Below are positions 1-52,088 of a stretch of DNA of 52,088 nucleotides, in pieces. Each line of letters starts with the position of its first letter. The stretch's first letter is position 1. The DNA lies in assembly GCA_020725555.1 (NCBI GenBank), contig DYEU01000035.1:1-52088 (forward strand), written 5' to 3'. The DNA is from Desulfatibacillum sp. GTDB taxonomy: Bacteria > Desulfobacterota > Desulfobacteria > Desulfobacterales > SpSt-501. The notes under the pieces are model-generated. The model was not told the origin of the DNA. It saw nothing but the letters and a program-made list of their open reading frames with translations, and did not search any database. Made by a program: the position numbers and the translations under genes.

Positions 1-3000
1 CGCTCCTCGAGGGCGGAGAGGATCTCCACGCGCTTGATGGAGTCGATGCCGAGGTCGGCCTCGATGTCCATGTCGAGGCCGAGCATTTCCGGGGGATAGC
101 CCGTCAGGCGGCTCACCACCTCGAGCAGAACCCCCTGCAGGCGCTCCTCCTCCGGGGCGGGGGGCGTGCCGCGGGACGCGGCGGCTTCGGCGAGCGGGGA
201 AGGGGCCTCCTTTGCCGGGGCCGGTGCCCCCGCGGGCGGGCGGGGCGCTGCCGCAGGCGCCGGTGGGGGGGAGGAGGCAAATGCGGCCTCGGGGTCGGCG
301 GGGATCTCCCGCGGCGGCAAGGCCCGCTCGCCCAGGCCCGGCTGCTCCGGCGCGGGCAAGGCGCCCGCTTCCGCGCCGCGGAGCAGGTCCATCAGCGCCC
401 GGGTGGTCTCGCGCTGCAGGTCGAGGAACTTCTCGTGGGCCTGGGCCGTCTGCTCGTGCATGCGGCGGATGGCTTCCAGGCCCTCTTCGAGGGCGCCCCG
501 GGGGTCGTCGCCGGGGTTCGTCGTCGGGTTGCGGAACGTTTCGTTGGCCATGGGTGCTTCTCGGGAAAGAAGGGGATGCGGCGTCGCGTGGACGCCGGGG
601 GCGGCATCGGCCGCACGGGCTGCGGGCGGCGCCGGTGCGGCGGCCTTTTCCTTCGGGCGGCGCAGCGGGTCGTTTTCCCCGCCGGCGGGGGGGCCGAGGT
701 TCGCCCCGCAGATCGGGATGCGCATCCGGGCGGGGGGCTCCGGCGGTTTCACCGGATCCCAGCGCTCGAGGCGCACGGGGTGGCCGAGGGCTCCGAGGCG
801 GCAGAGGGCGGTGGCGAGATCGAGGAGCCCCGGCTTGCGGCCGGCGGAGGCATCCAGCGAAAAGGCGCGATGCGGCCGTCCGGCGAGGATGTCGGCGACC
901 AGGCGGGTGAGAACGGCCCGCGGCCCGATCTCGAAGAAGGTGCGGATCCCCGCGGCGTACATCGCCTCGATGGTGCCGACGAAGTCGACCGGGTGGAGCA
1001 TCTGGGCGGCGAGGAGCCGGCGCGCGGCGCCGCCGTCGGCGGGGTAGGGGGCCGCGGTCTGCCCGCAGAAGACGGCGGTGGCGGCGGCGGGTGCGAAGGC
1101 GGTGGTTTCGAGGGCCTCGGCGAAGGAGGCGGAGGCCCCCTCCATCAGCGGGCTGTGGAAGGCCCCGCCCACCGGAAGCCGGGTCGCCCTCAGGCCGCGG
1201 CGCGCGGCCGTCTCGGTGAAGCGCTCGATCGCCTCCGCGGGACCGGAAACCACCGTCTGGCGCGGGGCGTTGCGGTTGGCGAGAACCACCGGCGCCCCGG
1301 CCTCCCGCAGGGCCTCTTCCACCTCCGCGGCCGGTGCGAAGACCGCCGCCATGGCCCCCCTCGGGGCTGCGGCCATGGCGCGGCCGCGGGCGGCGGCGAG
1401 GGCGAAAAAGGCCTCTTCCGGGATCCGGCCCGCGGCGCACAGGGCGGTGAGCTCCCCGAAGCTGTGTCCGGCCGCCGCCGCCGGCTGCAGGCCGAAGCCG
1501 GAGACGACCTTCCAGAAGGCGAGGCTCACCGCCGCGATGGCGGGCTGAGCGCGCTCGGTCGCCTGCAGCCGCTCCTCGTCCTGCCGGCCCGGCGGGTGAG
1601 GCGGGTAGAGGAGCTCGCCGAGCGGGGGCTTGAGGCGCATCGTGCGCTGGGCGGTCTCGATCGTGTCGAGCGCCTCGGGAAAGCGGATCACCAGCTCGCG
1701 CCCCATGTCGGGGTACTGGCTCCCCTGCCCCGGGAACAGGACGGCGAGGGAGCCCGCCGGCGGGTGCTCGCCGAGGTGGATCCCTTGCGCGGCGAAGACC
1801 TCCGGGCCCGCCCCGCCTTCGAGCCCCTCCCGGGCCTCCCGCAGCAGGGCGAGCGCCTCTCGCGGGCCGGCGGCCGGGAAGAGCAGGCGAACGGCTTCCG
1901 CAGGGTCGAAGCGGGCGCGTTGGCCGACGGCGGCGCGTGTCCAGGCCTCTTCGGAGGCAAGCGGCTCCCTTGCCGCGAAGGCGGCGAGCTCCTGCCGCAG
2001 GGCCTCGCGCGAGGCGGCCGAGAAAGCGAGAATCTGGAGGGACCCGTCCCAGGCGGTCTCCCGGCGGCCGCCGGGGTATTCCTCCAGCACCGCGTGGAAG
2101 TTGCTTCCGCCGAAGCCGAAGGCGCTCACCCCGGCCCGCCGCGGCCCACCGCCGTCGCCCAGCCAGGGCCGGGCCCGCGTGTTCAGGTGGAAGGGGGACT
2201 CCTCGACCCGCAGGGCGGGGTCCGGCTCTTCGGCCTTGAGGGTGGGCGGGAGCACGCGATGGTGCAGGGCGAGGGCGGCCTTGATCAGGCCGGCTGCGCC
2301 CGCGGCGGCCTTGGTGTGGCCGATCATCGACTTGACCGAGCCCAGGGCGCAGCGGCCCCGGGGGGCGCCTGCGCCTCCGAGCACCTCGCAGAGCGCCTCG
2401 AATTCCACCCGGTCCCCCACGCGCGTTCCCGTCCCGTGGGCCTCGATCATCCCAATGGTGGCGGGATCGATCCCGGCCTCGGCGTAGGCGGCGCGCAGCG
2501 CCTCGATCTGGCCCTCCCGGCGCGGCGCGTAGATGCTCTGCGAGCGGCCGTCGCTCGAGGAGCCCAGCCCGCGCAACACGGCGTAGACGCGGTTGCCGTC
2601 GCGCCGGGCGTCCTCGAGGCGCTTGAGCACCACGATGCCCACCCCCTCGCCGAGCACCGTGCCGTCGGCATGGCGCGAGAAGGGCCGGGCGTCGCCGCTC
2701 GCGGAGAGGACCTGGGTCTTGGCGAAGCACATGTGCATGAAAATGTCGTTCAGGGTGTCGACGCCGCCGGTGATCGCCAGATCGCAGCGTCCGGACTCGA
2801 GCTCGAGGAGCGCCAGGTGCACGGCGGCGAGCGAGCTCGCGCAGGCCGCATCGACGACGCAGTTGGTGCCCCCGAGGTTGAGGCGGTTGCTGATGCGGCC
2901 GGCGACCACGTTGCCGAGCAGCCCCGGGAAGGAGTTCTCCTGCCACTCGGCGTAGGAGCCGGAGATGCGCCGCAGGACCTCCGCGGCGGTCTCCTCGGGG

Positions 3001-3455
3001 ACGCCCGCCGCGGCGAGGGCGCGGCGCCAGCGCGGAAACCCCATACGGGAGCTCAGCGGGATCACGAGCTCCTGGGTGCCGGTCACCCCCAGAATGACGC
3101 TCGTGCGGGCCGGGTCGTAGGCGAGCCCCATGTCGGCGAGCGCCCGGCGGGCGGCGAGCAGCGCGAGCAGCTGCGAGGTGTCGGTCGCCTCGAGCGCCGC
3201 CGGCGGGATGCCGAAGGCGGTGGGGTCGAAATCGACCGGGGAAAGAAAGCCCCCCCGGGCGCAATAGACCCGGTCCCGGGCGCGGGGGTCGGGGTCGAAG
3301 TAGTCCTCGCGCGACCAGTGGGTGGGGGGGACCTCACCGATGGCGTCGCGGCCGTTCACGAGGAGCCGCCAGTATCCTCTCAGGTCGGGCGACCCGGGGA
3401 AAAAACACCCCATCCCCACGATGGCGGCGGGTCGGCGGTTCACCTTGCGGGTCAC
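1..3455 (-). CDS. pfaA: PfaA-like polyketide/polyunsaturated fatty acid synthase subunit (3' part outside window)
   Basis: Large iterative synthase of the Pfa (PUFA / secondary lipid) type. It builds acyl chains by decarboxylative condensation on tandem acyl carrier proteins. The N-terminal ketosynthase (about residues 8-450) has active Cys205 in DAACASSL and the two His motifs EAHGTGT and GHTKAAAG. The acyltransferase (about 580-870) has Ser665 in GHSFGEL. A Glu/Gln-rich linker leads to the first ACP, with phosphopantetheine Ser1139 in LGIDSIKR, typical of PfaA. The reading frame is still open at base 1, so further ACPs and a ketoreductase may follow outside. The start is a GTG with GGGGGAG about 12 bases upstream. 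It follows pfaD on the same strand after about 110 bases. The family is clear; whether the product is a PUFA or another polyketide lipid cannot be told here. Confidence 0.9.
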   Translation of the reverse strand, partial: MTRKVNRRPAAIVGMGCFFPGSPDLRGYWRLLVNGRDAIGEVPPTHWSREDYFDPDPRARDRVYCARGGFLSPVDFDPTAFGIPPAALEATDTSQLLALLAARRALADMGLAYDPARTSVILGVTGTQELVIPLSSRMGFPRWRRALAAAGVPEETAAEVLRRISGSYAEWQENSFPGLLGNVVAGRISNRLNLGGTNCVVDAACASSLAAVHLALLELESGRCDLAITGGVDTLNDIFMHMCFAKTQVLSASGDARPFSRHADGTVLGEGVGIVVLKRLEDARRDGNRVYAVLRGLGSSSDGRSQSIYAPRREGQIEALRAAYAEAGIDPATIGMIEAHGTGTRVGDRVEFEALCEVLGGAGAPRGRCALGSVKSMIGHTKAAAGAAGLIKAALALHHRVLPPTLKAEEPDPALRVEESPFHLNTRARPWLGDGGGPRRAGVSAFGFGGSNFHAVLEEYPGGRRETAWDGSLQILAFSAASREALRQELAAFAAREPLASEEAWTRAAVGQRARFDPAEAVRLLFPAAGPREALALLREAREGLEGGAGPEVFAAQGIHLGEHPPAGSLAVLFPGQGSQYPDMGRELVIRFPEALDTIETAQRTMRLKPPLGELLYPPHPPGRQDEERLQATERAQPAIAAVSLAFWKVVSGFGLQPAAAAGHSFGELTALCAAGRIPEEAFFALAAARGRAMAAAPRGAMAAVFAPAAEVEEALREAGAPVVLANRNAPRQTVVSGPAEAIERFTETAARRGLRATRLPVGGAFHSPLMEGASASFAEALETTAFAPAAATAVFCGQTAAPYPADGGAARRLLAAQMLHPVDFVGTIEAMYAAGIRTFFEIGPRAVLTRLVADILAGRPHRAFSLDASAGRKPGLLDLATALCRLGALGHPVRLERWDPVKPPEPPARMRIPICGANLGPPAGGENDPLRRPKEKAAAPAPPAARAADAAPGVHATPHPLLSREAPMANETFRNPTTNPGDDPRGALEEGLEAIRRMHEQTAQAHEKFLDLQRETTRALMDLLRGAEAGALPAPEQPGLGERALPPREIPADPEAAFASSPPPAPAAAPRPPAGAPAPAKEAPSPLAEAAASRGTPPAPEEERLQGVLLEVVSRLTGYPPEMLGLDMDIEADLGIDSIKRVEILSALEE

Positions 3456-3565
3456 GTCGTGTTCGTTCTCCCCCGGGCGTTCGGGCGGGTCAAGCCGCAG
3501 GCCGTGGATCGGGGATGATGCTGGAAATTAAAACCATTAGCCGATCTTCCCCCGCTTGGCAACCG

Positions 3566-5221
3566 TCAGGGGGTGTGAGCCGGACAAAATCCCCGGCCGC
3601 CCAGCAGGGCCTCGATCCGCGCGAGAGGCTGAGGCCTCAGTTCCGCCGCCTCCGGCGGGACGGCGACGCCCTGGCTGCGCAGCAGGGAGGCGCGCACGGC
3701 CACGGCGGCGCCGAAGAGCAGGTTGGCGGCCACGGTGACGGTGCGCCGCTCGGCGGGGTCCTCGAGGAAGCTCCCCTTCACCCACTGGTTGAACGCCCCC
3801 ATCGCCGGGCCGCACCAGATTTGGTAGTCCATGCGCCGCGAGGGATCGCCCTCGATCGCCCAGCGCGAGGAGCGGCCCAGGTAGGAGCGGAAGACGAGCG
3901 CCATCTTGTGCCGCGGGTTGCGCTCGGCGAGCTCGATCTGTCGTGGATCCCGGGCTTGGAAGAAGGCGCGCGTCGCCTGCCATTCCTCCTCGAAGGCGCG
4001 GCGGAAGAAATCGCTTTCCAGGGCCGCCCGCTGCCGCTCGGGGATGTCCTCCCAGCGCTCGTGGTGCAGGAAGAGCTCGTAGAGCCTGGCGGCCCGCTGG
4101 GCGAACATCGTGCCGCGCTTGAGCACCTGGACCTTGACGCCGAGCTCGAACATGTCGGCCGAAGGCGCCATGGCGACATCGGCCTGACCGGCTTCGGCGA
4201 GCAGGCGGCAGACGGCCTCCGAGGTGCCGGCCTCGACGCAGCCCTGATGCACCGAGCCCACCAGCACGAAGGCCGCCCCCATGGCGAAGGCCGCCGCCGC
4301 CGAGAGGGGGGTGGCGATCCCGCCGGCCAGCCCGACCCGCACCCGGTGGGCATAGCCGTGCTCGCGGCAGCAGTCGTCGCGCAGGGCGAGGATCGTGGGA
4401 AAGAGCGCGATCGCCGGGCGGTTGTCGGTGTGGCCGCCGGAGTCGGCCTCGGCGGTCAGGTCCTCGGCGAGCGGGATGTGTGCGGCGAGTTCCGCCTCCT
4501 GCGGGAGGAGCGCGCCGCGGCGCACCCAGTACTCCAGGTGGCGCGGGGGCGGCGGGGCGAGAAAGCGGCGGGCCACCTCCACGCGGGAGATCTTGGCGAC
4601 CAGCCGGTTGGGGCAGACGACGCGGCCGTCGGGGTCGCGGCGGATGCCGCGGACGCGGAACAGGGTGAGCGCCGGGGTGGGCTCGACGAAGGCCGAGGCG
4701 CTGGCGACGGTGACGCCGCGGGCGAGAAAGATCTCCGCGAGCCGGGTCTCGAGCTCCGGGTCACCGGGGCTGTGGATCAGGTTCACGCCGAAGGGCACCG
4801 GCGGGCTCGTGCGCTGCAGGGCATCGATCGCCTCCTCGACCTCCGCAGGCAACAGCCCCCCGGCGCCGAAGAAGCCGATCATCCCGGCCTGCCCGGCCTC
4901 CCGGACCATGCGCACCGAGGTGATGCCGTTCGCCATCTCGCCCACGACATAGGCGTAGCGCAGGCCGTAGGCGGAGCGGAACTCCGGGTCGCCGAGCGCC
5001 TCGGGGTGGATCGGGGGCGCCCAGGCGACGAGGGGCAAACCCGCCTCCCCGGTGGCCTGCAGCGGGGGAGGGACGAGGGCCGTCCCCGAGCGGGCGAGGA
5101 GGAGCCGATCGCCCGAGCGCACGACGAAGAGGGGCTGCGTCGCCTGCAGGAGTCCCTCGCGGAGCCCCTGGGCATCGAGGGGCACGGGCTCGGCCCCGCA
5201 GGGTCGAAAGGTTCCGATCAC
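3566..5221 (-). CDS. pfaD: PfaD-like FMN-dependent enoyl reductase of the secondary lipid synthase
   Basis: 551-residue TIM-barrel FMN protein related to 2-nitropropane dioxygenase and to PfaD, the stand-alone enoyl reductase of PUFA synthases. The N-terminal part (about 1-90) is the PfaD-specific extension. The barrel starts near FGVNLIHSP. The segment around EADSGGHTDNRPA carries the flavin-site His and is followed by RVGLAGGIATP, the usual phosphate-binding glycine turn. The GTG start has GGAAG five bases upstream. It lies between xerD and pfaA, all on the minus strand. pfaD precedes pfaA here, whereas in classical marine clusters pfaD is last. Function by family is strong; lipid identity is unknown. 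Confidence 0.9.
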   Translation of the reverse strand: MIGTFRPCGAEPVPLDAQGLREGLLQATQPLFVVRSGDRLLLARSGTALVPPPLQATGEAGLPLVAWAPPIHPEALGDPEFRSAYGLRYAYVVGEMANGITSVRMVREAGQAGMIGFFGAGGLLPAEVEEAIDALQRTSPPVPFGVNLIHSPGDPELETRLAEIFLARGVTVASASAFVEPTPALTLFRVRGIRRDPDGRVVCPNRLVAKISRVEVARRFLAPPPPRHLEYWVRRGALLPQEAELAAHIPLAEDLTAEADSGGHTDNRPAIALFPTILALRDDCCREHGYAHRVRVGLAGGIATPLSAAAAFAMGAAFVLVGSVHQGCVEAGTSEAVCRLLAEAGQADVAMAPSADMFELGVKVQVLKRGTMFAQRAARLYELFLHHERWEDIPERQRAALESDFFRRAFEEEWQATRAFFQARDPRQIELAERNPRHKMALVFRSYLGRSSRWAIEGDPSRRMDYQIWCGPAMGAFNQWVKGSFLEDPAERRTVTVAANLLFGAAVAVRASLLRSQGVAVPPEAAELRPQPLARIEALLGGRGFCPAHTP

Positions 5222-5356
5222 GGCGCTTCCGTCGCAAGGGGTTCCGGGAATGGACTTCGCGCCGGCCCCCCGTTGCCGCCGGAAGCGAAGGGGGCCGGCG
5301 GGCCGGTCCGTCCCTCTTAGGGAAAGGCCGCGAGGCTGTCAAGCCGCGCGTGCCGC

Positions 5357-6262
5357 TCACCCCCGCGGGTGGTGGCGGCGGTGGAGCTCTTTCAGCCGCT
5401 CGCGGCTGACGTGGGTATAGATCTGGGTGGTGGCGATGTCGGCATGCCCGAGCAGGATCTGCACCGTGCGCAGGTCGGCGCCGCCCTCGAGCAGGTGGGT
5501 GGCGAAGGAGTGCCTGAGGCTGTGGGGGGTCGTCCGGCGCTCGATGCCGGCCGCGCGGGCGTAAGCCTGGAGCCGCTTCCAGAACCCCTGCCGGCTGAGG
5601 GGCTTGCCGGCGCGGCCGACGAAGAGAAAGGGGCTGGGTATCCCCTTCAGCAGCCGCGCGCGGGCCTGTTCCAGGTAGAGGCGGATTTTCTCCCGCGCGG
5701 GGTTCCCGATGGGGACCAGCCGCTCCTTGGCGCCCTTGCCGAGGACGCGCACGAAGCCGGATGCGAGATCGACGTCCTGCAGCCGCAGGGCCGTGAGCTC
5801 CGAGACGCGCAGGCCCGCGGCGTAGAGGAGCTCGAGCATGGCCGCGTCCCGCAGGCCGGCGGGGCGGTCCCCGGCCGGGGCGTTGAGCAGGCGCTCGACC
5901 TCGGCGAGGCTCAGGGTGTCGGGGAGGCGCAAGGGGATGCGCGGCGGGTCGACCCGCGCCGCGGGATCCGCGGCGAGCACCCCCTCGCGGAGGAGGAAGC
6001 GGTAGAGCGAGCGCAGCGAGACGAGGTGGCGGGCGCGGGAGCGGGAGCCCAGCCCCTCGGCGCGCAGGCGGATCAGGTACTCGAGCAGAACCGCCGTGTC
6101 CTCCTCGGAGAAGGTCTCCCTGCCGCGGGCGGCGAGAAAATCGACGTAGCGGCGCAGGTCGGAGGCATAGGCCGCGAGCGTGGCCTGCGCGAGGCCCTTC
6201 TCGACGAGCAGGTGTTCCAGGAAGCGATCGACGAGGGAGGAACAGGGCGCCAAGGGTTCCAT
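5357..6262 (-). CDS. xerD: Tyrosine recombinase XerD/XerC
   Basis: 301-residue site-specific recombinase, the usual Xer length. It resolves chromosome dimers at dif with a partner Xer protein. The SAM-like core-binding domain covers about residues 5-90 and the catalytic domain about 110-295. All catalytic residues are visible: Arg152 in GLRVSEL, Lys176 in LGKGAKE, His247 and Arg250 in HSLRHSFATH, His273 in LLGHADI, and nucleophile Tyr282 in QIYTHVS. I chose the ATG that gives MEPLAPC because the upstream in-frame extension resembles nothing in the family. No integrase-associated att site or phage gene is nearby, so this looks like the housekeeping enzyme. XerC and XerD are hard to separate by eye. 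Confidence 0.9.
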   Translation of the reverse strand: MEPLAPCSSLVDRFLEHLLVEKGLAQATLAAYASDLRRYVDFLAARGRETFSEEDTAVLLEYLIRLRAEGLGSRSRARHLVSLRSLYRFLLREGVLAADPAARVDPPRIPLRLPDTLSLAEVERLLNAPAGDRPAGLRDAAMLELLYAAGLRVSELTALRLQDVDLASGFVRVLGKGAKERLVPIGNPAREKIRLYLEQARARLLKGIPSPFLFVGRAGKPLSRQGFWKRLQAYARAAGIERRTTPHSLRHSFATHLLEGGADLRTVQILLGHADIATTQIYTHVSRERLKELHRRHHPRG

Positions 6263-6346
6263 AGGGATCGGCTCTCTGGGTAGCACGAAGGCCGCGCAGT
6301 TTCCAGGGGGGATCCTCCGCGCGACAGGGGGGCCGCCGGGCGGTGT

Positions 6347-6375
6347 TTGACAAACCTCCCCGGCGGCTCTAAAAC
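6347..6375 (+). promoter_or_regulatory. Candidate sigma-70 promoter for the glutamate-synthase-like/GDH operon
   Basis: TTGACA (6347-6352), a 17-base spacer and TAAAAC (6370-6375, 4 of 6 matches), pointing at the gene starting at 6547. The predicted leader is about 165 bases. It begins with a 6-bp GC hairpin (arms 6382-6387 and 6394-6399) and contains a 13-C run. Confidence 0.5.
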
Positions 6376-6441
6376 GCCTCTCGCCGCTTTTCCGCGGCGC
6401 TTCCTCCCCCTCGTCCTCTTTTCCGGCACGGTCGAAGCGCG

Positions 6442-6454
6442 CCCCCCCCCCCCC
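6442..6454. repeat. Homopolymer run of 13 C in the leader of the glutamate-synthase-like gene
   Basis: An uninterrupted run of 13 C residues lies between the candidate promoter and the start codon at 6547, about 90 bases before the start. Such runs are prone to slipped-strand length change. Here it is outside any coding frame, so an effect would be on the leader RNA. It could also be a sequencing-sensitive site. Confidence 0.85.
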
Positions 6455-6546
6455 GGCCGCGGCGGGCGGAATCGTGAGTCGGGCCCCACGCAAAGGCTTG
6501 CCAACGTCCGGGCTCCCCGGCGTGCACCCAGAAAGGAGAACGCAGC

Positions 6547-8130
6547 ATGAACCTTCATCGCCCCAATGCCAACGAGGCCTTGCAGACCGCCAACCGCTCG
6601 CGCAACGTCGTTCCCCAGTCCGGCATCTGCAGCCGCTGCATCGACGGCTGCCGCGGCAATTGCGATCTCTTCCGCGCCACGTTCCGCGGCCGGGAGGTGC
6701 TCTACCCGGAGCCCTTCGGCAGCGTGACCGCGGGGGCCGACAAGGATTACCCCGTGGATTACTCCCACCTCAACATCCTGGGCTACGCCTTCGGCGCCAA
6801 GGGGGCGCCGGCGGACCCCGACGTCGCCACCTTCCCCAACGTGAACACCGAGACCGAGTTCGGGGGGCGGCACAAGGTGCGCATGAAGATCCCCGTCTTC
6901 ACCGGCGCGCTGGGCAGCACGGACATCGCGCGCAAGAACTGGGAGCACTTCGCGGTCGGCGCCGCGATCAGCGGGATCAGCATCGTCTGCGGCGAAAACG
7001 TCTGCGGCATCGACCCGGAGCTCGAGCTGAACGGCCGGGGGCGGATCGTCAAGTCCCCCGAGATGGACCGCCGCGTGCGCGAATACCGGCGTTACCACGA
7101 GGGCTGGGGCGACATCCTCGTGCAGATGAACGTCGAGGACACCCGGCTGGGGGTGGCCGAGTACGCGATCGAGAAGCTCGGCGTCGAGACGATCGAGCTC
7201 AAGTGGGGCCAGGGCGCCAAGTGCATCGGCGGCGAGATCAAGGTGAACTCGCTTGCCCGCGCGCTCGAGCTCAAGAAGCGCGGCTATATCGTGACCCCCG
7301 ACCCGGAACTCCCGGCCAACCAGGCGGCCTTCAAGGCGGGCCCCCTCAAGCAGTTCGAGCGCCATTCCCGCCTCGGCTTCATCGACGCGGAGGGCTTCGC
7401 GCGGGAAGTCGAGCGGCTGCGCGGGCTGGGGGCCAAGCGCGTGACCCTGAAGACGGGCGCCTACCCCATGCGCGAGCTCGCCATGGCCATCCGCTGGTCG
7501 AGCGACGCCGGCATCGATCTGCTGACCATCGACGGGGCTCCCGGCGGCACGGGCATGAGCCCCTGGCGCATGATGGCCGAGTGGGGGATCCCCTCGATCT
7601 ACCTCCATTCCATGGCCTGGGAGCTCTGCGAGCGGCTCTCCCGCGCGGGGCGCCGCGTCCCCGACATCGCCTTCGCCGGCGGGTTCTCCTCCGAGGACCA
7701 CGTGTTCAAGGCCCTCGCCCTCGGCTCCCCCTACTGCAAGGCGGTCTGCATGGGCCGGGCGCTCATGATCCCCGGGATGGTCGGCAAGAACGCCGAGAAA
7801 TGGCTGCGCGGCGAGGACGAGGGGCTGCCCAAGACGGTCTCCCGCTACGGCATGACCAAGGAGGAGATCTTCATGAACTACGAGCTCCTGCGGGAAAAGT
7901 ACGGCCAGGAGGTCGAGCGCTTCCCGCTGGGGGCGATCGGCATCTACAACGCGATCGACAAGATCCGCGTGGGGCTCCAGCAGCTCATGGCCGGCACGCG
8001 CAGCTGGGCCGTCGGCTTCATCGAACGCCGCGATCTCGTGTCGCTGACGGAGGAGTGCGCCCGGGTCACGGGCATCCCCTACGTCATGGACGCGTTCCGT
8101 GAAGAAGCCCTGGCCATCATCGACGCCTGA
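6547..8130 (+). CDS. Stand-alone FMN-binding glutamate-synthase-like protein (GltB central domain)
   Basis: 527 residues matching the FMN-binding synthase domain of glutamate synthase, without the N-terminal glutaminase domain or the C-terminal GltB beta-helix. The motifs KWGQGAKCIGGEIK and DGAPGGTGMSPWRM correspond to the flavin and 2-oxoglutarate site loops of GltB. The N-terminus has four closely spaced cysteines (28, 31, 35, 39; CX2CX3CX3C), a likely metal or Fe-S site. The strong AAAGGAG ribosome site fixes the ATG. It is followed 36 bases later by a divergent glutamate dehydrogenase, suggesting a two-gene operon in nitrogen or amino acid metabolism. Without a glutaminase domain, glutamate synthase activity would need a partner or free ammonia. 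The real substrate is not known. Confidence 0.85.
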   Translation: MNLHRPNANEALQTANRSRNVVPQSGICSRCIDGCRGNCDLFRATFRGREVLYPEPFGSVTAGADKDYPVDYSHLNILGYAFGAKGAPADPDVATFPNVNTETEFGGRHKVRMKIPVFTGALGSTDIARKNWEHFAVGAAISGISIVCGENVCGIDPELELNGRGRIVKSPEMDRRVREYRRYHEGWGDILVQMNVEDTRLGVAEYAIEKLGVETIELKWGQGAKCIGGEIKVNSLARALELKKRGYIVTPDPELPANQAAFKAGPLKQFERHSRLGFIDAEGFAREVERLRGLGAKRVTLKTGAYPMRELAMAIRWSSDAGIDLLTIDGAPGGTGMSPWRMMAEWGIPSIYLHSMAWELCERLSRAGRRVPDIAFAGGFSSEDHVFKALALGSPYCKAVCMGRALMIPGMVGKNAEKWLRGEDEGLPKTVSRYGMTKEEIFMNYELLREKYGQEVERFPLGAIGIYNAIDKIRVGLQQLMAGTRSWAVGFIERRDLVSLTEECARVTGIPYVMDAFREEALAIIDA

Positions 8131-8166
8131 GCCCCGCGCGGCGGGTTCCCGAAAAGGAGATCTCCC

Positions 8167-9516
8167 ATGACGGACATCCTGCGCAAACTGGCCGCACGCG
8201 ACCCCGGAGAAAAGGAGTTCCACCAGGCGGTGCGCGAGGTGCTCGACGCCGTCGCCCCCGTGCTCGAACGCCACCCGGAATACCGACGCAACGCCCTCCT
8301 CGAGCGCCTCTTCGAGCCCGAACGCACGATCCTCTTCCGCGTCCCCTGGATGGACGACCGCCAGCAGTTCCACGTCCACCGCGGCGTGCGCGTGGAGATG
8401 AGCAGCGCGATCGGGCCCTACAAGGGGGGGCTGCGCTTTCACCCCTCGGTGACGCTCGGCATCCTGAAGTCTCTCGCGCTCGAGAACGTGTTCAAGAACG
8501 CCCTCACCCCCCTGAGCATGGGGGGCGCCCACGGCGGCTCGGACTTCGACCCCAAGGGCCGCTCGGACACCGAGATCATGCGTTTCTGCCAGAGCTTCGT
8601 CGCCGAGCTCTTCCGGCACATCGGCCCGCACACCGACATCCCCGAAGGCGACATCGGCGTGGGCGCGCGCGAAATCGGCTTTCTCTTCGGCATGTACCGG
8701 AAGCTGAGAAACGAGTTCACCGGCTCCTTCACCGGGAAAAGCCTCGACTGGGGCGGCAGCGCGCTCAGGCGGGAAGCCGCGGGCTACGGGGTCGTCTACT
8801 TCGCGGCCGAGATGCTCGCCGCCCGCGGGGAGAGCCTCGAGGGCAAGGTGTGCCTCGTCTCGGGGGCCGGCAACGTGGCCCAGCACACCGCGGAGAAGCT
8901 GGTGGCGATGGGGGCGAAGGTGGTGAGCCTCTCGGACTCGAGCGGCGCGATCTACGACGAGGAGGGCTTCGACCCCGCCAAGATCGATTTCATCAAGCGC
9001 CTGAAGAACATCCGCCGCGCCCGGATCGGCGAATACGTCGACAAGTATTCCCAGGCGGTCTATCTCGAGCGGGACCTCCGCCTGGACCACAACCCCCTCT
9101 GGAAGATCCCCTGCGATTGCGCCTTCCCGTGCGCCACGGAACACGAGATCCAGCGCAAGGACGCCGAACACCTCGTCGCCAACGGGGTCCGCCTCGTGGT
9201 CGAGGGGGCCTCGATGGCCTCCGCCCCGGAGGCGGTGCGGCTCTTCGAGGAGCGCGGCACGGCCTACGCGCCGGGCAAGGCGGCCAACGCCGGCGGGGTG
9301 GTCGTCTCGGGCCTGGAGATGGCCCAGAACAGCATGCGGCTCACCTGGACCGCCGAAGAGGTCGACCGTCGGCTCCGGGCGGGGATGAAGGGCATCCACC
9401 GGAGCTGCCTCGAGGCGGCCGAGCGCTACGGCCGTGCCGGGAACATCCTCGTCGGGGCGAACATCGCCGGTTTCCTCAAGGTGGTCCGGGCGCTCCTCGA
9501 CCAGGGGCTCGTCTGA
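8167..9516 (+). CDS. gdhA: Divergent NADP-type glutamate dehydrogenase (catalytic Lys replaced by His)
   Basis: 449 residues, the normal length for hexameric family I glutamate dehydrogenase, with both the substrate domain (about 1-200) and the Rossmann domain (SGAGNVAQHTAEKL). Substrate lysines 86 (YKGGLRFHPS) and 110 (VFKNAL) and Asp162 (GDIGVGAREIG) are present. The catalytic lysine of the GGAKGG/GGGKGG loop is His122 here (MGGAHGGSDFDPKG, codon CAC). Other usually fixed positions also differ: RPEATGYG is RREAAGYG, and GANMP is GASMA. AAAAGGAGA precedes the ATG. The fold is intact and there is no frameshift, so this is a maintained gene, but its activity as glutamate dehydrogenase is doubtful. 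It probably works with the preceding glutamate-synthase-like protein. Confidence 0.85.
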   Translation: MTDILRKLAARDPGEKEFHQAVREVLDAVAPVLERHPEYRRNALLERLFEPERTILFRVPWMDDRQQFHVHRGVRVEMSSAIGPYKGGLRFHPSVTLGILKSLALENVFKNALTPLSMGGAHGGSDFDPKGRSDTEIMRFCQSFVAELFRHIGPHTDIPEGDIGVGAREIGFLFGMYRKLRNEFTGSFTGKSLDWGGSALRREAAGYGVVYFAAEMLAARGESLEGKVCLVSGAGNVAQHTAEKLVAMGAKVVSLSDSSGAIYDEEGFDPAKIDFIKRLKNIRRARIGEYVDKYSQAVYLERDLRLDHNPLWKIPCDCAFPCATEHEIQRKDAEHLVANGVRLVVEGASMASAPEAVRLFEERGTAYAPGKAANAGGVVVSGLEMAQNSMRLTWTAEEVDRRLRAGMKGIHRSCLEAAERYGRAGNILVGANIAGFLKVVRALLDQGLV

Positions 9517-9526
9517 GGGGGGCGGG

Positions 9527-10180
9527 GTGCGTTTCCGGGCGGCGGTTTTCGATCTCGACGGCACCCTGCTCGACACCCTCGAGGACCTGGCCGGGGCGAT
9601 GAACGCCGTTCTCGCCCGCCACGGCCTCCCGCCGCACCCGGTGGGCGCCTACCGCGGCTTCGTGGGGGAGGGGATCGAGGCCCTCGTCCGGCGGGCGCTT
9701 CCCCGGCCGCTTCCGCCGGAGGAGACGGTGGCCCAGCGGGTGCGCGAGATGCGCGCCGAGTACGACCGGCGCTGCCTCGCGTGCACCCGCCCCTTCCCGG
9801 GCGTGCCGGAGCTTCTCGCCGCCTGCCGCGAGGCGGGGGCGGCGCTCGCCGTCCTCACGAACAAGCCCGAGGAGCCCGCGCGCCGCCTCCTCCAGGCCCT
9901 GCTTCCGGAGGAGGGCTTCCGCGCCGTTTGCGGCGCGCGCGCCGGCCTGCCCCGCAAACCCGACCCGGCGGGCGCCCGCGAGCTGCTCGACGCCCTGGGG
10001 GTCTCCCCTCAGGAGGCGTTCCTCCTGGGAGACAGCGGCGTGGACATGCAGACGGCCGTCGCGGCGGGCCTCTTTCCCGTAGGCGCCCTCTGGGGGTTTC
10101 GGCCGGCCGGGGAGCTTTTGGCCGCGGGGGCGCGCCTGCTCGCCGCATCCCCCCTCGACCTCGTCCCCTGGATCCGCTGA
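9527..10180 (+). CDS. gph: HAD-superfamily phosphatase, phosphoglycolate phosphatase-like
   Basis: 217-residue haloacid dehalogenase hydrolase. Motif I is FDLDGTLLDT near the N-terminus (nucleophile Asp9, Asp11), followed by a helical cap (about 18-90), motif II LTNKPEEP and the metal-binding motif IV LLGDSGVDMQTA. These features fit Gph (2-phosphoglycolate phosphatase), though relatives such as pyrophosphatase PpaX look alike. The GTG start lies ten bases after the dehydrogenase stop, within a GGGGGGCGGG ribosome-binding stretch. It is transcribed with the preceding two genes and meets the zinc-ribbon gene head to head after only 12 bases, with no visible terminator. Confidence 0.8.
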   Translation: MRFRAAVFDLDGTLLDTLEDLAGAMNAVLARHGLPPHPVGAYRGFVGEGIEALVRRALPRPLPPEETVAQRVREMRAEYDRRCLACTRPFPGVPELLAACREAGAALAVLTNKPEEPARRLLQALLPEEGFRAVCGARAGLPRKPDPAGARELLDALGVSPQEAFLLGDSGVDMQTAVAAGLFPVGALWGFRPAGELLAAGARLLAASPLDLVPWIR

Positions 10181-10192
10181 CGGCGCCCGCCC

Positions 10193-11425
10193 TCAGAGGT
10201 TTTCCGACAATCCCAGGACGTTGCGGTTGATCGAAAGTGAGCTCCCGGGCAGAACCCAGTCGTGCGTGGTCTCCCGGAAGGGCAGGTAGGCGAGGCGGAA
10301 GCGCTCGGGGTGCACGTCGATGGCCGCAAGCCGTGCGGCCATCTCCCGCCGGGGCCGCAGGAAGCCGGCGAGAATCAGCTTGAGGCTTTCGCAGGCCTCC
10401 TCGACCGGCAGGGTCACCGGGTGATGGCGCGGCCCCGGAAGCGCGGGGGAAAGCCCGCCCGCGGGCGGCTGGAGCGTGAGCGCGCCGGCAAGCTGCAGGA
10501 AATTCGCCGCCCGCACCTTGAACGCGGGCACGAGAAAGCGGAACGCCTCCTCCTCCCATTGCGGCGGGGGGACCACGGGGAGGTTGGCGGCGCGGGCGAG
10601 ATCGCCCCGGGTTTTCAGCTCGATGCCGCCCACGGCGCAGCCGATTTCCCAGAACGGGAGAAAAAAGGCCCCGGCGTCGCCTCCCGCGGCGCAGCAGGAC
10701 TCCACCCGGGTGAGCCGGCCGCCCGAGGGGATCCAGGAGCTTTCGCAGTTGCGGCAATGCAGGGCGAGCGCCTGCGGGGCCCCCTCGAGGTCCCAGCCGC
10801 AGTCCGGGCACAGGGCGGCGAGGAAGGAAATCCCCGCCTGCGGCTCAAGACCGGCCGCCGGCAGCTCAAGGAGCGCGGGGGGGGCCTTGCCGGGAAGCGG
10901 CCGGTCGAGGACCGCGTCCACGAGCCCATCGCCCGCGAGCGCGTAAGGGGCGTAGAGCAGCCCCGCGGCTTCGCCGAGGTGGGCGCTGTAGAGCGGCGGG
11001 CGGCCGATGGCCCGGAGGGAGCGCTCCTGGAAGGCCCGCACCGCCTGGCCGAAGGAGACGGCGGGCGGAAGGTAGCGCCCCTTGGCGTGCGGGGTGAGGA
11101 AGCGGAGCTTCAGGCCCTGGGGCCTAAGCCCCAGCGTGCGGGGCAGGGCGGGCAGATCCACCGCGATCTCGTTGACGTCGACGAAGCGGTGGTCGACCCC
11201 GTTGGGCCGGCAGAAGAAGAAGAGCCCCTTGAAGCGCCAGTACGGCACGTAGATCAGGCCGCCGCGACGCGGCGGCTTCGCCGGGAGAACGTAGCGGAAG
11301 CCCTCCGGGCCGGCGAGGAAGGAGCGCACCCGGCAGAAGGGGCACTGAAAGAGGCGGTCGGTCTCCTCCAACTCGGCGGGGGCGCCGCACTGGGGGCAGG
11401 CGATTTCGACGCGCAGGGCGGGCAT
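10193..11425 (-). CDS. Zinc-ribbon protein of unknown function, partner of the SPFH protein
   Basis: 410 residues. There is a zinc ribbon at the N-terminus (CPQC at 10-13, CPFC at about 28-31) and a second in the middle (CPDCGWDL with CRNC about 20 residues later). Between and after them are beta-rich segments with recurring aromatic motifs such as YVPYWRF, LYAPYAL and FFLPFWEIG, spaced like tandem copies of one domain. No signal peptide or clear membrane helix is visible. The ATG directly abuts the stop of the upstream SPFH gene (TGAATG), so translation is probably coupled. The layout recalls Bacillus YdjG/YdjI-type membrane-stress modules, but that is inference. I cannot assign a function. 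Confidence 0.75.
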   Translation of the reverse strand: MPALRVEIACPQCGAPAELEETDRLFQCPFCRVRSFLAGPEGFRYVLPAKPPRRGGLIYVPYWRFKGLFFFCRPNGVDHRFVDVNEIAVDLPALPRTLGLRPQGLKLRFLTPHAKGRYLPPAVSFGQAVRAFQERSLRAIGRPPLYSAHLGEAAGLLYAPYALAGDGLVDAVLDRPLPGKAPPALLELPAAGLEPQAGISFLAALCPDCGWDLEGAPQALALHCRNCESSWIPSGGRLTRVESCCAAGGDAGAFFLPFWEIGCAVGGIELKTRGDLARAANLPVVPPPQWEEEAFRFLVPAFKVRAANFLQLAGALTLQPPAGGLSPALPGPRHHPVTLPVEEACESLKLILAGFLRPRREMAARLAAIDVHPERFRLAYLPFRETTHDWVLPGSSLSINRNVLGLSENL

Positions 11426-12595
11426 TCAAAGCTTTTCCCCGCAGTCGTTGCAATGGACGGCATCGGCCAGGTTCTCGGCGCCGCAATGCGGGCAGAACTT
11501 CTTTTGCGGGCCGTTGCCGACCTCCAGGCCGCAGCGCGGGCAAAAGCGTGCCGCGGGGGTGAGGTTCTTGCCGCAGCGGGCGCAACGGTCGAAGACCACC
11601 AGCTGATGCCCGCACTGAGGACAGAATTTCGCATCCGCGGCCGTGGGGCTCTTGCATTCCGGGCAGGTCGCCGCCGCGGCCGGAGGTGCCCCCCCGGTTC
11701 CCGGCACGGCCGGAGGTGCGGCCGCCTGCCCCGGGGCGGCCGGACGGCCGGCGGCGAAGAACTGCGAGAACATCGCCGGCAGCATGAGGCCGAGGGCGGT
11801 TCCCATGCCCGATCCCGCCCCTTCCCCGGCCGAGGCCGCCTTTTCCATGGCCATCGCCGCCTTGAGCTGCATGAGGCGCTCGAGGTCCTGGAAGGCCCCG
11901 ATGCGGCTGCGGTCGTCGATCGCCTGCTGGACCTCGGGCGGGGGGGTGATCGCGTTCACGTAGAGGGCGGCCAGGCGGATGCCGAAGCGGCCGAAGTCCT
12001 CCTCCAGCCGCCTTGCCAGCCCTTCGGAGAGTTCATCGTAGCGGGCGGGCAGGTTGAGCAGCGTGTCGAGCTTTTCCCCCAGGTAGTCGTTCAGCCGGGA
12101 GACGATCACGCGGTTCAGGTACTCCTCCACCTCCTCGGTCGTGAAGACCCCCTGGGTCCCCACCAGGCGGTTGATGAAGAGGACCGGCTGGGCGACCTGG
12201 AGGTTGAAGACGCCGAAGGCGCGCAGCCGCACCAGGCCGAGCTCCGCATCGCGGAAGGCGACCGGGTCGCGGGTCCCCCACTTGAGGTTGGTGAAGACTT
12301 TCAGGTTGACGAAGTAGATCTCGGCCCGCAAGGGGCTGTCGAGCGCCCAGGGAACGCTCAGGAGCTTGGTGAGCAGGGGGATGTTCCCGGTCCTGAGGGT
12401 GTGGCGGCCGGGGCCGAAGGCGCCGACGGCCTTGCCCTTGTAGAAGAAGACCGCGGCCTGGCTTTCGCGCACCGTGAGCTGCGCCCCCCACTTGATTTCC
12501 GCCGAGCCCTCGGCGGGCACGCGCTGCACGATCTGCCTTCCGCTTTCGTCGAACCACTCGATGTTTTCAAGGAAGATGAGGCGGGTTTCGGCCAC
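11426..12595 (-). CDS. SPFH-domain protein with C-terminal zinc ribbons (YdjI-like)
   Basis: 389 residues. The SPFH/virion-core-like region occupies about residues 1-290. It begins AETRLIFLENIEW and includes the typical IPLLTKLLSVPW and LAALYVNAITPPPEV segments. An Ala/Pro/Gly linker (about 290-315) follows. The end carries three double-knuckle zinc ribbons (CPEC/CPQC, CARC/CPRC, CPHC/CNDC). I chose the GTG at 12595 because GGAGGT sits seven bases before it; the in-frame TTG 57 bases further upstream has no ribosome site. SPFH proteins form oligomeric membrane-associated scaffolds, and B. subtilis YdjI recruits a PspA protein to stressed membranes. The partner gene follows directly; no pspA homolog is in the window. 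Confidence 0.8.
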   Translation of the reverse strand: MAETRLIFLENIEWFDESGRQIVQRVPAEGSAEIKWGAQLTVRESQAAVFFYKGKAVGAFGPGRHTLRTGNIPLLTKLLSVPWALDSPLRAEIYFVNLKVFTNLKWGTRDPVAFRDAELGLVRLRAFGVFNLQVAQPVLFINRLVGTQGVFTTEEVEEYLNRVIVSRLNDYLGEKLDTLLNLPARYDELSEGLARRLEEDFGRFGIRLAALYVNAITPPPEVQQAIDDRSRIGAFQDLERLMQLKAAMAMEKAASAGEGAGSGMGTALGLMLPAMFSQFFAAGRPAAPGQAAAPPAVPGTGGAPPAAAATCPECKSPTAADAKFCPQCGHQLVVFDRCARCGKNLTPAARFCPRCGLEVGNGPQKKFCPHCGAENLADAVHCNDCGEKL

Positions 12596-12691
12596 GGCAG
12601 ACACCTCCGCGTTGTCCCCGGGGATGAGGCCCTCAGGGGGTTCGTTTGGCAAGGCTATCGGCCGGTTGGCCTGCGGACTTGAATGGGCGGG

Positions 12692-12889
12692 CTACCGCCG
12701 GGCGAGCCACCAGAGCAGCGGCAGGGCCAGCGCGGCGAGGATGAGCAGCCCGGGCGCGGAGAGGTAGGCGGTGTACCAGGGCCGCCCGCGGCGTCGTGCG
12801 GCACGCACCTCGGCGAGAAACCAGTTGCCGAGGATCGCCGCGGCGAGGAGCACGCTCAGGAGGCGCAGGGCCTCGACGATCGCGTTCAT
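12692..12889 (-). CDS. Small two-helix membrane protein
   Basis: 65 residues with two strongly hydrophobic segments, about 7-24 (ALRLLSVLLAAAILGNWF) and 44-61 (SAPGLLILAALALPLLWW). A basic loop containing RAARRRGRP separates them, and the C-terminus is ARR. It lies about 95 bases upstream of the SPFH gene on the same strand and may be its membrane anchor or first operon gene. No ribosome site is obvious before the ATG, and the gene is short, so the call rests on the helix pattern and position. No family recognised. Confidence 0.55.
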   Translation of the reverse strand: MNAIVEALRLLSVLLAAAILGNWFLAEVRAARRRGRPWYTAYLSAPGLLILAALALPLLWWLARR

Positions 12890-12913
12890 GGGTGGGGCGG
12901 TTTCAGATTTCGG

Positions 12914-12941
12914 TTGAACTTTCCGGCGCCTTTTGTATAGT
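12914..12941 (+). promoter_or_regulatory. Candidate sigma-70-type promoter reading toward the sigma factor gene
   Basis: TTGAAC (12914-12919), 16 bases, TATAGT (12936-12941). It is the best -35/-10 pair upstream of the sigma factor gene at 13140. It lies on the far side of the oppositely oriented tRNA-Arg, so the transcript would run antisense through that tRNA. Confidence 0.4.
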
Positions 12942-12982
12942 GATGCGCCGTGACGGGGCCGGCCGCCTTCGTTTCCACAGGC

Positions 12983-13059
12983 TGGCGCGCCTGGAGGGAT
13001 TCGAACCCCCGGCCTACGGATTAGAAGTCCGTTGCTCTATCCGGCTGAGCTACAGGCGC
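12983..13059 (-). tRNA. tRNA-Arg (anticodon UCU)
   Basis: 77-base cloverleaf read on the minus strand. The acceptor stem GCGCCTG pairs perfectly with CAGGCGC, the discriminator is G, and CCA is encoded. The D-arm has TAGCTCAG, the anticodon stem-loop is ACGGA-CTTCTAA-TCCGT with anticodon TCT, and the T-loop is TTCGAAT. It decodes AGA. No T-run terminator follows. Confidence 0.97.
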
Positions 13060-13139
13060 CCGGTTCGCTCGTGTAGCACAGCCGGGGGGCGCACGTCCAG
13101 CCGGGAAGGCGGCATGCACCCGACCTCCCCCAGCACGAG

Positions 13140-14474
13140 ATGAAGAAGAAACCCACCCAGCCCAAGGCCCCGGCGCGAAGTCCGCGCCCCGCGGCGCGCG
13201 GGAAATCCCCTGCCGCCCGGCCGCAGCCGGCCGCCCGGAAGCCGGCGAAGGCCGCGGCCCGAAACCCCCCCGCGCGCAAGCCGGCCGCCCGCAAGGGGGC
13301 GCCGGAGGCGGAACAGGGCAGGCGCCCAGCGGCCGCCGCCCGGCCGAAAGCGAAGGCCGCGGCTGCGGGCCGGGACGCGAAGACCGGCTCCCGGCGCAAG
13401 GCCGAGACCCGGGCGGAGGCGCCCGCGCCGGAGGAGAAGCCGCCCGTCCCCCCCGTGGGCGCGGAAGGCGCGGAAGCGGCCGCAACCGGGGGGGAAGCGG
13501 AGGGGATCCCGCCGCAGGCCGCGCCGGAGGGGGAGTTCGACGTGCAGCCGGCCCCGGCGCCCGCCAAGGCGCAGCCCGCCTCCGCGTCGGAAGACGCGGA
13601 GAAGGCGCTCGTCAAGTTCGATCCCCTGCAGCGTTACCTCTCCGAGATCAGCAAGTACCGGCTGCTGACGCGCGAGGAGGAGCGCGAGCTCGGCATCCGC
13701 GTCAAGGAACACGGCGACAAGGAGGCGGCCTACGCGCTCGTCACCGCGAATTTGCGCCTGGTCGTCAAGATCGCGCTCGAATTCCAGCGGGTGTGGATGC
13801 AGAACCTGCTCGACCTGATCCAGGAGGGCAACATCGGCCTCATGCAGGCCGTGAAAAAGTTCGACCCCTACAAGAACGTCAAGTTTTCCTACTACGCCTC
13901 CTTCTGGATCAAGGCCTACATCCTGAAGTTCATCATGGACAACTGGCGGCTGGTCAAGATCGGGACGACCCAGGGCCAGCGCAAGCTCTTCTTCAAGCTG
14001 AAGAAGGAGAAACACCGCCTGATCGAACAGGGCTTCGATCCCAAGCCCAAGCTCCTCTCCGAGCGCCTCGGGGTCTCGGAGCGGGAGGTGGTGGACATGG
14101 ACCAGCGGCTCGACGGCTGGGACGTCTCCCTCGATGCTCCCGTCAAGAACGATTCGGACACCGAGCGCATCGAGTTCGTGAGCACGGAGACGGAATCGGT
14201 CGAGGAGCAGGTCTCGAAGAAGGAGATCGAGCACCTGCTGCACAACAAGATCAACGAGTTCCGCAAGCGGATGACCCCGCGGGAGATCGAGATCTTCGAG
14301 CTGCGCATCTTCTCCGACAACCCCGTGACCCTCCAGGAGATCGGCGACCGCTACGGCATCTCGCGCGAGCGGGTGCGGCAGATCGAGAAAAACATCATCC
14401 GCAAAATGCGCGAGTTTTTCAAAAACGAGCTCCCCGATTTCGCATCCTACTCGGAAGACTCCGGATCGGAATGA
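13140..14474 (+). CDS. rpoH: RNA polymerase heat-shock sigma factor RpoH with long Ala/Pro/Lys-rich N-terminal extension
   Basis: 444 residues, where RpoH is usually about 285-310. Residues about 150-440 carry the sigma-70 family core: LQRYLSEIS (region 1.2), ANLRLVVKIA and DLIQEGNIGLMQAVKKFDP (2.1-2.2), YYASFWIKAYILKFI (2.3-2.4), the RpoH-box-like QRKLFFKLKKEK, and the 4.2 helix-turn-helix RYGISRERVRQIEKN. Residues 1-134 are a low-complexity, histone-H1-like stretch of PAARK/KPA units that turns acidic near its end. An internal GTG at 13542 (residue 135) has GGGGGAG six bases before it and would give a normal-length 310-residue RpoH, while the ATG at 13140 has a poor ribosome site. Both forms may exist. 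The next gene overlaps the stop (ATGA). Confidence 0.88.
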   Translation: MKKKPTQPKAPARSPRPAARGKSPAARPQPAARKPAKAAARNPPARKPAARKGAPEAEQGRRPAAAARPKAKAAAAGRDAKTGSRRKAETRAEAPAPEEKPPVPPVGAEGAEAAATGGEAEGIPPQAAPEGEFDVQPAPAPAKAQPASASEDAEKALVKFDPLQRYLSEISKYRLLTREEERELGIRVKEHGDKEAAYALVTANLRLVVKIALEFQRVWMQNLLDLIQEGNIGLMQAVKKFDPYKNVKFSYYASFWIKAYILKFIMDNWRLVKIGTTQGQRKLFFKLKKEKHRLIEQGFDPKPKLLSERLGVSEREVVDMDQRLDGWDVSLDAPVKNDSDTERIEFVSTETESVEEQVSKKEIEHLLHNKINEFRKRMTPREIEIFELRIFSDNPVTLQEIGDRYGISRERVRQIEKNIIRKMREFFKNELPDFASYSEDSGSE

Positions 14475-16288
14475 CGCCCGCCTCCCGGCCGGCCTCTTCC
14501 GCCCGCGTGCCGGAAATGGCCTCCATGAACCGTGCGCCCCGCATCGTCTGGGTCCCCATCGCCCTTTCGCTCCTCTTCGGGGGCTGTGCCGCCCCCCCCT
14601 CGGCCCCGACCCCGCCGGCGGTGCCGGCCGCGGAGGTGATCCGCGAGGTCGTCGTGCGGCCGGAAAGCGCCTCCTACTATTTCCTTGCCGCCCAGGGGGA
14701 ACGCCGGGCGGGGCGGCTCGATCGCGCCGTCCTCTTCTTGCGCGAGGCGATCGCCGCCGACCCCGACTCCGCCTTCCTGCGGCGCGAGCTGGCGGCGCTC
14801 CACCTGCAGAATAAGGAGGAAGACCAGGCGCTCGCCGTGCTCGAGGAGCTCCGCGCCCGGCACCCCTCGGACACGGCGGGGCTGATCCTCCAGGCGGGGA
14901 TCCTGCAGTCGCAGAAAAGGACGGACGAGGCGCTCGAGCTCTACGAGGCCGTTTTGCGGCTCGATCCGCAACAGGAACAGGTCCACGCCGTCACGGCGAA
15001 TCTCTACCTCGAGCGCGGCGACACCGAGAACGCCGGCCGCGTCCTCGAGCGCATGGTGGGTCTCTTTCCCCGCTCCTACACCGGCCACTTTCTGCTCGGC
15101 CGGCTGCACCTGGCCCGCGGCAAGCCCGCGGAAGCCGAGGCCGCCTTCCGCCGCAGCGCGCAGGCCGACCCGGAGAGCACCGAGCCGCTCTTCGAGCTGC
15201 TCAAGATCGCACGCGACGCCGGGCGGCGCGAGGAGGCGGCGAGGGTCGTCCGCGAGATCCTTGCGCGCGACCCGGACAACGGCCGTGCGCTCTTCGAAGC
15301 CGCACTCCTGCACCGCGCGGCGGGCGAGCCGGACAAGGCGGGGGCGATCCTGCGGCGTCTGGGGGAGCGCAGCCGCGGCGAATTCGAGATCATCCTTCAC
15401 CTCATCCAGGGGTGGGTCGACCCCCGGCGGTTCGAGGAGAGCCTCTTTCTGCTCGACGGCATGCTCGCGGGGGCGCCGGATCAGCCCGATCTGCACCACC
15501 TGCGGGGGTTCAGCCTCTACGGGCTGAAGCGCTACCCGGAGGCGCTCGAGGCCTTCCGCAGGGTGAGCCCCGCCTCGCGCTTCCACCAGGACGCGGCGGT
15601 GCACATCGCCTTCATCCTCCAGGAGCAGGGGAAGGGGGAGGAGGCGCGCGAGCACCTCTCCAACCTCGTCCGCAGCCAGCCGCAGAACGCCGACCTGAAA
15701 TACTACCTCGCCACCCTCTATGAGGAGGCCCGGCGCTTCGAGGAGGCGCGCGCGCTCCTCGAGCAGGCGATCGCCCAGGATGAAAAGAACGCGCGCTACC
15801 GGTTCCGGCTGGCGGTCGTCCACGACAAGATGAAAAACAAGGAGGCCGCCATCCAGGCCCTGAAGCAGGCCATCGAGCTCGACCCCCGGGATGCGACGGC
15901 CCTCAACTACCTCGGCTACACCTACGCCGACCTGGGGATCCACCTGGACGAGGCCGAGCGGCTGATCCTCGAGGCCCTGAAACACAAGCCCGACGACGGC
16001 TACATCACGGACAGCCTGGGCTGGGTCTACTACAAGAAGGGCGACTACCGGAAGGCGCTCGAGGTGCTGAAAAAGGCCGCCGATCTCGTGAAAGACGACC
16101 CCGTCATCCTCGAGCACGTGGGGGATGCCTACCTGAAGCTCGAGGACCGGGCGAACGCCCTGCGCCATTACCAGCGATCGCTCGAGATCCGGCTCAAGAC
16201 GAAGGACGGGGAGACCGACCCCGACAAGCTGAAGGAACGGGAGGAGCTGCAGCGGAAGATCCGGCGGCTCAAGGAGGGGGCGCGATGA
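14471..16288 (+). CDS. TPR-repeat outer-membrane-type lipoprotein
   Basis: About 605 residues. A lipoprotein signal (VWVPIALSLLFGGC) precedes an Ala/Pro linker and a long run of tetratricopeptide repeats to the end, such as AVLFLREAIAADPDS, EALELYEAVLRLDPQ, EARALLEQAIAQDEK, AIQALKQAIELDPRD and ALEVLKKAADLVKDD. TPR arrays are protein-binding scaffolds. The 14471 start overlaps the sigma factor stop as ATGA, but starts at 14516 or 14525 would give a more normal short n-region before the lipobox; I keep 14471 with low certainty on the exact start. The stop overlaps the next lipoprotein gene (ATGA), so the two are translationally coupled and may act together at the outer membrane. Confidence 0.8.
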   Translation: MTPASRPASSARVPEMASMNRAPRIVWVPIALSLLFGGCAAPPSAPTPPAVPAAEVIREVVVRPESASYYFLAAQGERRAGRLDRAVLFLREAIAADPDSAFLRRELAALHLQNKEEDQALAVLEELRARHPSDTAGLILQAGILQSQKRTDEALELYEAVLRLDPQQEQVHAVTANLYLERGDTENAGRVLERMVGLFPRSYTGHFLLGRLHLARGKPAEAEAAFRRSAQADPESTEPLFELLKIARDAGRREEAARVVREILARDPDNGRALFEAALLHRAAGEPDKAGAILRRLGERSRGEFEIILHLIQGWVDPRRFEESLFLLDGMLAGAPDQPDLHHLRGFSLYGLKRYPEALEAFRRVSPASRFHQDAAVHIAFILQEQGKGEEAREHLSNLVRSQPQNADLKYYLATLYEEARRFEEARALLEQAIAQDEKNARYRFRLAVVHDKMKNKEAAIQALKQAIELDPRDATALNYLGYTYADLGIHLDEAERLILEALKHKPDDGYITDSLGWVYYKKGDYRKALEVLKKAADLVKDDPVILEHVGDAYLKLEDRANALRHYQRSLEIRLKTKDGETDPDKLKEREELQRKIRRLKEGAR

Positions 16289-17112
16289 GCGGCCAAGCGG
16301 GGAGGCGGAGACGGTTTTTTCACCGGGGGTTTCCCCCGGCCGTGCTTGCGGTCCTGCTCCTGTGGCTCGCGGGCTGCGCGGGGCTTCGGGAGCGGCCGGA
16401 GCCCTTCCCCGGGCCGCCGACGACCGACCCCGCCATGCTGCGCGAGGCCGAGGCGGTCCTCGAGCGCATCCGGCGCACCAACGAGACGCTTCTCACCTGC
16501 AAGGGGATCGGCCGGCTGACCGTGCGCCGCGAGGGCCGGGTGCAGATGGACGACCGCATCGCCTGGATCGGCTCCGAGCCGCGGCGGCTGAGCCTCGTCC
16601 TGTTCGCCTCGGGGTTTCCGGCGACGCGCATTGCCGGGGACGGCGAGACCTTTTACTATCAGGAAACGGCCGCCCCCGGCTCCCCCGTGCGCAAGATCCG
16701 CGCGAGCGACCCGGACTTTTCGCGCGTGCTCTCGCTTCCGCTTGCGGCAAGCGACATCCTCGCCCTGCTGCGGGGCCGCGTCCCCCTGCGTGCGGAGCGG
16801 GTCGAGCGCTTCCAGCCGATCGGCTCCACCCCGGGACACCTGCTCCTTCTCTCCGCCGCCGACGGGAGCCGGCAGGCGCTCTTTCTCGACGAGGGCCGAA
16901 ACGAGGTCCGCGAAACCCAGCTCTTCGACCCCTCGGGGAAGCTCGTCCTCCTCGTCCAGTTCCTCGAGATGCAGAAGGTGGAAGGCTACCGGGTGCCGCT
17001 CCGTGTGCGCGTGGCGGACGAACGGCACAACGCGCTCGTCCTCGTGGTCGAGCGCTACTGGGCCGGCGTCCCCGTGACCCCGTCCATGTTCGTCCTCGAG
17101 CCGGCCGGCTGA
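16285..17112 (+). CDS. Lipoprotein with LolB/DUF4292-like fold
   Basis: 275 residues. A basic n-region and a hydrophobic stretch end in the lipobox LWLAGC (Cys at about 31). The mature part is rich in alternating beta segments (GIGRLTVRREGRV, RIAWIGSEPRRLSLVLFA, HLLLLSAADGSRQALFLD, VEGYRVPLRVRVAD), the pattern of the LolB/LolA-like outer membrane lipoproteins called DUF4292. These bind lipid-like cargo or help lipoprotein insertion. It overlaps the TPR lipoprotein gene by four bases. Assignment is by pattern only; a role in lipoprotein sorting is inference. Confidence 0.65.
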   Translation: MSGQAGRRRRFFHRGFPPAVLAVLLLWLAGCAGLRERPEPFPGPPTTDPAMLREAEAVLERIRRTNETLLTCKGIGRLTVRREGRVQMDDRIAWIGSEPRRLSLVLFASGFPATRIAGDGETFYYQETAAPGSPVRKIRASDPDFSRVLSLPLAASDILALLRGRVPLRAERVERFQPIGSTPGHLLLLSAADGSRQALFLDEGRNEVRETQLFDPSGKLVLLVQFLEMQKVEGYRVPLRVRVADERHNALVLVVERYWAGVPVTPSMFVLEPAG

Positions 17113-17138
17113 AGCCGGCCGGCGGCGCCCGCCCGACC

Positions 17139-18404
17139 ATGATCGCCGAAATCATCGCCACCGGGGAGGAGATCCGCACCGGCGCGCTCGCCGACACGAA
17201 CTCGGCCCACATCGCCGGTTGCCTCGAGGAAAACGGCGTCGAGGTCGTGCGCCTGCACGGGCTGGGCGATGACCTGGGCCGCCTGGTCGCGGTCTTCCGC
17301 GAGGTCGCCTCCCGGGCCGACGTCTGCGTCGTGACCGGCGGGCTCGGGCCCACGGTGGACGACCTTTCGGCCGCGGCGGCGGCCCAGGCGGGCGGCGTGC
17401 CCTTGGTCCTTGAGCCGCGCGCGCTCGCCGCGCTGGAGGAGTTCTTCCGCAGCCGCGGCCGCCCCCTCAACCCCTCGAACCGCAAGCAGGCCTTTTTGCC
17501 CGAGGGCGCGGAGATGCTCCCCAACCCGGTCGGCACTGCCCCGGGGTTTGCGCTCACGATCGGCCGCTGCCGCTTTTTTTTCCTGCCCGGCGTCCCGCAC
17601 GAGATGCGGCGCATGCTGGCCTCCGAGGTGCTGCCGCGGATCGCCGCGCTTGCGGGAGAACGCCGCGAATTCCGCCTCGCCCGCACGCTTTCCTGCTTCG
17701 GCATGACCGAGTCGCGCGTGGGCGACCGGCTGGAGGGGCTCCCCGCCGAGGTGCCGGGCGTGCGGCTGGGGTTGCGCGCCCATTTCCCGGTGATCCAGGT
17801 CAAGCTCTACGCCGCCGGACACGAGGAGCAGGCGGTGCGGCGGACCCTGGACCGGGCCGCGGCCCGGGCGCGCGAGCTGCTCGGGGCGGTCGTCTTCGGG
17901 GAAGGCGACGAGTCCCTGGCGGCCGTCGTCGGGCGGCGGCTTCTCGAGGACCGGGCGAGCCTCGCCGTGGCCGAGAGCTGCACCGGCGGGCTTCTCGCCC
18001 ACCTGCTGACCGAGATCCCCGGCAGCTCCTCCTGGTTCCGCGGCGGGGTCGTCGCCTACGCGAACGAGGCGAAAACGGAGCTTCTCGGCGTCTCCCCGCA
18101 GACGATCGCCCGCCGGGGGGCCGTGCACGAGGAGACCGCATCCGAGATGGCGGCGGGCGCGCGGCGGGTCTTCGGCGCCTCCTGGGGGCTCTCCACGACC
18201 GGGATCGCGGGACCCACCGGGGGGAGCGCGGAAAAACCCGTGGGGACCGTCTGCATCGGGCTCTGCGGGCCCGGCGATAGCCCGCAGGCCTTCCGCTTCC
18301 GGCTGAATTACGACCTGCGCGGCCGGAACAAGACCGTGTTCGCCTGCAAGGCGCTCGACCTGCTGCGGAGAGCCCTCGCCGGGATCCCCCTCGAGGAAGG
18401 GTGA
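17139..18404 (+). CDS. cinA: CinA-like protein (pyrophosphatase domain plus nicotinamide-nucleotide amidohydrolase domain)
   Basis: 421 residues, full length for CinA. The N-terminal MoCF/COG1058 domain (about 1-170) begins AEIIATGEEIRTG and has VVTGGLGPTVDD and FFLPGVPHEM. The C-terminal PncC domain (about 260-415) has AVAESCTGGLLA, FRGGVVAYANEAK and STTGIAGPTGGSAEKPVGT. The protein hydrolyses ADP-ribose-type compounds and deamidates NMN in pyridine nucleotide salvage; the competence link is historical. ATG is 26 bases after the lipoprotein gene, and the following gene overlaps its stop (GTGA). Confidence 0.92.
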   Translation: MIAEIIATGEEIRTGALADTNSAHIAGCLEENGVEVVRLHGLGDDLGRLVAVFREVASRADVCVVTGGLGPTVDDLSAAAAAQAGGVPLVLEPRALAALEEFFRSRGRPLNPSNRKQAFLPEGAEMLPNPVGTAPGFALTIGRCRFFFLPGVPHEMRRMLASEVLPRIAALAGERREFRLARTLSCFGMTESRVGDRLEGLPAEVPGVRLGLRAHFPVIQVKLYAAGHEEQAVRRTLDRAAARARELLGAVVFGEGDESLAAVVGRRLLEDRASLAVAESCTGGLLAHLLTEIPGSSSWFRGGVVAYANEAKTELLGVSPQTIARRGAVHEETASEMAAGARRVFGASWGLSTTGIAGPTGGSAEKPVGTVCIGLCGPGDSPQAFRFRLNYDLRGRNKTVFACKALDLLRRALAGIPLEEG

Positions 18405-19609
18405 GGCTTGCCGTGGGCGGCCCGAAGGGAGGCGGGCGGGTCACCCTCGCCGCCGGCTGGCTGATCGACGGCACCGGGGCACCGCCGCGGCGGGGGGTGG
18501 CGATCGCGATCGAAGGCTCAACCCTGCGGGCGATCGGTGGGCTCGATGCCGCGGCCGGGCTCTCCGGGCTGCCGGGCGAGGTCCTCGATTGCCGCGGCTG
18601 CACCGTCATCCCGCCCCTCGTCGACAGCCACGTGCACCTCGCCTTCGACGGCCTGCACCCGGGCGGGGCCCCCCGTTCGGCGGCGGCGGCCGAGGAGCGC
18701 ATGCGGCAAAACGCCGCCCGGCTGCTTCGTCGCGGGGTGCTCGCCGTGCGCGACGCAGGCGATGCGGCGGGCTACGGGCTTCGCTTCGCGCGCCGTGCCG
18801 GGGAGGGGGGGAGCCGCCTCCACGTTCTCTCCACGGGGCCGGCCTTGCACCGGCCGGGGCGCTACGGCGCCCTCCTCGGCCGGGCGCTCCCCGCGGGGTG
18901 CCAGCCCGCCGACGCGCTCGAGGGGGAGGGCGGGATGCGGGGGGCGGTCAAGATCGTCAACTCCGGCCTGAACAGCCTCGTCGCGTTCGGCCGCGAGACG
19001 GCCCCGCAGTTCGGCGCGGAGGAACTCGCCGCCCTCGTCCGCCGCGCGGCCGCGCAGGGCCTGTCGGTTCTCGTGCACGCCAACGGCCGGGAGCCGGTCG
19101 CCCGGGCCGTGCGCGCGGGGGTGCGTTCGATCGAGCACGGCTTTTTCATGGGTCGGGAGAACCTCGCGGCCATGGCCGAGGCGGGGATCGCCTGGGTGCC
19201 GACCCTTGCCCCGATCCGGGCCATGGCCGAGCGGCCGGAGGCGGACCCCCGCGAGCGCGACGTCGCCCGGAGAACCCTCGATCACCAGCGCGAGCAGCTT
19301 TGCCAGGCGCGCGGGCTGGGGGTGAAGGTGGCGCTGGGGACCGACGCCGGCAGCCCCGGGGTCGAGCACGGCGACGCGGCGGTCGAGGAGCTGCGGCTGC
19401 TGATCGCAAGCGGCTACCCCGTGGCCGAGGCCGTGGCCGCGGCCACTTCGGCCGGCGCGGAGCTTTCCGGCTTCGGCGGCGGAAGGCTTCGGCCCGGCGC
19501 GGAAGCAAGCCTTCTCGTCCTCGAGGGCGGGCCGGCGGACATCCCCGAGAGCCTGCGACGGATCCGCCGGGTCTTCCTCGCAGGCGAGGAGCTACCCCTG
19601 CCGGCCTGA
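18401..19609 (+). CDS. Metal-dependent amidohydrolase (imidazolonepropionase-like family)
   Basis: 402 residues of the amidohydrolase superfamily: a small beta-sandwich built from both ends around a TIM barrel. The metal ligands are visible: HxH (His77, His79 in VDSHVHLAF), the lysine in VKIVNSG that can be carboxylated, His in SVLVHANG and in SIEHGFF, and Asp in ALGTDAGSP. All are intact, so it should be active. Substrate cannot be deduced; relatives cleave cyclic amides, peptides or organophosphates. GTG start overlapping the cinA stop. The 3' end overlaps the convergent hydrolase gene by 18 bases. Confidence 0.8.
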   Translation: MRLAVGGPKGGGRVTLAAGWLIDGTGAPPRRGVAIAIEGSTLRAIGGLDAAAGLSGLPGEVLDCRGCTVIPPLVDSHVHLAFDGLHPGGAPRSAAAAEERMRQNAARLLRRGVLAVRDAGDAAGYGLRFARRAGEGGSRLHVLSTGPALHRPGRYGALLGRALPAGCQPADALEGEGGMRGAVKIVNSGLNSLVAFGRETAPQFGAEELAALVRRAAAQGLSVLVHANGREPVARAVRAGVRSIEHGFFMGRENLAAMAEAGIAWVPTLAPIRAMAERPEADPRERDVARRTLDHQREQLCQARGLGVKVALGTDAGSPGVEHGDAAVEELRLLIASGYPVAEAVAAATSAGAELSGFGGGRLRPGAEASLLVLEGGPADIPESLRRIRRVFLAGEELPLPA

Positions 19610-20314
19610 GAGGTGGGCCTTGAGCCAGAGCGCGCTTTCGCGGAGGAAGAGCTCCTGGTGCCGGGGGTCGCTCAGCGCGTGGTCGCCCCGCGGCAGAAGG
19701 AGCAGCCGCCGCGGGGGGCGGGCGGCGTCGTGGATTTCCCGGCCGTGGTCCACGGGGACGATCGCGTCGGCGTCGCCGTGGATGACGAGCACGTGGTGGA
19801 TGCGCCGCAGCTCGGGGGCGAGGTCGAAATCGGCCCCCAGGAGCCCGGCCTGGCGCACGAGTTCGGGATCGACCCCCGGGCGCGCGGCGGCGGCGCGCAG
19901 GGGGGCGGAGCGGACGGGCGCGGCATACAGCACCAGGGCGTCGATCGTCTCCCGGGCGGCGATCCTCAGGCAGACCGCCCCCCCCAGGCTGCTGCCGAAG
20001 AGCCCGAGGCCGCTTCCGAACCCGCCGCGGCGCCGCATCGCGGCCAACGCGGCCAGGAGGTCCCGGCAACGGGCGTCCAGAAGGTCGGCCGAGGCGAGAG
20101 ACCCCTCGCTTTCCCCGCAGCCGCGGTGGTCGAAGCGGAAGTAGGCGATCCCCATATCGGTGCAGGCGCGGGCGAGCGCCTGCTGCTTGGGGGAGGAGCG
20201 GTCGCTCAAGAGGCCGTGGGCGCCGATGACAAGAGGGGGGGCCGGGGCCGCGGGCAGGTGAAGATCGCCTCGGAGCGCGAGACCGTCGATTTCGAACCTC
20301 ACGGGGATCTGCAT
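19592..20314 (-). CDS. Alpha/beta hydrolase (serine esterase/peptidase-like)
   Basis: 240 residues with the alpha/beta hydrolase fold. The oxyanion strand is LVIGAHGLLSDRSS, followed by YFRFDHRGCGESEG, the nucleophile elbow GLFGSSLGGAVCL (Ser of GSSLG), an acid Asp in VIHGDADAIVP and a catalytic His in PRGDHALSD. No signal peptide. It resembles the YqkD/dienelactone-hydrolase-like esterases often annotated as alpha/beta fold hydrolases; substrate unknown. The ATG at 20314 gives MQIPVRFEIDG, and the gene is divergent from the methyltransferase at 20390. Confidence 0.82.
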   Translation of the reverse strand: MQIPVRFEIDGLALRGDLHLPAAPAPPLVIGAHGLLSDRSSPKQQALARACTDMGIAYFRFDHRGCGESEGSLASADLLDARCRDLLAALAAMRRRGGFGSGLGLFGSSLGGAVCLRIAARETIDALVLYAAPVRSAPLRAAAARPGVDPELVRQAGLLGADFDLAPELRRIHHVLVIHGDADAIVPVDHGREIHDAARPPRRLLLLPRGDHALSDPRHQELFLRESALWLKAHLSGRQG

Positions 20315-20389
20315 GGATGTCTTCCCGGAAAACGAAAAGGTTGCCCGCGGCTTGCGCAGCGGGCGGTGGTTTTCTACGCTATAGACCCG

Positions 20390-21781
20390 ATGTCTCGAAA
20401 ACGCCATCCCGTCCTCGAGGCCGACATCACGGGGATCGCCTACGGCGGCCGGGGGATTTTCCGGCTGGACGGCCTTGCCGTCTTCGTCGCCCAGGCCGTT
20501 CCCGGGGACCGGGTGCGGCTGGCGATCACCCGGCGAAGAAAGAGTTACGCCGAGGCGCGCCTGCTCGAGGTTCTCTCGCCCTCCCCTGACCGCATTTCCC
20601 CCCCCTGCCGCTACAGCGGCCTCTGCGGGGGCTGCACCTGGCAGTTTCTCGCCTACGAAAAACAGCTCGCCTACAAGCGGCAGCACGTCGCGGAGTCGCT
20701 TGCCCGCCTGGGCGGCCTGGAGGGGGTGCCGGTCCACCCGGCGATCTCTTCTCCGGCGGTGTTCGCCTACCGCAACAAGATGGAGTTCACCTGCGCCGAC
20801 CGGCGCTGGTTGCTGCCGGCGGAGCTCGCGGCCCCGCGGATCGAGCGCTCCTTCGCCCTCGGGCTGCACGTCCCGGGCACCTTCGACAAGGTGCTCGACA
20901 CCGAGGCGTGCCTGCTCCAGCCGGAGCCCGGGAACCGGATCCTGGCTGCGGTCCGCGAGCTCCTCCGCGCCTCGGGCAGGCCCCCGTATGGGCTGCGCAG
21001 CCACGAGGGCTTCTGGCGCTTCGCCGTGCTGCGCAACGCCGTCTCCTCCGGCTCCTGGATGGTGAATCTCGTGACCGCCGCCGAGGACCCGCCGCTTCTG
21101 GCCGCGGTCGCCGAGCGGCTTGCGGGGGCCTTTCCCGAGATCGTCTCCATCGTGAACAACGTGACCGCGCGCCGCGCGGGGATCGCCGTGGGCGAAATCG
21201 AGCATCCCCTGCGGGGCGAGGCCGTTCTCCGCGAGCGCCTCGGGGGATTCGTCTTCGAGATCTCGGCCAACTCCTTCTTCCAGACCAACACCCGCGGCGC
21301 CGAGCGGCTCTACGAGACCGTGCGCGATTTCGCGGGGCTTGAGGGCGGGGAGACCGTCCTCGATCTCTACAGCGGGACAGGCACGATCCCCGTCTTTCTT
21401 TCCGGCCGCTGCCGCCGGATCGTGGGGATCGAGATCGCCCCCAGCGCCGTCGCGGACGCCGTGCGCAACTGCCGCTTGAACGGGGTCGACAACTGCCGCT
21501 TCCTCGAGGGGGACATCCTCGCGGGGATGGCCGCGCTCGAGGAGCGGCCCGCGGTGGTCATCGCCGACCCCCCGCGCGTGGGCATGGCCAAGGAGGTGGT
21601 GCGGGAGCTTCTGCGCCTTGCCCCGCGGCGGATCGTTTACGTCTCCTGCAACCCGGCGACGCTCGCCCGCGATCTCGCCCTGCTCCGCGAAGGCTACGAG
21701 ATCCGGGAGGTTCAGCCCGTCGATCTCTTTCCCCACACCTTCCACATCGAGGCCGTGGCCCGGCTCGAGAAGCGGGGTTGA
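20390..21781 (+). CDS. rlmD: 23S rRNA (uracil-C5)-methyltransferase, RlmD/RumA family
   Basis: 463 residues. A TRAM domain at the N-terminus (about 5-65) is followed by the Fe-S cysteines CRYSGLCGGC (73, 79, 82), with a fourth likely in DTEACLLQ. The SAM-binding domain has VLDLYSGTGTIPVFL, and IADPPRVGM and YVSCNPATLARD carry the catalytic Cys. This is the pattern of m5U methyltransferases acting on 23S rRNA; RlmC, RlmD and TrmA cannot be fully separated by eye. The ATG follows TATAGACCCG closely, so the message may have a very short leader. The frame stays open far upstream opposite the hydrolase gene, but that part is not family-like. Confidence 0.88.
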   Translation: MSRKRHPVLEADITGIAYGGRGIFRLDGLAVFVAQAVPGDRVRLAITRRRKSYAEARLLEVLSPSPDRISPPCRYSGLCGGCTWQFLAYEKQLAYKRQHVAESLARLGGLEGVPVHPAISSPAVFAYRNKMEFTCADRRWLLPAELAAPRIERSFALGLHVPGTFDKVLDTEACLLQPEPGNRILAAVRELLRASGRPPYGLRSHEGFWRFAVLRNAVSSGSWMVNLVTAAEDPPLLAAVAERLAGAFPEIVSIVNNVTARRAGIAVGEIEHPLRGEAVLRERLGGFVFEISANSFFQTNTRGAERLYETVRDFAGLEGGETVLDLYSGTGTIPVFLSGRCRRIVGIEIAPSAVADAVRNCRLNGVDNCRFLEGDILAGMAALEERPAVVIADPPRVGMAKEVVRELLRLAPRRIVYVSCNPATLARDLALLREGYEIREVQPVDLFPHTFHIEAVARLEKRG

Positions 21782-21794
21782 ACGGAGGGGAGCC

Positions 21795-22541
21795 ATGAAG
21801 GTCGTCTTTCACCCGGCGTTTCACACGGTGTACAGCAGCGACCCCGCGGCCGCCGCGGGGCGGATGGAGGCGGTGCTCGCCGGTCTCGGGCCGGGCTGCG
21901 AGCGGGTCGAGCCCGAGCCGGCCGCGGCGGCCGATCTGCTGCGCGCCCACAGCGCGGCCCACCTCGAGCACGTCCGCCGCCTCGGGCTCTACGAGATCGC
22001 CGCGCTCGCGGCGGGCGGTGCGATCCGGGCGGCCGAGATCGGGATGCGCGAGCCTTGCTTCGCGGCCATCCGCCCCCCGGGGCACCACGCCTCGCGCGAC
22101 TCCTGCTGGGGATTCTGCTTTTTCAACAACATGGCCGTCGCCGTGCTCGCGCTTGCCGGCCGCGGGCTCGCCCGGCGGGTCCACATCCTCGACTTCGACC
22201 TCCATTACGGGGACGGGACGGAGAACATCCTCGGCTCCCGGCCGGGGATATCCATCCACAACCCGGCCGCGGCCGGCCGCGGCTCCTATCTCGAGGAGAT
22301 CGAGCGCACGCTCGCCGGCGTCGAGGCGGAGGCGATCGGCGTCTCGGCCGGGTTCGACAACCACCTCGAGGACTGGGGCGGGCTGCTGGCGACCGAGGAT
22401 TACCGCGCGATCGGCGCCATGGTGCGCAGGGCTGCGAAGCGGCTGGGCGCCGGCTGCTTTGCCCTGCTCGAGGGCGGCTACAACCACGACGTGCTGGGCG
22501 AAAACGTGCGCGCCTTTCTCGAGGGGCTGGAGGCGGGATGA
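21795..22541 (+). CDS. Histone-deacetylase-family zinc deacetylase
   Basis: 248 residues, shorter than most class II HDAC-like bacterial enzymes (about 300-340). The key residues remain: PPGHHASRD (His97, His98), zinc ligands Asp135 and His137 in DFDLHYGDGT, Asp188 in SAGFDNH, and the Tyr in LLEGGYNHD. Likely substrates are acetylpolyamines or acetylated small molecules or proteins. GGAGGGGAGCC before the ATG is a strong ribosome site, 13 bases after the methyltransferase stop. The reduced length comes mostly from a shortened N-terminal and loop region. Confidence 0.85.
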   Translation: MKVVFHPAFHTVYSSDPAAAAGRMEAVLAGLGPGCERVEPEPAAAADLLRAHSAAHLEHVRRLGLYEIAALAAGGAIRAAEIGMREPCFAAIRPPGHHASRDSCWGFCFFNNMAVAVLALAGRGLARRVHILDFDLHYGDGTENILGSRPGISIHNPAAAGRGSYLEEIERTLAGVEAEAIGVSAGFDNHLEDWGGLLATEDYRAIGAMVRRAAKRLGAGCFALLEGGYNHDVLGENVRAFLEGLEAG

Positions 22542-22567
22542 GGCCTTAGCGGGGCGGGGCAAAAAAG

Positions 22568-22665
22568 TGGCGGAAGTGCATGGGAATCGAACCCACCCGG
22601 GGCGGTGTTAGCGCCCCACACCGGATTTGAAGTCCGGGAGCTTCACCAGAACGCTGCGCACTTCC
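22568..22665 (-). tRNA. selC: tRNA-Sec (anticodon UCA)
   Basis: 98-base tRNA on the minus strand with an 8-bp acceptor stem (GGAAGTGC with GCACTTCC), discriminator G and encoded CCA. The anticodon loop is CTTCAAA (anticodon TCA), there is a long variable arm (around GTGGGGCGCTAACACC), and the T-loop is TTCGATT. These features together are specific for selenocysteine tRNA. A run of six T follows the CCA (22561-22566 on the minus strand). It shows the genome decodes UGA as selenocysteine. Confidence 0.97.
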
Positions 22666-22679
22666 GCGCTCCGAGGGGC

Positions 22680-22707
22680 ATTGTAGCGCGGGCTTCCGGT
22701 TTGTCAA
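22680..22707 (-). promoter_or_regulatory. Sigma-70 promoter of selC
   Basis: On the minus strand: TTGACA (22707-22702), 16 bases, TACAAT (22685-22680), with the tRNA beginning 14 bases after the -10. Full -35 and 5 of 6 -10 matches at a proper distance. Confidence 0.75.
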
Positions 22708-22743
22708 TCGCGCGGGGGAAGCCCCGGCCGGGAAGGAGCCTGG

Positions 22744-23967
22744 ATGATCCTCTACTTCGATTGTTTCTCGGGCGTGAGCGGGGACATGACCCTCGGCGGT
22801 CTCCTCGATCTCGGCGTGCCGCTCGATTGGCTGCGGGCGCGGCTTGCCGCCTTGCCCTTTGAAGGCTTCGAGATCGCCGAGCGAACGGTCGTCTACAACG
22901 GGATCCGCGGCCGCCGGGTCGAGGTCCGCACGACCGACCCCTCGCCCCCGCATCGGCACTACGGCGAGATCCACGAGCGGATCGCCGCCGCACCCCTTGC
23001 CGAGCCCGTCCGGCGGCGGGCGCTTGCCGTCTTTCGGCGGCTCGCCCAGGCCGAGGCCGCCGTTCACGGCTGCACCCCGGAAGAGGTGCATTTCCACGAG
23101 GTCGGTGCCGTGGACGCGATCGTGGACGTGGTCGGATGCGTCCTCGGCCTCGAGTATTTAGGGGTGGAGGCCGTGTACGCCTCGCCGCTCCCCAACGGGC
23201 GGGGGTTCGTCGCTTGCCGCCACGGCCGCCTCCCGATCCCGGCGCCCGCGACCCAGAAGCTTCTCGAGGGGGTCCCGACCTACGGCGTCGAAGTCGAGGC
23301 CGAGCTCACCACGCCCACGGGGGCGGCGATCGTCACCGCGCTTTGCCGGCGCTTCGGCCCCATGCCGCCCATGGTGGTCAGGGCCACGGGGTACGGCGCC
23401 GGGAGCCAAAACCTCGCGCCCGGCCCCAACCTCTTGCGGCTGGTTCTGGGCGAGCCGCAGGAAACGGCGGCGGCGGAGGGCGAGGGGGTCACCGCCGACC
23501 GCGTGACGGTGCTCGAGGCCGCCGTGGACGACATGAACCCCGAGTGGTTCGGGTACCTCATGGAGCGGCTTTTCGAGGAAGGGGCTCTCGATGTGCTCTG
23601 GATCCCGGTGCAGATGAAGAAAAACCGCCCCGGCACCCTGATCCAGGTTCTCTGCCGGCCCGAGCAGGCCGGCCGCTTGGCGCGACGGGTGCTGACGGAG
23701 AGCACCACCCTGGGGGTCCGGCTGCAGGCGGCCGAGCGGCTGCTTCTTTCGCGCGAGATCGTCACCGTCGGCTCCTCCTTCGGCGCGGTGCCGATGAAGC
23801 GGGTGGTCGGCCCCGGGGGCACGGCGCGGCTGGTGCCCGAGTTCGAGGCCTGCCGCGAGATCGCCCGTTCCCGGCGGATCCCGCTCCGCGAGGTCTACGA
23901 AAGGCTCCTGCGCGAGGCCGGGGAACAGCGGCCGGAAGGGGCGGCCGAGGGGCCGCCGCTTGCTTGA
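22744..23967 (+). CDS. larC: LarC, nickel-pincer cofactor biosynthesis protein
   Basis: 407 residues of the LarC/TIGR00299 family, which inserts nickel into the pyridinium dithiocarboxylate mononucleotide cofactor of lactate racemase. It begins YFDCFSGVSGDMTLGGLLDLG, and the family segments VHFHEVGAVDAIVD, ELTTPTGAAI and TVLEAAVDDMNPEW are present, with the CTP-dependent C-terminal half. Unlike Lactobacillus larC, which needs a frameshift to join LarC1 and LarC2, this is one uninterrupted frame. AAGGAG precedes the ATG. No larA, larB or larE lies in the window. The downstream genes pgpA-lepB-pyrC follow closely but are not functionally linked in any known way. Confidence 0.9.
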   Translation: MILYFDCFSGVSGDMTLGGLLDLGVPLDWLRARLAALPFEGFEIAERTVVYNGIRGRRVEVRTTDPSPPHRHYGEIHERIAAAPLAEPVRRRALAVFRRLAQAEAAVHGCTPEEVHFHEVGAVDAIVDVVGCVLGLEYLGVEAVYASPLPNGRGFVACRHGRLPIPAPATQKLLEGVPTYGVEVEAELTTPTGAAIVTALCRRFGPMPPMVVRATGYGAGSQNLAPGPNLLRLVLGEPQETAAAEGEGVTADRVTVLEAAVDDMNPEWFGYLMERLFEEGALDVLWIPVQMKKNRPGTLIQVLCRPEQAGRLARRVLTESTTLGVRLQAAERLLLSREIVTVGSSFGAVPMKRVVGPGGTARLVPEFEACREIARSRRIPLREVYERLLREAGEQRPEGAAEGPPLA

Positions 23968-23998
23968 CAAAGAAAGGGGCGGCCTGTACAAGCGGCGC

Positions 23999-24472
23999 AT
24001 GCCTTTTGCAGAGCGCCTCGTGGTTTTCCTGGCGTGCGGGCTGGGGACAGGGCGCGCGTCGTTTGCACCGGGGACCTTCGGGTCCCTGCTTGCACTTCCG
24101 GCCTGCTATGGCGTCTCCCTCTTGGGGGAGGCCGCCTCCTTCGCCGCCGCGGCGGCTTTTGTTTTGCCCGCGGTCTGGATCGCGGGACGCGCCGAGTCGC
24201 TCCTGGGGCGAAAAGACGACCCCGGGATCGTGATCGACGAAATGGCCGGCATGCTGATCACCTTCGCCGGGATTCCCTTCTCGCCGGAGAGCGCGCTGGC
24301 GGGGTTTCTGCTCTTCCGGGCGTTCGACGTGCTGAAACCCTGGCCGGCCCGCCTGATCGAGAGAAGGCTAGCCGGCGGCTGGGGCGTGGTGCTCGACGAC
24401 GTGGCGGCCGGAGTCTACGGCAACCTCGTGCTGCGGCTCGCCCGGGGGCTGCTCGCGGGCGCCGGGTTTTGA
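23999..24472 (+). CDS. pgpA: Phosphatidylglycerophosphatase A
   Basis: 157-residue membrane phosphatase converting phosphatidylglycerol phosphate to phosphatidylglycerol. The family signature is clear: GTGRASFAPGTFGSL near the N-terminus, the acidic DDPGIVIDEMAGM motif, then RAFDVLKPWPARLIE and GVVLDDVAAGVYGN. About three membrane helices. I chose ATG 23999 because it matches the family's usual N-terminus; an upstream TTG (23960) overlapping the larC stop is possible. It is 31 bases after larC and 36 bases before the signal peptidase gene. Confidence 0.92.
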   Translation: MPFAERLVVFLACGLGTGRASFAPGTFGSLLALPACYGVSLLGEAASFAAAAAFVLPAVWIAGRAESLLGRKDDPGIVIDEMAGMLITFAGIPFSPESALAGFLLFRAFDVLKPWPARLIERRLAGGWGVVLDDVAAGVYGNLVLRLARGLLAGAGF

Positions 24473-24508
24473 GAGGCGACCCCCCCACGGGGAAATGCGG
24501 GGGAACCT

Positions 24509-25177
24509 TTGCGGAAAGGGGATGCGCAGACCTTGAAGTCCTCTCCGAGTGAGCGGAAACCGGAAACGCCGGCGCGACGCAGCCGCTTCCGCGAAAACGC
24601 CGAGGCGATTTTCATCGCCGTCCTGATCGCCCTTTTCATCCGCACCTTCGTGGTCCAGGCCTTCAAGATCCCCTCCGGGTCGATGAAACCGACCCTCCTC
24701 ATCGGCGACCACATCCTCGTCAACAAGTTTTCCTACGGGGTCAAGATCCCTTACCTGAACACGGTGCTGGTCCCCGTCGGCTCGCCCGCGCGGGGCGACA
24801 TCGTGGTCTTCAAGTACCCGCTCGACCCGCGCAAGGACTTCATCAAGCGCGTGATCGGGCTCCCCGGCGACGTGGTCGAGATCCGCGACAAGCAGGTCTT
24901 CGTGAACCACAAGCGGCTCAATCACGACGTAGGCGTCTTCAGCGACCCGCATATCCTGCCGGGGACGCTAAGGCCGCGGGACAACCTGGGCCCTGTCACC
25001 GTGCCGGCCGACCACCTCTTCGTCATGGGCGACAACCGCGACGAGAGCTTCGACAGCCGCTTCTGGGGATTCGTGCCCTTGCGCGATGTGAGCGGCAAGG
25101 CCTTCATCATCTATTGGTCCTGGGACAGCGAGGGGTTCGGCGTCCGCTGGGGACGCCTGGCGCGGCTGCTGCGCTGA
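24509..25177 (+). CDS. lepB: Signal peptidase I
   Basis: 222 residues. One membrane segment lies at about 32-49 (AIFIAVLIALFIRTFVV). Catalytic Ser58 is in IPSGSMKPTL and Lys113 in DFIKRVIGLPGD. The late box GDNRDESFDSRFWG is complete. It removes Sec and Tat signal peptides on the outer face of the inner membrane. The start is uncertain: TTG 24509 has GGGGGAA close upstream, while TTG 24533 has AAAGGGGA further away; both keep all domains. It belongs to the larC-pgpA-lepB-pyrC-pilR run. Confidence 0.93.
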   Translation: MRKGDAQTLKSSPSERKPETPARRSRFRENAEAIFIAVLIALFIRTFVVQAFKIPSGSMKPTLLIGDHILVNKFSYGVKIPYLNTVLVPVGSPARGDIVVFKYPLDPRKDFIKRVIGLPGDVVEIRDKQVFVNHKRLNHDVGVFSDPHILPGTLRPRDNLGPVTVPADHLFVMGDNRDESFDSRFWGFVPLRDVSGKAFIIYWSWDSEGFGVRWGRLARLLR

Positions 25178-25190
25178 ACGCGGAGGGCTC

Positions 25191-26501
25191 GTGAAGATCC
25201 GCATCGTCGGGGGAACGATCGTCGACCCCGGCCGCTACAAGGGGCCCGGGGAGGTGTGGATCGAAGGTGGGCGGATCGCCGCCCTCCGCCACCCGGGCGA
25301 ACCGGAGGCTCACTTCGGGGAAGGGGGTGGGGAGCCCTATCGGATCCTTGACGCCCGCCAGAAAATCGTCGCCCCCGGACTGGTCGACCTGCACGTCCAC
25401 CTGCGCGAGCCGGGCTTCGAACACAAGGAAACCATCGCCAGCGGCTGCCTCGCCGCCGTGAGCGGCGGCTTCACGGCCGTCTGCTGTATGGCGAACACGA
25501 AACCCGTGAACGACGCCCCGGAGGTGACGCGCTTCATCCTCGAGCGGGCCGAGCGGGCGGGGCTCGCCCGGGTTTACCCCGCGGCCGCGGTCACCCGGGG
25601 GCTCGAGGGTCGCGAGCTCTGCGACCACGCGGCCCTCAAAGCCGCCGGTGCGGCCGCCCTCTCCGACGACGGCCGGCCGCTCGTCGACTCCCGGCTCATG
25701 CGGCGCGCCCTCGAGATCGGGGCCGAATGGGGTCTCCCGGTGATCGCCCACTGCGAAGACCCCTACCTCGCGGCCGGCGGGGTGATGAACGAGGGGCCGA
25801 CGGCCGCGGCACTGGGGGTGCCCGGCATCCCCAACGCCTGCGAGAGCATCATGGTGATGCGCGAGATCGCCCTGAGCGAGCTGACCGGGGCTCCCGTGCA
25901 CATCGCCCACGTGAGCACGGCCGAGTCCGTGGCCGCGATCCGCGCGGCGAAGGCCCGCGGGGTTCGGGTGACCGCCGAGACGGCCCCCCATTACTTTCTC
26001 TTGACCGAAGAGGCCGTGCGCCTCCACGGCGCAAACGCCAAGATGAACCCCCCCCTTCGCCGCGAGCGCGACCGCCGGGCGGTGCGCGAGGGGCTGGCCG
26101 ACGGGACGATCGACGTCATCGCCACCGACCATGCGCCCCACGCCCCCGCGGAGAAGGAGGCGGGGCTGGCCGAGGCGCCAAACGGCGTGATCGGGCTCGA
26201 GACCGCACTCCCCTTGAGCCTCGGCCTGGTCGCGGAGGGGCTGCTGACAATTGAAGCGCTTATTGAGAAAATGTCAATCAACCCATTGCGTATATTGGGA
26301 AAAGGCGGTGGGATCATTCCGGGGTTGCCTGCCGATCTGACGATCATCGACCCGCGGCCGCGCTTTGCGATCACCGCGGGTCTCATCCGTTCCAAAAGCC
26401 GGAACACGCCCTTTCTCGGCATGCAGGCCTGGGGCCGGGCGGCGGCGACGATCGTCGCCGGACGCATCGTCTACGAACACGGGGAAACCCCTCGCGGCTG
26501 A
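25191..26501 (+). CDS. pyrC: Dihydroorotase, type I
   Basis: 436 residues catalysing ring closure of carbamoyl-aspartate to dihydroorotate in pyrimidine synthesis. Zinc and catalytic motifs: DLHVHLREPG (His pair), MANTKPVNDAP (substrate loop), VIAHCED, VHIAHVSTAES and IATDHAPHAPAEK. GTG start with GGAGG four bases upstream, 13 bases after lepB. Codon use turns AT-rich locally at about 26246-26312 (LTIEALIEKMSINPLRIL), unlike the rest of the gene. The PilR-like regulator begins three bases after its stop. Confidence 0.94.
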   Translation: MKIRIVGGTIVDPGRYKGPGEVWIEGGRIAALRHPGEPEAHFGEGGGEPYRILDARQKIVAPGLVDLHVHLREPGFEHKETIASGCLAAVSGGFTAVCCMANTKPVNDAPEVTRFILERAERAGLARVYPAAAVTRGLEGRELCDHAALKAAGAAALSDDGRPLVDSRLMRRALEIGAEWGLPVIAHCEDPYLAAGGVMNEGPTAAALGVPGIPNACESIMVMREIALSELTGAPVHIAHVSTAESVAAIRAAKARGVRVTAETAPHYFLLTEEAVRLHGANAKMNPPLRRERDRRAVREGLADGTIDVIATDHAPHAPAEKEAGLAEAPNGVIGLETALPLSLGLVAEGLLTIEALIEKMSINPLRILGKGGGIIPGLPADLTIIDPRPRFAITAGLIRSKSRNTPFLGMQAWGRAAATIVAGRIVYEHGETPRG

Positions 26502-26504
26502 GCG

Positions 26505-27896
26505 ATGAGCGCGGAAAAGGCGGCCATTCTCGTCGTCGACGACGATTTGAGCATGCGCGAGCTCCTGGGCTACATGCTCGGCCGCGAGGGCTATCTTGTC
26601 GAGACGGCCTCGGGAGGCAACGAGGCCCTTTCGCTCCTCAAGAACCGGGGCTTCGACCTTCTGCTTTGCGACATCCGCCTGGGCGACATCTCCGGCCTCG
26701 AGGTGCTCAAGGCGGCGCGCGAGCTTCACCCGGGCGCGGTCGTCATCATGATCTCGGCCTTCGCCTCGACCGAGACCGCGGTCGAGGCCATGAACCTCGG
26801 GGCCTACGACTACGTCCCCAAGCCGTTCAACAAGGACGAGCTCCTCGAGACCGTGGCGAAGGCGCTCGAGCTGCGCACGGTCGAGCGGGAAAAGGAGATT
26901 CTGGAGGGGGAGCTTCGCCGCAGCCTCCACTTCGGCAAGATCGTCGGGGTGAGCCCGGCGATGCAGCACATCTACAAGATGATCTCCCAGGTCGCCCGGA
27001 CGCGCTCGAACGTTCTCATCACCGGCGAGAGCGGGACCGGCAAGGAGCTGATCGCACGCGCCATCCACGACGAGAGCGACCGCCGCGACAAGCCCTTCGT
27101 CGCCATCAACTGCGGCGGCATCCCCGAGACGCTCATGGAGAGCGAGCTCTTCGGGCATAAAAAAGGCGCTTTCACCGGGGCGACCCAGGACAAGACGGGG
27201 CTCTTCCAGGAAGCGCACCGGGGAACGATATTTTTGGATGAAATCGGTGAGTTGAGTCTTCCGATCCAGGTGAAGCTGCTTCGCGCCCTGCAGGAGCGGG
27301 TGATCCGCCCCGTCGGCGGCGCGGAGGACGTCGCCGTCGACATCCGCATCATCTCGGCCACCAACAAGCAGCTCGAAAAGGAAGTGATCGCGGGCAATTT
27401 CCGGGAAGACCTCTTCTACCGGATCAACGTGATCGAGATCAAGGTGCCCCCCTTGCGGGAGAGGAAGGCGGACATCCGCCCGCTCGCCCAGCATTTCCTC
27501 GAAAAGTACGCGCGCGAGATGGGCAAGGAGATCCGCAAGCTCTCCTCCTACGCGCTCGACCTCCTCCTGAAGTACGATTTCCCGGGCAACGTGCGCGAGC
27601 TGGAAAACCTCATGGAACGCTCGGTTGCCCTTTCCTCGACCAACATCATCCTGCCCGACAGCCTGGCGCTTTCCGTCCACAAGCGCCGCTGGATCGAGGG
27701 CATCAAGGACCGCCGCTTCGATCTCGACGAGGTCGCCAAAGGGGTTTCGCTCGACGCGATTCTGGAAGAGATCGAACGCGCCTACTTGAAGAAGGCCATG
27801 GATCTGGCAAACGGCAACAAAAACCGCGCCGCGGAACTGCTCGGCATCAGCCTCCGCTCCATCCGCTATCGCTTAGAAAAGCTCGGCCTCGAATAA
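26505..27896 (+). CDS. pilR: Sigma-54-dependent response regulator, PilR-like
   Basis: 463-residue NtrC-family activator. The receiver domain covers about 6-120 with phospho-acceptor Asp56 (LLCDIRLGD) and Lys106 (YVPKPF). The AAA+ domain (about 145-375) has Walker A GESGTGKE (174-181), the sigma-54 contact loop GAFTGA (221-226), Walker B GTIFLDEIGE and an arginine-finger segment FREDLFYRINV. The C-terminal Fis-type helix-turn-helix is NRAAELLGISLRSIRYRLEK. Position immediately before pilA, and the sigma-54 promoter there, support a PilR role. No cognate PilS histidine kinase is in the window. It starts three bases after pyrC, so it is probably transcribed with it. Confidence 0.88.
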   Translation: MSAEKAAILVVDDDLSMRELLGYMLGREGYLVETASGGNEALSLLKNRGFDLLLCDIRLGDISGLEVLKAARELHPGAVVIMISAFASTETAVEAMNLGAYDYVPKPFNKDELLETVAKALELRTVEREKEILEGELRRSLHFGKIVGVSPAMQHIYKMISQVARTRSNVLITGESGTGKELIARAIHDESDRRDKPFVAINCGGIPETLMESELFGHKKGAFTGATQDKTGLFQEAHRGTIFLDEIGELSLPIQVKLLRALQERVIRPVGGAEDVAVDIRIISATNKQLEKEVIAGNFREDLFYRINVIEIKVPPLRERKADIRPLAQHFLEKYAREMGKEIRKLSSYALDLLLKYDFPGNVRELENLMERSVALSSTNIILPDSLALSVHKRRWIEGIKDRRFDLDEVAKGVSLDAILEEIERAYLKKAMDLANGNKNRAAELLGISLRSIRYRLEKLGLE

Positions 27897-27905
27897 CCCC
27901 CGCTT

Positions 27906-27941
27906 TGACAAAATTTGTCATTGCCGCCGCCGTAAATTGTC
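27906..27941. promoter_or_regulatory. Candidate PilR enhancer: palindrome plus half-site
   Basis: A perfect inverted repeat TGACAAAATTTGTCA (27906-27920, single central A) starts ten bases after the regulator stop. A further half-site ATTGTC (27936-27941) lies 22 bases on, about two helical turns. TGTC cores are known in PilR boxes. The site is about 145 bases upstream of the -24 element, a usual enhancer distance. Confidence 0.55.
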
Positions 27942-27990
27942 CGCCGAGGCTCGGCCCCGGCCACCGCTTTGCCCGCGGCGCGGCATCCGG

Positions 27991-28023
27991 TAAAAAAATA
28001 AAAGAAGCATAATCAGATAATTG
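27991..28023 (+). promoter_or_regulatory. Candidate IHF site between enhancer and pilA promoter
   Basis: AATCAGATAATTG (28011-28023) fits the IHF consensus WATCARNNNNTTR fully. It is preceded by an A/T-rich stretch (from 27991, TAAAAAAATAAAA), the usual upstream helper element. In a GC-rich genome this patch stands out. It lies 30 bases before the -24 box, where DNA bending would bring the activator to sigma-54 polymerase. Confidence 0.55.
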
Positions 28024-28052
28024 GGATCGAAAAGCGGGTTTCCGAAACGTCC

Positions 28053-28068
28053 TGGCACGCCGGTTGCT
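28053..28068 (+). promoter_or_regulatory. pilA: Sigma-54 (-24/-12) promoter of pilA
   Basis: TGGCACG-N4-TTGCT, matching the full sigma-54 consensus with GG at 28054-28055 and GC at 28066-28067. Transcription should start near 28078, leaving a leader of about 170 bases before the pilA ATG. Confidence 0.85.
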
Positions 28069-28246
28069 TAAACCCGAGGCACAGGATGTCGGAGGCCAGC
28101 CGGAGGGCATTGCGGCCGATTCGCAAAGGGGAGGAAAAGGCGGATTCAAGTTCGGCAGGCAATCGACCGATAGGAGAAACGAACCGGGGATAGATCAACC
28201 AACAACCCAAACCCAATTCCAACACCCCAAGGAGAGGAGAAGAGAA

Positions 28247-28639
28247 ATGCGCAATCAGAAAGGTTTCACGCTCATCGAACTCATGATCGTCATCGCCATC
28301 ATCGGCATCCTGGCGGCGATCGCCATCCCGAACTTCATCAGCTACCGCAACAAGGCCTTCTGCTCCCGCGCCGAGTCGGATGCCACGGCGATCCAGGCGG
28401 CCATCGCTTCGTACTTCTCGGAGCCGAACAACATCACGGTGAGCAAGACGAGTCTTGATAACTCAAATGACCGTCCTGCGCTCAACCCGAACAACACCTA
28501 TGCTCTCAGCACGGTGGGCGGCCATCCGACCTACAAGATCGTGGTTACCGACGGCAGCCAGCGCTGCCCGCGTTCCCAGACCGCTCATGAGTATGTGACC
28601 TATTTCGGCACCTCGGCCGCCTCGGGCTGGCGTCCGTAA
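28247..28639 (+). CDS. pilA: Type IVa major pilin PilA
   Basis: 130-residue prepilin. A six-residue leader ends in Gly (MRNQKG) and is followed by the class III cleavage site and [20 protein letters not shown], the conserved N-terminal helix with Glu5. The mature pilin of 124 residues has aromatics at 1, 24, 27, 32, 50 and 51, nearly the spacing of Geobacter sulfurreducens PilA (1, 24, 27, 32, 51, 57). Unlike that 61-residue pilin, it carries a C-terminal globular half in the same chain. Two cysteines (mature 33 and 101) could form a disulfide, and NIT and NNT sequons are present. AAGGAGAGGAG gives a strong ribosome site. It lies between a sigma-54 promoter and a terminator, so it is probably monocistronic. 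Confidence 0.95.
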
Positions 28640-28671
28640 CCGGCCATCCAGGCAATCGATTTCATCCTCAA

Positions 28672-28709
28672 CGGGCAGGGGGCTTCAGGGCTCCCTGCCC
28701 GCTTTTTTT
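28672..28709 (+). terminator. Rho-independent terminator after pilA
   Basis: Nine-base arms CGGGCAGGG (28672-28680) and CCCTGCCCG (28693-28701), a 12-base loop that can pair further (GGCTTCAGGGCT), then C and seven T. It separates pilA from the glycan operon. Confidence 0.92.
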
Positions 28710-28745
28710 CTCCGCGATCCGTATCCCGGGATCCCAATCAAAAGC

Positions 28746-28761
28746 TGGTACTGTTTTTGCT
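28746..28761 (+). promoter_or_regulatory. Second sigma-54 (-24/-12) promoter, before the glycosylation operon
   Basis: TGGTACT-N4-TTGCT with GG and GC at exactly the same spacing as in the pilA promoter (GG at 28747-28748, GC at 28759-28760). Transcription would start near 28772, only about five bases before the ATG at 28777, so the message would be almost leaderless, or translation starts downstream (TTG 28801). Confidence 0.6.
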
Positions 28762-28776
28762 ATCTTCGCCTTGTCC

Positions 28777-30897
28777 ATGGAACGGGGCACCGACATCCTG
28801 TTGACCGCGAGTGGCCGCCTGTGGGGTCCTCTTTTCCGGGGCGGAAGCCTTCCGCTCTTTTTCCTTTTCGTTTTTCTCGCCTATGCAAACACCTTTCAAT
28901 CCCCCTGGATTTTGGACGATTTCCACAACATCGTCTTCAACCCCACGCTGCGGATCGAAAAGGAGGGCGGCCTGCGGCAAGCGCTTGTCTCCTTCTTCGA
29001 GGGAGGAAGGCTCGACCGGCCGATAGCCCGCCTGAGCTTTGCCCTGAATCGCGCAGCCGGAGCGGACAACCCCTTGGGCTATCACCTCGTCAACACCCTG
29101 ATCCACGCCATTGCCGCCTATCTTCTCTACCGCGTCATCGCCTTGCTCCTGCGCACACGGGCCGCAGGCGATGGGGGGGACGTCGATGAAGCCGCCGCTC
29201 TTTTCGCCGCGCTTCTCTGGGCGCTCCACCCGATCCAGACCCAGGCCGTCACCTACGTCGTCCAGCGCATGACGGCCCTGGCGGGACTGTTTTCCCTGGT
29301 CGGGGTCTATTGTTTTCTCCGTGCGCGGGGGGGAGGAGCGGACGGGATATCCCGGACGGGCTGGTGGGGCGGGTGCCTGCTTTCGTTTCTCCTGGCGATC
29401 GCCTCCAAGGAGAACGCCGTTCTCTTCCCGGCCGGCCTCCTGCTGATCGAGGTCCTCTTCTTCCGAGGGGGGGAGTGGAAGGCACTTCTTTGGCGGCGGA
29501 ACGCGCTTCTCCCCTGGTCGGGAGGCTTGCTGATCTCGGCAGGCGCCTTCTACTTCCTGACCGCCGGGGATCTCCAGGCGCTTTTGAACTATGAAGAGAG
29601 GTACTTCACGCTCACCGAGCGGCTGCTCACCCAGCCGCGGGTCCTCTGGCTTTACCTGGGTCTGATCGCCTGGCCCATGCCCTGGCGGTTTTCCCTGGAG
29701 CACGATGTCCCGATCTCCACGTCCTTTTTCGAGCCCTGGACGACCGCCCCCGCGCTGGTTGGGATTTTTCTTCTCGTCACCCTCGGCTGGAAGGCAAGGA
29801 AGCGCTTTCCTTTTCTTTCGTTCGGAATCCTGTTCTATTTTCTCAATCACCTGGTCGAGTCGACCGCTCTCCCCCTGGAGATGGCCTTCGAGCACCGCAA
29901 CTACATCCCCTCGATGTTTCTCTTGGTCGCGCCGGCCCTGGGCATTCTCGGCGCGGGAAGGGTGCTCACGCAAAGAAACCCCTCGTTCCGGCGCTGGGTT
30001 TTTGCCGTTCCCCTTATGCTTGTCGTCGCCCTCGGGGGGGCCACCTACGTGCGCAATCTCGCCTGGGCCTCGCCGGCGGCGCTCTGGTCGGATACGCTGC
30101 AGAAGGCCCCGCGCTCAGGCCGGGCGATGGCCTACCTCGCCCTGATCTGTTCCGAGAGCCCATCCGGCGTGCCCCTCGCCTTGAGACTCTACGAGAAGGC
30201 GCTCGCGGCGGAGCACCCCAACCGGAGGCTTGCCGCGGAAATTTTGAACAACATGGCCGCCCTCCGTTACGCGGCGGGCGAGTACGCGGCCGCGGCCGCA
30301 ACCTGGGAGCAGGCGCTCGAGCGCTATCCCGGCTATCCCGAGGCACGCTACCGGCTCGCCCTGGCCCTGTTCCGCGACGGGCAAAGCCGGAAAGCGCTCG
30401 AGCGCCTGGACACCCTCCTCGAGCGGGATGCCCAAAACCCCTATGCCCTCAACCTGCGGGGGAAGATCCGATTCGAGACCGGTGACCCGGCCGGCGCGCT
30501 CGAGGATTGTGCACGGGCCCTGGCGGCGTCGCCCGATTACGCCGCGGCCAGGCTGAATGTCGGTGCGCTCCACGCCTCAAGCGGCGACGGCGAAAAAGCT
30601 AAATTTTTCCTTTCCCCCTTGCGCGACCACCCGGATTTCGGTTTCGCGGCCCGGCTCTGGCTCCTGGTCGCGATCAAGCAACCCCCGGCAGGCGCAGGCG
30701 AAGCGGGTCCCGGCGGCTCCCTGTTTCCGGGCATGAGGCTCGAGGAAGCGGCAAGCCGTCTCGCGGAGCTGCAGCGCGAGCCACGGATCGCCGACGCCGT
30801 GATTCTGCCGGTGTTCGATGAACCCCTGCGCCGGATGTTCGCCTCGCCTCAACGGATGGGGGAGGAAAGGGGAGGGCGATGGACGCTCGCGCGCTGA
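28777..30897 (+). CDS. TMTC-like membrane glycosyltransferase (GT-C fold) with C-terminal TPR repeats
   Basis: 706 residues. The N-terminal two thirds hold roughly ten hydrophobic segments. A first external loop with the acidic pair Asp47-Asp48 (PWILDDFHN) is the catalytic signature of GT-C enzymes and of TMTC O-mannosyltransferase relatives. Further typical pieces are YHLVNTLIHAIAAYLLY, ALHPIQTQAVTYVVQR and AFEHRNYIPSMFLL. TPR units follow from about residue 460 (RLALALFRDGQSRKALERL, GDPAGALEDCARALAASPD). Such proteins move lipid-linked sugars onto exported proteins; pilin is the obvious candidate from position. It is the first gene after the second sigma-54 promoter and overlaps the next gene by 19 bases. 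The acceptor is inference. Confidence 0.75.
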   Translation: MERGTDILLTASGRLWGPLFRGGSLPLFFLFVFLAYANTFQSPWILDDFHNIVFNPTLRIEKEGGLRQALVSFFEGGRLDRPIARLSFALNRAAGADNPLGYHLVNTLIHAIAAYLLYRVIALLLRTRAAGDGGDVDEAAALFAALLWALHPIQTQAVTYVVQRMTALAGLFSLVGVYCFLRARGGGADGISRTGWWGGCLLSFLLAIASKENAVLFPAGLLLIEVLFFRGGEWKALLWRRNALLPWSGGLLISAGAFYFLTAGDLQALLNYEERYFTLTERLLTQPRVLWLYLGLIAWPMPWRFSLEHDVPISTSFFEPWTTAPALVGIFLLVTLGWKARKRFPFLSFGILFYFLNHLVESTALPLEMAFEHRNYIPSMFLLVAPALGILGAGRVLTQRNPSFRRWVFAVPLMLVVALGGATYVRNLAWASPAALWSDTLQKAPRSGRAMAYLALICSESPSGVPLALRLYEKALAAEHPNRRLAAEILNNMAALRYAAGEYAAAAATWEQALERYPGYPEARYRLALALFRDGQSRKALERLDTLLERDAQNPYALNLRGKIRFETGDPAGALEDCARALAASPDYAAARLNVGALHASSGDGEKAKFFLSPLRDHPDFGFAARLWLLVAIKQPPAGAGEAGPGGSLFPGMRLEEAASRLAELQREPRIADAVILPVFDEPLRRMFASPQRMGEERGGRWTLAR

Positions 30898-32054
30898 CCC
30901 TGGAGGGACGAAGGCCGCTTCCGCCGTCGTTTTTTTTCAAGGGGGCTTCGATCACGGCCCTTTTGGGGGCGGGCGTTTCGATCGCGCTGGTGATCAGCCA
31001 TGTCCGCCTCTTTACGGACCCGGCCTACGAAAGCTTCTGCGCCATTTCCCAGTCGCTGAACTGCGAAACCGTTTCGCAATCCCCCTGGGCCCTTCTCGTG
31101 GGGGTCCCGGTCGCCGCCTGGGCCGCCCTGGGCTATCTCGCCTTTCTCGCTCTCGTTTCGATTCGTTGCGATCGCCCCGCGGCGCAGCAGGGTCTTCCGG
31201 GGCTTGCGCTCGCCGTTGCCATCGGCTTCGTCGCCTACAGCCTGTTTCTTGCCGGGATCTCCTCCTTGGTGATCGGGAGCTACTGCCTCCTCTGCATGGC
31301 CCTGTACGCGGTGAACTTCGCGCTGCTCGGCTGGTCGTGGGCCCTCTTGCGCCGGTCAAAAAGCCCCGCTTTCTTTGAGGCGTTGGCACTTGATTTGCAG
31401 AACTTGTTTCGAACCCGGCCGGGAAGGGGCTTTCTTGCGGCGACCCTTGCTGCGGCGGTGGCGCTCAAGCTCTTTTACCCCGCCTACTGGGAAATCCGGC
31501 CGGCCGGGATGGCGCGCGATCTCGCAAACGGCCTCACCGCGGAAGGCCGCCCCTGGATCGGGGCGAGCGAGCCGGTGCTCGAGATCGTCGAGTTTGCGGA
31601 CTATCTCTGTTTTCAGTGCCGCAAGATGCATGTTCACCTGCGGAGGCTGGTCGAGCGCTACCCGCAGAAGATCCGGCTCGTCCATGTGCACTATCCCATG
31701 GACCACGAGGTGAACCCCGCCGTCACGGCGCCTTTTCACCTCGGCTCCGGAAAATTGGCGATGCTGGCGATCCATGCGGCGGGGCAGGGGAAATTCTGGG
31801 AAGTGAACGACCTTCTGTTCGTCATGGCGGAGTCCCGCGGCGAGATCGATCTGCGGGAGATCGCCTCCCGGACGGGGCTGTCGGTCGAAGGGCTCGCCGG
31901 GTCGCTGGCGGATGCCGCGGTCCGGGAAAAGCTGGCGGCGGATCTATCGTATGCCGTCTCGGCCGGCGTTGAGGCGACACCGACCTTTCTCGTCCGCGGC
32001 AAGACGTACCTGGGGACGATTCCCGAAGAGGCCTTCCGGGACGTGCTGAAGTAG
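30879..32054 (+). CDS. VKOR-DsbA fusion: membrane disulfide-forming enzyme
   Basis: 391 residues. The N-terminal vitamin K epoxide reductase domain (about 25-155, four helices) has the loop cysteines Cys54 and Cys62 and the redox motif CLLC (136-139). After a further helix (about 184-200) comes a DsbA-like thioredoxin domain with active site CFQC (244-247) and a cis-proline loop EATPTFLV. VKOR passes electrons to quinone and reoxidises DsbA, which makes disulfides in exported proteins. Fusions are known in bacteria that lack DsbB. It overlaps the glycosyltransferase gene upstream. Pilin with two cysteines is encoded just before this operon, which suggests a client. Confidence 0.9.
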   Translation: MDARALTLEGRRPLPPSFFFKGASITALLGAGVSIALVISHVRLFTDPAYESFCAISQSLNCETVSQSPWALLVGVPVAAWAALGYLAFLALVSIRCDRPAAQQGLPGLALAVAIGFVAYSLFLAGISSLVIGSYCLLCMALYAVNFALLGWSWALLRRSKSPAFFEALALDLQNLFRTRPGRGFLAATLAAAVALKLFYPAYWEIRPAGMARDLANGLTAEGRPWIGASEPVLEIVEFADYLCFQCRKMHVHLRRLVERYPQKIRLVHVHYPMDHEVNPAVTAPFHLGSGKLAMLAIHAAGQGKFWEVNDLLFVMAESRGEIDLREIASRTGLSVEGLAGSLADAAVREKLAADLSYAVSAGVEATPTFLVRGKTYLGTIPEEAFRDVLK

Positions 32055-32075
32055 ATCGGCCGCGGGGAGACCCGG

Positions 32076-33833
32076 GTGGCCGCGATGGGGCCCATGGAAA
32101 CGACGTTCACACGGGGGCATCTCCCGGCTCTCGGTATCCTGCTTGCGGGGCTGATTTTCAGCATCGGTCTCCTGGCCGGGGTGCCGCCGGTCGACCGCGA
32201 TGCGCTCACCCATCACCTGGCCGTCCCCAAGCTCTATCTGCAACACGGGGGGATCGTCGAGCTCCCCGAGATCGAGTTCTCCTACTACCCGATGAACCTC
32301 GATCTCCTCTACCTCGTCCCGCTTTCCTTCGGAAACGACATCCTTCCCAAATACATCCATTTCGCCTTCGGGCTCCTTGCCGCAACCCTGATTTACCATC
32401 ACACCGCCAACCGTCTGCAAAGCCGGTTTTGGGGGCTTGCCGGCGCCCTGATGTTCCTTTCCCTTCCCGTCGTCGTCAAGCTTGCGATCACCGTCTACGT
32501 CGACCTGGGGCTGATTTTCTTTTCGGCGGCCGGCCTGCTCGCCCTTCTCCGCTGGGCGGAAAGCGGGATGCGGTGGCGCTGGATGATCGTTTCCGCCGTA
32601 TCCTGCGGGCTTGCCCTGGGGACGAAATACAACGGCCTGATCACCTTCTTTCTCTTGTCCGCCCTGGTGCCCTTCCTGACCGCAAGATCCCGCCGCCGGG
32701 CAGGCTCCGGCGCCCTGGCCCGCGGCATCGGCTGGACCGCAGCCTTCATTTGCCTTTCCCTTGCCGTCTTTTCGCCCTGGATGATCCGCAACGTCCGCTG
32801 GACGGGAAACCCGATCTATCCCTTATACGACGGCGTTTTCCGCTCCTTGAGCCCTTCCGGGAAGACCCAGGCGGAAGAGGCGGGGGCCGCGGCGGCCGCC
32901 GGGGAGCCCTCCCAGGGCCTGAACCATTTCGTCGCCCGAAGACTCGTCTTCGGCGAATCGGCGCTCGAAACCTTCACCATCCCGATTCGCATTTTTTTCC
33001 AGGGCGAAGACGATGACCCGAAATACTTCGACGGCCGGTTGAACCCGGGGCTTCTTTTCTTTTCCGTTCTTGCGTTTTTCGGAACGGCGGCACTCGGTAA
33101 ACGGGAGCGAACCGAGCGTCTGGTCTTGGCGGGGTTTTCTCTCTTTTACCTGCTCTACACCTTTTTCACGGTCGACATGCGCATCCGCTACGTCGGGCCG
33201 ATCCTCGTTCCGCTGGCGATTCTCTCGGTTTACGGGATGAGGCAAGCCGTGCGCCTGCTGGAGGGGCGCTGCAGGATCCGCAGCGTGCGCTGGAGGGCCG
33301 CCCTGCCGCTTGTTCTTGTGGCGCTCACCCTCGCGCCGAACTTCTTCTACCTGGCGCGGCAGTTCGAAATCGTGCGACCCCTGGATTACCTCACGGGACG
33401 GGTCGGCCGCGAGGAGTACATCGCCCGGCACCGCAAGGACTACCCCGCCTTCCAATTCATCAACACGGCCCTGCCGCAGGAGGTGAAGATTCTCGGGCTC
33501 TACATGGGAAACCGCCTCTACTACGCCGACCGGCCGCTTGTTTTCGGCGACCGGTTTTTCGAACAAGCCCTCTCCCGGGCGGGTTCGCCGGAGGGACTCG
33601 CGGGCTTGCTGCAGGAAAGAGGATTTTCCCACATCCTGCTCCGGGGGGACATCTTGGGGCTCGTGGCGGCGGAGACGATGACCCCGAGGGATCTCGCTGT
33701 GTTCCAAGGCTTCATCCAAGGGCACACGCGGACGCTCTTTTCCAGGGACGGGTTTTTCGTGATGGAAATCCTCAAGTCAGGATCCGATCCTTCCCCGCAC
33801 ACCGTCGGCAACGCGGCGGCGATCGGCGCCTGA
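32076..33833 (+). CDS. GT39/ArnT-like polyprenyl-phosphate-sugar glycosyltransferase, membrane protein
   Basis: 585 residues with about eleven predicted helices and an acidic first loop (PPVDRDALTHHLAVPKLY), the mark of PMT/ArnT-like GT-C enzymes. SYYPMNLDLLYLVPL and GTKYNGLITFFLL follow the family pattern, and a soluble domain (about 430-560) closes the protein. It would use a lipid-linked sugar, perhaps made by the GT2 enzyme encoded next, to decorate a glycan, lipid or protein. GTG 32076 has GGGGAGA seven bases upstream; ATGs at 32085 and 32094 are alternatives. 21 bases after the VKOR-DsbA gene. Confidence 0.75.
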   Translation: MAAMGPMETTFTRGHLPALGILLAGLIFSIGLLAGVPPVDRDALTHHLAVPKLYLQHGGIVELPEIEFSYYPMNLDLLYLVPLSFGNDILPKYIHFAFGLLAATLIYHHTANRLQSRFWGLAGALMFLSLPVVVKLAITVYVDLGLIFFSAAGLLALLRWAESGMRWRWMIVSAVSCGLALGTKYNGLITFFLLSALVPFLTARSRRRAGSGALARGIGWTAAFICLSLAVFSPWMIRNVRWTGNPIYPLYDGVFRSLSPSGKTQAEEAGAAAAAGEPSQGLNHFVARRLVFGESALETFTIPIRIFFQGEDDDPKYFDGRLNPGLLFFSVLAFFGTAALGKRERTERLVLAGFSLFYLLYTFFTVDMRIRYVGPILVPLAILSVYGMRQAVRLLEGRCRIRSVRWRAALPLVLVALTLAPNFFYLARQFEIVRPLDYLTGRVGREEYIARHRKDYPAFQFINTALPQEVKILGLYMGNRLYYADRPLVFGDRFFEQALSRAGSPEGLAGLLQERGFSHILLRGDILGLVAAETMTPRDLAVFQGFIQGHTRTLFSRDGFFVMEILKSGSDPSPHTVGNAAAIGA

Positions 33834-33880
33834 GACCGCGCCCCGGGTCCGGCGCGACTTCCGGAAAGAGGGGAGAACCG

Positions 33881-34789
33881 ATGGCAACGCCCCGGGTTTC
33901 GATCATCATCCCGGCGCACAACGAGGCCGAGAACATCGGGCCGCTCGTTGTTCGGCTGCGCGCTCTGTTCCCCGACTACGAGCTGATCGTGATCGACGAC
34001 GGCTCCTCCGATGACACCTCCCGCCTCGCCCACGAGGCCGGCGCCCTCGTTTACCGCCACCCCTACAACATCGGCAACGGCGCGGCCGTGAAAACCGGGA
34101 TCCGGGTCGCGACCGGGGAGATCCTCGTCTTCATGGACGCCGACGGGCAGCATGACCCCGAGGACGTGAAGCGGCTGCTCGCGTATTTCCCGGAATACGA
34201 TATGGTCGTGGGGGCGCGTTCGGCTTCCGGGCAGGCCTCTCTCGGCCGCGCCCTCGGCAACAAGATCTACAACTGGCTTGGCTCCTACGTGGCGCGCTTC
34301 CGGATCGAGGATTTGACCTCGGGCTTCCGTGCCGTGAAGGCCGAGGTCGCCCAGGGGTTTCTCTACCTTCTGCCCAACACCTATTCCTACCCGACCACGA
34401 TCACGCTCGGCGTGCTGCGCACCGGAAGAAGCCTGAAATACGTCCCCATTCAAGCCCGGCCGCGCAAAAACGGGAAAAGCGGGATCAAGCTCTTTCGCGA
34501 CGGCGTGCGCTTCTTCATGATCATCATCCGCATCTGCACGCTCTACTCGCCGATGCGGGTGTTCCTGCCGGTCAGTTTCGCGATGATGGCCCTCGGGCTC
34601 GCCAACTATGCCGTCACCTACCTCACGGCGGGGCGGTTCACGAACATGAGCGCCGTCCTGATCACGAACAGCATCGTGATTTTCATGATGAGCCTCATCT
34701 CCGAGCAGATCAGCCAGATGCGTTTCGAAAGGCGTCAGGGACGGGTGGCCGCGAAAAAAATGGGTGACGACACCCGAGAAAACGCATGA
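33881..34789 (+). CDS. Family 2 glycosyltransferase, dolichyl/undecaprenyl-phosphate sugar synthase-like
   Basis: 302 residues. The GT2 catalytic domain (about 1-215) has the nucleotide-sugar motif VIDDGSSDDT and the metal motif FMDADGQHD, then ARPRKNGKSGIKLFRDG as in Dpm1/polyprenyl-phosphate glycosyltransferases. Two C-terminal membrane segments (about 225-245, 252-275) anchor it. It probably loads a sugar onto a polyprenyl phosphate carrier for the neighbouring membrane transferases. GAGGGGAGAA precedes the ATG. The stop overlaps the next gene (ATGA). Confidence 0.85.
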   Translation: MATPRVSIIIPAHNEAENIGPLVVRLRALFPDYELIVIDDGSSDDTSRLAHEAGALVYRHPYNIGNGAAVKTGIRVATGEILVFMDADGQHDPEDVKRLLAYFPEYDMVVGARSASGQASLGRALGNKIYNWLGSYVARFRIEDLTSGFRAVKAEVAQGFLYLLPNTYSYPTTITLGVLRTGRSLKYVPIQARPRKNGKSGIKLFRDGVRFFMIIIRICTLYSPMRVFLPVSFAMMALGLANYAVTYLTAGRFTNMSAVLITNSIVIFMMSLISEQISQMRFERRQGRVAAKKMGDDTRENA

Positions 34790-35880
34790 GGCCGCATTTG
34801 CTGTTCATTACCCGGAATTACCCGCCTCGCGTGGGCGGGCTTGAGACCTTCAGCTACCATCTCATCCGGGAGTTCCAAGAGGATGGGGGGGCGCTGAAGA
34901 TCGCGCTCCATAAAGCAAAGCCTCATTTGGCCTGGTTTCTGCCGTATGCTCTGCTGCGGGCGATCGCCCTCTGCCGAAGGCACTCGATCCGCCAGGTTCA
35001 TCTGTGCGATGGGCTGCTCGCCCCGATCGGGGTGCTGCTCAAGCGGGCGCTGGGCGTCCGCATATCCGTCACGGTTCACGGCCTGGACGTGACGTTTCCC
35101 TTCCCGGGCTACCGGCGCTTGATCCCCGGCTGTTTGAGACGGATGGACCGGATCGTCTGCGTCAGCAGGGCAACCCGCGCCGCCTGTCTCATGCGCGGCG
35201 TACCTGCCGTGAAATGCGAAGTCATCCCCAACGGCATCGACCCCCGGGCGGTTGCGCCGCCCCCCGATCCCGGGCGCCTGCTGCGGGAAGTCGAACGGCG
35301 CTGCGCGTTTTCGCTGGACGGCCGGCGGGTCCTTTTGACCGTCGGGCGGCTGGTACCCCGCAAGGGCGTGGCGTGGTTCGTTCCAAACGTCATGCCGCGC
35401 CTGCCGGGGGAATTCGTTTACCTGATCGCGGGCGACGGGCCCGAACGGGGGAGGCTGGATCGCCTGATCCGGGATGCGGGGATGAGGGGCCGCGCGGCGC
35501 TTTTGGGCAGGGTCACGGACGCGCTGCGCAACGCGCTGCTCGCACGGGCCGATGTCTGCATCATGCCGAACATCTCGGTCCCCGGCGACATGGAAGGATT
35601 CGGCATTGCGGCCCTGGAAGCCGGAGCGGCCGGCGTCCCGGTGGTGGCGAGCGACCTGGAGGGCATCCGCGACGCCGTTCTCCATGGGGTGACGGGGTAT
35701 CGGGTTCCCGAAAAGGATGGCGCGGCATTCGCCGATGCGATCCTGCGCCTGAGGCTGGACCGCCCCTCGATCCGCGAGGCGGTTTGTGCGGCCTTTGGCT
35801 GGCCGGCCGTCGCCGATCGATATCGTCGCTTTCTTTTCGTCTGCGATTCCGTTAGCGGCCGGGGAGCTCGACGGATATGA
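34786..35880 (+). CDS. Family 4 glycosyltransferase
   Basis: 364 residues with the GT-B fold. The N-terminal loop ITRNYPPRVGGLETFSYHL is followed by an acceptor domain. The C-terminal domain has LTVGRLVPRKGV and the retaining-GT motif EGFGIAALEAGAAGVPVVAS (E-x7-E). Likely adds a hexose to a lipid-linked glycan in the cytoplasm. It overlaps both neighbours by four bases, so the three genes are translationally coupled. Donor and acceptor cannot be told. Confidence 0.87.
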   Translation: MRPHLLFITRNYPPRVGGLETFSYHLIREFQEDGGALKIALHKAKPHLAWFLPYALLRAIALCRRHSIRQVHLCDGLLAPIGVLLKRALGVRISVTVHGLDVTFPFPGYRRLIPGCLRRMDRIVCVSRATRAACLMRGVPAVKCEVIPNGIDPRAVAPPPDPGRLLREVERRCAFSLDGRRVLLTVGRLVPRKGVAWFVPNVMPRLPGEFVYLIAGDGPERGRLDRLIRDAGMRGRAALLGRVTDALRNALLARADVCIMPNISVPGDMEGFGIAALEAGAAGVPVVASDLEGIRDAVLHGVTGYRVPEKDGAAFADAILRLRLDRPSIREAVCAAFGWPAVADRYRRFLFVCDSVSGRGARRI

Positions 35881-36965
35881 CCCTGGGGGTTTTCACGGAC
35901 GACTTTTTCCCGTGGAAAGGCGGGATGGGGCGACACGTCTACGAAGTGACGCGCCGGCTGCCGCAGGAGCGGCTTTTCGTTTTTTCACCCGCCGCAAACG
36001 ATCTGCCGCGCCACGTGAGGGTGATGCCGCCGTGCCACAACGTGCTGGGCAACATCGCCTTTTCCCTCTGGCTGCACGGCAACCTCGACCGCCTGATTGC
36101 ACAATACGATTTGACGTGCATGAATGTCCACTGCGGACCGGGAGGCCTTTTTCTGCTGCGACGGCCGCGGATCCCCGTGCTGGCGACTTCGCATCACACC
36201 TATTGGCAGCAGGCGCGCTTTGTGGCCGGCCAAGGGTGGAAGCGCCTTTTTTTGCCCTTCGAGAGGAGAACCTTATCGGGCGCAGATCGCATCATCGCCG
36301 TTTCGGAGGACACTCGACGCGTGCTCATCGAGCGCTACGGCGTTGCTCCGGCACGATCGAGCGTCGTTTCGAACGGCGTCGATCCCCGCCGGTTTTTTCC
36401 GGACCTCCGAGCAGGCAAGATCGCCGACAGCGTTTTGTACGTCGGCCGGTTAGCCCGGCGGAAGGGCTTGGACTTCCTGTTGAGCTCGGCGGCCTTGGCG
36501 GCCGAACGGATTCCCGGCTTGAAGCTTTTTCTTGCCGGTCAGGGGCCGGCGGAGAAGGAGCTTCGCCACGATGCGATGGAACTTGGGATAGAACGCCATG
36601 TGTGCTTTCTGGGATTCGTTCCGGATGCGGAACTGAACGCCTGGTACAATCGATGCACCGTGGTTGTCGTGCCGTCGGCGTTTGAAGGCTTCGGCATGAC
36701 GGCCCTTGAGGCCATGGCGGCCGGAGCGCCTGTGATCGCTACGGATGTCGACGGTCTGCGCTCGTTGATTCAGGACGGGGAAACCGGCATCCTGGTGCCC
36801 TACGGTGATCGCGCCGGGCTGGCGAAAACGATCGCTGAGCTTCTGCTCAACCCTGAATTGAGAGCCTCCTTGGGCCGCCGCGGCGCCGAGCGCGCCAGGC
36901 AGGCTTTCAGCTGGGAGGCGGCGGCGCAGCGCTTGACTTCCGAAATGGAGGCGATCGGCGGATAG
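35877..36965 (+). CDS. Family 4 glycosyltransferase
   Basis: 362-residue GT-B enzyme. The N-terminus is FTDDFFPWKGGMGRHVYEV, with SHHTYWQQAR and ADRIIAVSEDTRRVL in the acceptor domain. In the donor domain are LYVGRLARRKGLDFLL and EGFGMTALEAMAAGAPVIAT (E-x7-E). Similar in plan to its upstream neighbour but clearly not a recent duplicate. It probably extends the same glycan. Starts inside the previous gene's stop (ATGA) and is followed after 45 bases by a family 2 enzyme. Confidence 0.87.
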   Translation: MTLGVFTDDFFPWKGGMGRHVYEVTRRLPQERLFVFSPAANDLPRHVRVMPPCHNVLGNIAFSLWLHGNLDRLIAQYDLTCMNVHCGPGGLFLLRRPRIPVLATSHHTYWQQARFVAGQGWKRLFLPFERRTLSGADRIIAVSEDTRRVLIERYGVAPARSSVVSNGVDPRRFFPDLRAGKIADSVLYVGRLARRKGLDFLLSSAALAAERIPGLKLFLAGQGPAEKELRHDAMELGIERHVCFLGFVPDAELNAWYNRCTVVVVPSAFEGFGMTALEAMAAGAPVIATDVDGLRSLIQDGETGILVPYGDRAGLAKTIAELLLNPELRASLGRRGAERARQAFSWEAAAQRLTSEMEAIGG

Positions 36966-37010
36966 GCGGCGGCTTCGCATGGGCCGCCGGCCGAGGGCGG
37001 GTTTTCTTCC

Positions 37011-38000
37011 ATGATCCTGGTCGTCATCGTCAATTACCACTCGCAGCCGCTGGTGTGCGCCTGCCTTGACCAATTGAAAGGTCTGCGGCGGCAGGATCTG
37101 GCCTATTTCGTCGTCGACAACAGCGAGCGCCCGGACATCGACTCGATCCGGTCCCGCCACCCCGATGCCCGCCTTCATCGGCCGGGGGTCAATCTGGGGT
37201 TTGCCGGCGGCTGCAACCTCGGCCTTCGATACGCCGTCGAAACGAAATGCGATTATGCGCTGCTCCTGAACCCGGACGTGGCCATCGACGACGATTTTAT
37301 CGCCCCTCTGGTAGAGGCTCTCGAAGGCCAACCCGCGGCCGGGATGGCCGGGCCGCTCATCTTCGAGGATGCGGCGGCACGTCGCCTATGGCAGGGGGTC
37401 GGTCGCATCGCCTGGTGCCTGGGCGGACCCGTTCATCGCGGCCGCAAACCGCCGCAAGAGAGAAGGCCGATGGAAGTCCCCTTCTTATCCGGGTGCGCGA
37501 TGATGGTTCGCGTGGAGGCCCTGGAGCGGACCGGCCTGATGGACGAGAGCTATTTTCTCTACTTCGAAGACACGGATTTCTGCTTGCGGTTGATCCGCTG
37601 CGGCTGGAAGGTCCTCTTGGTGCCGAGGTCACATCTCCTGCACGCGCAGTCCTCGACCATCGGCAGGAACAGTCCTCTGCAGGTCTACTGCCTCTCACGA
37701 AACCGGATTCGGCTGGTGCGGCGCTGGGCGGGTGGCCTCTCTGCAACCATTTTCTTGATCTTCAATCTTACGGTCAAGGTTCCATTGATGGCGGTAGTAT
37801 TTGGGATTTGCCAGCGTCGGCCTCGCCTGATGGCGGCCTACCTAAAAGGATTGGTCGACGGATGGCGGGTGGTGGCTGTGAAAAGGCCTTCAGCCGGAAA
37901 CGAAGCCGGCGGAGGCGGTTTTTGCGAAAGACACGTTCTGACGAACCGGGTCAAAGTAGGAAAGGCGCATGAAAGTCTCCGCCGTCGTTGTGACCCGTAA
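37011..38000 (+). CDS. Family 2 glycosyltransferase (rhamnosyltransferase-like)
   Basis: 329 residues, GT-A fold of the WcaE/RfbN-like group: VVDNSERPDIDS, GVNLGFAGGCNLGLRYA, LLLNPDVAIDDDFI, LSGCAMMVRVEAL and YFEDTDFCLRLIRCGW. One C-terminal hydrophobic segment (about 243-265) may hold it at the membrane. This family often adds rhamnose, but the sugar is not readable. Overlaps the next gene by 32 bases in another frame. Confidence 0.85.
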   Translation: MILVVIVNYHSQPLVCACLDQLKGLRRQDLAYFVVDNSERPDIDSIRSRHPDARLHRPGVNLGFAGGCNLGLRYAVETKCDYALLLNPDVAIDDDFIAPLVEALEGQPAAGMAGPLIFEDAAARRLWQGVGRIAWCLGGPVHRGRKPPQERRPMEVPFLSGCAMMVRVEALERTGLMDESYFLYFEDTDFCLRLIRCGWKVLLVPRSHLLHAQSSTIGRNSPLQVYCLSRNRIRLVRRWAGGLSATIFLIFNLTVKVPLMAVVFGICQRRPRLMAAYLKGLVDGWRVVAVKRPSAGNEAGGGGFCERHVLTNRVKVGKAHESLRRRCDP

Positions 38001-38967
38001 TCGGAAAACCCTTCTGCTCGAATGCCTCAAGGCGATCCGGAGTCAAACAAGACCGGTTGACGCCATTTTTGTCATCGACAATGCATCGAGCGACGGTACG
38101 GAGGCTATTCTCCACCAGGCGGGATATCTCCCGGCGGCCGTTTCGAGATCAACCGCCGCTGCTGCCGGGCAAGGGCAAAAGGGATGCCCTACGGTTTTGA
38201 TCGATGGGCGAACTGTATTGTATTACACGAGATTGGCTCGAAATGTAGGCGGTGCCGGCGGCTTTCAGTTGGGGCTGAGGCAGGCATTCGAGTGCGGTTA
38301 TGACTGGATGTGGATTATGGACGACGACACGGTCGCCTCGAAAAACGCTTTGGGCAATTTGTTGGCACATTCGCGAAGACCTGAGATCGGATTCGCTTGC
38401 AGCAAAGTGCTTTGGACCGACGGTTCGGTCCATCTGATGAACATTCCGCAAATCAGCCCCTTGGTCAGCGCGACCCCTTTTAACGCCGCCGATGACGAGG
38501 GCCTGCTTCTTGTCAACGCATGTTCATTCGTCTCGGTGCTGGTGGGCCGGCGGGCGATCGCCAGAGTCGGTTATCCGATCGGGGATTTTTTCATCTGGTT
38601 GGACGATATCGAGTTCACGCGCAGAATTGTTCGCAACGGCTTTTGGGGTGTCTACGTCAAGGAAAGCGTCGTTTATCACCATACCCCTTTGAACCGCGCC
38701 GCAGCTGCAGATACGGATCGTGTCGAAAACGCCTGGAAATACTACTACCAGGCGAGAAACCACATTTATCTTTCGCGGAAAAGCACGACCGGGTTGAAGC
38801 GCATTGCTTCGTTGGGTTTTTTTCTTTCAAACAGCATTCAGGCTGCTTTGAAGCGTAACGACAGCCGCTTTCTGTTCTTGACTCTTATGTTGAAAGGTTT
38901 TGCGGCGGGTCTGCGCTTTGAACCTCAAATCGAAAAGGCATCCGACGCAGACGGTTCACAATGCTGA
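37969..38967 (+). CDS. Family 2 glycosyltransferase, galactofuranosyltransferase (GlfT2)-like
   Basis: 332 residues. The motifs VIDNASSDGTE, LARNVGGAGGFQLGLRQA, WIMDDDTVASKNAL and FFIWLDDIEFTRRI match the GlfT2-like group of galactofuranosyltransferases, in which DDD and WLDD bind metal and position the acceptor. The convergent glf gene at 40128 would supply its donor UDP-galactofuranose. GC content begins to drop in this gene relative to those upstream. It overlaps both neighbours (32 and 7 bases). Confidence 0.8.
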   Translation: MKVSAVVVTRNRKTLLLECLKAIRSQTRPVDAIFVIDNASSDGTEAILHQAGYLPAAVSRSTAAAAGQGQKGCPTVLIDGRTVLYYTRLARNVGGAGGFQLGLRQAFECGYDWMWIMDDDTVASKNALGNLLAHSRRPEIGFACSKVLWTDGSVHLMNIPQISPLVSATPFNAADDEGLLLVNACSFVSVLVGRRAIARVGYPIGDFFIWLDDIEFTRRIVRNGFWGVYVKESVVYHHTPLNRAAAADTDRVENAWKYYYQARNHIYLSRKSTTGLKRIASLGFFLSNSIQAALKRNDSRFLFLTLMLKGFAAGLRFEPQIEKASDADGSQC

Positions 38968-40157
38968 ACAACGTCATCGGCTGGGTGACGACCCTGCAGA
39001 AATATGCCTTGCTGATCAAACGACGGCGAGAGCTTAACATCCTGCAGGTATATGATGCGTCGGACCCGATTGAACAATATCGCGTTCCCGCGGCGGGCAG
39101 GTGCAGGATCGCCTTCATCATTCCCGGGATGCCGGCTTACAGCGGCGGCCATACCTCAATACTTCGGCTTGGCACCTACCTCTGCCGAAGAGGGCATGAG
39201 GTGTCGTATGTCAGCTACGAGCCGGTATCACCGGACCGCATGAGACGGAATGCCATAATCAATTTTCACCAGTTCGAGGGACAGCTCCTGCCGCCGTCCG
39301 GACTGGATTCTTCCTATGACATCGCCGTGGCGACGACATGGCTCTCGGCCTATCATCTTTACCGGCATCGGCACCGCTATGGTTATAAAGCCTACTTCAT
39401 ACAAGATTTCGAACCGGCTTTTTACCCGGAAGGTGATCTATACTGGCTGGCGCTGAACACCTACCGGATGGGCCTGCACCTCATCAGCTTAGGGAAGTGG
39501 AACAAGATACGGATAGAGGGCGCAACGGAAGTTCGGAATGTCGATTGGATCGATTTCCCGTTCGAGAAAAATCAATATAGAATCGTGTATGTTCCCAAGC
39601 GCCCCGCAGACCGCATCAGGATCGCCGTCTATTTCAAGCTGGATACAAAGAGGGGGCCTCATATTCTCTTGCAGGCGCTCGAAAGGCTCGCCTGCGAGCT
39701 GGCCGAAAATAAGAAAGCATGCGATATTTTTTTCTTCGGCGCCCCAAGGTACTTGAAACTCCCGCTGGGTCGCAACCTCGGCCAGTTGGATCATCGACAG
39801 CTCAGGGATCTGTACCTAAGTTGTGACCTGGGTGTGGTGGGGTCCTTTTCGAACATCTCGCTGGTCGACTACGAAATGATCGCCTCTTCGTTGCCGGTGG
39901 TTGAATTTGTGAACGGCAGCGCTCCCTCGTTTTTCCAGCGAGAGCATGTGATCCTGGCCGGAACCGATCCCCGCGGATTCGTCGACGCGGTCATGCCCTT
40001 CCTCATGGACACCGATCGCTTGAATGCGATGATCAAAGCTGCCCAGGCGGCCATTTCCACAAAGACATGGGAGGCGGCCGCGGCCCAATTCGCCTCCATT
40101 CTGGGGATCGGCACCCATTCCGGATCGCTATCGCAGGAGGGCGGCTATTTTGTCTGA
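38961..40157 (+). CDS. WsaF-like GT-B glycosyltransferase
   Basis: 398 residues. An N-terminal segment is followed by IAFIIPGMPAYSGGHTSILRL, a central KAYFIQDFEPAFYPEGDLYW motif, and a C-terminal domain with RIAVYFKLDTKRGPHILLQAL. This is the pattern of WsaF-type rhamnosyltransferases (GT4-related) found in surface glycan clusters. Codon use is much less GC-rich than in the window's housekeeping genes. It is the last gene of the plus-strand operon, and its end overlaps the convergent glf gene by 30 bases. Confidence 0.75.
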   Translation: MLNNVIGWVTTLQKYALLIKRRRELNILQVYDASDPIEQYRVPAAGRCRIAFIIPGMPAYSGGHTSILRLGTYLCRRGHEVSYVSYEPVSPDRMRRNAIINFHQFEGQLLPPSGLDSSYDIAVATTWLSAYHLYRHRHRYGYKAYFIQDFEPAFYPEGDLYWLALNTYRMGLHLISLGKWNKIRIEGATEVRNVDWIDFPFEKNQYRIVYVPKRPADRIRIAVYFKLDTKRGPHILLQALERLACELAENKKACDIFFFGAPRYLKLPLGRNLGQLDHRQLRDLYLSCDLGVVGSFSNISLVDYEMIASSLPVVEFVNGSAPSFFQREHVILAGTDPRGFVDAVMPFLMDTDRLNAMIKAAQAAISTKTWEAAAAQFASILGIGTHSGSLSQEGGYFV

Positions 40158-41228
40158 TTCCGCAAGTGCGCGCAGCACTACCTGATCCATGTTGTAGTAG
40201 CGGTACTCCGCAAGCCTTCCTAGAAACGTCACCGATCGTTCCTTTGATGCCAGGGCGGCATATTTCATATACAGCAAGCGATTGCGCGAATTGGGAATCG
40301 GATAGCAGGGCTCCCCCTCTGTGCCCGGGTATTCCAATCCGATGGTCGTGCCGGCATGCTGCTGGGCGGTCAGCCATTTGTATTCCGTAACGCGGGTAAA
40401 CGCGTGATCGTTGGGGTAGTTGATTACGGCCGCCGCCTGATGGCGTGCGACTGCGGGGTAATGGATAAACTCAAAACGGGTGGAGCGGTAGGGGAGTCTT
40501 CCGAAAACGAAATCGTAATAGGCGTCGATCGGCCCCGTAAAGACGATGTGCCTCGGTTTAAATTTCCATCGTTCATGTAGATAATCGACATTTCGAATCA
40601 CCTCAATACGCGGATGGTCCAGCATGCTTTTGATCATTCGGGTGAAACCCGACGTTGGCATAAATTGAAAGCGGTCTGTAAAGTAGCGATCGTCGCGGTT
40701 GGTTCGGATAGGGATGCGATTGGCAACTTGGGCATCCAGCTCGGAAAGGTCCATCCCCCATTGCTTTCGGGTGTATCCCCGGAAAAATGCATCGCAGATT
40801 TCTCGGCCTGTGCGAGCCAGCACCGCGTCTTCGCTGTTGCGGATTTCCGGCAGGGGGGTGCGTTTGCGGCGTAGAAACTCCTCGGCCTCCTTTTCGTCGA
40901 GCGTGAGGTTGAAAAACCCGTTCAGGGTATCGAGGTTGACTGGGAAGGGGTAGAGACGGCCCCCGACCGAAGCGAGCACCCGGTGCTCGTAGGGCCGCCA
41001 ATCCGTAAACCGCGAAAGGTAGTGGAAGACCGAAGCTTCGTTGGTATGAAAGATGTGCGGGCCATACCGATGGATCACGACCCCGTTGTCATCCAGGCCA
41101 TCATAGAGGTTTCCTCCGATATGAGGCCGCTTCTCGATGACTACGACCTGAAGACCGCGGGAGGCCAACCGTTCGGCGGCTGTGCATCCGGCCAATCCTG
41201 AGCCGACGACGAGAACATCCGCCTTCAT
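40128..41228 (-). CDS. glf: UDP-galactopyranose mutase
   Basis: 366-residue flavoenzyme converting UDP-galactopyranose to UDP-galactofuranose. The FAD-binding start is VVGSGLAGCTAAERLASRG. Family motifs are GGNLYDGLDDNGVVIHRYGPHI in two parts, FRGYTRKQWGMDLSEL, VFTGPIDAYYDFVFG and EYPGTEGEPCYPIP. Full length (usual 370-390). Its ATG overlaps the stop of the upstream flippase gene (ATGA). Supplies donor for the GlfT2-like transferase encoded convergently. Confidence 0.93.
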   Translation of the reverse strand: MKADVLVVGSGLAGCTAAERLASRGLQVVVIEKRPHIGGNLYDGLDDNGVVIHRYGPHIFHTNEASVFHYLSRFTDWRPYEHRVLASVGGRLYPFPVNLDTLNGFFNLTLDEKEAEEFLRRKRTPLPEIRNSEDAVLARTGREICDAFFRGYTRKQWGMDLSELDAQVANRIPIRTNRDDRYFTDRFQFMPTSGFTRMIKSMLDHPRIEVIRNVDYLHERWKFKPRHIVFTGPIDAYYDFVFGRLPYRSTRFEFIHYPAVARHQAAAVINYPNDHAFTRVTEYKWLTAQQHAGTTIGLEYPGTEGEPCYPIPNSRNRLLYMKYAALASKERSVTFLGRLAEYRYYNMDQVVLRALAESDKIAALLR

Positions 41229-42484
41229 CTTGCTCTCGGGAAGGGACGGCTGAGCGGAATCCCGCAGTTGCGAACAGAAATGAGCATCAGCGCCGCGACG
41301 GCGATTTCCGAGATCAGGACGGCGATCGCCGCACCGACTCCTCCCCAGACAACGACCAGGGGGACGATGAGGACAACATTCAAGATCCCGGCCCCGATCA
41401 GGTTTCTGCTGTAAATGCGGTGATGGCCGAAGGTGAGCAGGGTCTGAATACCGAACACGTTGCTGATTGAAATCACAAAAGGCAGAAAGGCCATAAATCT
41501 GAATATGACGGCGGAGGGTGCAAAGCCCTGGCCGAAGAGGATGCCGACGATCCTCCCGGAGCCGGCGAACAACAGGGCGGAGACCAGAAAGGATCCGCTG
41601 CAAAAGAACCAAAAGAGCCTGGATAGGAACAACGCGGCCTGCGCGGGAGCATGAAGCACCATGTGGCTGATGTGGGGGTACACCGACTGGGATATGGGGG
41701 ACAAAAGGTTTAAAACGGCGCGTATCAATTTCTCGGCGGCGCTGAAAAATCCCACTTCCGTGGGGTTGGTCAAAAGGCCTACGATGAAGGTGTTGCTGTT
41801 CGTGTACAGGCTGACGGCTGCCGTTGAAAAGAAAACGTCCCTCCCTTCTCTCAGGACGGATTTCACGGCATCCATTGGCGGCCATCTGAGGCCCAGCCGG
41901 GTGGCCGCCGGAGCTAATATGAAGGCGGCCAGCCCCGAGGCCATCATGCCTGCAGACTGAATTCCGGCCGCCCAGAGGAAATCGTCCGGGCCCTGCACCG
42001 TCAAGAACAGCGCGGCAACCGTGGCGAGCTTGAAAACCAACGTCACGATCGCGATATAGCGCATCTTTTCAATGCCCTGGAAATACCACTGCGGGAACAG
42101 CACATGGCCCGCCACGGAGCCGAAAACCACAAGGTGGAGACGCCATTCCGACTGGAAGAACGGCACGGTTACGATGAAAAGGAGGAGGACCCCCGCGCTC
42201 AGAAGAAGAAGTCCCCCCTTGGCGACCATCACCGAGCAAAACAGGAGAGACAATTTCTCCCGATCGTCACGAAGGGTGGATGAAATTCGGGTGGCGCTCA
42301 GGTTGAACCCATAATCGGTCAGAAGAATGAAATAATTGACGAAAGCCTGGGAGAAGGAAATCAAGCCAAAATTTTCCGGCCCTAAGACCCTTACCAAAAA
42401 AGGCACGATGAGCAGATGGAGGAGATGACTGGCCCCCTGGACGATCGAAAGGGACAGAAAGCTTTCAACAATACGCCGTTTCAT
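41225..42484 (-). CDS. wzx: Polysaccharide flippase, Wzx/RfbX family
   Basis: 419 residues, almost entirely hydrophobic with about 12-14 helices. It begins VESFLSLSIVQGASHLLHLL and contains GPENFGLISFSQAFVNYF and TNSNTFIVGLLTNPTEVGFF, typical of O-antigen translocases of the MATE/MVF superfamily. It would flip lipid-linked oligosaccharide across the inner membrane. The ATG at 42484 was chosen over a directly preceding TTG. No Wzy polymerase is recognisable in the window. AT-richer than surrounding housekeeping genes. Confidence 0.88.
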   Translation of the reverse strand: MKRRIVESFLSLSIVQGASHLLHLLIVPFLVRVLGPENFGLISFSQAFVNYFILLTDYGFNLSATRISSTLRDDREKLSLLFCSVMVAKGGLLLLSAGVLLLFIVTVPFFQSEWRLHLVVFGSVAGHVLFPQWYFQGIEKMRYIAIVTLVFKLATVAALFLTVQGPDDFLWAAGIQSAGMMASGLAAFILAPAATRLGLRWPPMDAVKSVLREGRDVFFSTAAVSLYTNSNTFIVGLLTNPTEVGFFSAAEKLIRAVLNLLSPISQSVYPHISHMVLHAPAQAALFLSRLFWFFCSGSFLVSALLFAGSGRIVGILFGQGFAPSAVIFRFMAFLPFVISISNVFGIQTLLTFGHHRIYSRNLIGAGILNVVLIVPLVVVWGGVGAAIAVLISEIAVAALMLISVRNCGIPLSRPFPRAR

Positions 42485-42618
42485 CAAAAGGTTTGACCGG
42501 CAGGGAGTGATTGTGACATGTTGGACGCCGTCGCTTTTTGTAATTTTCGCCCGTCGCCTGTCCGGGGGGCGGGTGAGGGACGGCTATGGATTGACAGGCC
42601 GATCGCCACCGGATTTTT

Positions 42619-42661
42619 TTACTGCTCTTTAGTAATATGTATTTAGCTCTTATTTACTAAA
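42619..42661. repeat. Repeated TTTACT/AGTAA inverted elements in a 390-base divergent intergenic region
   Basis: Within the AT-rich gap 42485-42874 three related elements occur: TTACT (42619-42623), TTTAGTAA (42628-42635) and TTACTAAA (42654-42661). The middle one can pair with either flank (5-bp and 8-bp arms). This could be an operator array or alternative hairpins for the divergent flippase and inositol synthase genes. The remainder of the gap has a candidate promoter (42735-42763) and nothing else I recognise. Confidence 0.55.
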
Positions 42662-42734
42662 TTGCAAGCACCCATGGCGCTTCCCATAAAACCAATTCCC
42701 ACCCCATCATCAGCAGCTTCGCGACAGGGATTAC

Positions 42735-42763
42735 TTGACAGCCATGACGTGATTGATTACAAA
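42735..42763 (+). promoter_or_regulatory. Candidate sigma-70 promoter of the inositol-phosphate synthase gene
   Basis: TTGACA (42735-42740), 17 bases, TACAAA (42758-42763, 4 of 6). It leaves a leader of about 105 bases before the TTG start at 42875. Confidence 0.5.
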
Positions 42764-42874
42764 GCCCGCCTGATTTCACAGTGATTCGGAACTACACCCA
42801 AGACGTTCATTCAGACATCGCGCGGCGGTCTTTCTTGTGTCGGATTTGAACCCTTCAACGAAGAGAGGACGTCC

Positions 42875-44191
42875 TTGCCGACCACATACGAAATAAAAGT
42901 CGCCGACGGTACCCTCGGCATCCTCATCCCCGGCATGGGGGCCGTGGCGACGACCTTCATCGCCGGCGTACTTGCCGTGCGCAAAGGCCTTGCGCGGCCG
43001 ATCGGCTCGCTCACCCAGATGGGGACCATCCGCCTGGGCAAGCGCACCGAGAAGCGCGTGCCGATGATCAAGGACTTCGTCCCGCTTGCGGGACTCGAGC
43101 AGCTCGAGTTCGCCGGTTGGGACATTTTCCCGGATTCCGCCTACGAGGCCGCCGTCAAGGCGCGGGTTCTCGAACGCGGGCTTCTCGATGCCCTCAAGGA
43201 CGAGCTCGAGGCGGTCCGCCCCATGAAGGCCGTCTTCGAGCGGCGCTACGTCAAGCGCCTGGACGGGCCCCACCGCAAGCAGGGGAAAAGCTGGATGGAC
43301 CTCGCCGATCAGCTGCGCGAGGACATCCGCACGTTCCGCCAGACCCGGAAACTCGACCGGCTGGTCATGGTCTGGTGCGGCAGCACCGAGATCTACATCG
43401 AGCCCGGCCCGGTTCATCAGGATCTGAAATCCTTCGAAAAGGGGCTGGTTATAAACGACTCCGCCATCTCTCCTAGCATGATCTATGCCTATGCCGCCCT
43501 TCAGGAAGGGGTTCCCTACGCGAACGGCGCCCCGAACCTGACGGTCGACATCCCCGCGCTCCAGGAACTCGCCAAGAAAAAGAAGGTGCCGATCGCCGGC
43601 AAGGACCTCAAGACCGGCCAGACCCTCATGAAGACGATCCTCGCCCCGGGTCTGAAGGCGCGCATGCTTGGCTTAAGGGGTTGGTTTTCAAGCAATATCC
43701 TCGGCAACCGGGACGGCGAGGTGCTCGATGACCCCGACTCGTTCAAATCCAAGGAAGTGAGCAAGCTCGGCGTACTCGACTACATTCTCCAGCCCGATCT
43801 CTACCCCGACCTCTACAAGGACTTCTACCACAAGGTCCGCATTCACTACTACCCGCCGCGCGGGGACGACAAGGAAGGCTGGGACAACATCGACATCTTC
43901 GGCTGGCTCGGCTACCCGATGCAGATCAAGGTCGATTTCCTCTGCCGCGACAGCATCCTCGCCGCCCCGCTGGTCCTCGACATCGCCCTGTTTCTCGATC
44001 TCGCCGCCCGGGCCGGGATGAGCGGCATCCAGGAGTGGCTCTCCTTTTACTTCAAAAGCCCGATGGTGGCGCCGGGCCTCTATCCCGAGCACGACCTCTT
44101 CATCCAACTGAAAAAACTGAAAAACACCCTCCGTCACCTCAAAGGCGAGGAACTCATCACCCATCTCGGCCTGGAATACTACGACGAATAG
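42875..44191 (+). CDS. ino1: myo-Inositol-1-phosphate synthase
   Basis: 438 residues of the inositol-3-phosphate synthase family, which turns glucose 6-phosphate into myo-inositol phosphate with bound NAD. The N-terminal Rossmann turn is LGILIPGMGAVATTF. LVMVWCGSTEI, INDSAISPSMIYAYAAL, AGKDLKTGQTLMKT, NILGNRDGEVLDDPDSF and VDFLCRDSILAAPLVLDIAL cover the substrate site and tetramer core. TTG start with GAGAGGAC close upstream. Such synthases are uncommon in Gram-negative bacteria and point to an inositol lipid or solute. A large fusion glycosyltransferase follows 19 bases later. Confidence 0.92.
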   Translation: MPTTYEIKVADGTLGILIPGMGAVATTFIAGVLAVRKGLARPIGSLTQMGTIRLGKRTEKRVPMIKDFVPLAGLEQLEFAGWDIFPDSAYEAAVKARVLERGLLDALKDELEAVRPMKAVFERRYVKRLDGPHRKQGKSWMDLADQLREDIRTFRQTRKLDRLVMVWCGSTEIYIEPGPVHQDLKSFEKGLVINDSAISPSMIYAYAALQEGVPYANGAPNLTVDIPALQELAKKKKVPIAGKDLKTGQTLMKTILAPGLKARMLGLRGWFSSNILGNRDGEVLDDPDSFKSKEVSKLGVLDYILQPDLYPDLYKDFYHKVRIHYYPPRGDDKEGWDNIDIFGWLGYPMQIKVDFLCRDSILAAPLVLDIALFLDLAARAGMSGIQEWLSFYFKSPMVAPGLYPEHDLFIQLKKLKNTLRHLKGEELITHLGLEYYDE

Positions 44192-44210
44192 CGAGTCGGG
44201 CTCGCGACCC

Positions 44211-46244
44211 GTGAGGCTTCCCTCATCCCCCGCCGGCCCGGCCGGGGCCTCCCGCCGGTGGCGACCCGGTTCGTTCTCCCTCCTTGCAGCCGGCTGGTTT
44301 GCGGCCATGGCCGCTCTGGCGGTCACGGGGCCCGTCGGCCGCCAGCCCCTTCTCTCCATGATCCTCTTCGGGGCGGCCTTTCTCCTCATGGCCGGGATGA
44401 CCCGGAGCTTCCCCGCGAAGATGACGCCCCGGATGGGATTCGGGCTCGTGCTGGCCCTCGGGCTCGCAGCGCGGCTCATGTTCCTTGCCTACCCTCCGGC
44501 AAACGACCTCTACCGCTACATCTGGGAGGGCGCCGTGCAGGCCGCGGGGTTCAACCCCTACCTGTACGCCCCCGACCACCCCGCGCTCGCCGGCCTGGCC
44601 TCGGGCGAGCTTGCCGCAATCCACCCGCGGATCAACCACCCCTCTTTTCCCGCCATTTACGGGCCGGCAGGCGAGCTTCTGTTTCGCCTGCTCGCCCGGA
44701 TTTCGCCTTCGGTCTGGGTCTTCAAGGGGGCCATGCTCGCCTTCGAGGCCGGGACCCTCGTCTTTCTCGGCCTGCTTTTGAAGAAGAAAAGCCTTGATCC
44801 GGCGCGGCTTCTTCTTTACGCGGCAAACCCCTTGGCGATCCTTTTCCTGGCAGGCGAGGGGCATATCGACGCCTTCCAGGTCTTTCTATTGACGGCGGCC
44901 GTCTATTTTCTGGCGGTCGGCCGCGAAGGAAGAGGCTCTCTTTTCCTGGGTGCCGCCTGCCTGGTGAAATACCTTGTCGCGGTCACTCTCCCGTTCTGGC
45001 TTTTCCGGGGCCAAGGCTCCTGGCGGAGGCTTCTCTTGGTCCTTCCCTGTGTGACCTTCCTGCCGTTTGTTCTCGAAGGGGGAGGGGTCGCGGGTTCGCT
45101 TTCCGTCTTCGCCCTGAAGATGCACTACAACGACGGTCTGATGGAACTTCTGCGCGAAATGTTCGGCGAGGGCGCGCTGACGGCTGCGGTCGTCATCCTG
45201 ATCGGCGGGTTTTTCTGGGTCTGGCTTGTCACCGACGATCCCCTGCGGGGGGGCTATCTCGCGATCGGGCTTCTCCTTTTGCTTCTGCCCACGCTTCACC
45301 CGTGGTATCTCGCCCTCATCGCTCCTTTTCTTTGCCTTTTCCCCCATCCCGCCTGGGTCTATCTCCAAGCGGCGATGCTCTTCACCTTCCCGGTCTTTGG
45401 ACTGGAGTATCATGCAGGCGTCTTCCGGGAAGTCCCGTGGATGAAGCCCCTGGAATACCTCCCCTTTTTTGCCCTTCTCGGCATCGGGCTCTTCCGGCGA
45501 GGGCCGTTGGGGTTCGCCGATGAGCGTTTCCCGCCGGTGCGCACGGTCACGGCCCTCGTTCCGGCCCTGAACGAGGAGCCCACGATCGGCCGCACCCTCC
45601 GGCGGCTCGCGTCCATGGGCCGCGTGCAAGAGATCCGGGTGGCGGACGGCGGCTCGATCGATGCGACTGCGGCGATCGCCCGGGATGCCGGGGCCGCGGT
45701 GGTGTCGGCCCCGCCGGGGAGGGGAGGGCAGATCGCCGCCGCCGCTTCGGGTGCGACCGGTGATGTGCTCTGGGTGGTGCACGCCGACAGCGTCCCGCTG
45801 CCGGATGCCGCGGAGAGGATTCTTCGCGCGCTCAACGAAAACCCGCAAGCGGCAGGCGGGGCGTTCGGCATGGCCTTCGAGGGCTCTATCCCGACCGCGC
45901 GGCTGATCGCCCGCCTGAACAATGCGCGGGCGTTCCTCACCGGCATCTCCTTCGGCGATCAGGGACAGTTCGTGCGCCGCGCGGCGCTCGAGCGTCTCGG
46001 GGGGCTTCCCGATCTGCGATTGATGGAGGATGTCGAGCTTTCCCTTCGCCTCAAGCGGCTCGGCCGGCCGCTTTATCTCGGCCGCGGGATGGTCGTTTCG
46101 GGCAGGCGCTGGAAGAGGGGAACCGTCTGGGGGAAACTCGGGAAGGTCGTCTTTCTTTTTTTCCGCTTTCTCTTGGAGCGGCGGATCCGGCGCGGGCGGG
46201 TCCCTGACGAGCGCTATTACCGCCTCTACTACCCTGGGAGGTGA
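44211..46244 (+). CDS. Fusion glycosyltransferase: GT-C membrane domain plus TIGR04283-type GT2 domain
   Basis: 677 residues. The first about 430 form a polytopic membrane domain with a DLYRYIWEG acidic loop (Asp and Glu near residue 100) as in GT-C mannosyl- or glucosyltransferases. Residues about 445-670 are a soluble GT2 domain of the TIGR04283 type: ALVPALNEEPTIGRTLRRL, VADGGSIDATAAIA, APPGRGGQIAAAASGATGDV, VVHADSVPLP and FLTGISFGDQGQFVRR. I know these mainly as separate proteins, so the single chain is noteworthy. It starts with GTG 19 bases after ino1 and is probably co-transcribed, suggesting glycosylation of an inositol-based product. Acceptor unknown. Confidence 0.8.
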   Translation: MRLPSSPAGPAGASRRWRPGSFSLLAAGWFAAMAALAVTGPVGRQPLLSMILFGAAFLLMAGMTRSFPAKMTPRMGFGLVLALGLAARLMFLAYPPANDLYRYIWEGAVQAAGFNPYLYAPDHPALAGLASGELAAIHPRINHPSFPAIYGPAGELLFRLLARISPSVWVFKGAMLAFEAGTLVFLGLLLKKKSLDPARLLLYAANPLAILFLAGEGHIDAFQVFLLTAAVYFLAVGREGRGSLFLGAACLVKYLVAVTLPFWLFRGQGSWRRLLLVLPCVTFLPFVLEGGGVAGSLSVFALKMHYNDGLMELLREMFGEGALTAAVVILIGGFFWVWLVTDDPLRGGYLAIGLLLLLLPTLHPWYLALIAPFLCLFPHPAWVYLQAAMLFTFPVFGLEYHAGVFREVPWMKPLEYLPFFALLGIGLFRRGPLGFADERFPPVRTVTALVPALNEEPTIGRTLRRLASMGRVQEIRVADGGSIDATAAIARDAGAAVVSAPPGRGGQIAAAASGATGDVLWVVHADSVPLPDAAERILRALNENPQAAGGAFGMAFEGSIPTARLIARLNNARAFLTGISFGDQGQFVRRAALERLGGLPDLRLMEDVELSLRLKRLGRPLYLGRGMVVSGRRWKRGTVWGKLGKVVFLFFRFLLERRIRRGRVPDERYYRLYYPGR

Positions 46245-46253
46245 GAGGAGAGA

Positions 46254-46793
46254 TCACCACACCGCTTCATAGCCGTCGGGTGCGAGGTTCCACTTGGGCC
46301 CGTAGACATGGATGCGGCGGCTTGGCCCCTCGCGGTCCACGAGGGGTCCGCCCGCGTGCACCCAACCGAGAAGCCCCCCCTGGAGATTGAAGAGGCGGAT
46401 CCCCTTGCGCGCAAGGCGCTCGGCGAGTTTGCCGCTGCGGTAGCTGATAGTACAGTAGCCGATGAGGATTTTATTGTTATATAATTGATATAATTTTAAA
46501 AAATCTTCTTCCGAAATCGCCCCGGGAAGCATCGAAACCGCTTGCTCCCGCTTCTCGCGCACATCGATGAAGAGCGCCTTGCCTTCCCGGTAAAGACGAA
46601 TCGCCTCCTCGGGGGTGATGTCTTCGACCTGGGAAAAATCCCTCTTGTAGCCCCGGTAAAGCTCCTCGACCCTCTTTTTTTTCTCCGCGTCACTCATGGC
46701 GCCGCCGCCCCGCGCAGGTGTCGTCCAGCCCGCCGACCCGGCGAAAAAGGCAAGCAAAAGAGCTGCCACGCACAACCCGATGCGGGGAGACAT
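46254..46793 (-). CDS. Secreted rhodanese-domain protein
   Basis: 179 residues. A signal peptide (about 1-25, GLCVAALLLAFFAGSAGW) precedes a single rhodanese domain beginning DITPEEAIRLYREGKALFIDVR, with the active loop CTISYRS (Cys followed by Arg-Ser). It should act in the periplasm in sulfur transfer or redox sensing. The codons just before the catalytic Cys (forward bases about 46468-46505) are strikingly AT-rich, with three TTA leucines in six codons, unlike the rest of the gene. ATG 46793 has AAAAGG about eight bases before it. Convergent with the fusion glycosyltransferase gene, nine bases apart. Confidence 0.82.
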   Translation of the reverse strand: MSPRIGLCVAALLLAFFAGSAGWTTPARGGGAMSDAEKKKRVEELYRGYKRDFSQVEDITPEEAIRLYREGKALFIDVREKREQAVSMLPGAISEEDFLKLYQLYNNKILIGYCTISYRSGKLAERLARKGIRLFNLQGGLLGWVHAGGPLVDREGPSRRIHVYGPKWNLAPDGYEAVW

Positions 46794-46817
46794 GTCAGGG
46801 CCTTTTCTCAATTCCGC

Positions 46818-47291
46818 TCACGCCACGGCGACGGCGGGCGGCATGAGCGCGGAGAGGGCCCGCAAGGCCAGGCGGTAGCCCTCGGCGCCCAGGCCGGTGA
46901 TCTGGCCCGTCGTCACCGCCGCGGTCAGGGACTCGCGGCGGAACGCCTCGCGCCGGTGGATGTTGGAAAGATGGACCTCGATCACGGGGATCGCAAGCAG
47001 GGCGAGGGCGTCGCGGATCGCAACCGAGGTGTGGGTGTAGGCGGCGGGGTTGATGATGAGGCCGTCGGCCGCCTCGCGGGCCTGCTGGATCCTGTCGACG
47101 ATCGCCCCCTCGTGGTTTGACTGGAAGGCCGCCACGGCGATGCCGAGTTCCTCCCCCAGCGCGACCAGCGAGGCGTTGATTTCCTCGAGGCTTTCCCGGC
47201 CGTAGATCTGCGGCTCCCTTTTCCCGAGGAGATTGAGGTTGGGGCCGTGGATCACGAACACGCGGCGAACCATGCGCTCATCGGGGTTCAT
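46818..47291 (-). CDS. aroQ: 3-Dehydroquinate dehydratase, type II
   Basis: 157 residues, normal for the dodecameric type II enzyme of the shikimate pathway. Motifs: [20 protein letters not shown] with the catalytic Tyr, [30 protein letters not shown] (Asn and His), and [14 protein letters not shown]. The ATG overlaps the rpe stop (ATGA). A start at the internal ATG giving [10 protein letters not shown] is also possible. Last gene of the ribF-def-fmt-rsmB-rpe-aroQ run; the rhodanese gene follows after 24 bases. Confidence 0.94.
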
Positions 47292-47959
47292 GCCCTCGTT
47301 TCTCCTTCCCGCAGGCCGTTGCGCAGCGCGGCGATGGCCGCGCGGTAGTCCCCTTTGCCGAAGATCGCCGAGCCGGCGACGAAGATCTCGGCCCCGGCGC
47401 GCCCGATCGCCGCGATCGTCTCCGGCGCGACCCCCCCGTCCACCTCGATCCGGCAGGGCAGGCCGCGCTCGTCGATCATGGCGCGCAGCCGGCGGATCCG
47501 CTCGAGGGCGCTGGGGATGAAGGCCTGGCCCCCGAAGCCGGGGTTCACGCTCATGACCAAAACGAGATCGACGAGGTCCAGAACCCAGCTCACGGCCTCG
47601 ATGGGGGTCGCCGGGTTGAGGACGACCCCGGGCCGGGCGCCGTGGTCGCGGATGAGGCAGAGCGTGCGGTGCAGATGCGGGCAGGCTTCCACGTGCACGG
47701 AGAGCACATCGGCCCCGGCCCTGGCGAAATCGGGGACGAAGCGGTCGGGGTCGCGGATCATGAGATGGACGTCCAGCGGGAGCCTTGTGCTTCGGCGCGC
47801 GGCCTCGACGAGGATCGGGCCGAAGGTGAGGTTGGGCACAAAGCAGCCGTCCATCACGTCGGCGTGGATCCAGTCGGCGCCGGCCTCTTCGACGGCGCGG
47901 ATTTCCTCGGCAAGACGCGAGAAATCGGCGGAAAGGATCGAGGGAGCGATGAGTTTCAT
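47288..47959 (-). CDS. rpe: Ribulose-phosphate 3-epimerase
   Basis: 223-residue TIM barrel interconverting ribulose 5-phosphate and xylulose 5-phosphate. Motifs: [34 protein letters not shown] (metal ligands His and Asp), [19 protein letters not shown] and [10 protein letters not shown]. The ATG at 47959 begins MKLIAPSIL; longer in-frame sequence upstream is not family-like. It sits 40 bases after rsmB, a common pairing in this housekeeping cluster. Confidence 0.95.
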
Positions 47960-47999
47960 GGACGCCCTTTTGCGTGTGGGGAGTGTGGCGCAGCCGGCC

Positions 48000-49427
48000 T
48001 CAGCCCTTGCGCCGCAGGCGGGCCGCAAAGAAGCCATCCATATACTGCAGCCCGGGCCAGGTTTGCAAGAAACCGCTCCCCTCCAGGAGGGCGCGGATTT
48101 CCCCGGGGACATCTTCGGTATGGGGGTCGAGCTCGAAGCGGTCATCGGCGCGGAGAAAGCCTTCGATCACCTCGATGCCCTCCTCGGGCTCGGGCGAGCA
48201 GACCGCGTAGACGACGACCCCGCCCGCTGAAACGAGCTGCGCCGCGGCGGAAAGAAGCGCGCGCTGGGTCGCCTGCCGGCGCGGGAAGCCCCCCTCGTCG
48301 ACCGACCAGCGGATGTCCGGGTTGCGGCGGATCGTCCCCAGCCCGGAGCAGGGGGCGTCGAGCAGGACGCGCTGGAAGGGGCCTCCCAGGGCTTCGGCCG
48401 GAAGCTCAAGGAGATCGGCGGCATGGCAGGAGACGATGCGGACACCCAGCCGCTCCATCTCCCGGGACAAGCGGCCCAGCCGTTTTTCGCTCTTGTCGAC
48501 TGCGACCAGCTCGCCCGCGTTTCCCATGAGCTGGGCGATGTGGCCGGTTTTCCCGCCGCGTCCCGCGCACAGGTCGAGCACGCGCTCCCCGGCGCGCGGG
48601 GCAAGGAGGGCGCCGACCATCTGGGAGGCCTCGTCCTGCACCTGGAAGAGGCCCTCGCGGAAAGCCGCCGTCTCGGCGATTCGCGGCCGAAGCCCGCGCA
48701 CGTGAAGGCCGACCGGCGAGATGCGCGTTGGGAGGACCTCCTCGGCATCCGGCCTCAGGCGGGCGATCAGCCCGTCGCGGTCGATCTTCAGGGTGTTCGC
48801 GCGGAGCGCAAGCGACGGGATCTCGTTGACCGCCGCGGCGAGAGCGGCCGCTTTCGTCTCACTCCAGCGTGCGACCCAGCGGCGGGAAAGCCAAAACGGC
48901 AGCCCGCCTTCGGCCGCAAGGCGCGCTGCGGGATCGCCCGGGGCGGCGTCGGGCCCGGTGTCCGCCTGCGATGCCTTGCGCAGCACGGCGTTCACGAAGG
49001 AGGCGACCCAGGGAGAGAGCTCCTTCGCCGCTTCGACCGCCGCATGGACCGCGGCCGAGGCGGGCACCCGGTCGAGAAACAGCACCTGGAAGAGGGCCGC
49101 GCGCAGCAGGGCGCGAACCGGCGGGTCGAGCGCGGCGAGCGGCCGGTTCGCGGCCCGGCCGATCAGGGAGTCGATCCGCGCCCGGCGTCTCAGGGCGCCG
49201 AAGACAACGGCCTGGAAGAGATCGCGGTCGCGCCGGTCGGCGAGGATCGGGCGTTCTTCAAGCTCCTCGAGGATCCGGTCGAGGTTCTTCCGGCGCTCTT
49301 CGAGCTCGCAGAGCACCCAGGCGGCGAGGCGCCGCGGGTCCGCCGCCGCGCGCCAGGCGGCCGGGGCGCGGCGGGGCGGTTTTTTCGCTCCGGGCCTTCC
49401 GGGTCGCGGTTTGTCCGGGGGGGGCAT
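48000..49427 (-). CDS. rsmB: 16S rRNA (cytosine-967-C5)-methyltransferase
   Basis: 475 residues. A basic Pro/Arg tail (1-30) is followed by a NusB-like RNA-binding domain (about 33-165) and a Rossmann methyltransferase domain (about 260-475). That domain has [16 protein letters not shown], the release Cys motif [15 protein letters not shown] and the catalytic Cys motif [10 protein letters not shown]. No ribosome site is clear; I used ATG 49427 rather than the TTG six bases upstream. It follows fmt, the usual order. Confidence 0.93.
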
Positions 49428-49450
49428 GGGCAAGCGGCCGTCCGAGGGTC

Positions 49451-50392
49451 TCAGCCCAGAACGTCACCGGCCGCGATGCGGCAGCCGTGCAGAAACTCGG
49501 TGACCGTGAGGCGGCTTCCGGAGGCGTTCTGCAGCTCAAGGAGGGAAAGGGCCCCTTCGCCGCAGGCGACCACGAGGCGGTCGTTTTCGGCCTCGAGCAC
49601 GGTCCCGGGGCTCGCCTTCCCGGCGGCGCGGCCTTCGACCGGTCTGGCGCGGAAAACCTTGATGCGGTTGTTGCGCCAGTAGGTGTAGGCCCCGGGCCAG
49701 GGGGTGACCCCGCGGATGAAGGATTCCAAACGGGCGGCCGGTTTTTGCCAGTCGATCAGGCCGTCGGTTTTCTTGAGGAGCGGGGCGTAGGTCGCCTGGC
49801 TGTCATCCTGCGGGATGGGCCGGATCGTGCCGGATGCGAATCCGGAAAGCGTGCGGGTCAACAGATCGGCCCCTTTGCGGGCGAGCCGGTCGTGGAGCGA
49901 GCCTGCGGTGTCCTCGGCCCCGATCGGCTCTTCCTCCTGGAGCAGGATGTCTCCCGTGTCCAGCCCGCGGTCCATGAGCATCGTGGTCACGCCGGTTGCA
50001 GCCTCGCCGTGGATGACCGCCCACTGGATGGGCGCCGGACCGCGGTAGCGGGGAAGAAGCGAGGCATGCACGTTGATGCAGCCCAGGCGCGGCATGGCGA
50101 GCACCTCTTCGCGCAGGAGGTGCCCGTAGGCGACGACGATGAAGAAATCGGCGGCCTGTTCCCTCAGGCGCTGCAGCACGGCGGCATCCCGCAGGGTGGG
50201 GGGTTGGATGACGGGAATCCCCAGCGCGGCGGCGGCCGTCTTGACCGGGGGCGGGGCGATTTTCCGGCCGCGGCCTTTGGGCCGATCGGGCTGGGTGACG
50301 ACGAGGCGGATGCGGTGGTCGGCGGCGGCGAGGGCGTTCAGGGAAGGGACGGCGAACTCCGGCGTTCCCATGAAGACCACGTCAAACGGCAT
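49451..50392 (-). CDS. fmt: Methionyl-tRNA formyltransferase
   Basis: 313 residues. The formyl-transfer domain (about 1-205) has VFMGTPEFAVPSL and the family signature SLLPRYRGPAPIQWAVIHG with Asn and His upstream (INVHAS). The C-terminal OB-like domain binds initiator tRNA. Its ATG lies inside the last codons of def (11-base overlap), so the deformylase and formyltransferase are translationally coupled. Confidence 0.95.
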   Translation of the reverse strand: MPFDVVFMGTPEFAVPSLNALAAADHRIRLVVTQPDRPKGRGRKIAPPPVKTAAAALGIPVIQPPTLRDAAVLQRLREQAADFFIVVAYGHLLREEVLAMPRLGCINVHASLLPRYRGPAPIQWAVIHGEAATGVTTMLMDRGLDTGDILLQEEEPIGAEDTAGSLHDRLARKGADLLTRTLSGFASGTIRPIPQDDSQATYAPLLKKTDGLIDWQKPAARLESFIRGVTPWPGAYTYWRNNRIKVFRARPVEGRAAGKASPGTVLEAENDRLVVACGEGALSLLELQNASGSRLTVTEFLHGCRIAAGDVLG

Positions 50393-50903
50393 GTTCGCTC
50401 TCGCGGAGGGCTTTCTGGAGCTTGCGTTTGTAGAGCTCGCGCTTCAAGCGGCTGATGCGGTCGATGAACAGCACGCCGTTCAGGTGATCGATTTCGTGCT
50501 GCAGGACGATGGCGTGAAAGCCGTCGGCCTCGAGGCGCACGGGCTTGCCCTCGCGGTCGAACCCCTCGACCAGGACGCGCTCGGCGCGTTTCACGTCGGC
50601 CCGGTAGTCCGGGACGCTCAGGCAGCCCTCGTTTTCCGAGAGGACCTCCCCCTCGGAGGCGACGATGCGCGGGTTGACCAGGACGTGAAGGCGCCTGCCC
50701 TCCTCGCGGGGGGCGATGTCGTAGATCAGTACGCTCTTTCCCCAGCCCACCTGGCTCGCCGCAAGGCCGATGCCCGGTGCGGCGTACATGGTTTCGGCCA
50801 TGGCGTCGATCATCTCCTGGACCGCGCCGTCGATGTTTTGCAGGGGCTCGGTTTCTCTCAAGAGAAACGGCTCGGGGTAGGTGAGGATGCGCAGCGGTTT
50901 CAT
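50382..50903 (-). CDS. def: Peptide deformylase
   Basis: 173 residues. It removes the N-formyl group from new proteins. The three family motifs are complete: GIGLAASQVG, EGCLSVPDY (metal Cys) and HEIDHLNGVLF (metal His pair, catalytic Glu). The true start is the ATG giving MKPLRILTYP; the longer in-frame extension overlaps ribF and is not family-like. Between ribF (16 bases upstream) and fmt (overlapping). Confidence 0.95.
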   Translation of the reverse strand: MKPLRILTYPEPFLLRETEPLQNIDGAVQEMIDAMAETMYAAPGIGLAASQVGWGKSVLIYDIAPREEGRRLHVLVNPRIVASEGEVLSENEGCLSVPDYRADVKRAERVLVEGFDREGKPVRLEADGFHAIVLQHEIDHLNGVLFIDRISRLKRELYKRKLQKALRESEHAV

Positions 50904-50919
50904 GGTCACAACATGGTAA

Positions 50920-51924
50920 TCATCGAAAGCGGCCGGTCGAGACCTGCTCGCGGAGATCCCCCGGTTCGACGGCGCAGGCGCCGAGGGTGCCCACCGTGAG
51001 GATGCGGCGCGCCTGTTCGATGTCGGCGGCGATTTGGCGCTTGAGCGCATCGAGGCTCGGGAATTTTTCCTCGCCGCGCAGGCGCTTGACGAAGTTGACG
51101 CGGATTTTCTCCCCGTAAAGCGATTCGTGGAAATCGAGGATGTGGACTTCGACGGTGTACTGGTGGTCGGCGAAGGTCGGGCTGTAGCCGATGTTGGCGA
51201 CCCCGAGGTGATGGCCGAAGCGGGTTTCGACCGTCACCGCGTAAATCCCGGTCTTGGGGCGAAGTTCGTTTTGGACCTCCAGGTTGGCCGTGGGGTAGCC
51301 GAGCAGCTTTCCCCCGCGGTCGCGGCCGGGGACCACGGTGCCGCGGAGCTGAAAGTTGCGGCCGAGCATCTTGCAGACCTGCTGCATCTCGCCCGCCTGG
51401 ACGAGTTCGCGCACGGCCGTGCTGCTGATCCGCTGCGGAATGCCCTGCACCGTGCGGACGAGCGTGGTGACGACCACCTCGAAGCCGAGCTCCGGCGCCA
51501 TTTGCTCAAGAAGGGCGACGTTTCCCTCGCGGTTTCGCCCGAAGGCGTAGTCCTCGCCCAGGACGATGACTTTCATCCCGATTTTGCCGACCAGGATGTC
51601 CCTGACGAAATCCCGGGCCGTCATCGCGGCGAAGCGACGCGTGAAGGGGATGCAGATCAGGACATCGATCCCCGAGCGCTCGATCAGCTCCGCCTTCTGC
51701 TCAAAGAGCGTGATCAAGGGGGGGGCCTGGCCGCTCTTCAGGACGCGCAGGGGGTGGGGCTCGAAGGTCATGGCGATCGAGGTGCCCTGGACGGCGTGGG
51801 CCCGCTCGATCACCTCGTAGAAAAGGGCCTGGTGCCCGATATGCACCCCGTCGAAATTGCCGATCGTGATGACGGCGTTCGGAAAAGGCGCTGTAATCTC
51901 CGAGAGATCCTGGATCAGGCGCAT
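50920..51924 (-). CDS. ribF: Bifunctional riboflavin kinase / FAD synthetase
   Basis: 334 residues. The N-terminal FAD synthetase (nucleotidyltransferase) domain has TIGNFDGVHIGHQAL and the ISSTAVREL motif. The C-terminal riboflavin kinase domain has LGYPTANL and EVHILDFHESLYGEKIRV. The ATG at 51924 has GGAGG and GGGGAG upstream; a longer in-frame frame from 51978 lacks family similarity. No FMN riboswitch is visible in the short upstream region. First gene of the minus-strand housekeeping run. Confidence 0.95.
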   Translation of the reverse strand: MRLIQDLSEITAPFPNAVITIGNFDGVHIGHQALFYEVIERAHAVQGTSIAMTFEPHPLRVLKSGQAPPLITLFEQKAELIERSGIDVLICIPFTRRFAAMTARDFVRDILVGKIGMKVIVLGEDYAFGRNREGNVALLEQMAPELGFEVVVTTLVRTVQGIPQRISSTAVRELVQAGEMQQVCKMLGRNFQLRGTVVPGRDRGGKLLGYPTANLEVQNELRPKTGIYAVTVETRFGHHLGVANIGYSPTFADHQYTVEVHILDFHESLYGEKIRVNFVKRLRGEEKFPSLDALKRQIAADIEQARRILTVGTLGACAVEPGDLREQVSTGRFR

Positions 51925-51977
51925 GGGCTCCCCGCCTCCGCTTCCCACAATCTCCTTGACAACGAAGCGGAATTTCA

Positions 51978-52007
51978 ATAATTAATCCAGCCGTCCGGGC
52001 AAGTCAA
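51978..52007 (-). promoter_or_regulatory. Candidate promoter of the ribF-def-fmt-rsmB-rpe-aroQ run
   Basis: On the minus strand: TTGACT (52007-52002), 18 bases, AATTAT (51983-51978, 4 of 6). The same AT-rich patch also offers TTGACA (51956-51961) with AATAAT (51977-51982) on the plus strand at a short 15-base spacing, possibly for the tRNA-Leu gene. Confidence 0.35.
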
Positions 52008-52053
52008 CGTGGGCTTCCGGCCCTCCGCGCCTCACCCGGCGGCTTGCTTTCTT

Positions 52054-52088
52054 GCCGAAGTGGCGGAACTGGTAGACGCGCTAGGTTC
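52054..52088 (+). tRNA. tRNA-Leu, 5' part only (cut by window end)
   Basis: The last 35 bases match the 5' half of a tRNA-Leu: acceptor strand GCCGAAG, TGGCGGAACTGGTAGACGC D-arm and anticodon stem CTAGG, ending at the probable first anticodon base C. That leaves CAG or CAA. The rest lies beyond the window. Confidence 0.85.

Follow-up and report, generated by a model that had tools for sequence, protein, structure and literature searches.

A glutamate dehydrogenase paralog without the catalytic lysine, encoded behind an FMN glutamate-synthase-like protein in Desulfatibacillum sp., as a candidate pseudoenzyme subunit

Introduction

Glutamate dehydrogenase (GDH) is a common, textbook enzyme, and the locus described here raises the question of what a protein of this fold does once its catalytic lysine has been replaced by histidine. 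The gene lies in the window, the whole 52,088-nucleotide stretch of Desulfatibacillum sp. DNA that was analysed, which is contig C33 of a 3.59 Mb assembly of 35 contigs, and it follows a gene for an FMN protein resembling glutamate synthase:

6547..8130, + strand: FMN glutamate-synthase-like protein, 527 aa, PF01645; 36 bp upstream of the GDH-like gene
8167..9516, + strand: GDH-fold protein with GGAHGG replacing GGxKGG, 449 aa; NF006929, PF00208, PF02812

Results

Active site of the window protein

The reading frame runs from an ATG at 8167 to a TGA at 9514-9516 and encodes 449 residues with no interruption. The product matches PF00208 and PF02812 and scores 659.8 bits against the NCBIfam equivalog for NADP-dependent GDH (NF006929), above the cutoff of 536; its best named matches are proteins of Desulfobacterales MAGs. 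The nearest solved structure is that of Corynebacterium glutamicum GDH (5ijz), which aligns over residues 8-449 and places His122 at Lys128, Glu160 at Ala166, Asp162 at Asp168 and Ser349 at Asn347, with the substrate lysines Lys86 and Lys110 equivalent to Lys92 and Lys116. The AlphaFold model of the window protein (pLDDT 64.3, shallow alignment) is too weak for pocket geometry. Four codons carry the comparison that follows:

8530..8532, + strand: codon 122, CAC, His in place of the catalytic Lys; Lys in 97/97 ordinary relatives
8644..8646, + strand: codon 160, Glu for Ala; changed in 20/20 of the FMN-adjacent group
8650..8652, + strand: codon 162, GAC, catalytic Asp retained in the window protein; Gly in 13/20 of the FMN-adjacent group
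9211..9213, + strand: codon 349, TCG, Ser for Asn; changed in 20/20 of the FMN-adjacent group

The earlier note on this DNA had reported the replacement of the catalytic lysine by His122, and the codon is indeed CAC, two base changes from either Lys codon. Alignment bears out the other deviations that it listed, namely RREAAGYG for RPEATGYG (P202R and T205A) and GASMA for GANMP (N349S and P351A), together with the retention of Lys86 and Lys110. The glutamate at position 160, where all 97 Lys-type relatives have alanine, is additional to that list. Altogether, the window protein deviates at 18 of the 183 positions that are near-invariant (at least 98%) in the 97 Lys-type relatives, compared with none of the 182 such positions counted in the normal GDH of the same genome, and it retains Lys86, Lys110, Asp162 and the NADP-binding core. 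A second species (L006/L130), whose protein is 91% identical, carries the identical CAC codon, which makes a sequencing error, named in the earlier note as a possible refutation, very unlikely.

The affected residues have described roles. In the available part of a study of Arabidopsis GDH1, the aspartate acts as general base and the lysine readies water for its attack on the imine (PMC7326016). In E. coli GDH, the main-chain carboxylate of the substrate is held by Lys116 and Asn348, and the matching Asn347 of C. glutamicum also bonds the coenzyme, as stated in the accessible sections of PMC8784811. An acidic residue or serine at positions 349 and 160 may weaken binding of the usual substrates.

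Two sets of lysine-less copies

Among the 129 distinct GDH proteins of the gathered loci, copies without the lysine fall mainly into two sets. Set 1 (n=20) is found behind the FMN gene, with one member, L153, having no FMN gene beside it. The lysine is lost in 17 of its 20 members (Gln in 13, Lys in 3, His in 2, Arg in 2) and the aspartate in 13 (Gly in 13, Asp in 7), whilst Ala160 (Glu in 9, Asp in 6, Gly in 5) and Asn349 (Asp in 14, Thr in 3, Ser in 2, Glu in 1) are changed in all 20. Set 2 (n=11) has alanine at the lysine position and retains the aspartate throughout (11/11 each), shows alterations of Thr205, Leu97 and Arg75 in 11/11 each, and has no adjacent FMN gene in the flanks seen. 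The other GDHs (n=97) all have the lysine, the aspartate, Ala160 and Asn349; this grouping was defined after the motif and the first tree had been seen, with everything else assigned to the Lys group, so that the presence of Lys122 in 97/97 is partly by construction. Lys86 and Lys110 are retained in all 128 GDHs compared. Rows of at most 400 residues, copies identical over residues 31-400, and L004 were left out of the comparison, and two odd rows, L143 and L157, were set apart as a fourth group. The first of these (L143:1552-2955, - strand, genome G042) is a divergent paralog, 58% identical, that retains the catalytic lysine and has Gln and Arg at substrate lysines 86 and 110 and Asp at 349. 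The other (L157:1514-2836, + strand, genome G079) is a GDH-I paralog with GGGSGG, placing Ser at the catalytic position, in a genome with two further copies, one normal and one of the Arg type beside the FMN gene.

The changes in set 1 are unevenly spread over the 183 near-invariant positions: the active-site loops account for 151 changes in 680 cells (22%) and the Rossmann core (226-262) for 2 in 260 (0.8%), with 139 in 2720 (5%) outside these two regions. The contrast is descriptive, because the hot spots were already known when the loops were delimited. The group retains 92% of the positions that do not vary among ordinary GDHs, 8% being changed.

The earlier note had asked whether GGAHGG forms a clade of its own that always sits beside the FMN protein. 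The two His sequences, each from a different species and the only ones found, are sister sequences, and each is encoded next to an FMN gene. A clade defined by histidine is too narrow, as members with Gln, Arg or Lys are changed at the same two pocket positions, and GGAHGG alone was set aside as the clade of interest.

Gene order

Gene order was counted over gathered loci with the FMN gene upstream of the GDH gene on the same strand, taking one row per distinct GDH start; L155, located behind an FMN fragment where a contig ends, did not pass the cut and is uncounted. Where the GDH gene directly follows the FMN gene (38-371 bp between match ends), the lysine and/or aspartate is lost in 17/19 and Asn349 is changed in 18/19. 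Where a PPDK_N/receiver gene stands between them, the lysine is lost in 0/18, the aspartate in 0/17 readable rows, and Asn349 is unchanged in 15/15 readable rows. The difference between 17/19 and 0/18 gives a Fisher p of 1e-8, which is descriptive only because the sequences are related. Two direct neighbours keep both catalytic residues: L129 has ordinary residues at every tabulated position, and L128 carries Glu at positions 160 and 349 alike, as though change in the pocket had preceded the loss of catalysis. Across the group this arrangement amounts to a durable association with the preceding gene for the FMN protein, which the earlier note had named as a possible partner.

The middle gene of many relatives, represented by L011:1875-4913 (+ strand), encodes a PPDK_N ATP-binding domain and a receiver domain, and has homologs elsewhere in the genome of the window at C6:155825 (52%) and C30:98277 (42%).

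The FMN protein and its surroundings

The FMN protein is 95% identical in the second species. PF01645 matches residues 280-408, in the middle of the protein, with 51.4 bits (cutoff 20.4), and over its 527 residues no other Pfam domain, no glutaminase domain and no NCBIfam family was found. Its AlphaFold model is weak (pLDDT 54.5, shallow alignment); the top Foldseek match is glutamate synthase (E 9e-6), with other FMN barrels scoring nearly equally. A phmmer search of PDB sequences returned two weak, unrelated matches only, and a scan of viral contigs gave no relative. Cys28, Cys31, Cys35 and Cys39 are invariant in 15 sequences but do not figure in the list of positions conserved at 95% or more across 56 wider relatives, and no iron-sulfur conclusion is drawn from them.

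A relative of the FMN protein is encoded by 97 of the 146 genomes sampled within the order (E up to 1e-60) and by 65 of 395 genomes of the phylum (E up to 1e-200). Among 20 FMN regions from the phylum, two have the FMN-PP-GDH order with Lys and one has a 30% identical GDH-like match, and the remaining 17 have no GDH match, several regions being cut by contig ends. The occurrence of the FMN protein in many genomes without an adjacent GDH counts against an obligate pair. More distant relatives at L171-L173 and L176-L177 are 46-55% identical; an aldehyde ferredoxin oxidoreductase gene follows the one in L173. Judged by reading, L172 is similar, and the genes adjoining the relatives in L176 and L177 resemble those for NADH dehydrogenase/hydrogenase diaphorase subunits.

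A glutaminase was absent among the FMN neighbours examined. Some FMN-PP-GDH clusters adjoin a GATase_7/PurF-like gene, and the genome of the window has a counterpart (L191; G000:C35:23177-24583) with 64% identity to the one at L189. As a glutaminase partner of the FMN protein it was set aside, as it adjoins a carB-like gene and is a PurF relative below the model cutoff. Only distant matches to it (36% or less) are present in G127, which lacks the FMN gene, and the same is true of G049, which has it.

Two further features complete the surroundings of the GDH-like gene:

8155..8160, + strand: AGGAGA, likely ribosome binding site of the GDH-like gene, from reading the sequence
9527..10180, + strand: HAD-family hydrolase gene, PF13419; probable GTG start 10 bp after the GDH-like gene, placed by reading

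The hydrolase gene possibly shares a transcript with the GDH-like gene; it is not conserved as a neighbour across the FMN-adjacent group. On the other side of the FMN gene, and divergent from it, lies a gene for a tyrosine recombinase with Phage_integrase and SAM-like domains (5357-6493, - strand), and beyond it one for a PfaD-family protein (3566-5221, - strand; TIGR02814, 598.6 bits), the enoyl reductase of polyunsaturated fatty acid/polyketide synthases.

GDH paralogs in the genome and genus

PF00208 is matched at five places in the genome (C9, the window, C15, C30 and C3), and three of these are GDH-I paralogs. A normal GDH, which the earlier note had suggested looking for, is present on a different contig (G000:C9:28606-29952) with GGGKGG and 68% identity to the window copy. 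The third GDH-I paralog (L140:7573-8928, + strand; G000:C15:139584-140924), 62% identical to the window copy, reads GGGAGG, with Ala for the catalytic Lys, and lies near a groEL-like gene and not beside an FMN gene. The C30 GDH is more distant (32% identical) with Lys present, and the C3 match to PF00208 is weak and partial.

The family scan covered seven species, all of one genus. An FMN-adjacent copy is present in six (His in 2, Gln in 4), the Ala copy in six, and a normal Lys-type GDH-I in four. In G127 (98% complete), the Ala copy is the only GDH-I, and neither an FMN match (E up to 1e-60) nor an FMN-linked GDH copy was found. In G090 (100% complete), the Gln and Ala copies are joined by a distantly related GDH (31% identical). 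Neither G090 nor G066 (92% complete), both of which have the FMN pair, yielded a Lys-type GDH-I, and none was found in G148 or G054 (each about 80% complete).

Selection and phylogeny

Across seven pairs compared by the Nei-Gojobori method, dN/dS is 0.091 for the window copy and 0.054 for the normal copy of the same genome (both against G030), 0.110 for the Ala copies, 0.057 for the FMN gene, and 0.042, 0.064 and 0.055 for three Gln pairs. The window copy evolves faster than the normal copy, and all compared genes are under purifying selection. The earlier judgement that the gene is not decaying thus holds, with the frame intact and dN/dS at 0.09 against the nearest species.

In the first tree (72 rows), set 1 forms a single branch (17 rows, SH-aLRT 80), as does set 2 (9 rows, SH-aLRT 94), and the normal copy is placed elsewhere. 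In a tree without the active-site columns (69 rows, bootstrap not settled), set 2 stays intact (11 rows, 97/89), whereas set 1 separates into a 12-row branch (100/98), a branch for the genus (5 rows, 100/100) and two rows that join neither. Set 1 is thus a single clade in the first tree and is not resolved as one once those columns are removed; an AU test does not reject 17 set 1 members as one branch (p-AU 0.19). On the tree without active-site columns, the minimum numbers of changes are four for Lys, two for Asp and five for Asn349 (both sets and the two odd rows), and parallel loss is therefore possible.

Discussion

We tentatively favour, as the best though by no means secure explanation, that the window protein has become a pseudoenzyme, or nearly one, with the GDH fold, and that selection maintains it as a subunit partnering the upstream FMN protein. 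Judged by its residues, it has an altered pocket and probably little or no glutamate dehydrogenase activity, and some activity may persist because Asp162 is retained. The loss of catalytic residues and the changed pocket, alongside the retained NADP core and substrate lysines, purifying selection and the FMN link, fit a role other than that of a dehydrogenase, and suggest that the FMN-linked copy is now a helper subunit or sensor, and no ordinary dehydrogenase. We count in favour of a partner subunit the split by gene order (17/19 versus 0/18), the change of Ala160 and Asn349 in 20/20, the gathering of changes in active-site loops, the dN/dS values of 0.091, 0.042, 0.064 and 0.055, the joint absence of the FMN gene and the FMN-linked copy from G127, and the presence of the pair in G090 and G066 without a Lys-type GDH-I. 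Counted against it are the FMN genes elsewhere without an adjacent GDH, the intact L128 and L129, and L153 without an FMN gene.

As such a partner, the GDH-like gene would be co-transcribed with the FMN gene and the two proteins would interact. The GDH-fold subunit would form a hexameric scaffold, with NADP(H) and/or a small ligand bound in the altered cleft, and would organise or tune the FMN enzyme with no ordinary reductive amination of its own. The order FMN - PPDK_N/receiver - GDH(Lys) in relatives would represent the same association with the GDH still active; in clusters lacking the middle gene, the GDH would have kept the FMN link and lost catalysis. That the two proteins together make up a new glutamate-forming or related amine-forming enzyme is quite improbable; in it, the GDH-fold subunit would have given up reduction of its own substrate and would keep NADPH or the carbon substrate in place for its flavin partner. 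The GDH would then have been recruited into a minimal glutamate synthase, one lacking a glutaminase and a GltD of its own, as the half that serves as scaffold or feeds in the substrate. The upstream protein resembles the FMN domain of glutamate synthase in its PF01645 match and, with a weak model, in its best fold match, but differs in standing alone at 527 aa, with PF01645 at only 51 bits and no glutaminase domain.

Two other readings are each unlikely without being far-fetched. The protein could be a regulatory subunit of other GDH paralogs, forming mixed hexamers with the normal C9 GDH and/or the C15 Ala copy, with FMN adjacency incidental. A precedent exists in Thermus thermophilus, whose GDH is, in the available part of PMC9570180, a heterohexamer of GdhB with the catalytically inactive regulatory subunit GdhA. 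The window copy is like that GdhA in being a GDH-fold paralog whose genome encodes a normal GDH as well, with its loss of catalysis predicted from residues; the genome has three GDH-I paralogs, the Lys copy is present in 4/7 species of the family, and the 92% retention of invariant positions is consistent with such a role. Unlike GdhA as there described, however, its fixed neighbour is an FMN protein, and the Thermus model needs a catalytic GDH partner, of which none of the Lys type of GDH-I was found in four genomes (G090, G066, G148 and G054, the last two about 80% complete). The Lys copy moreover lies on another contig, and both the FMN linkage and the tracking of loss with gene order are left unexplained. 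Comparably doubtful is a changed substrate or chemistry, in which His122, Glu160 and Asp162 would act together as a new catalytic set, with Ser349, at a position where most of the group have Asp, selecting a ligand other than glutamate or 2-oxoglutarate. The retained Asp162 and NADP core, and the recurrence of changes at pocket positions with no scatter, are compatible with this, as is the control of substrate choice by Asn348 and Lys116 in E. coli GDH, where the K116Q/N348M variant accepts levulinic acid (PMC8784811, same sections). Against it, the aspartate is lost in 13/20 and the lysine in 17/20, both residues having catalytic roles in GDH (PMC7326016, same part), and Lys110, which holds the alpha-carboxylate, is retained in 20/20. 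The varied replacements (Gln, His or Arg, with or without Asp) fit loss better than one new mechanism, though with Asp162 retained the window protein itself may have altered chemistry.

It is very improbable that the protein is an ordinary active GDH with histidine standing in for lysine. Its score above the NADP-GDH equivalog cutoff, its full-length similarity to NADP-specific hexameric GDH (NF006929; C. glutamicum 5ijz), and the retention of Asp162, Lys86, Lys110 and the NADP core would suit such an enzyme; it differs from that family, however, in His for the catalytic Lys, Glu for Ala160, Ser for Asn349, T205A, P202R and P351A, the lysine being present in 97/97 ordinary relatives, the changes of Ala160 and Asn349 being fixed in the group, and the aspartate being lost as well in sister lineages. 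Sequencing error or a decaying gene is scarcely credible, with the frame intact, and is ruled out for practical purposes by the CAC codon shared with the second species and the dN/dS of 0.09.

In an open-access library (titles and abstract openings, with subscription papers mostly outside), no report of Lys-less GDH paralogs in these bacteria was found. Since NF006929 accepts the window protein, annotation pipelines would assign it an activity that may be absent. Selected GDH copies without catalytic residues, tied to one neighbour, provide a natural experiment on the passage from enzyme to pseudoenzyme, and may lead to an FMN-linked nitrogen module, as yet undescribed, in sulfate reducers and their relatives.
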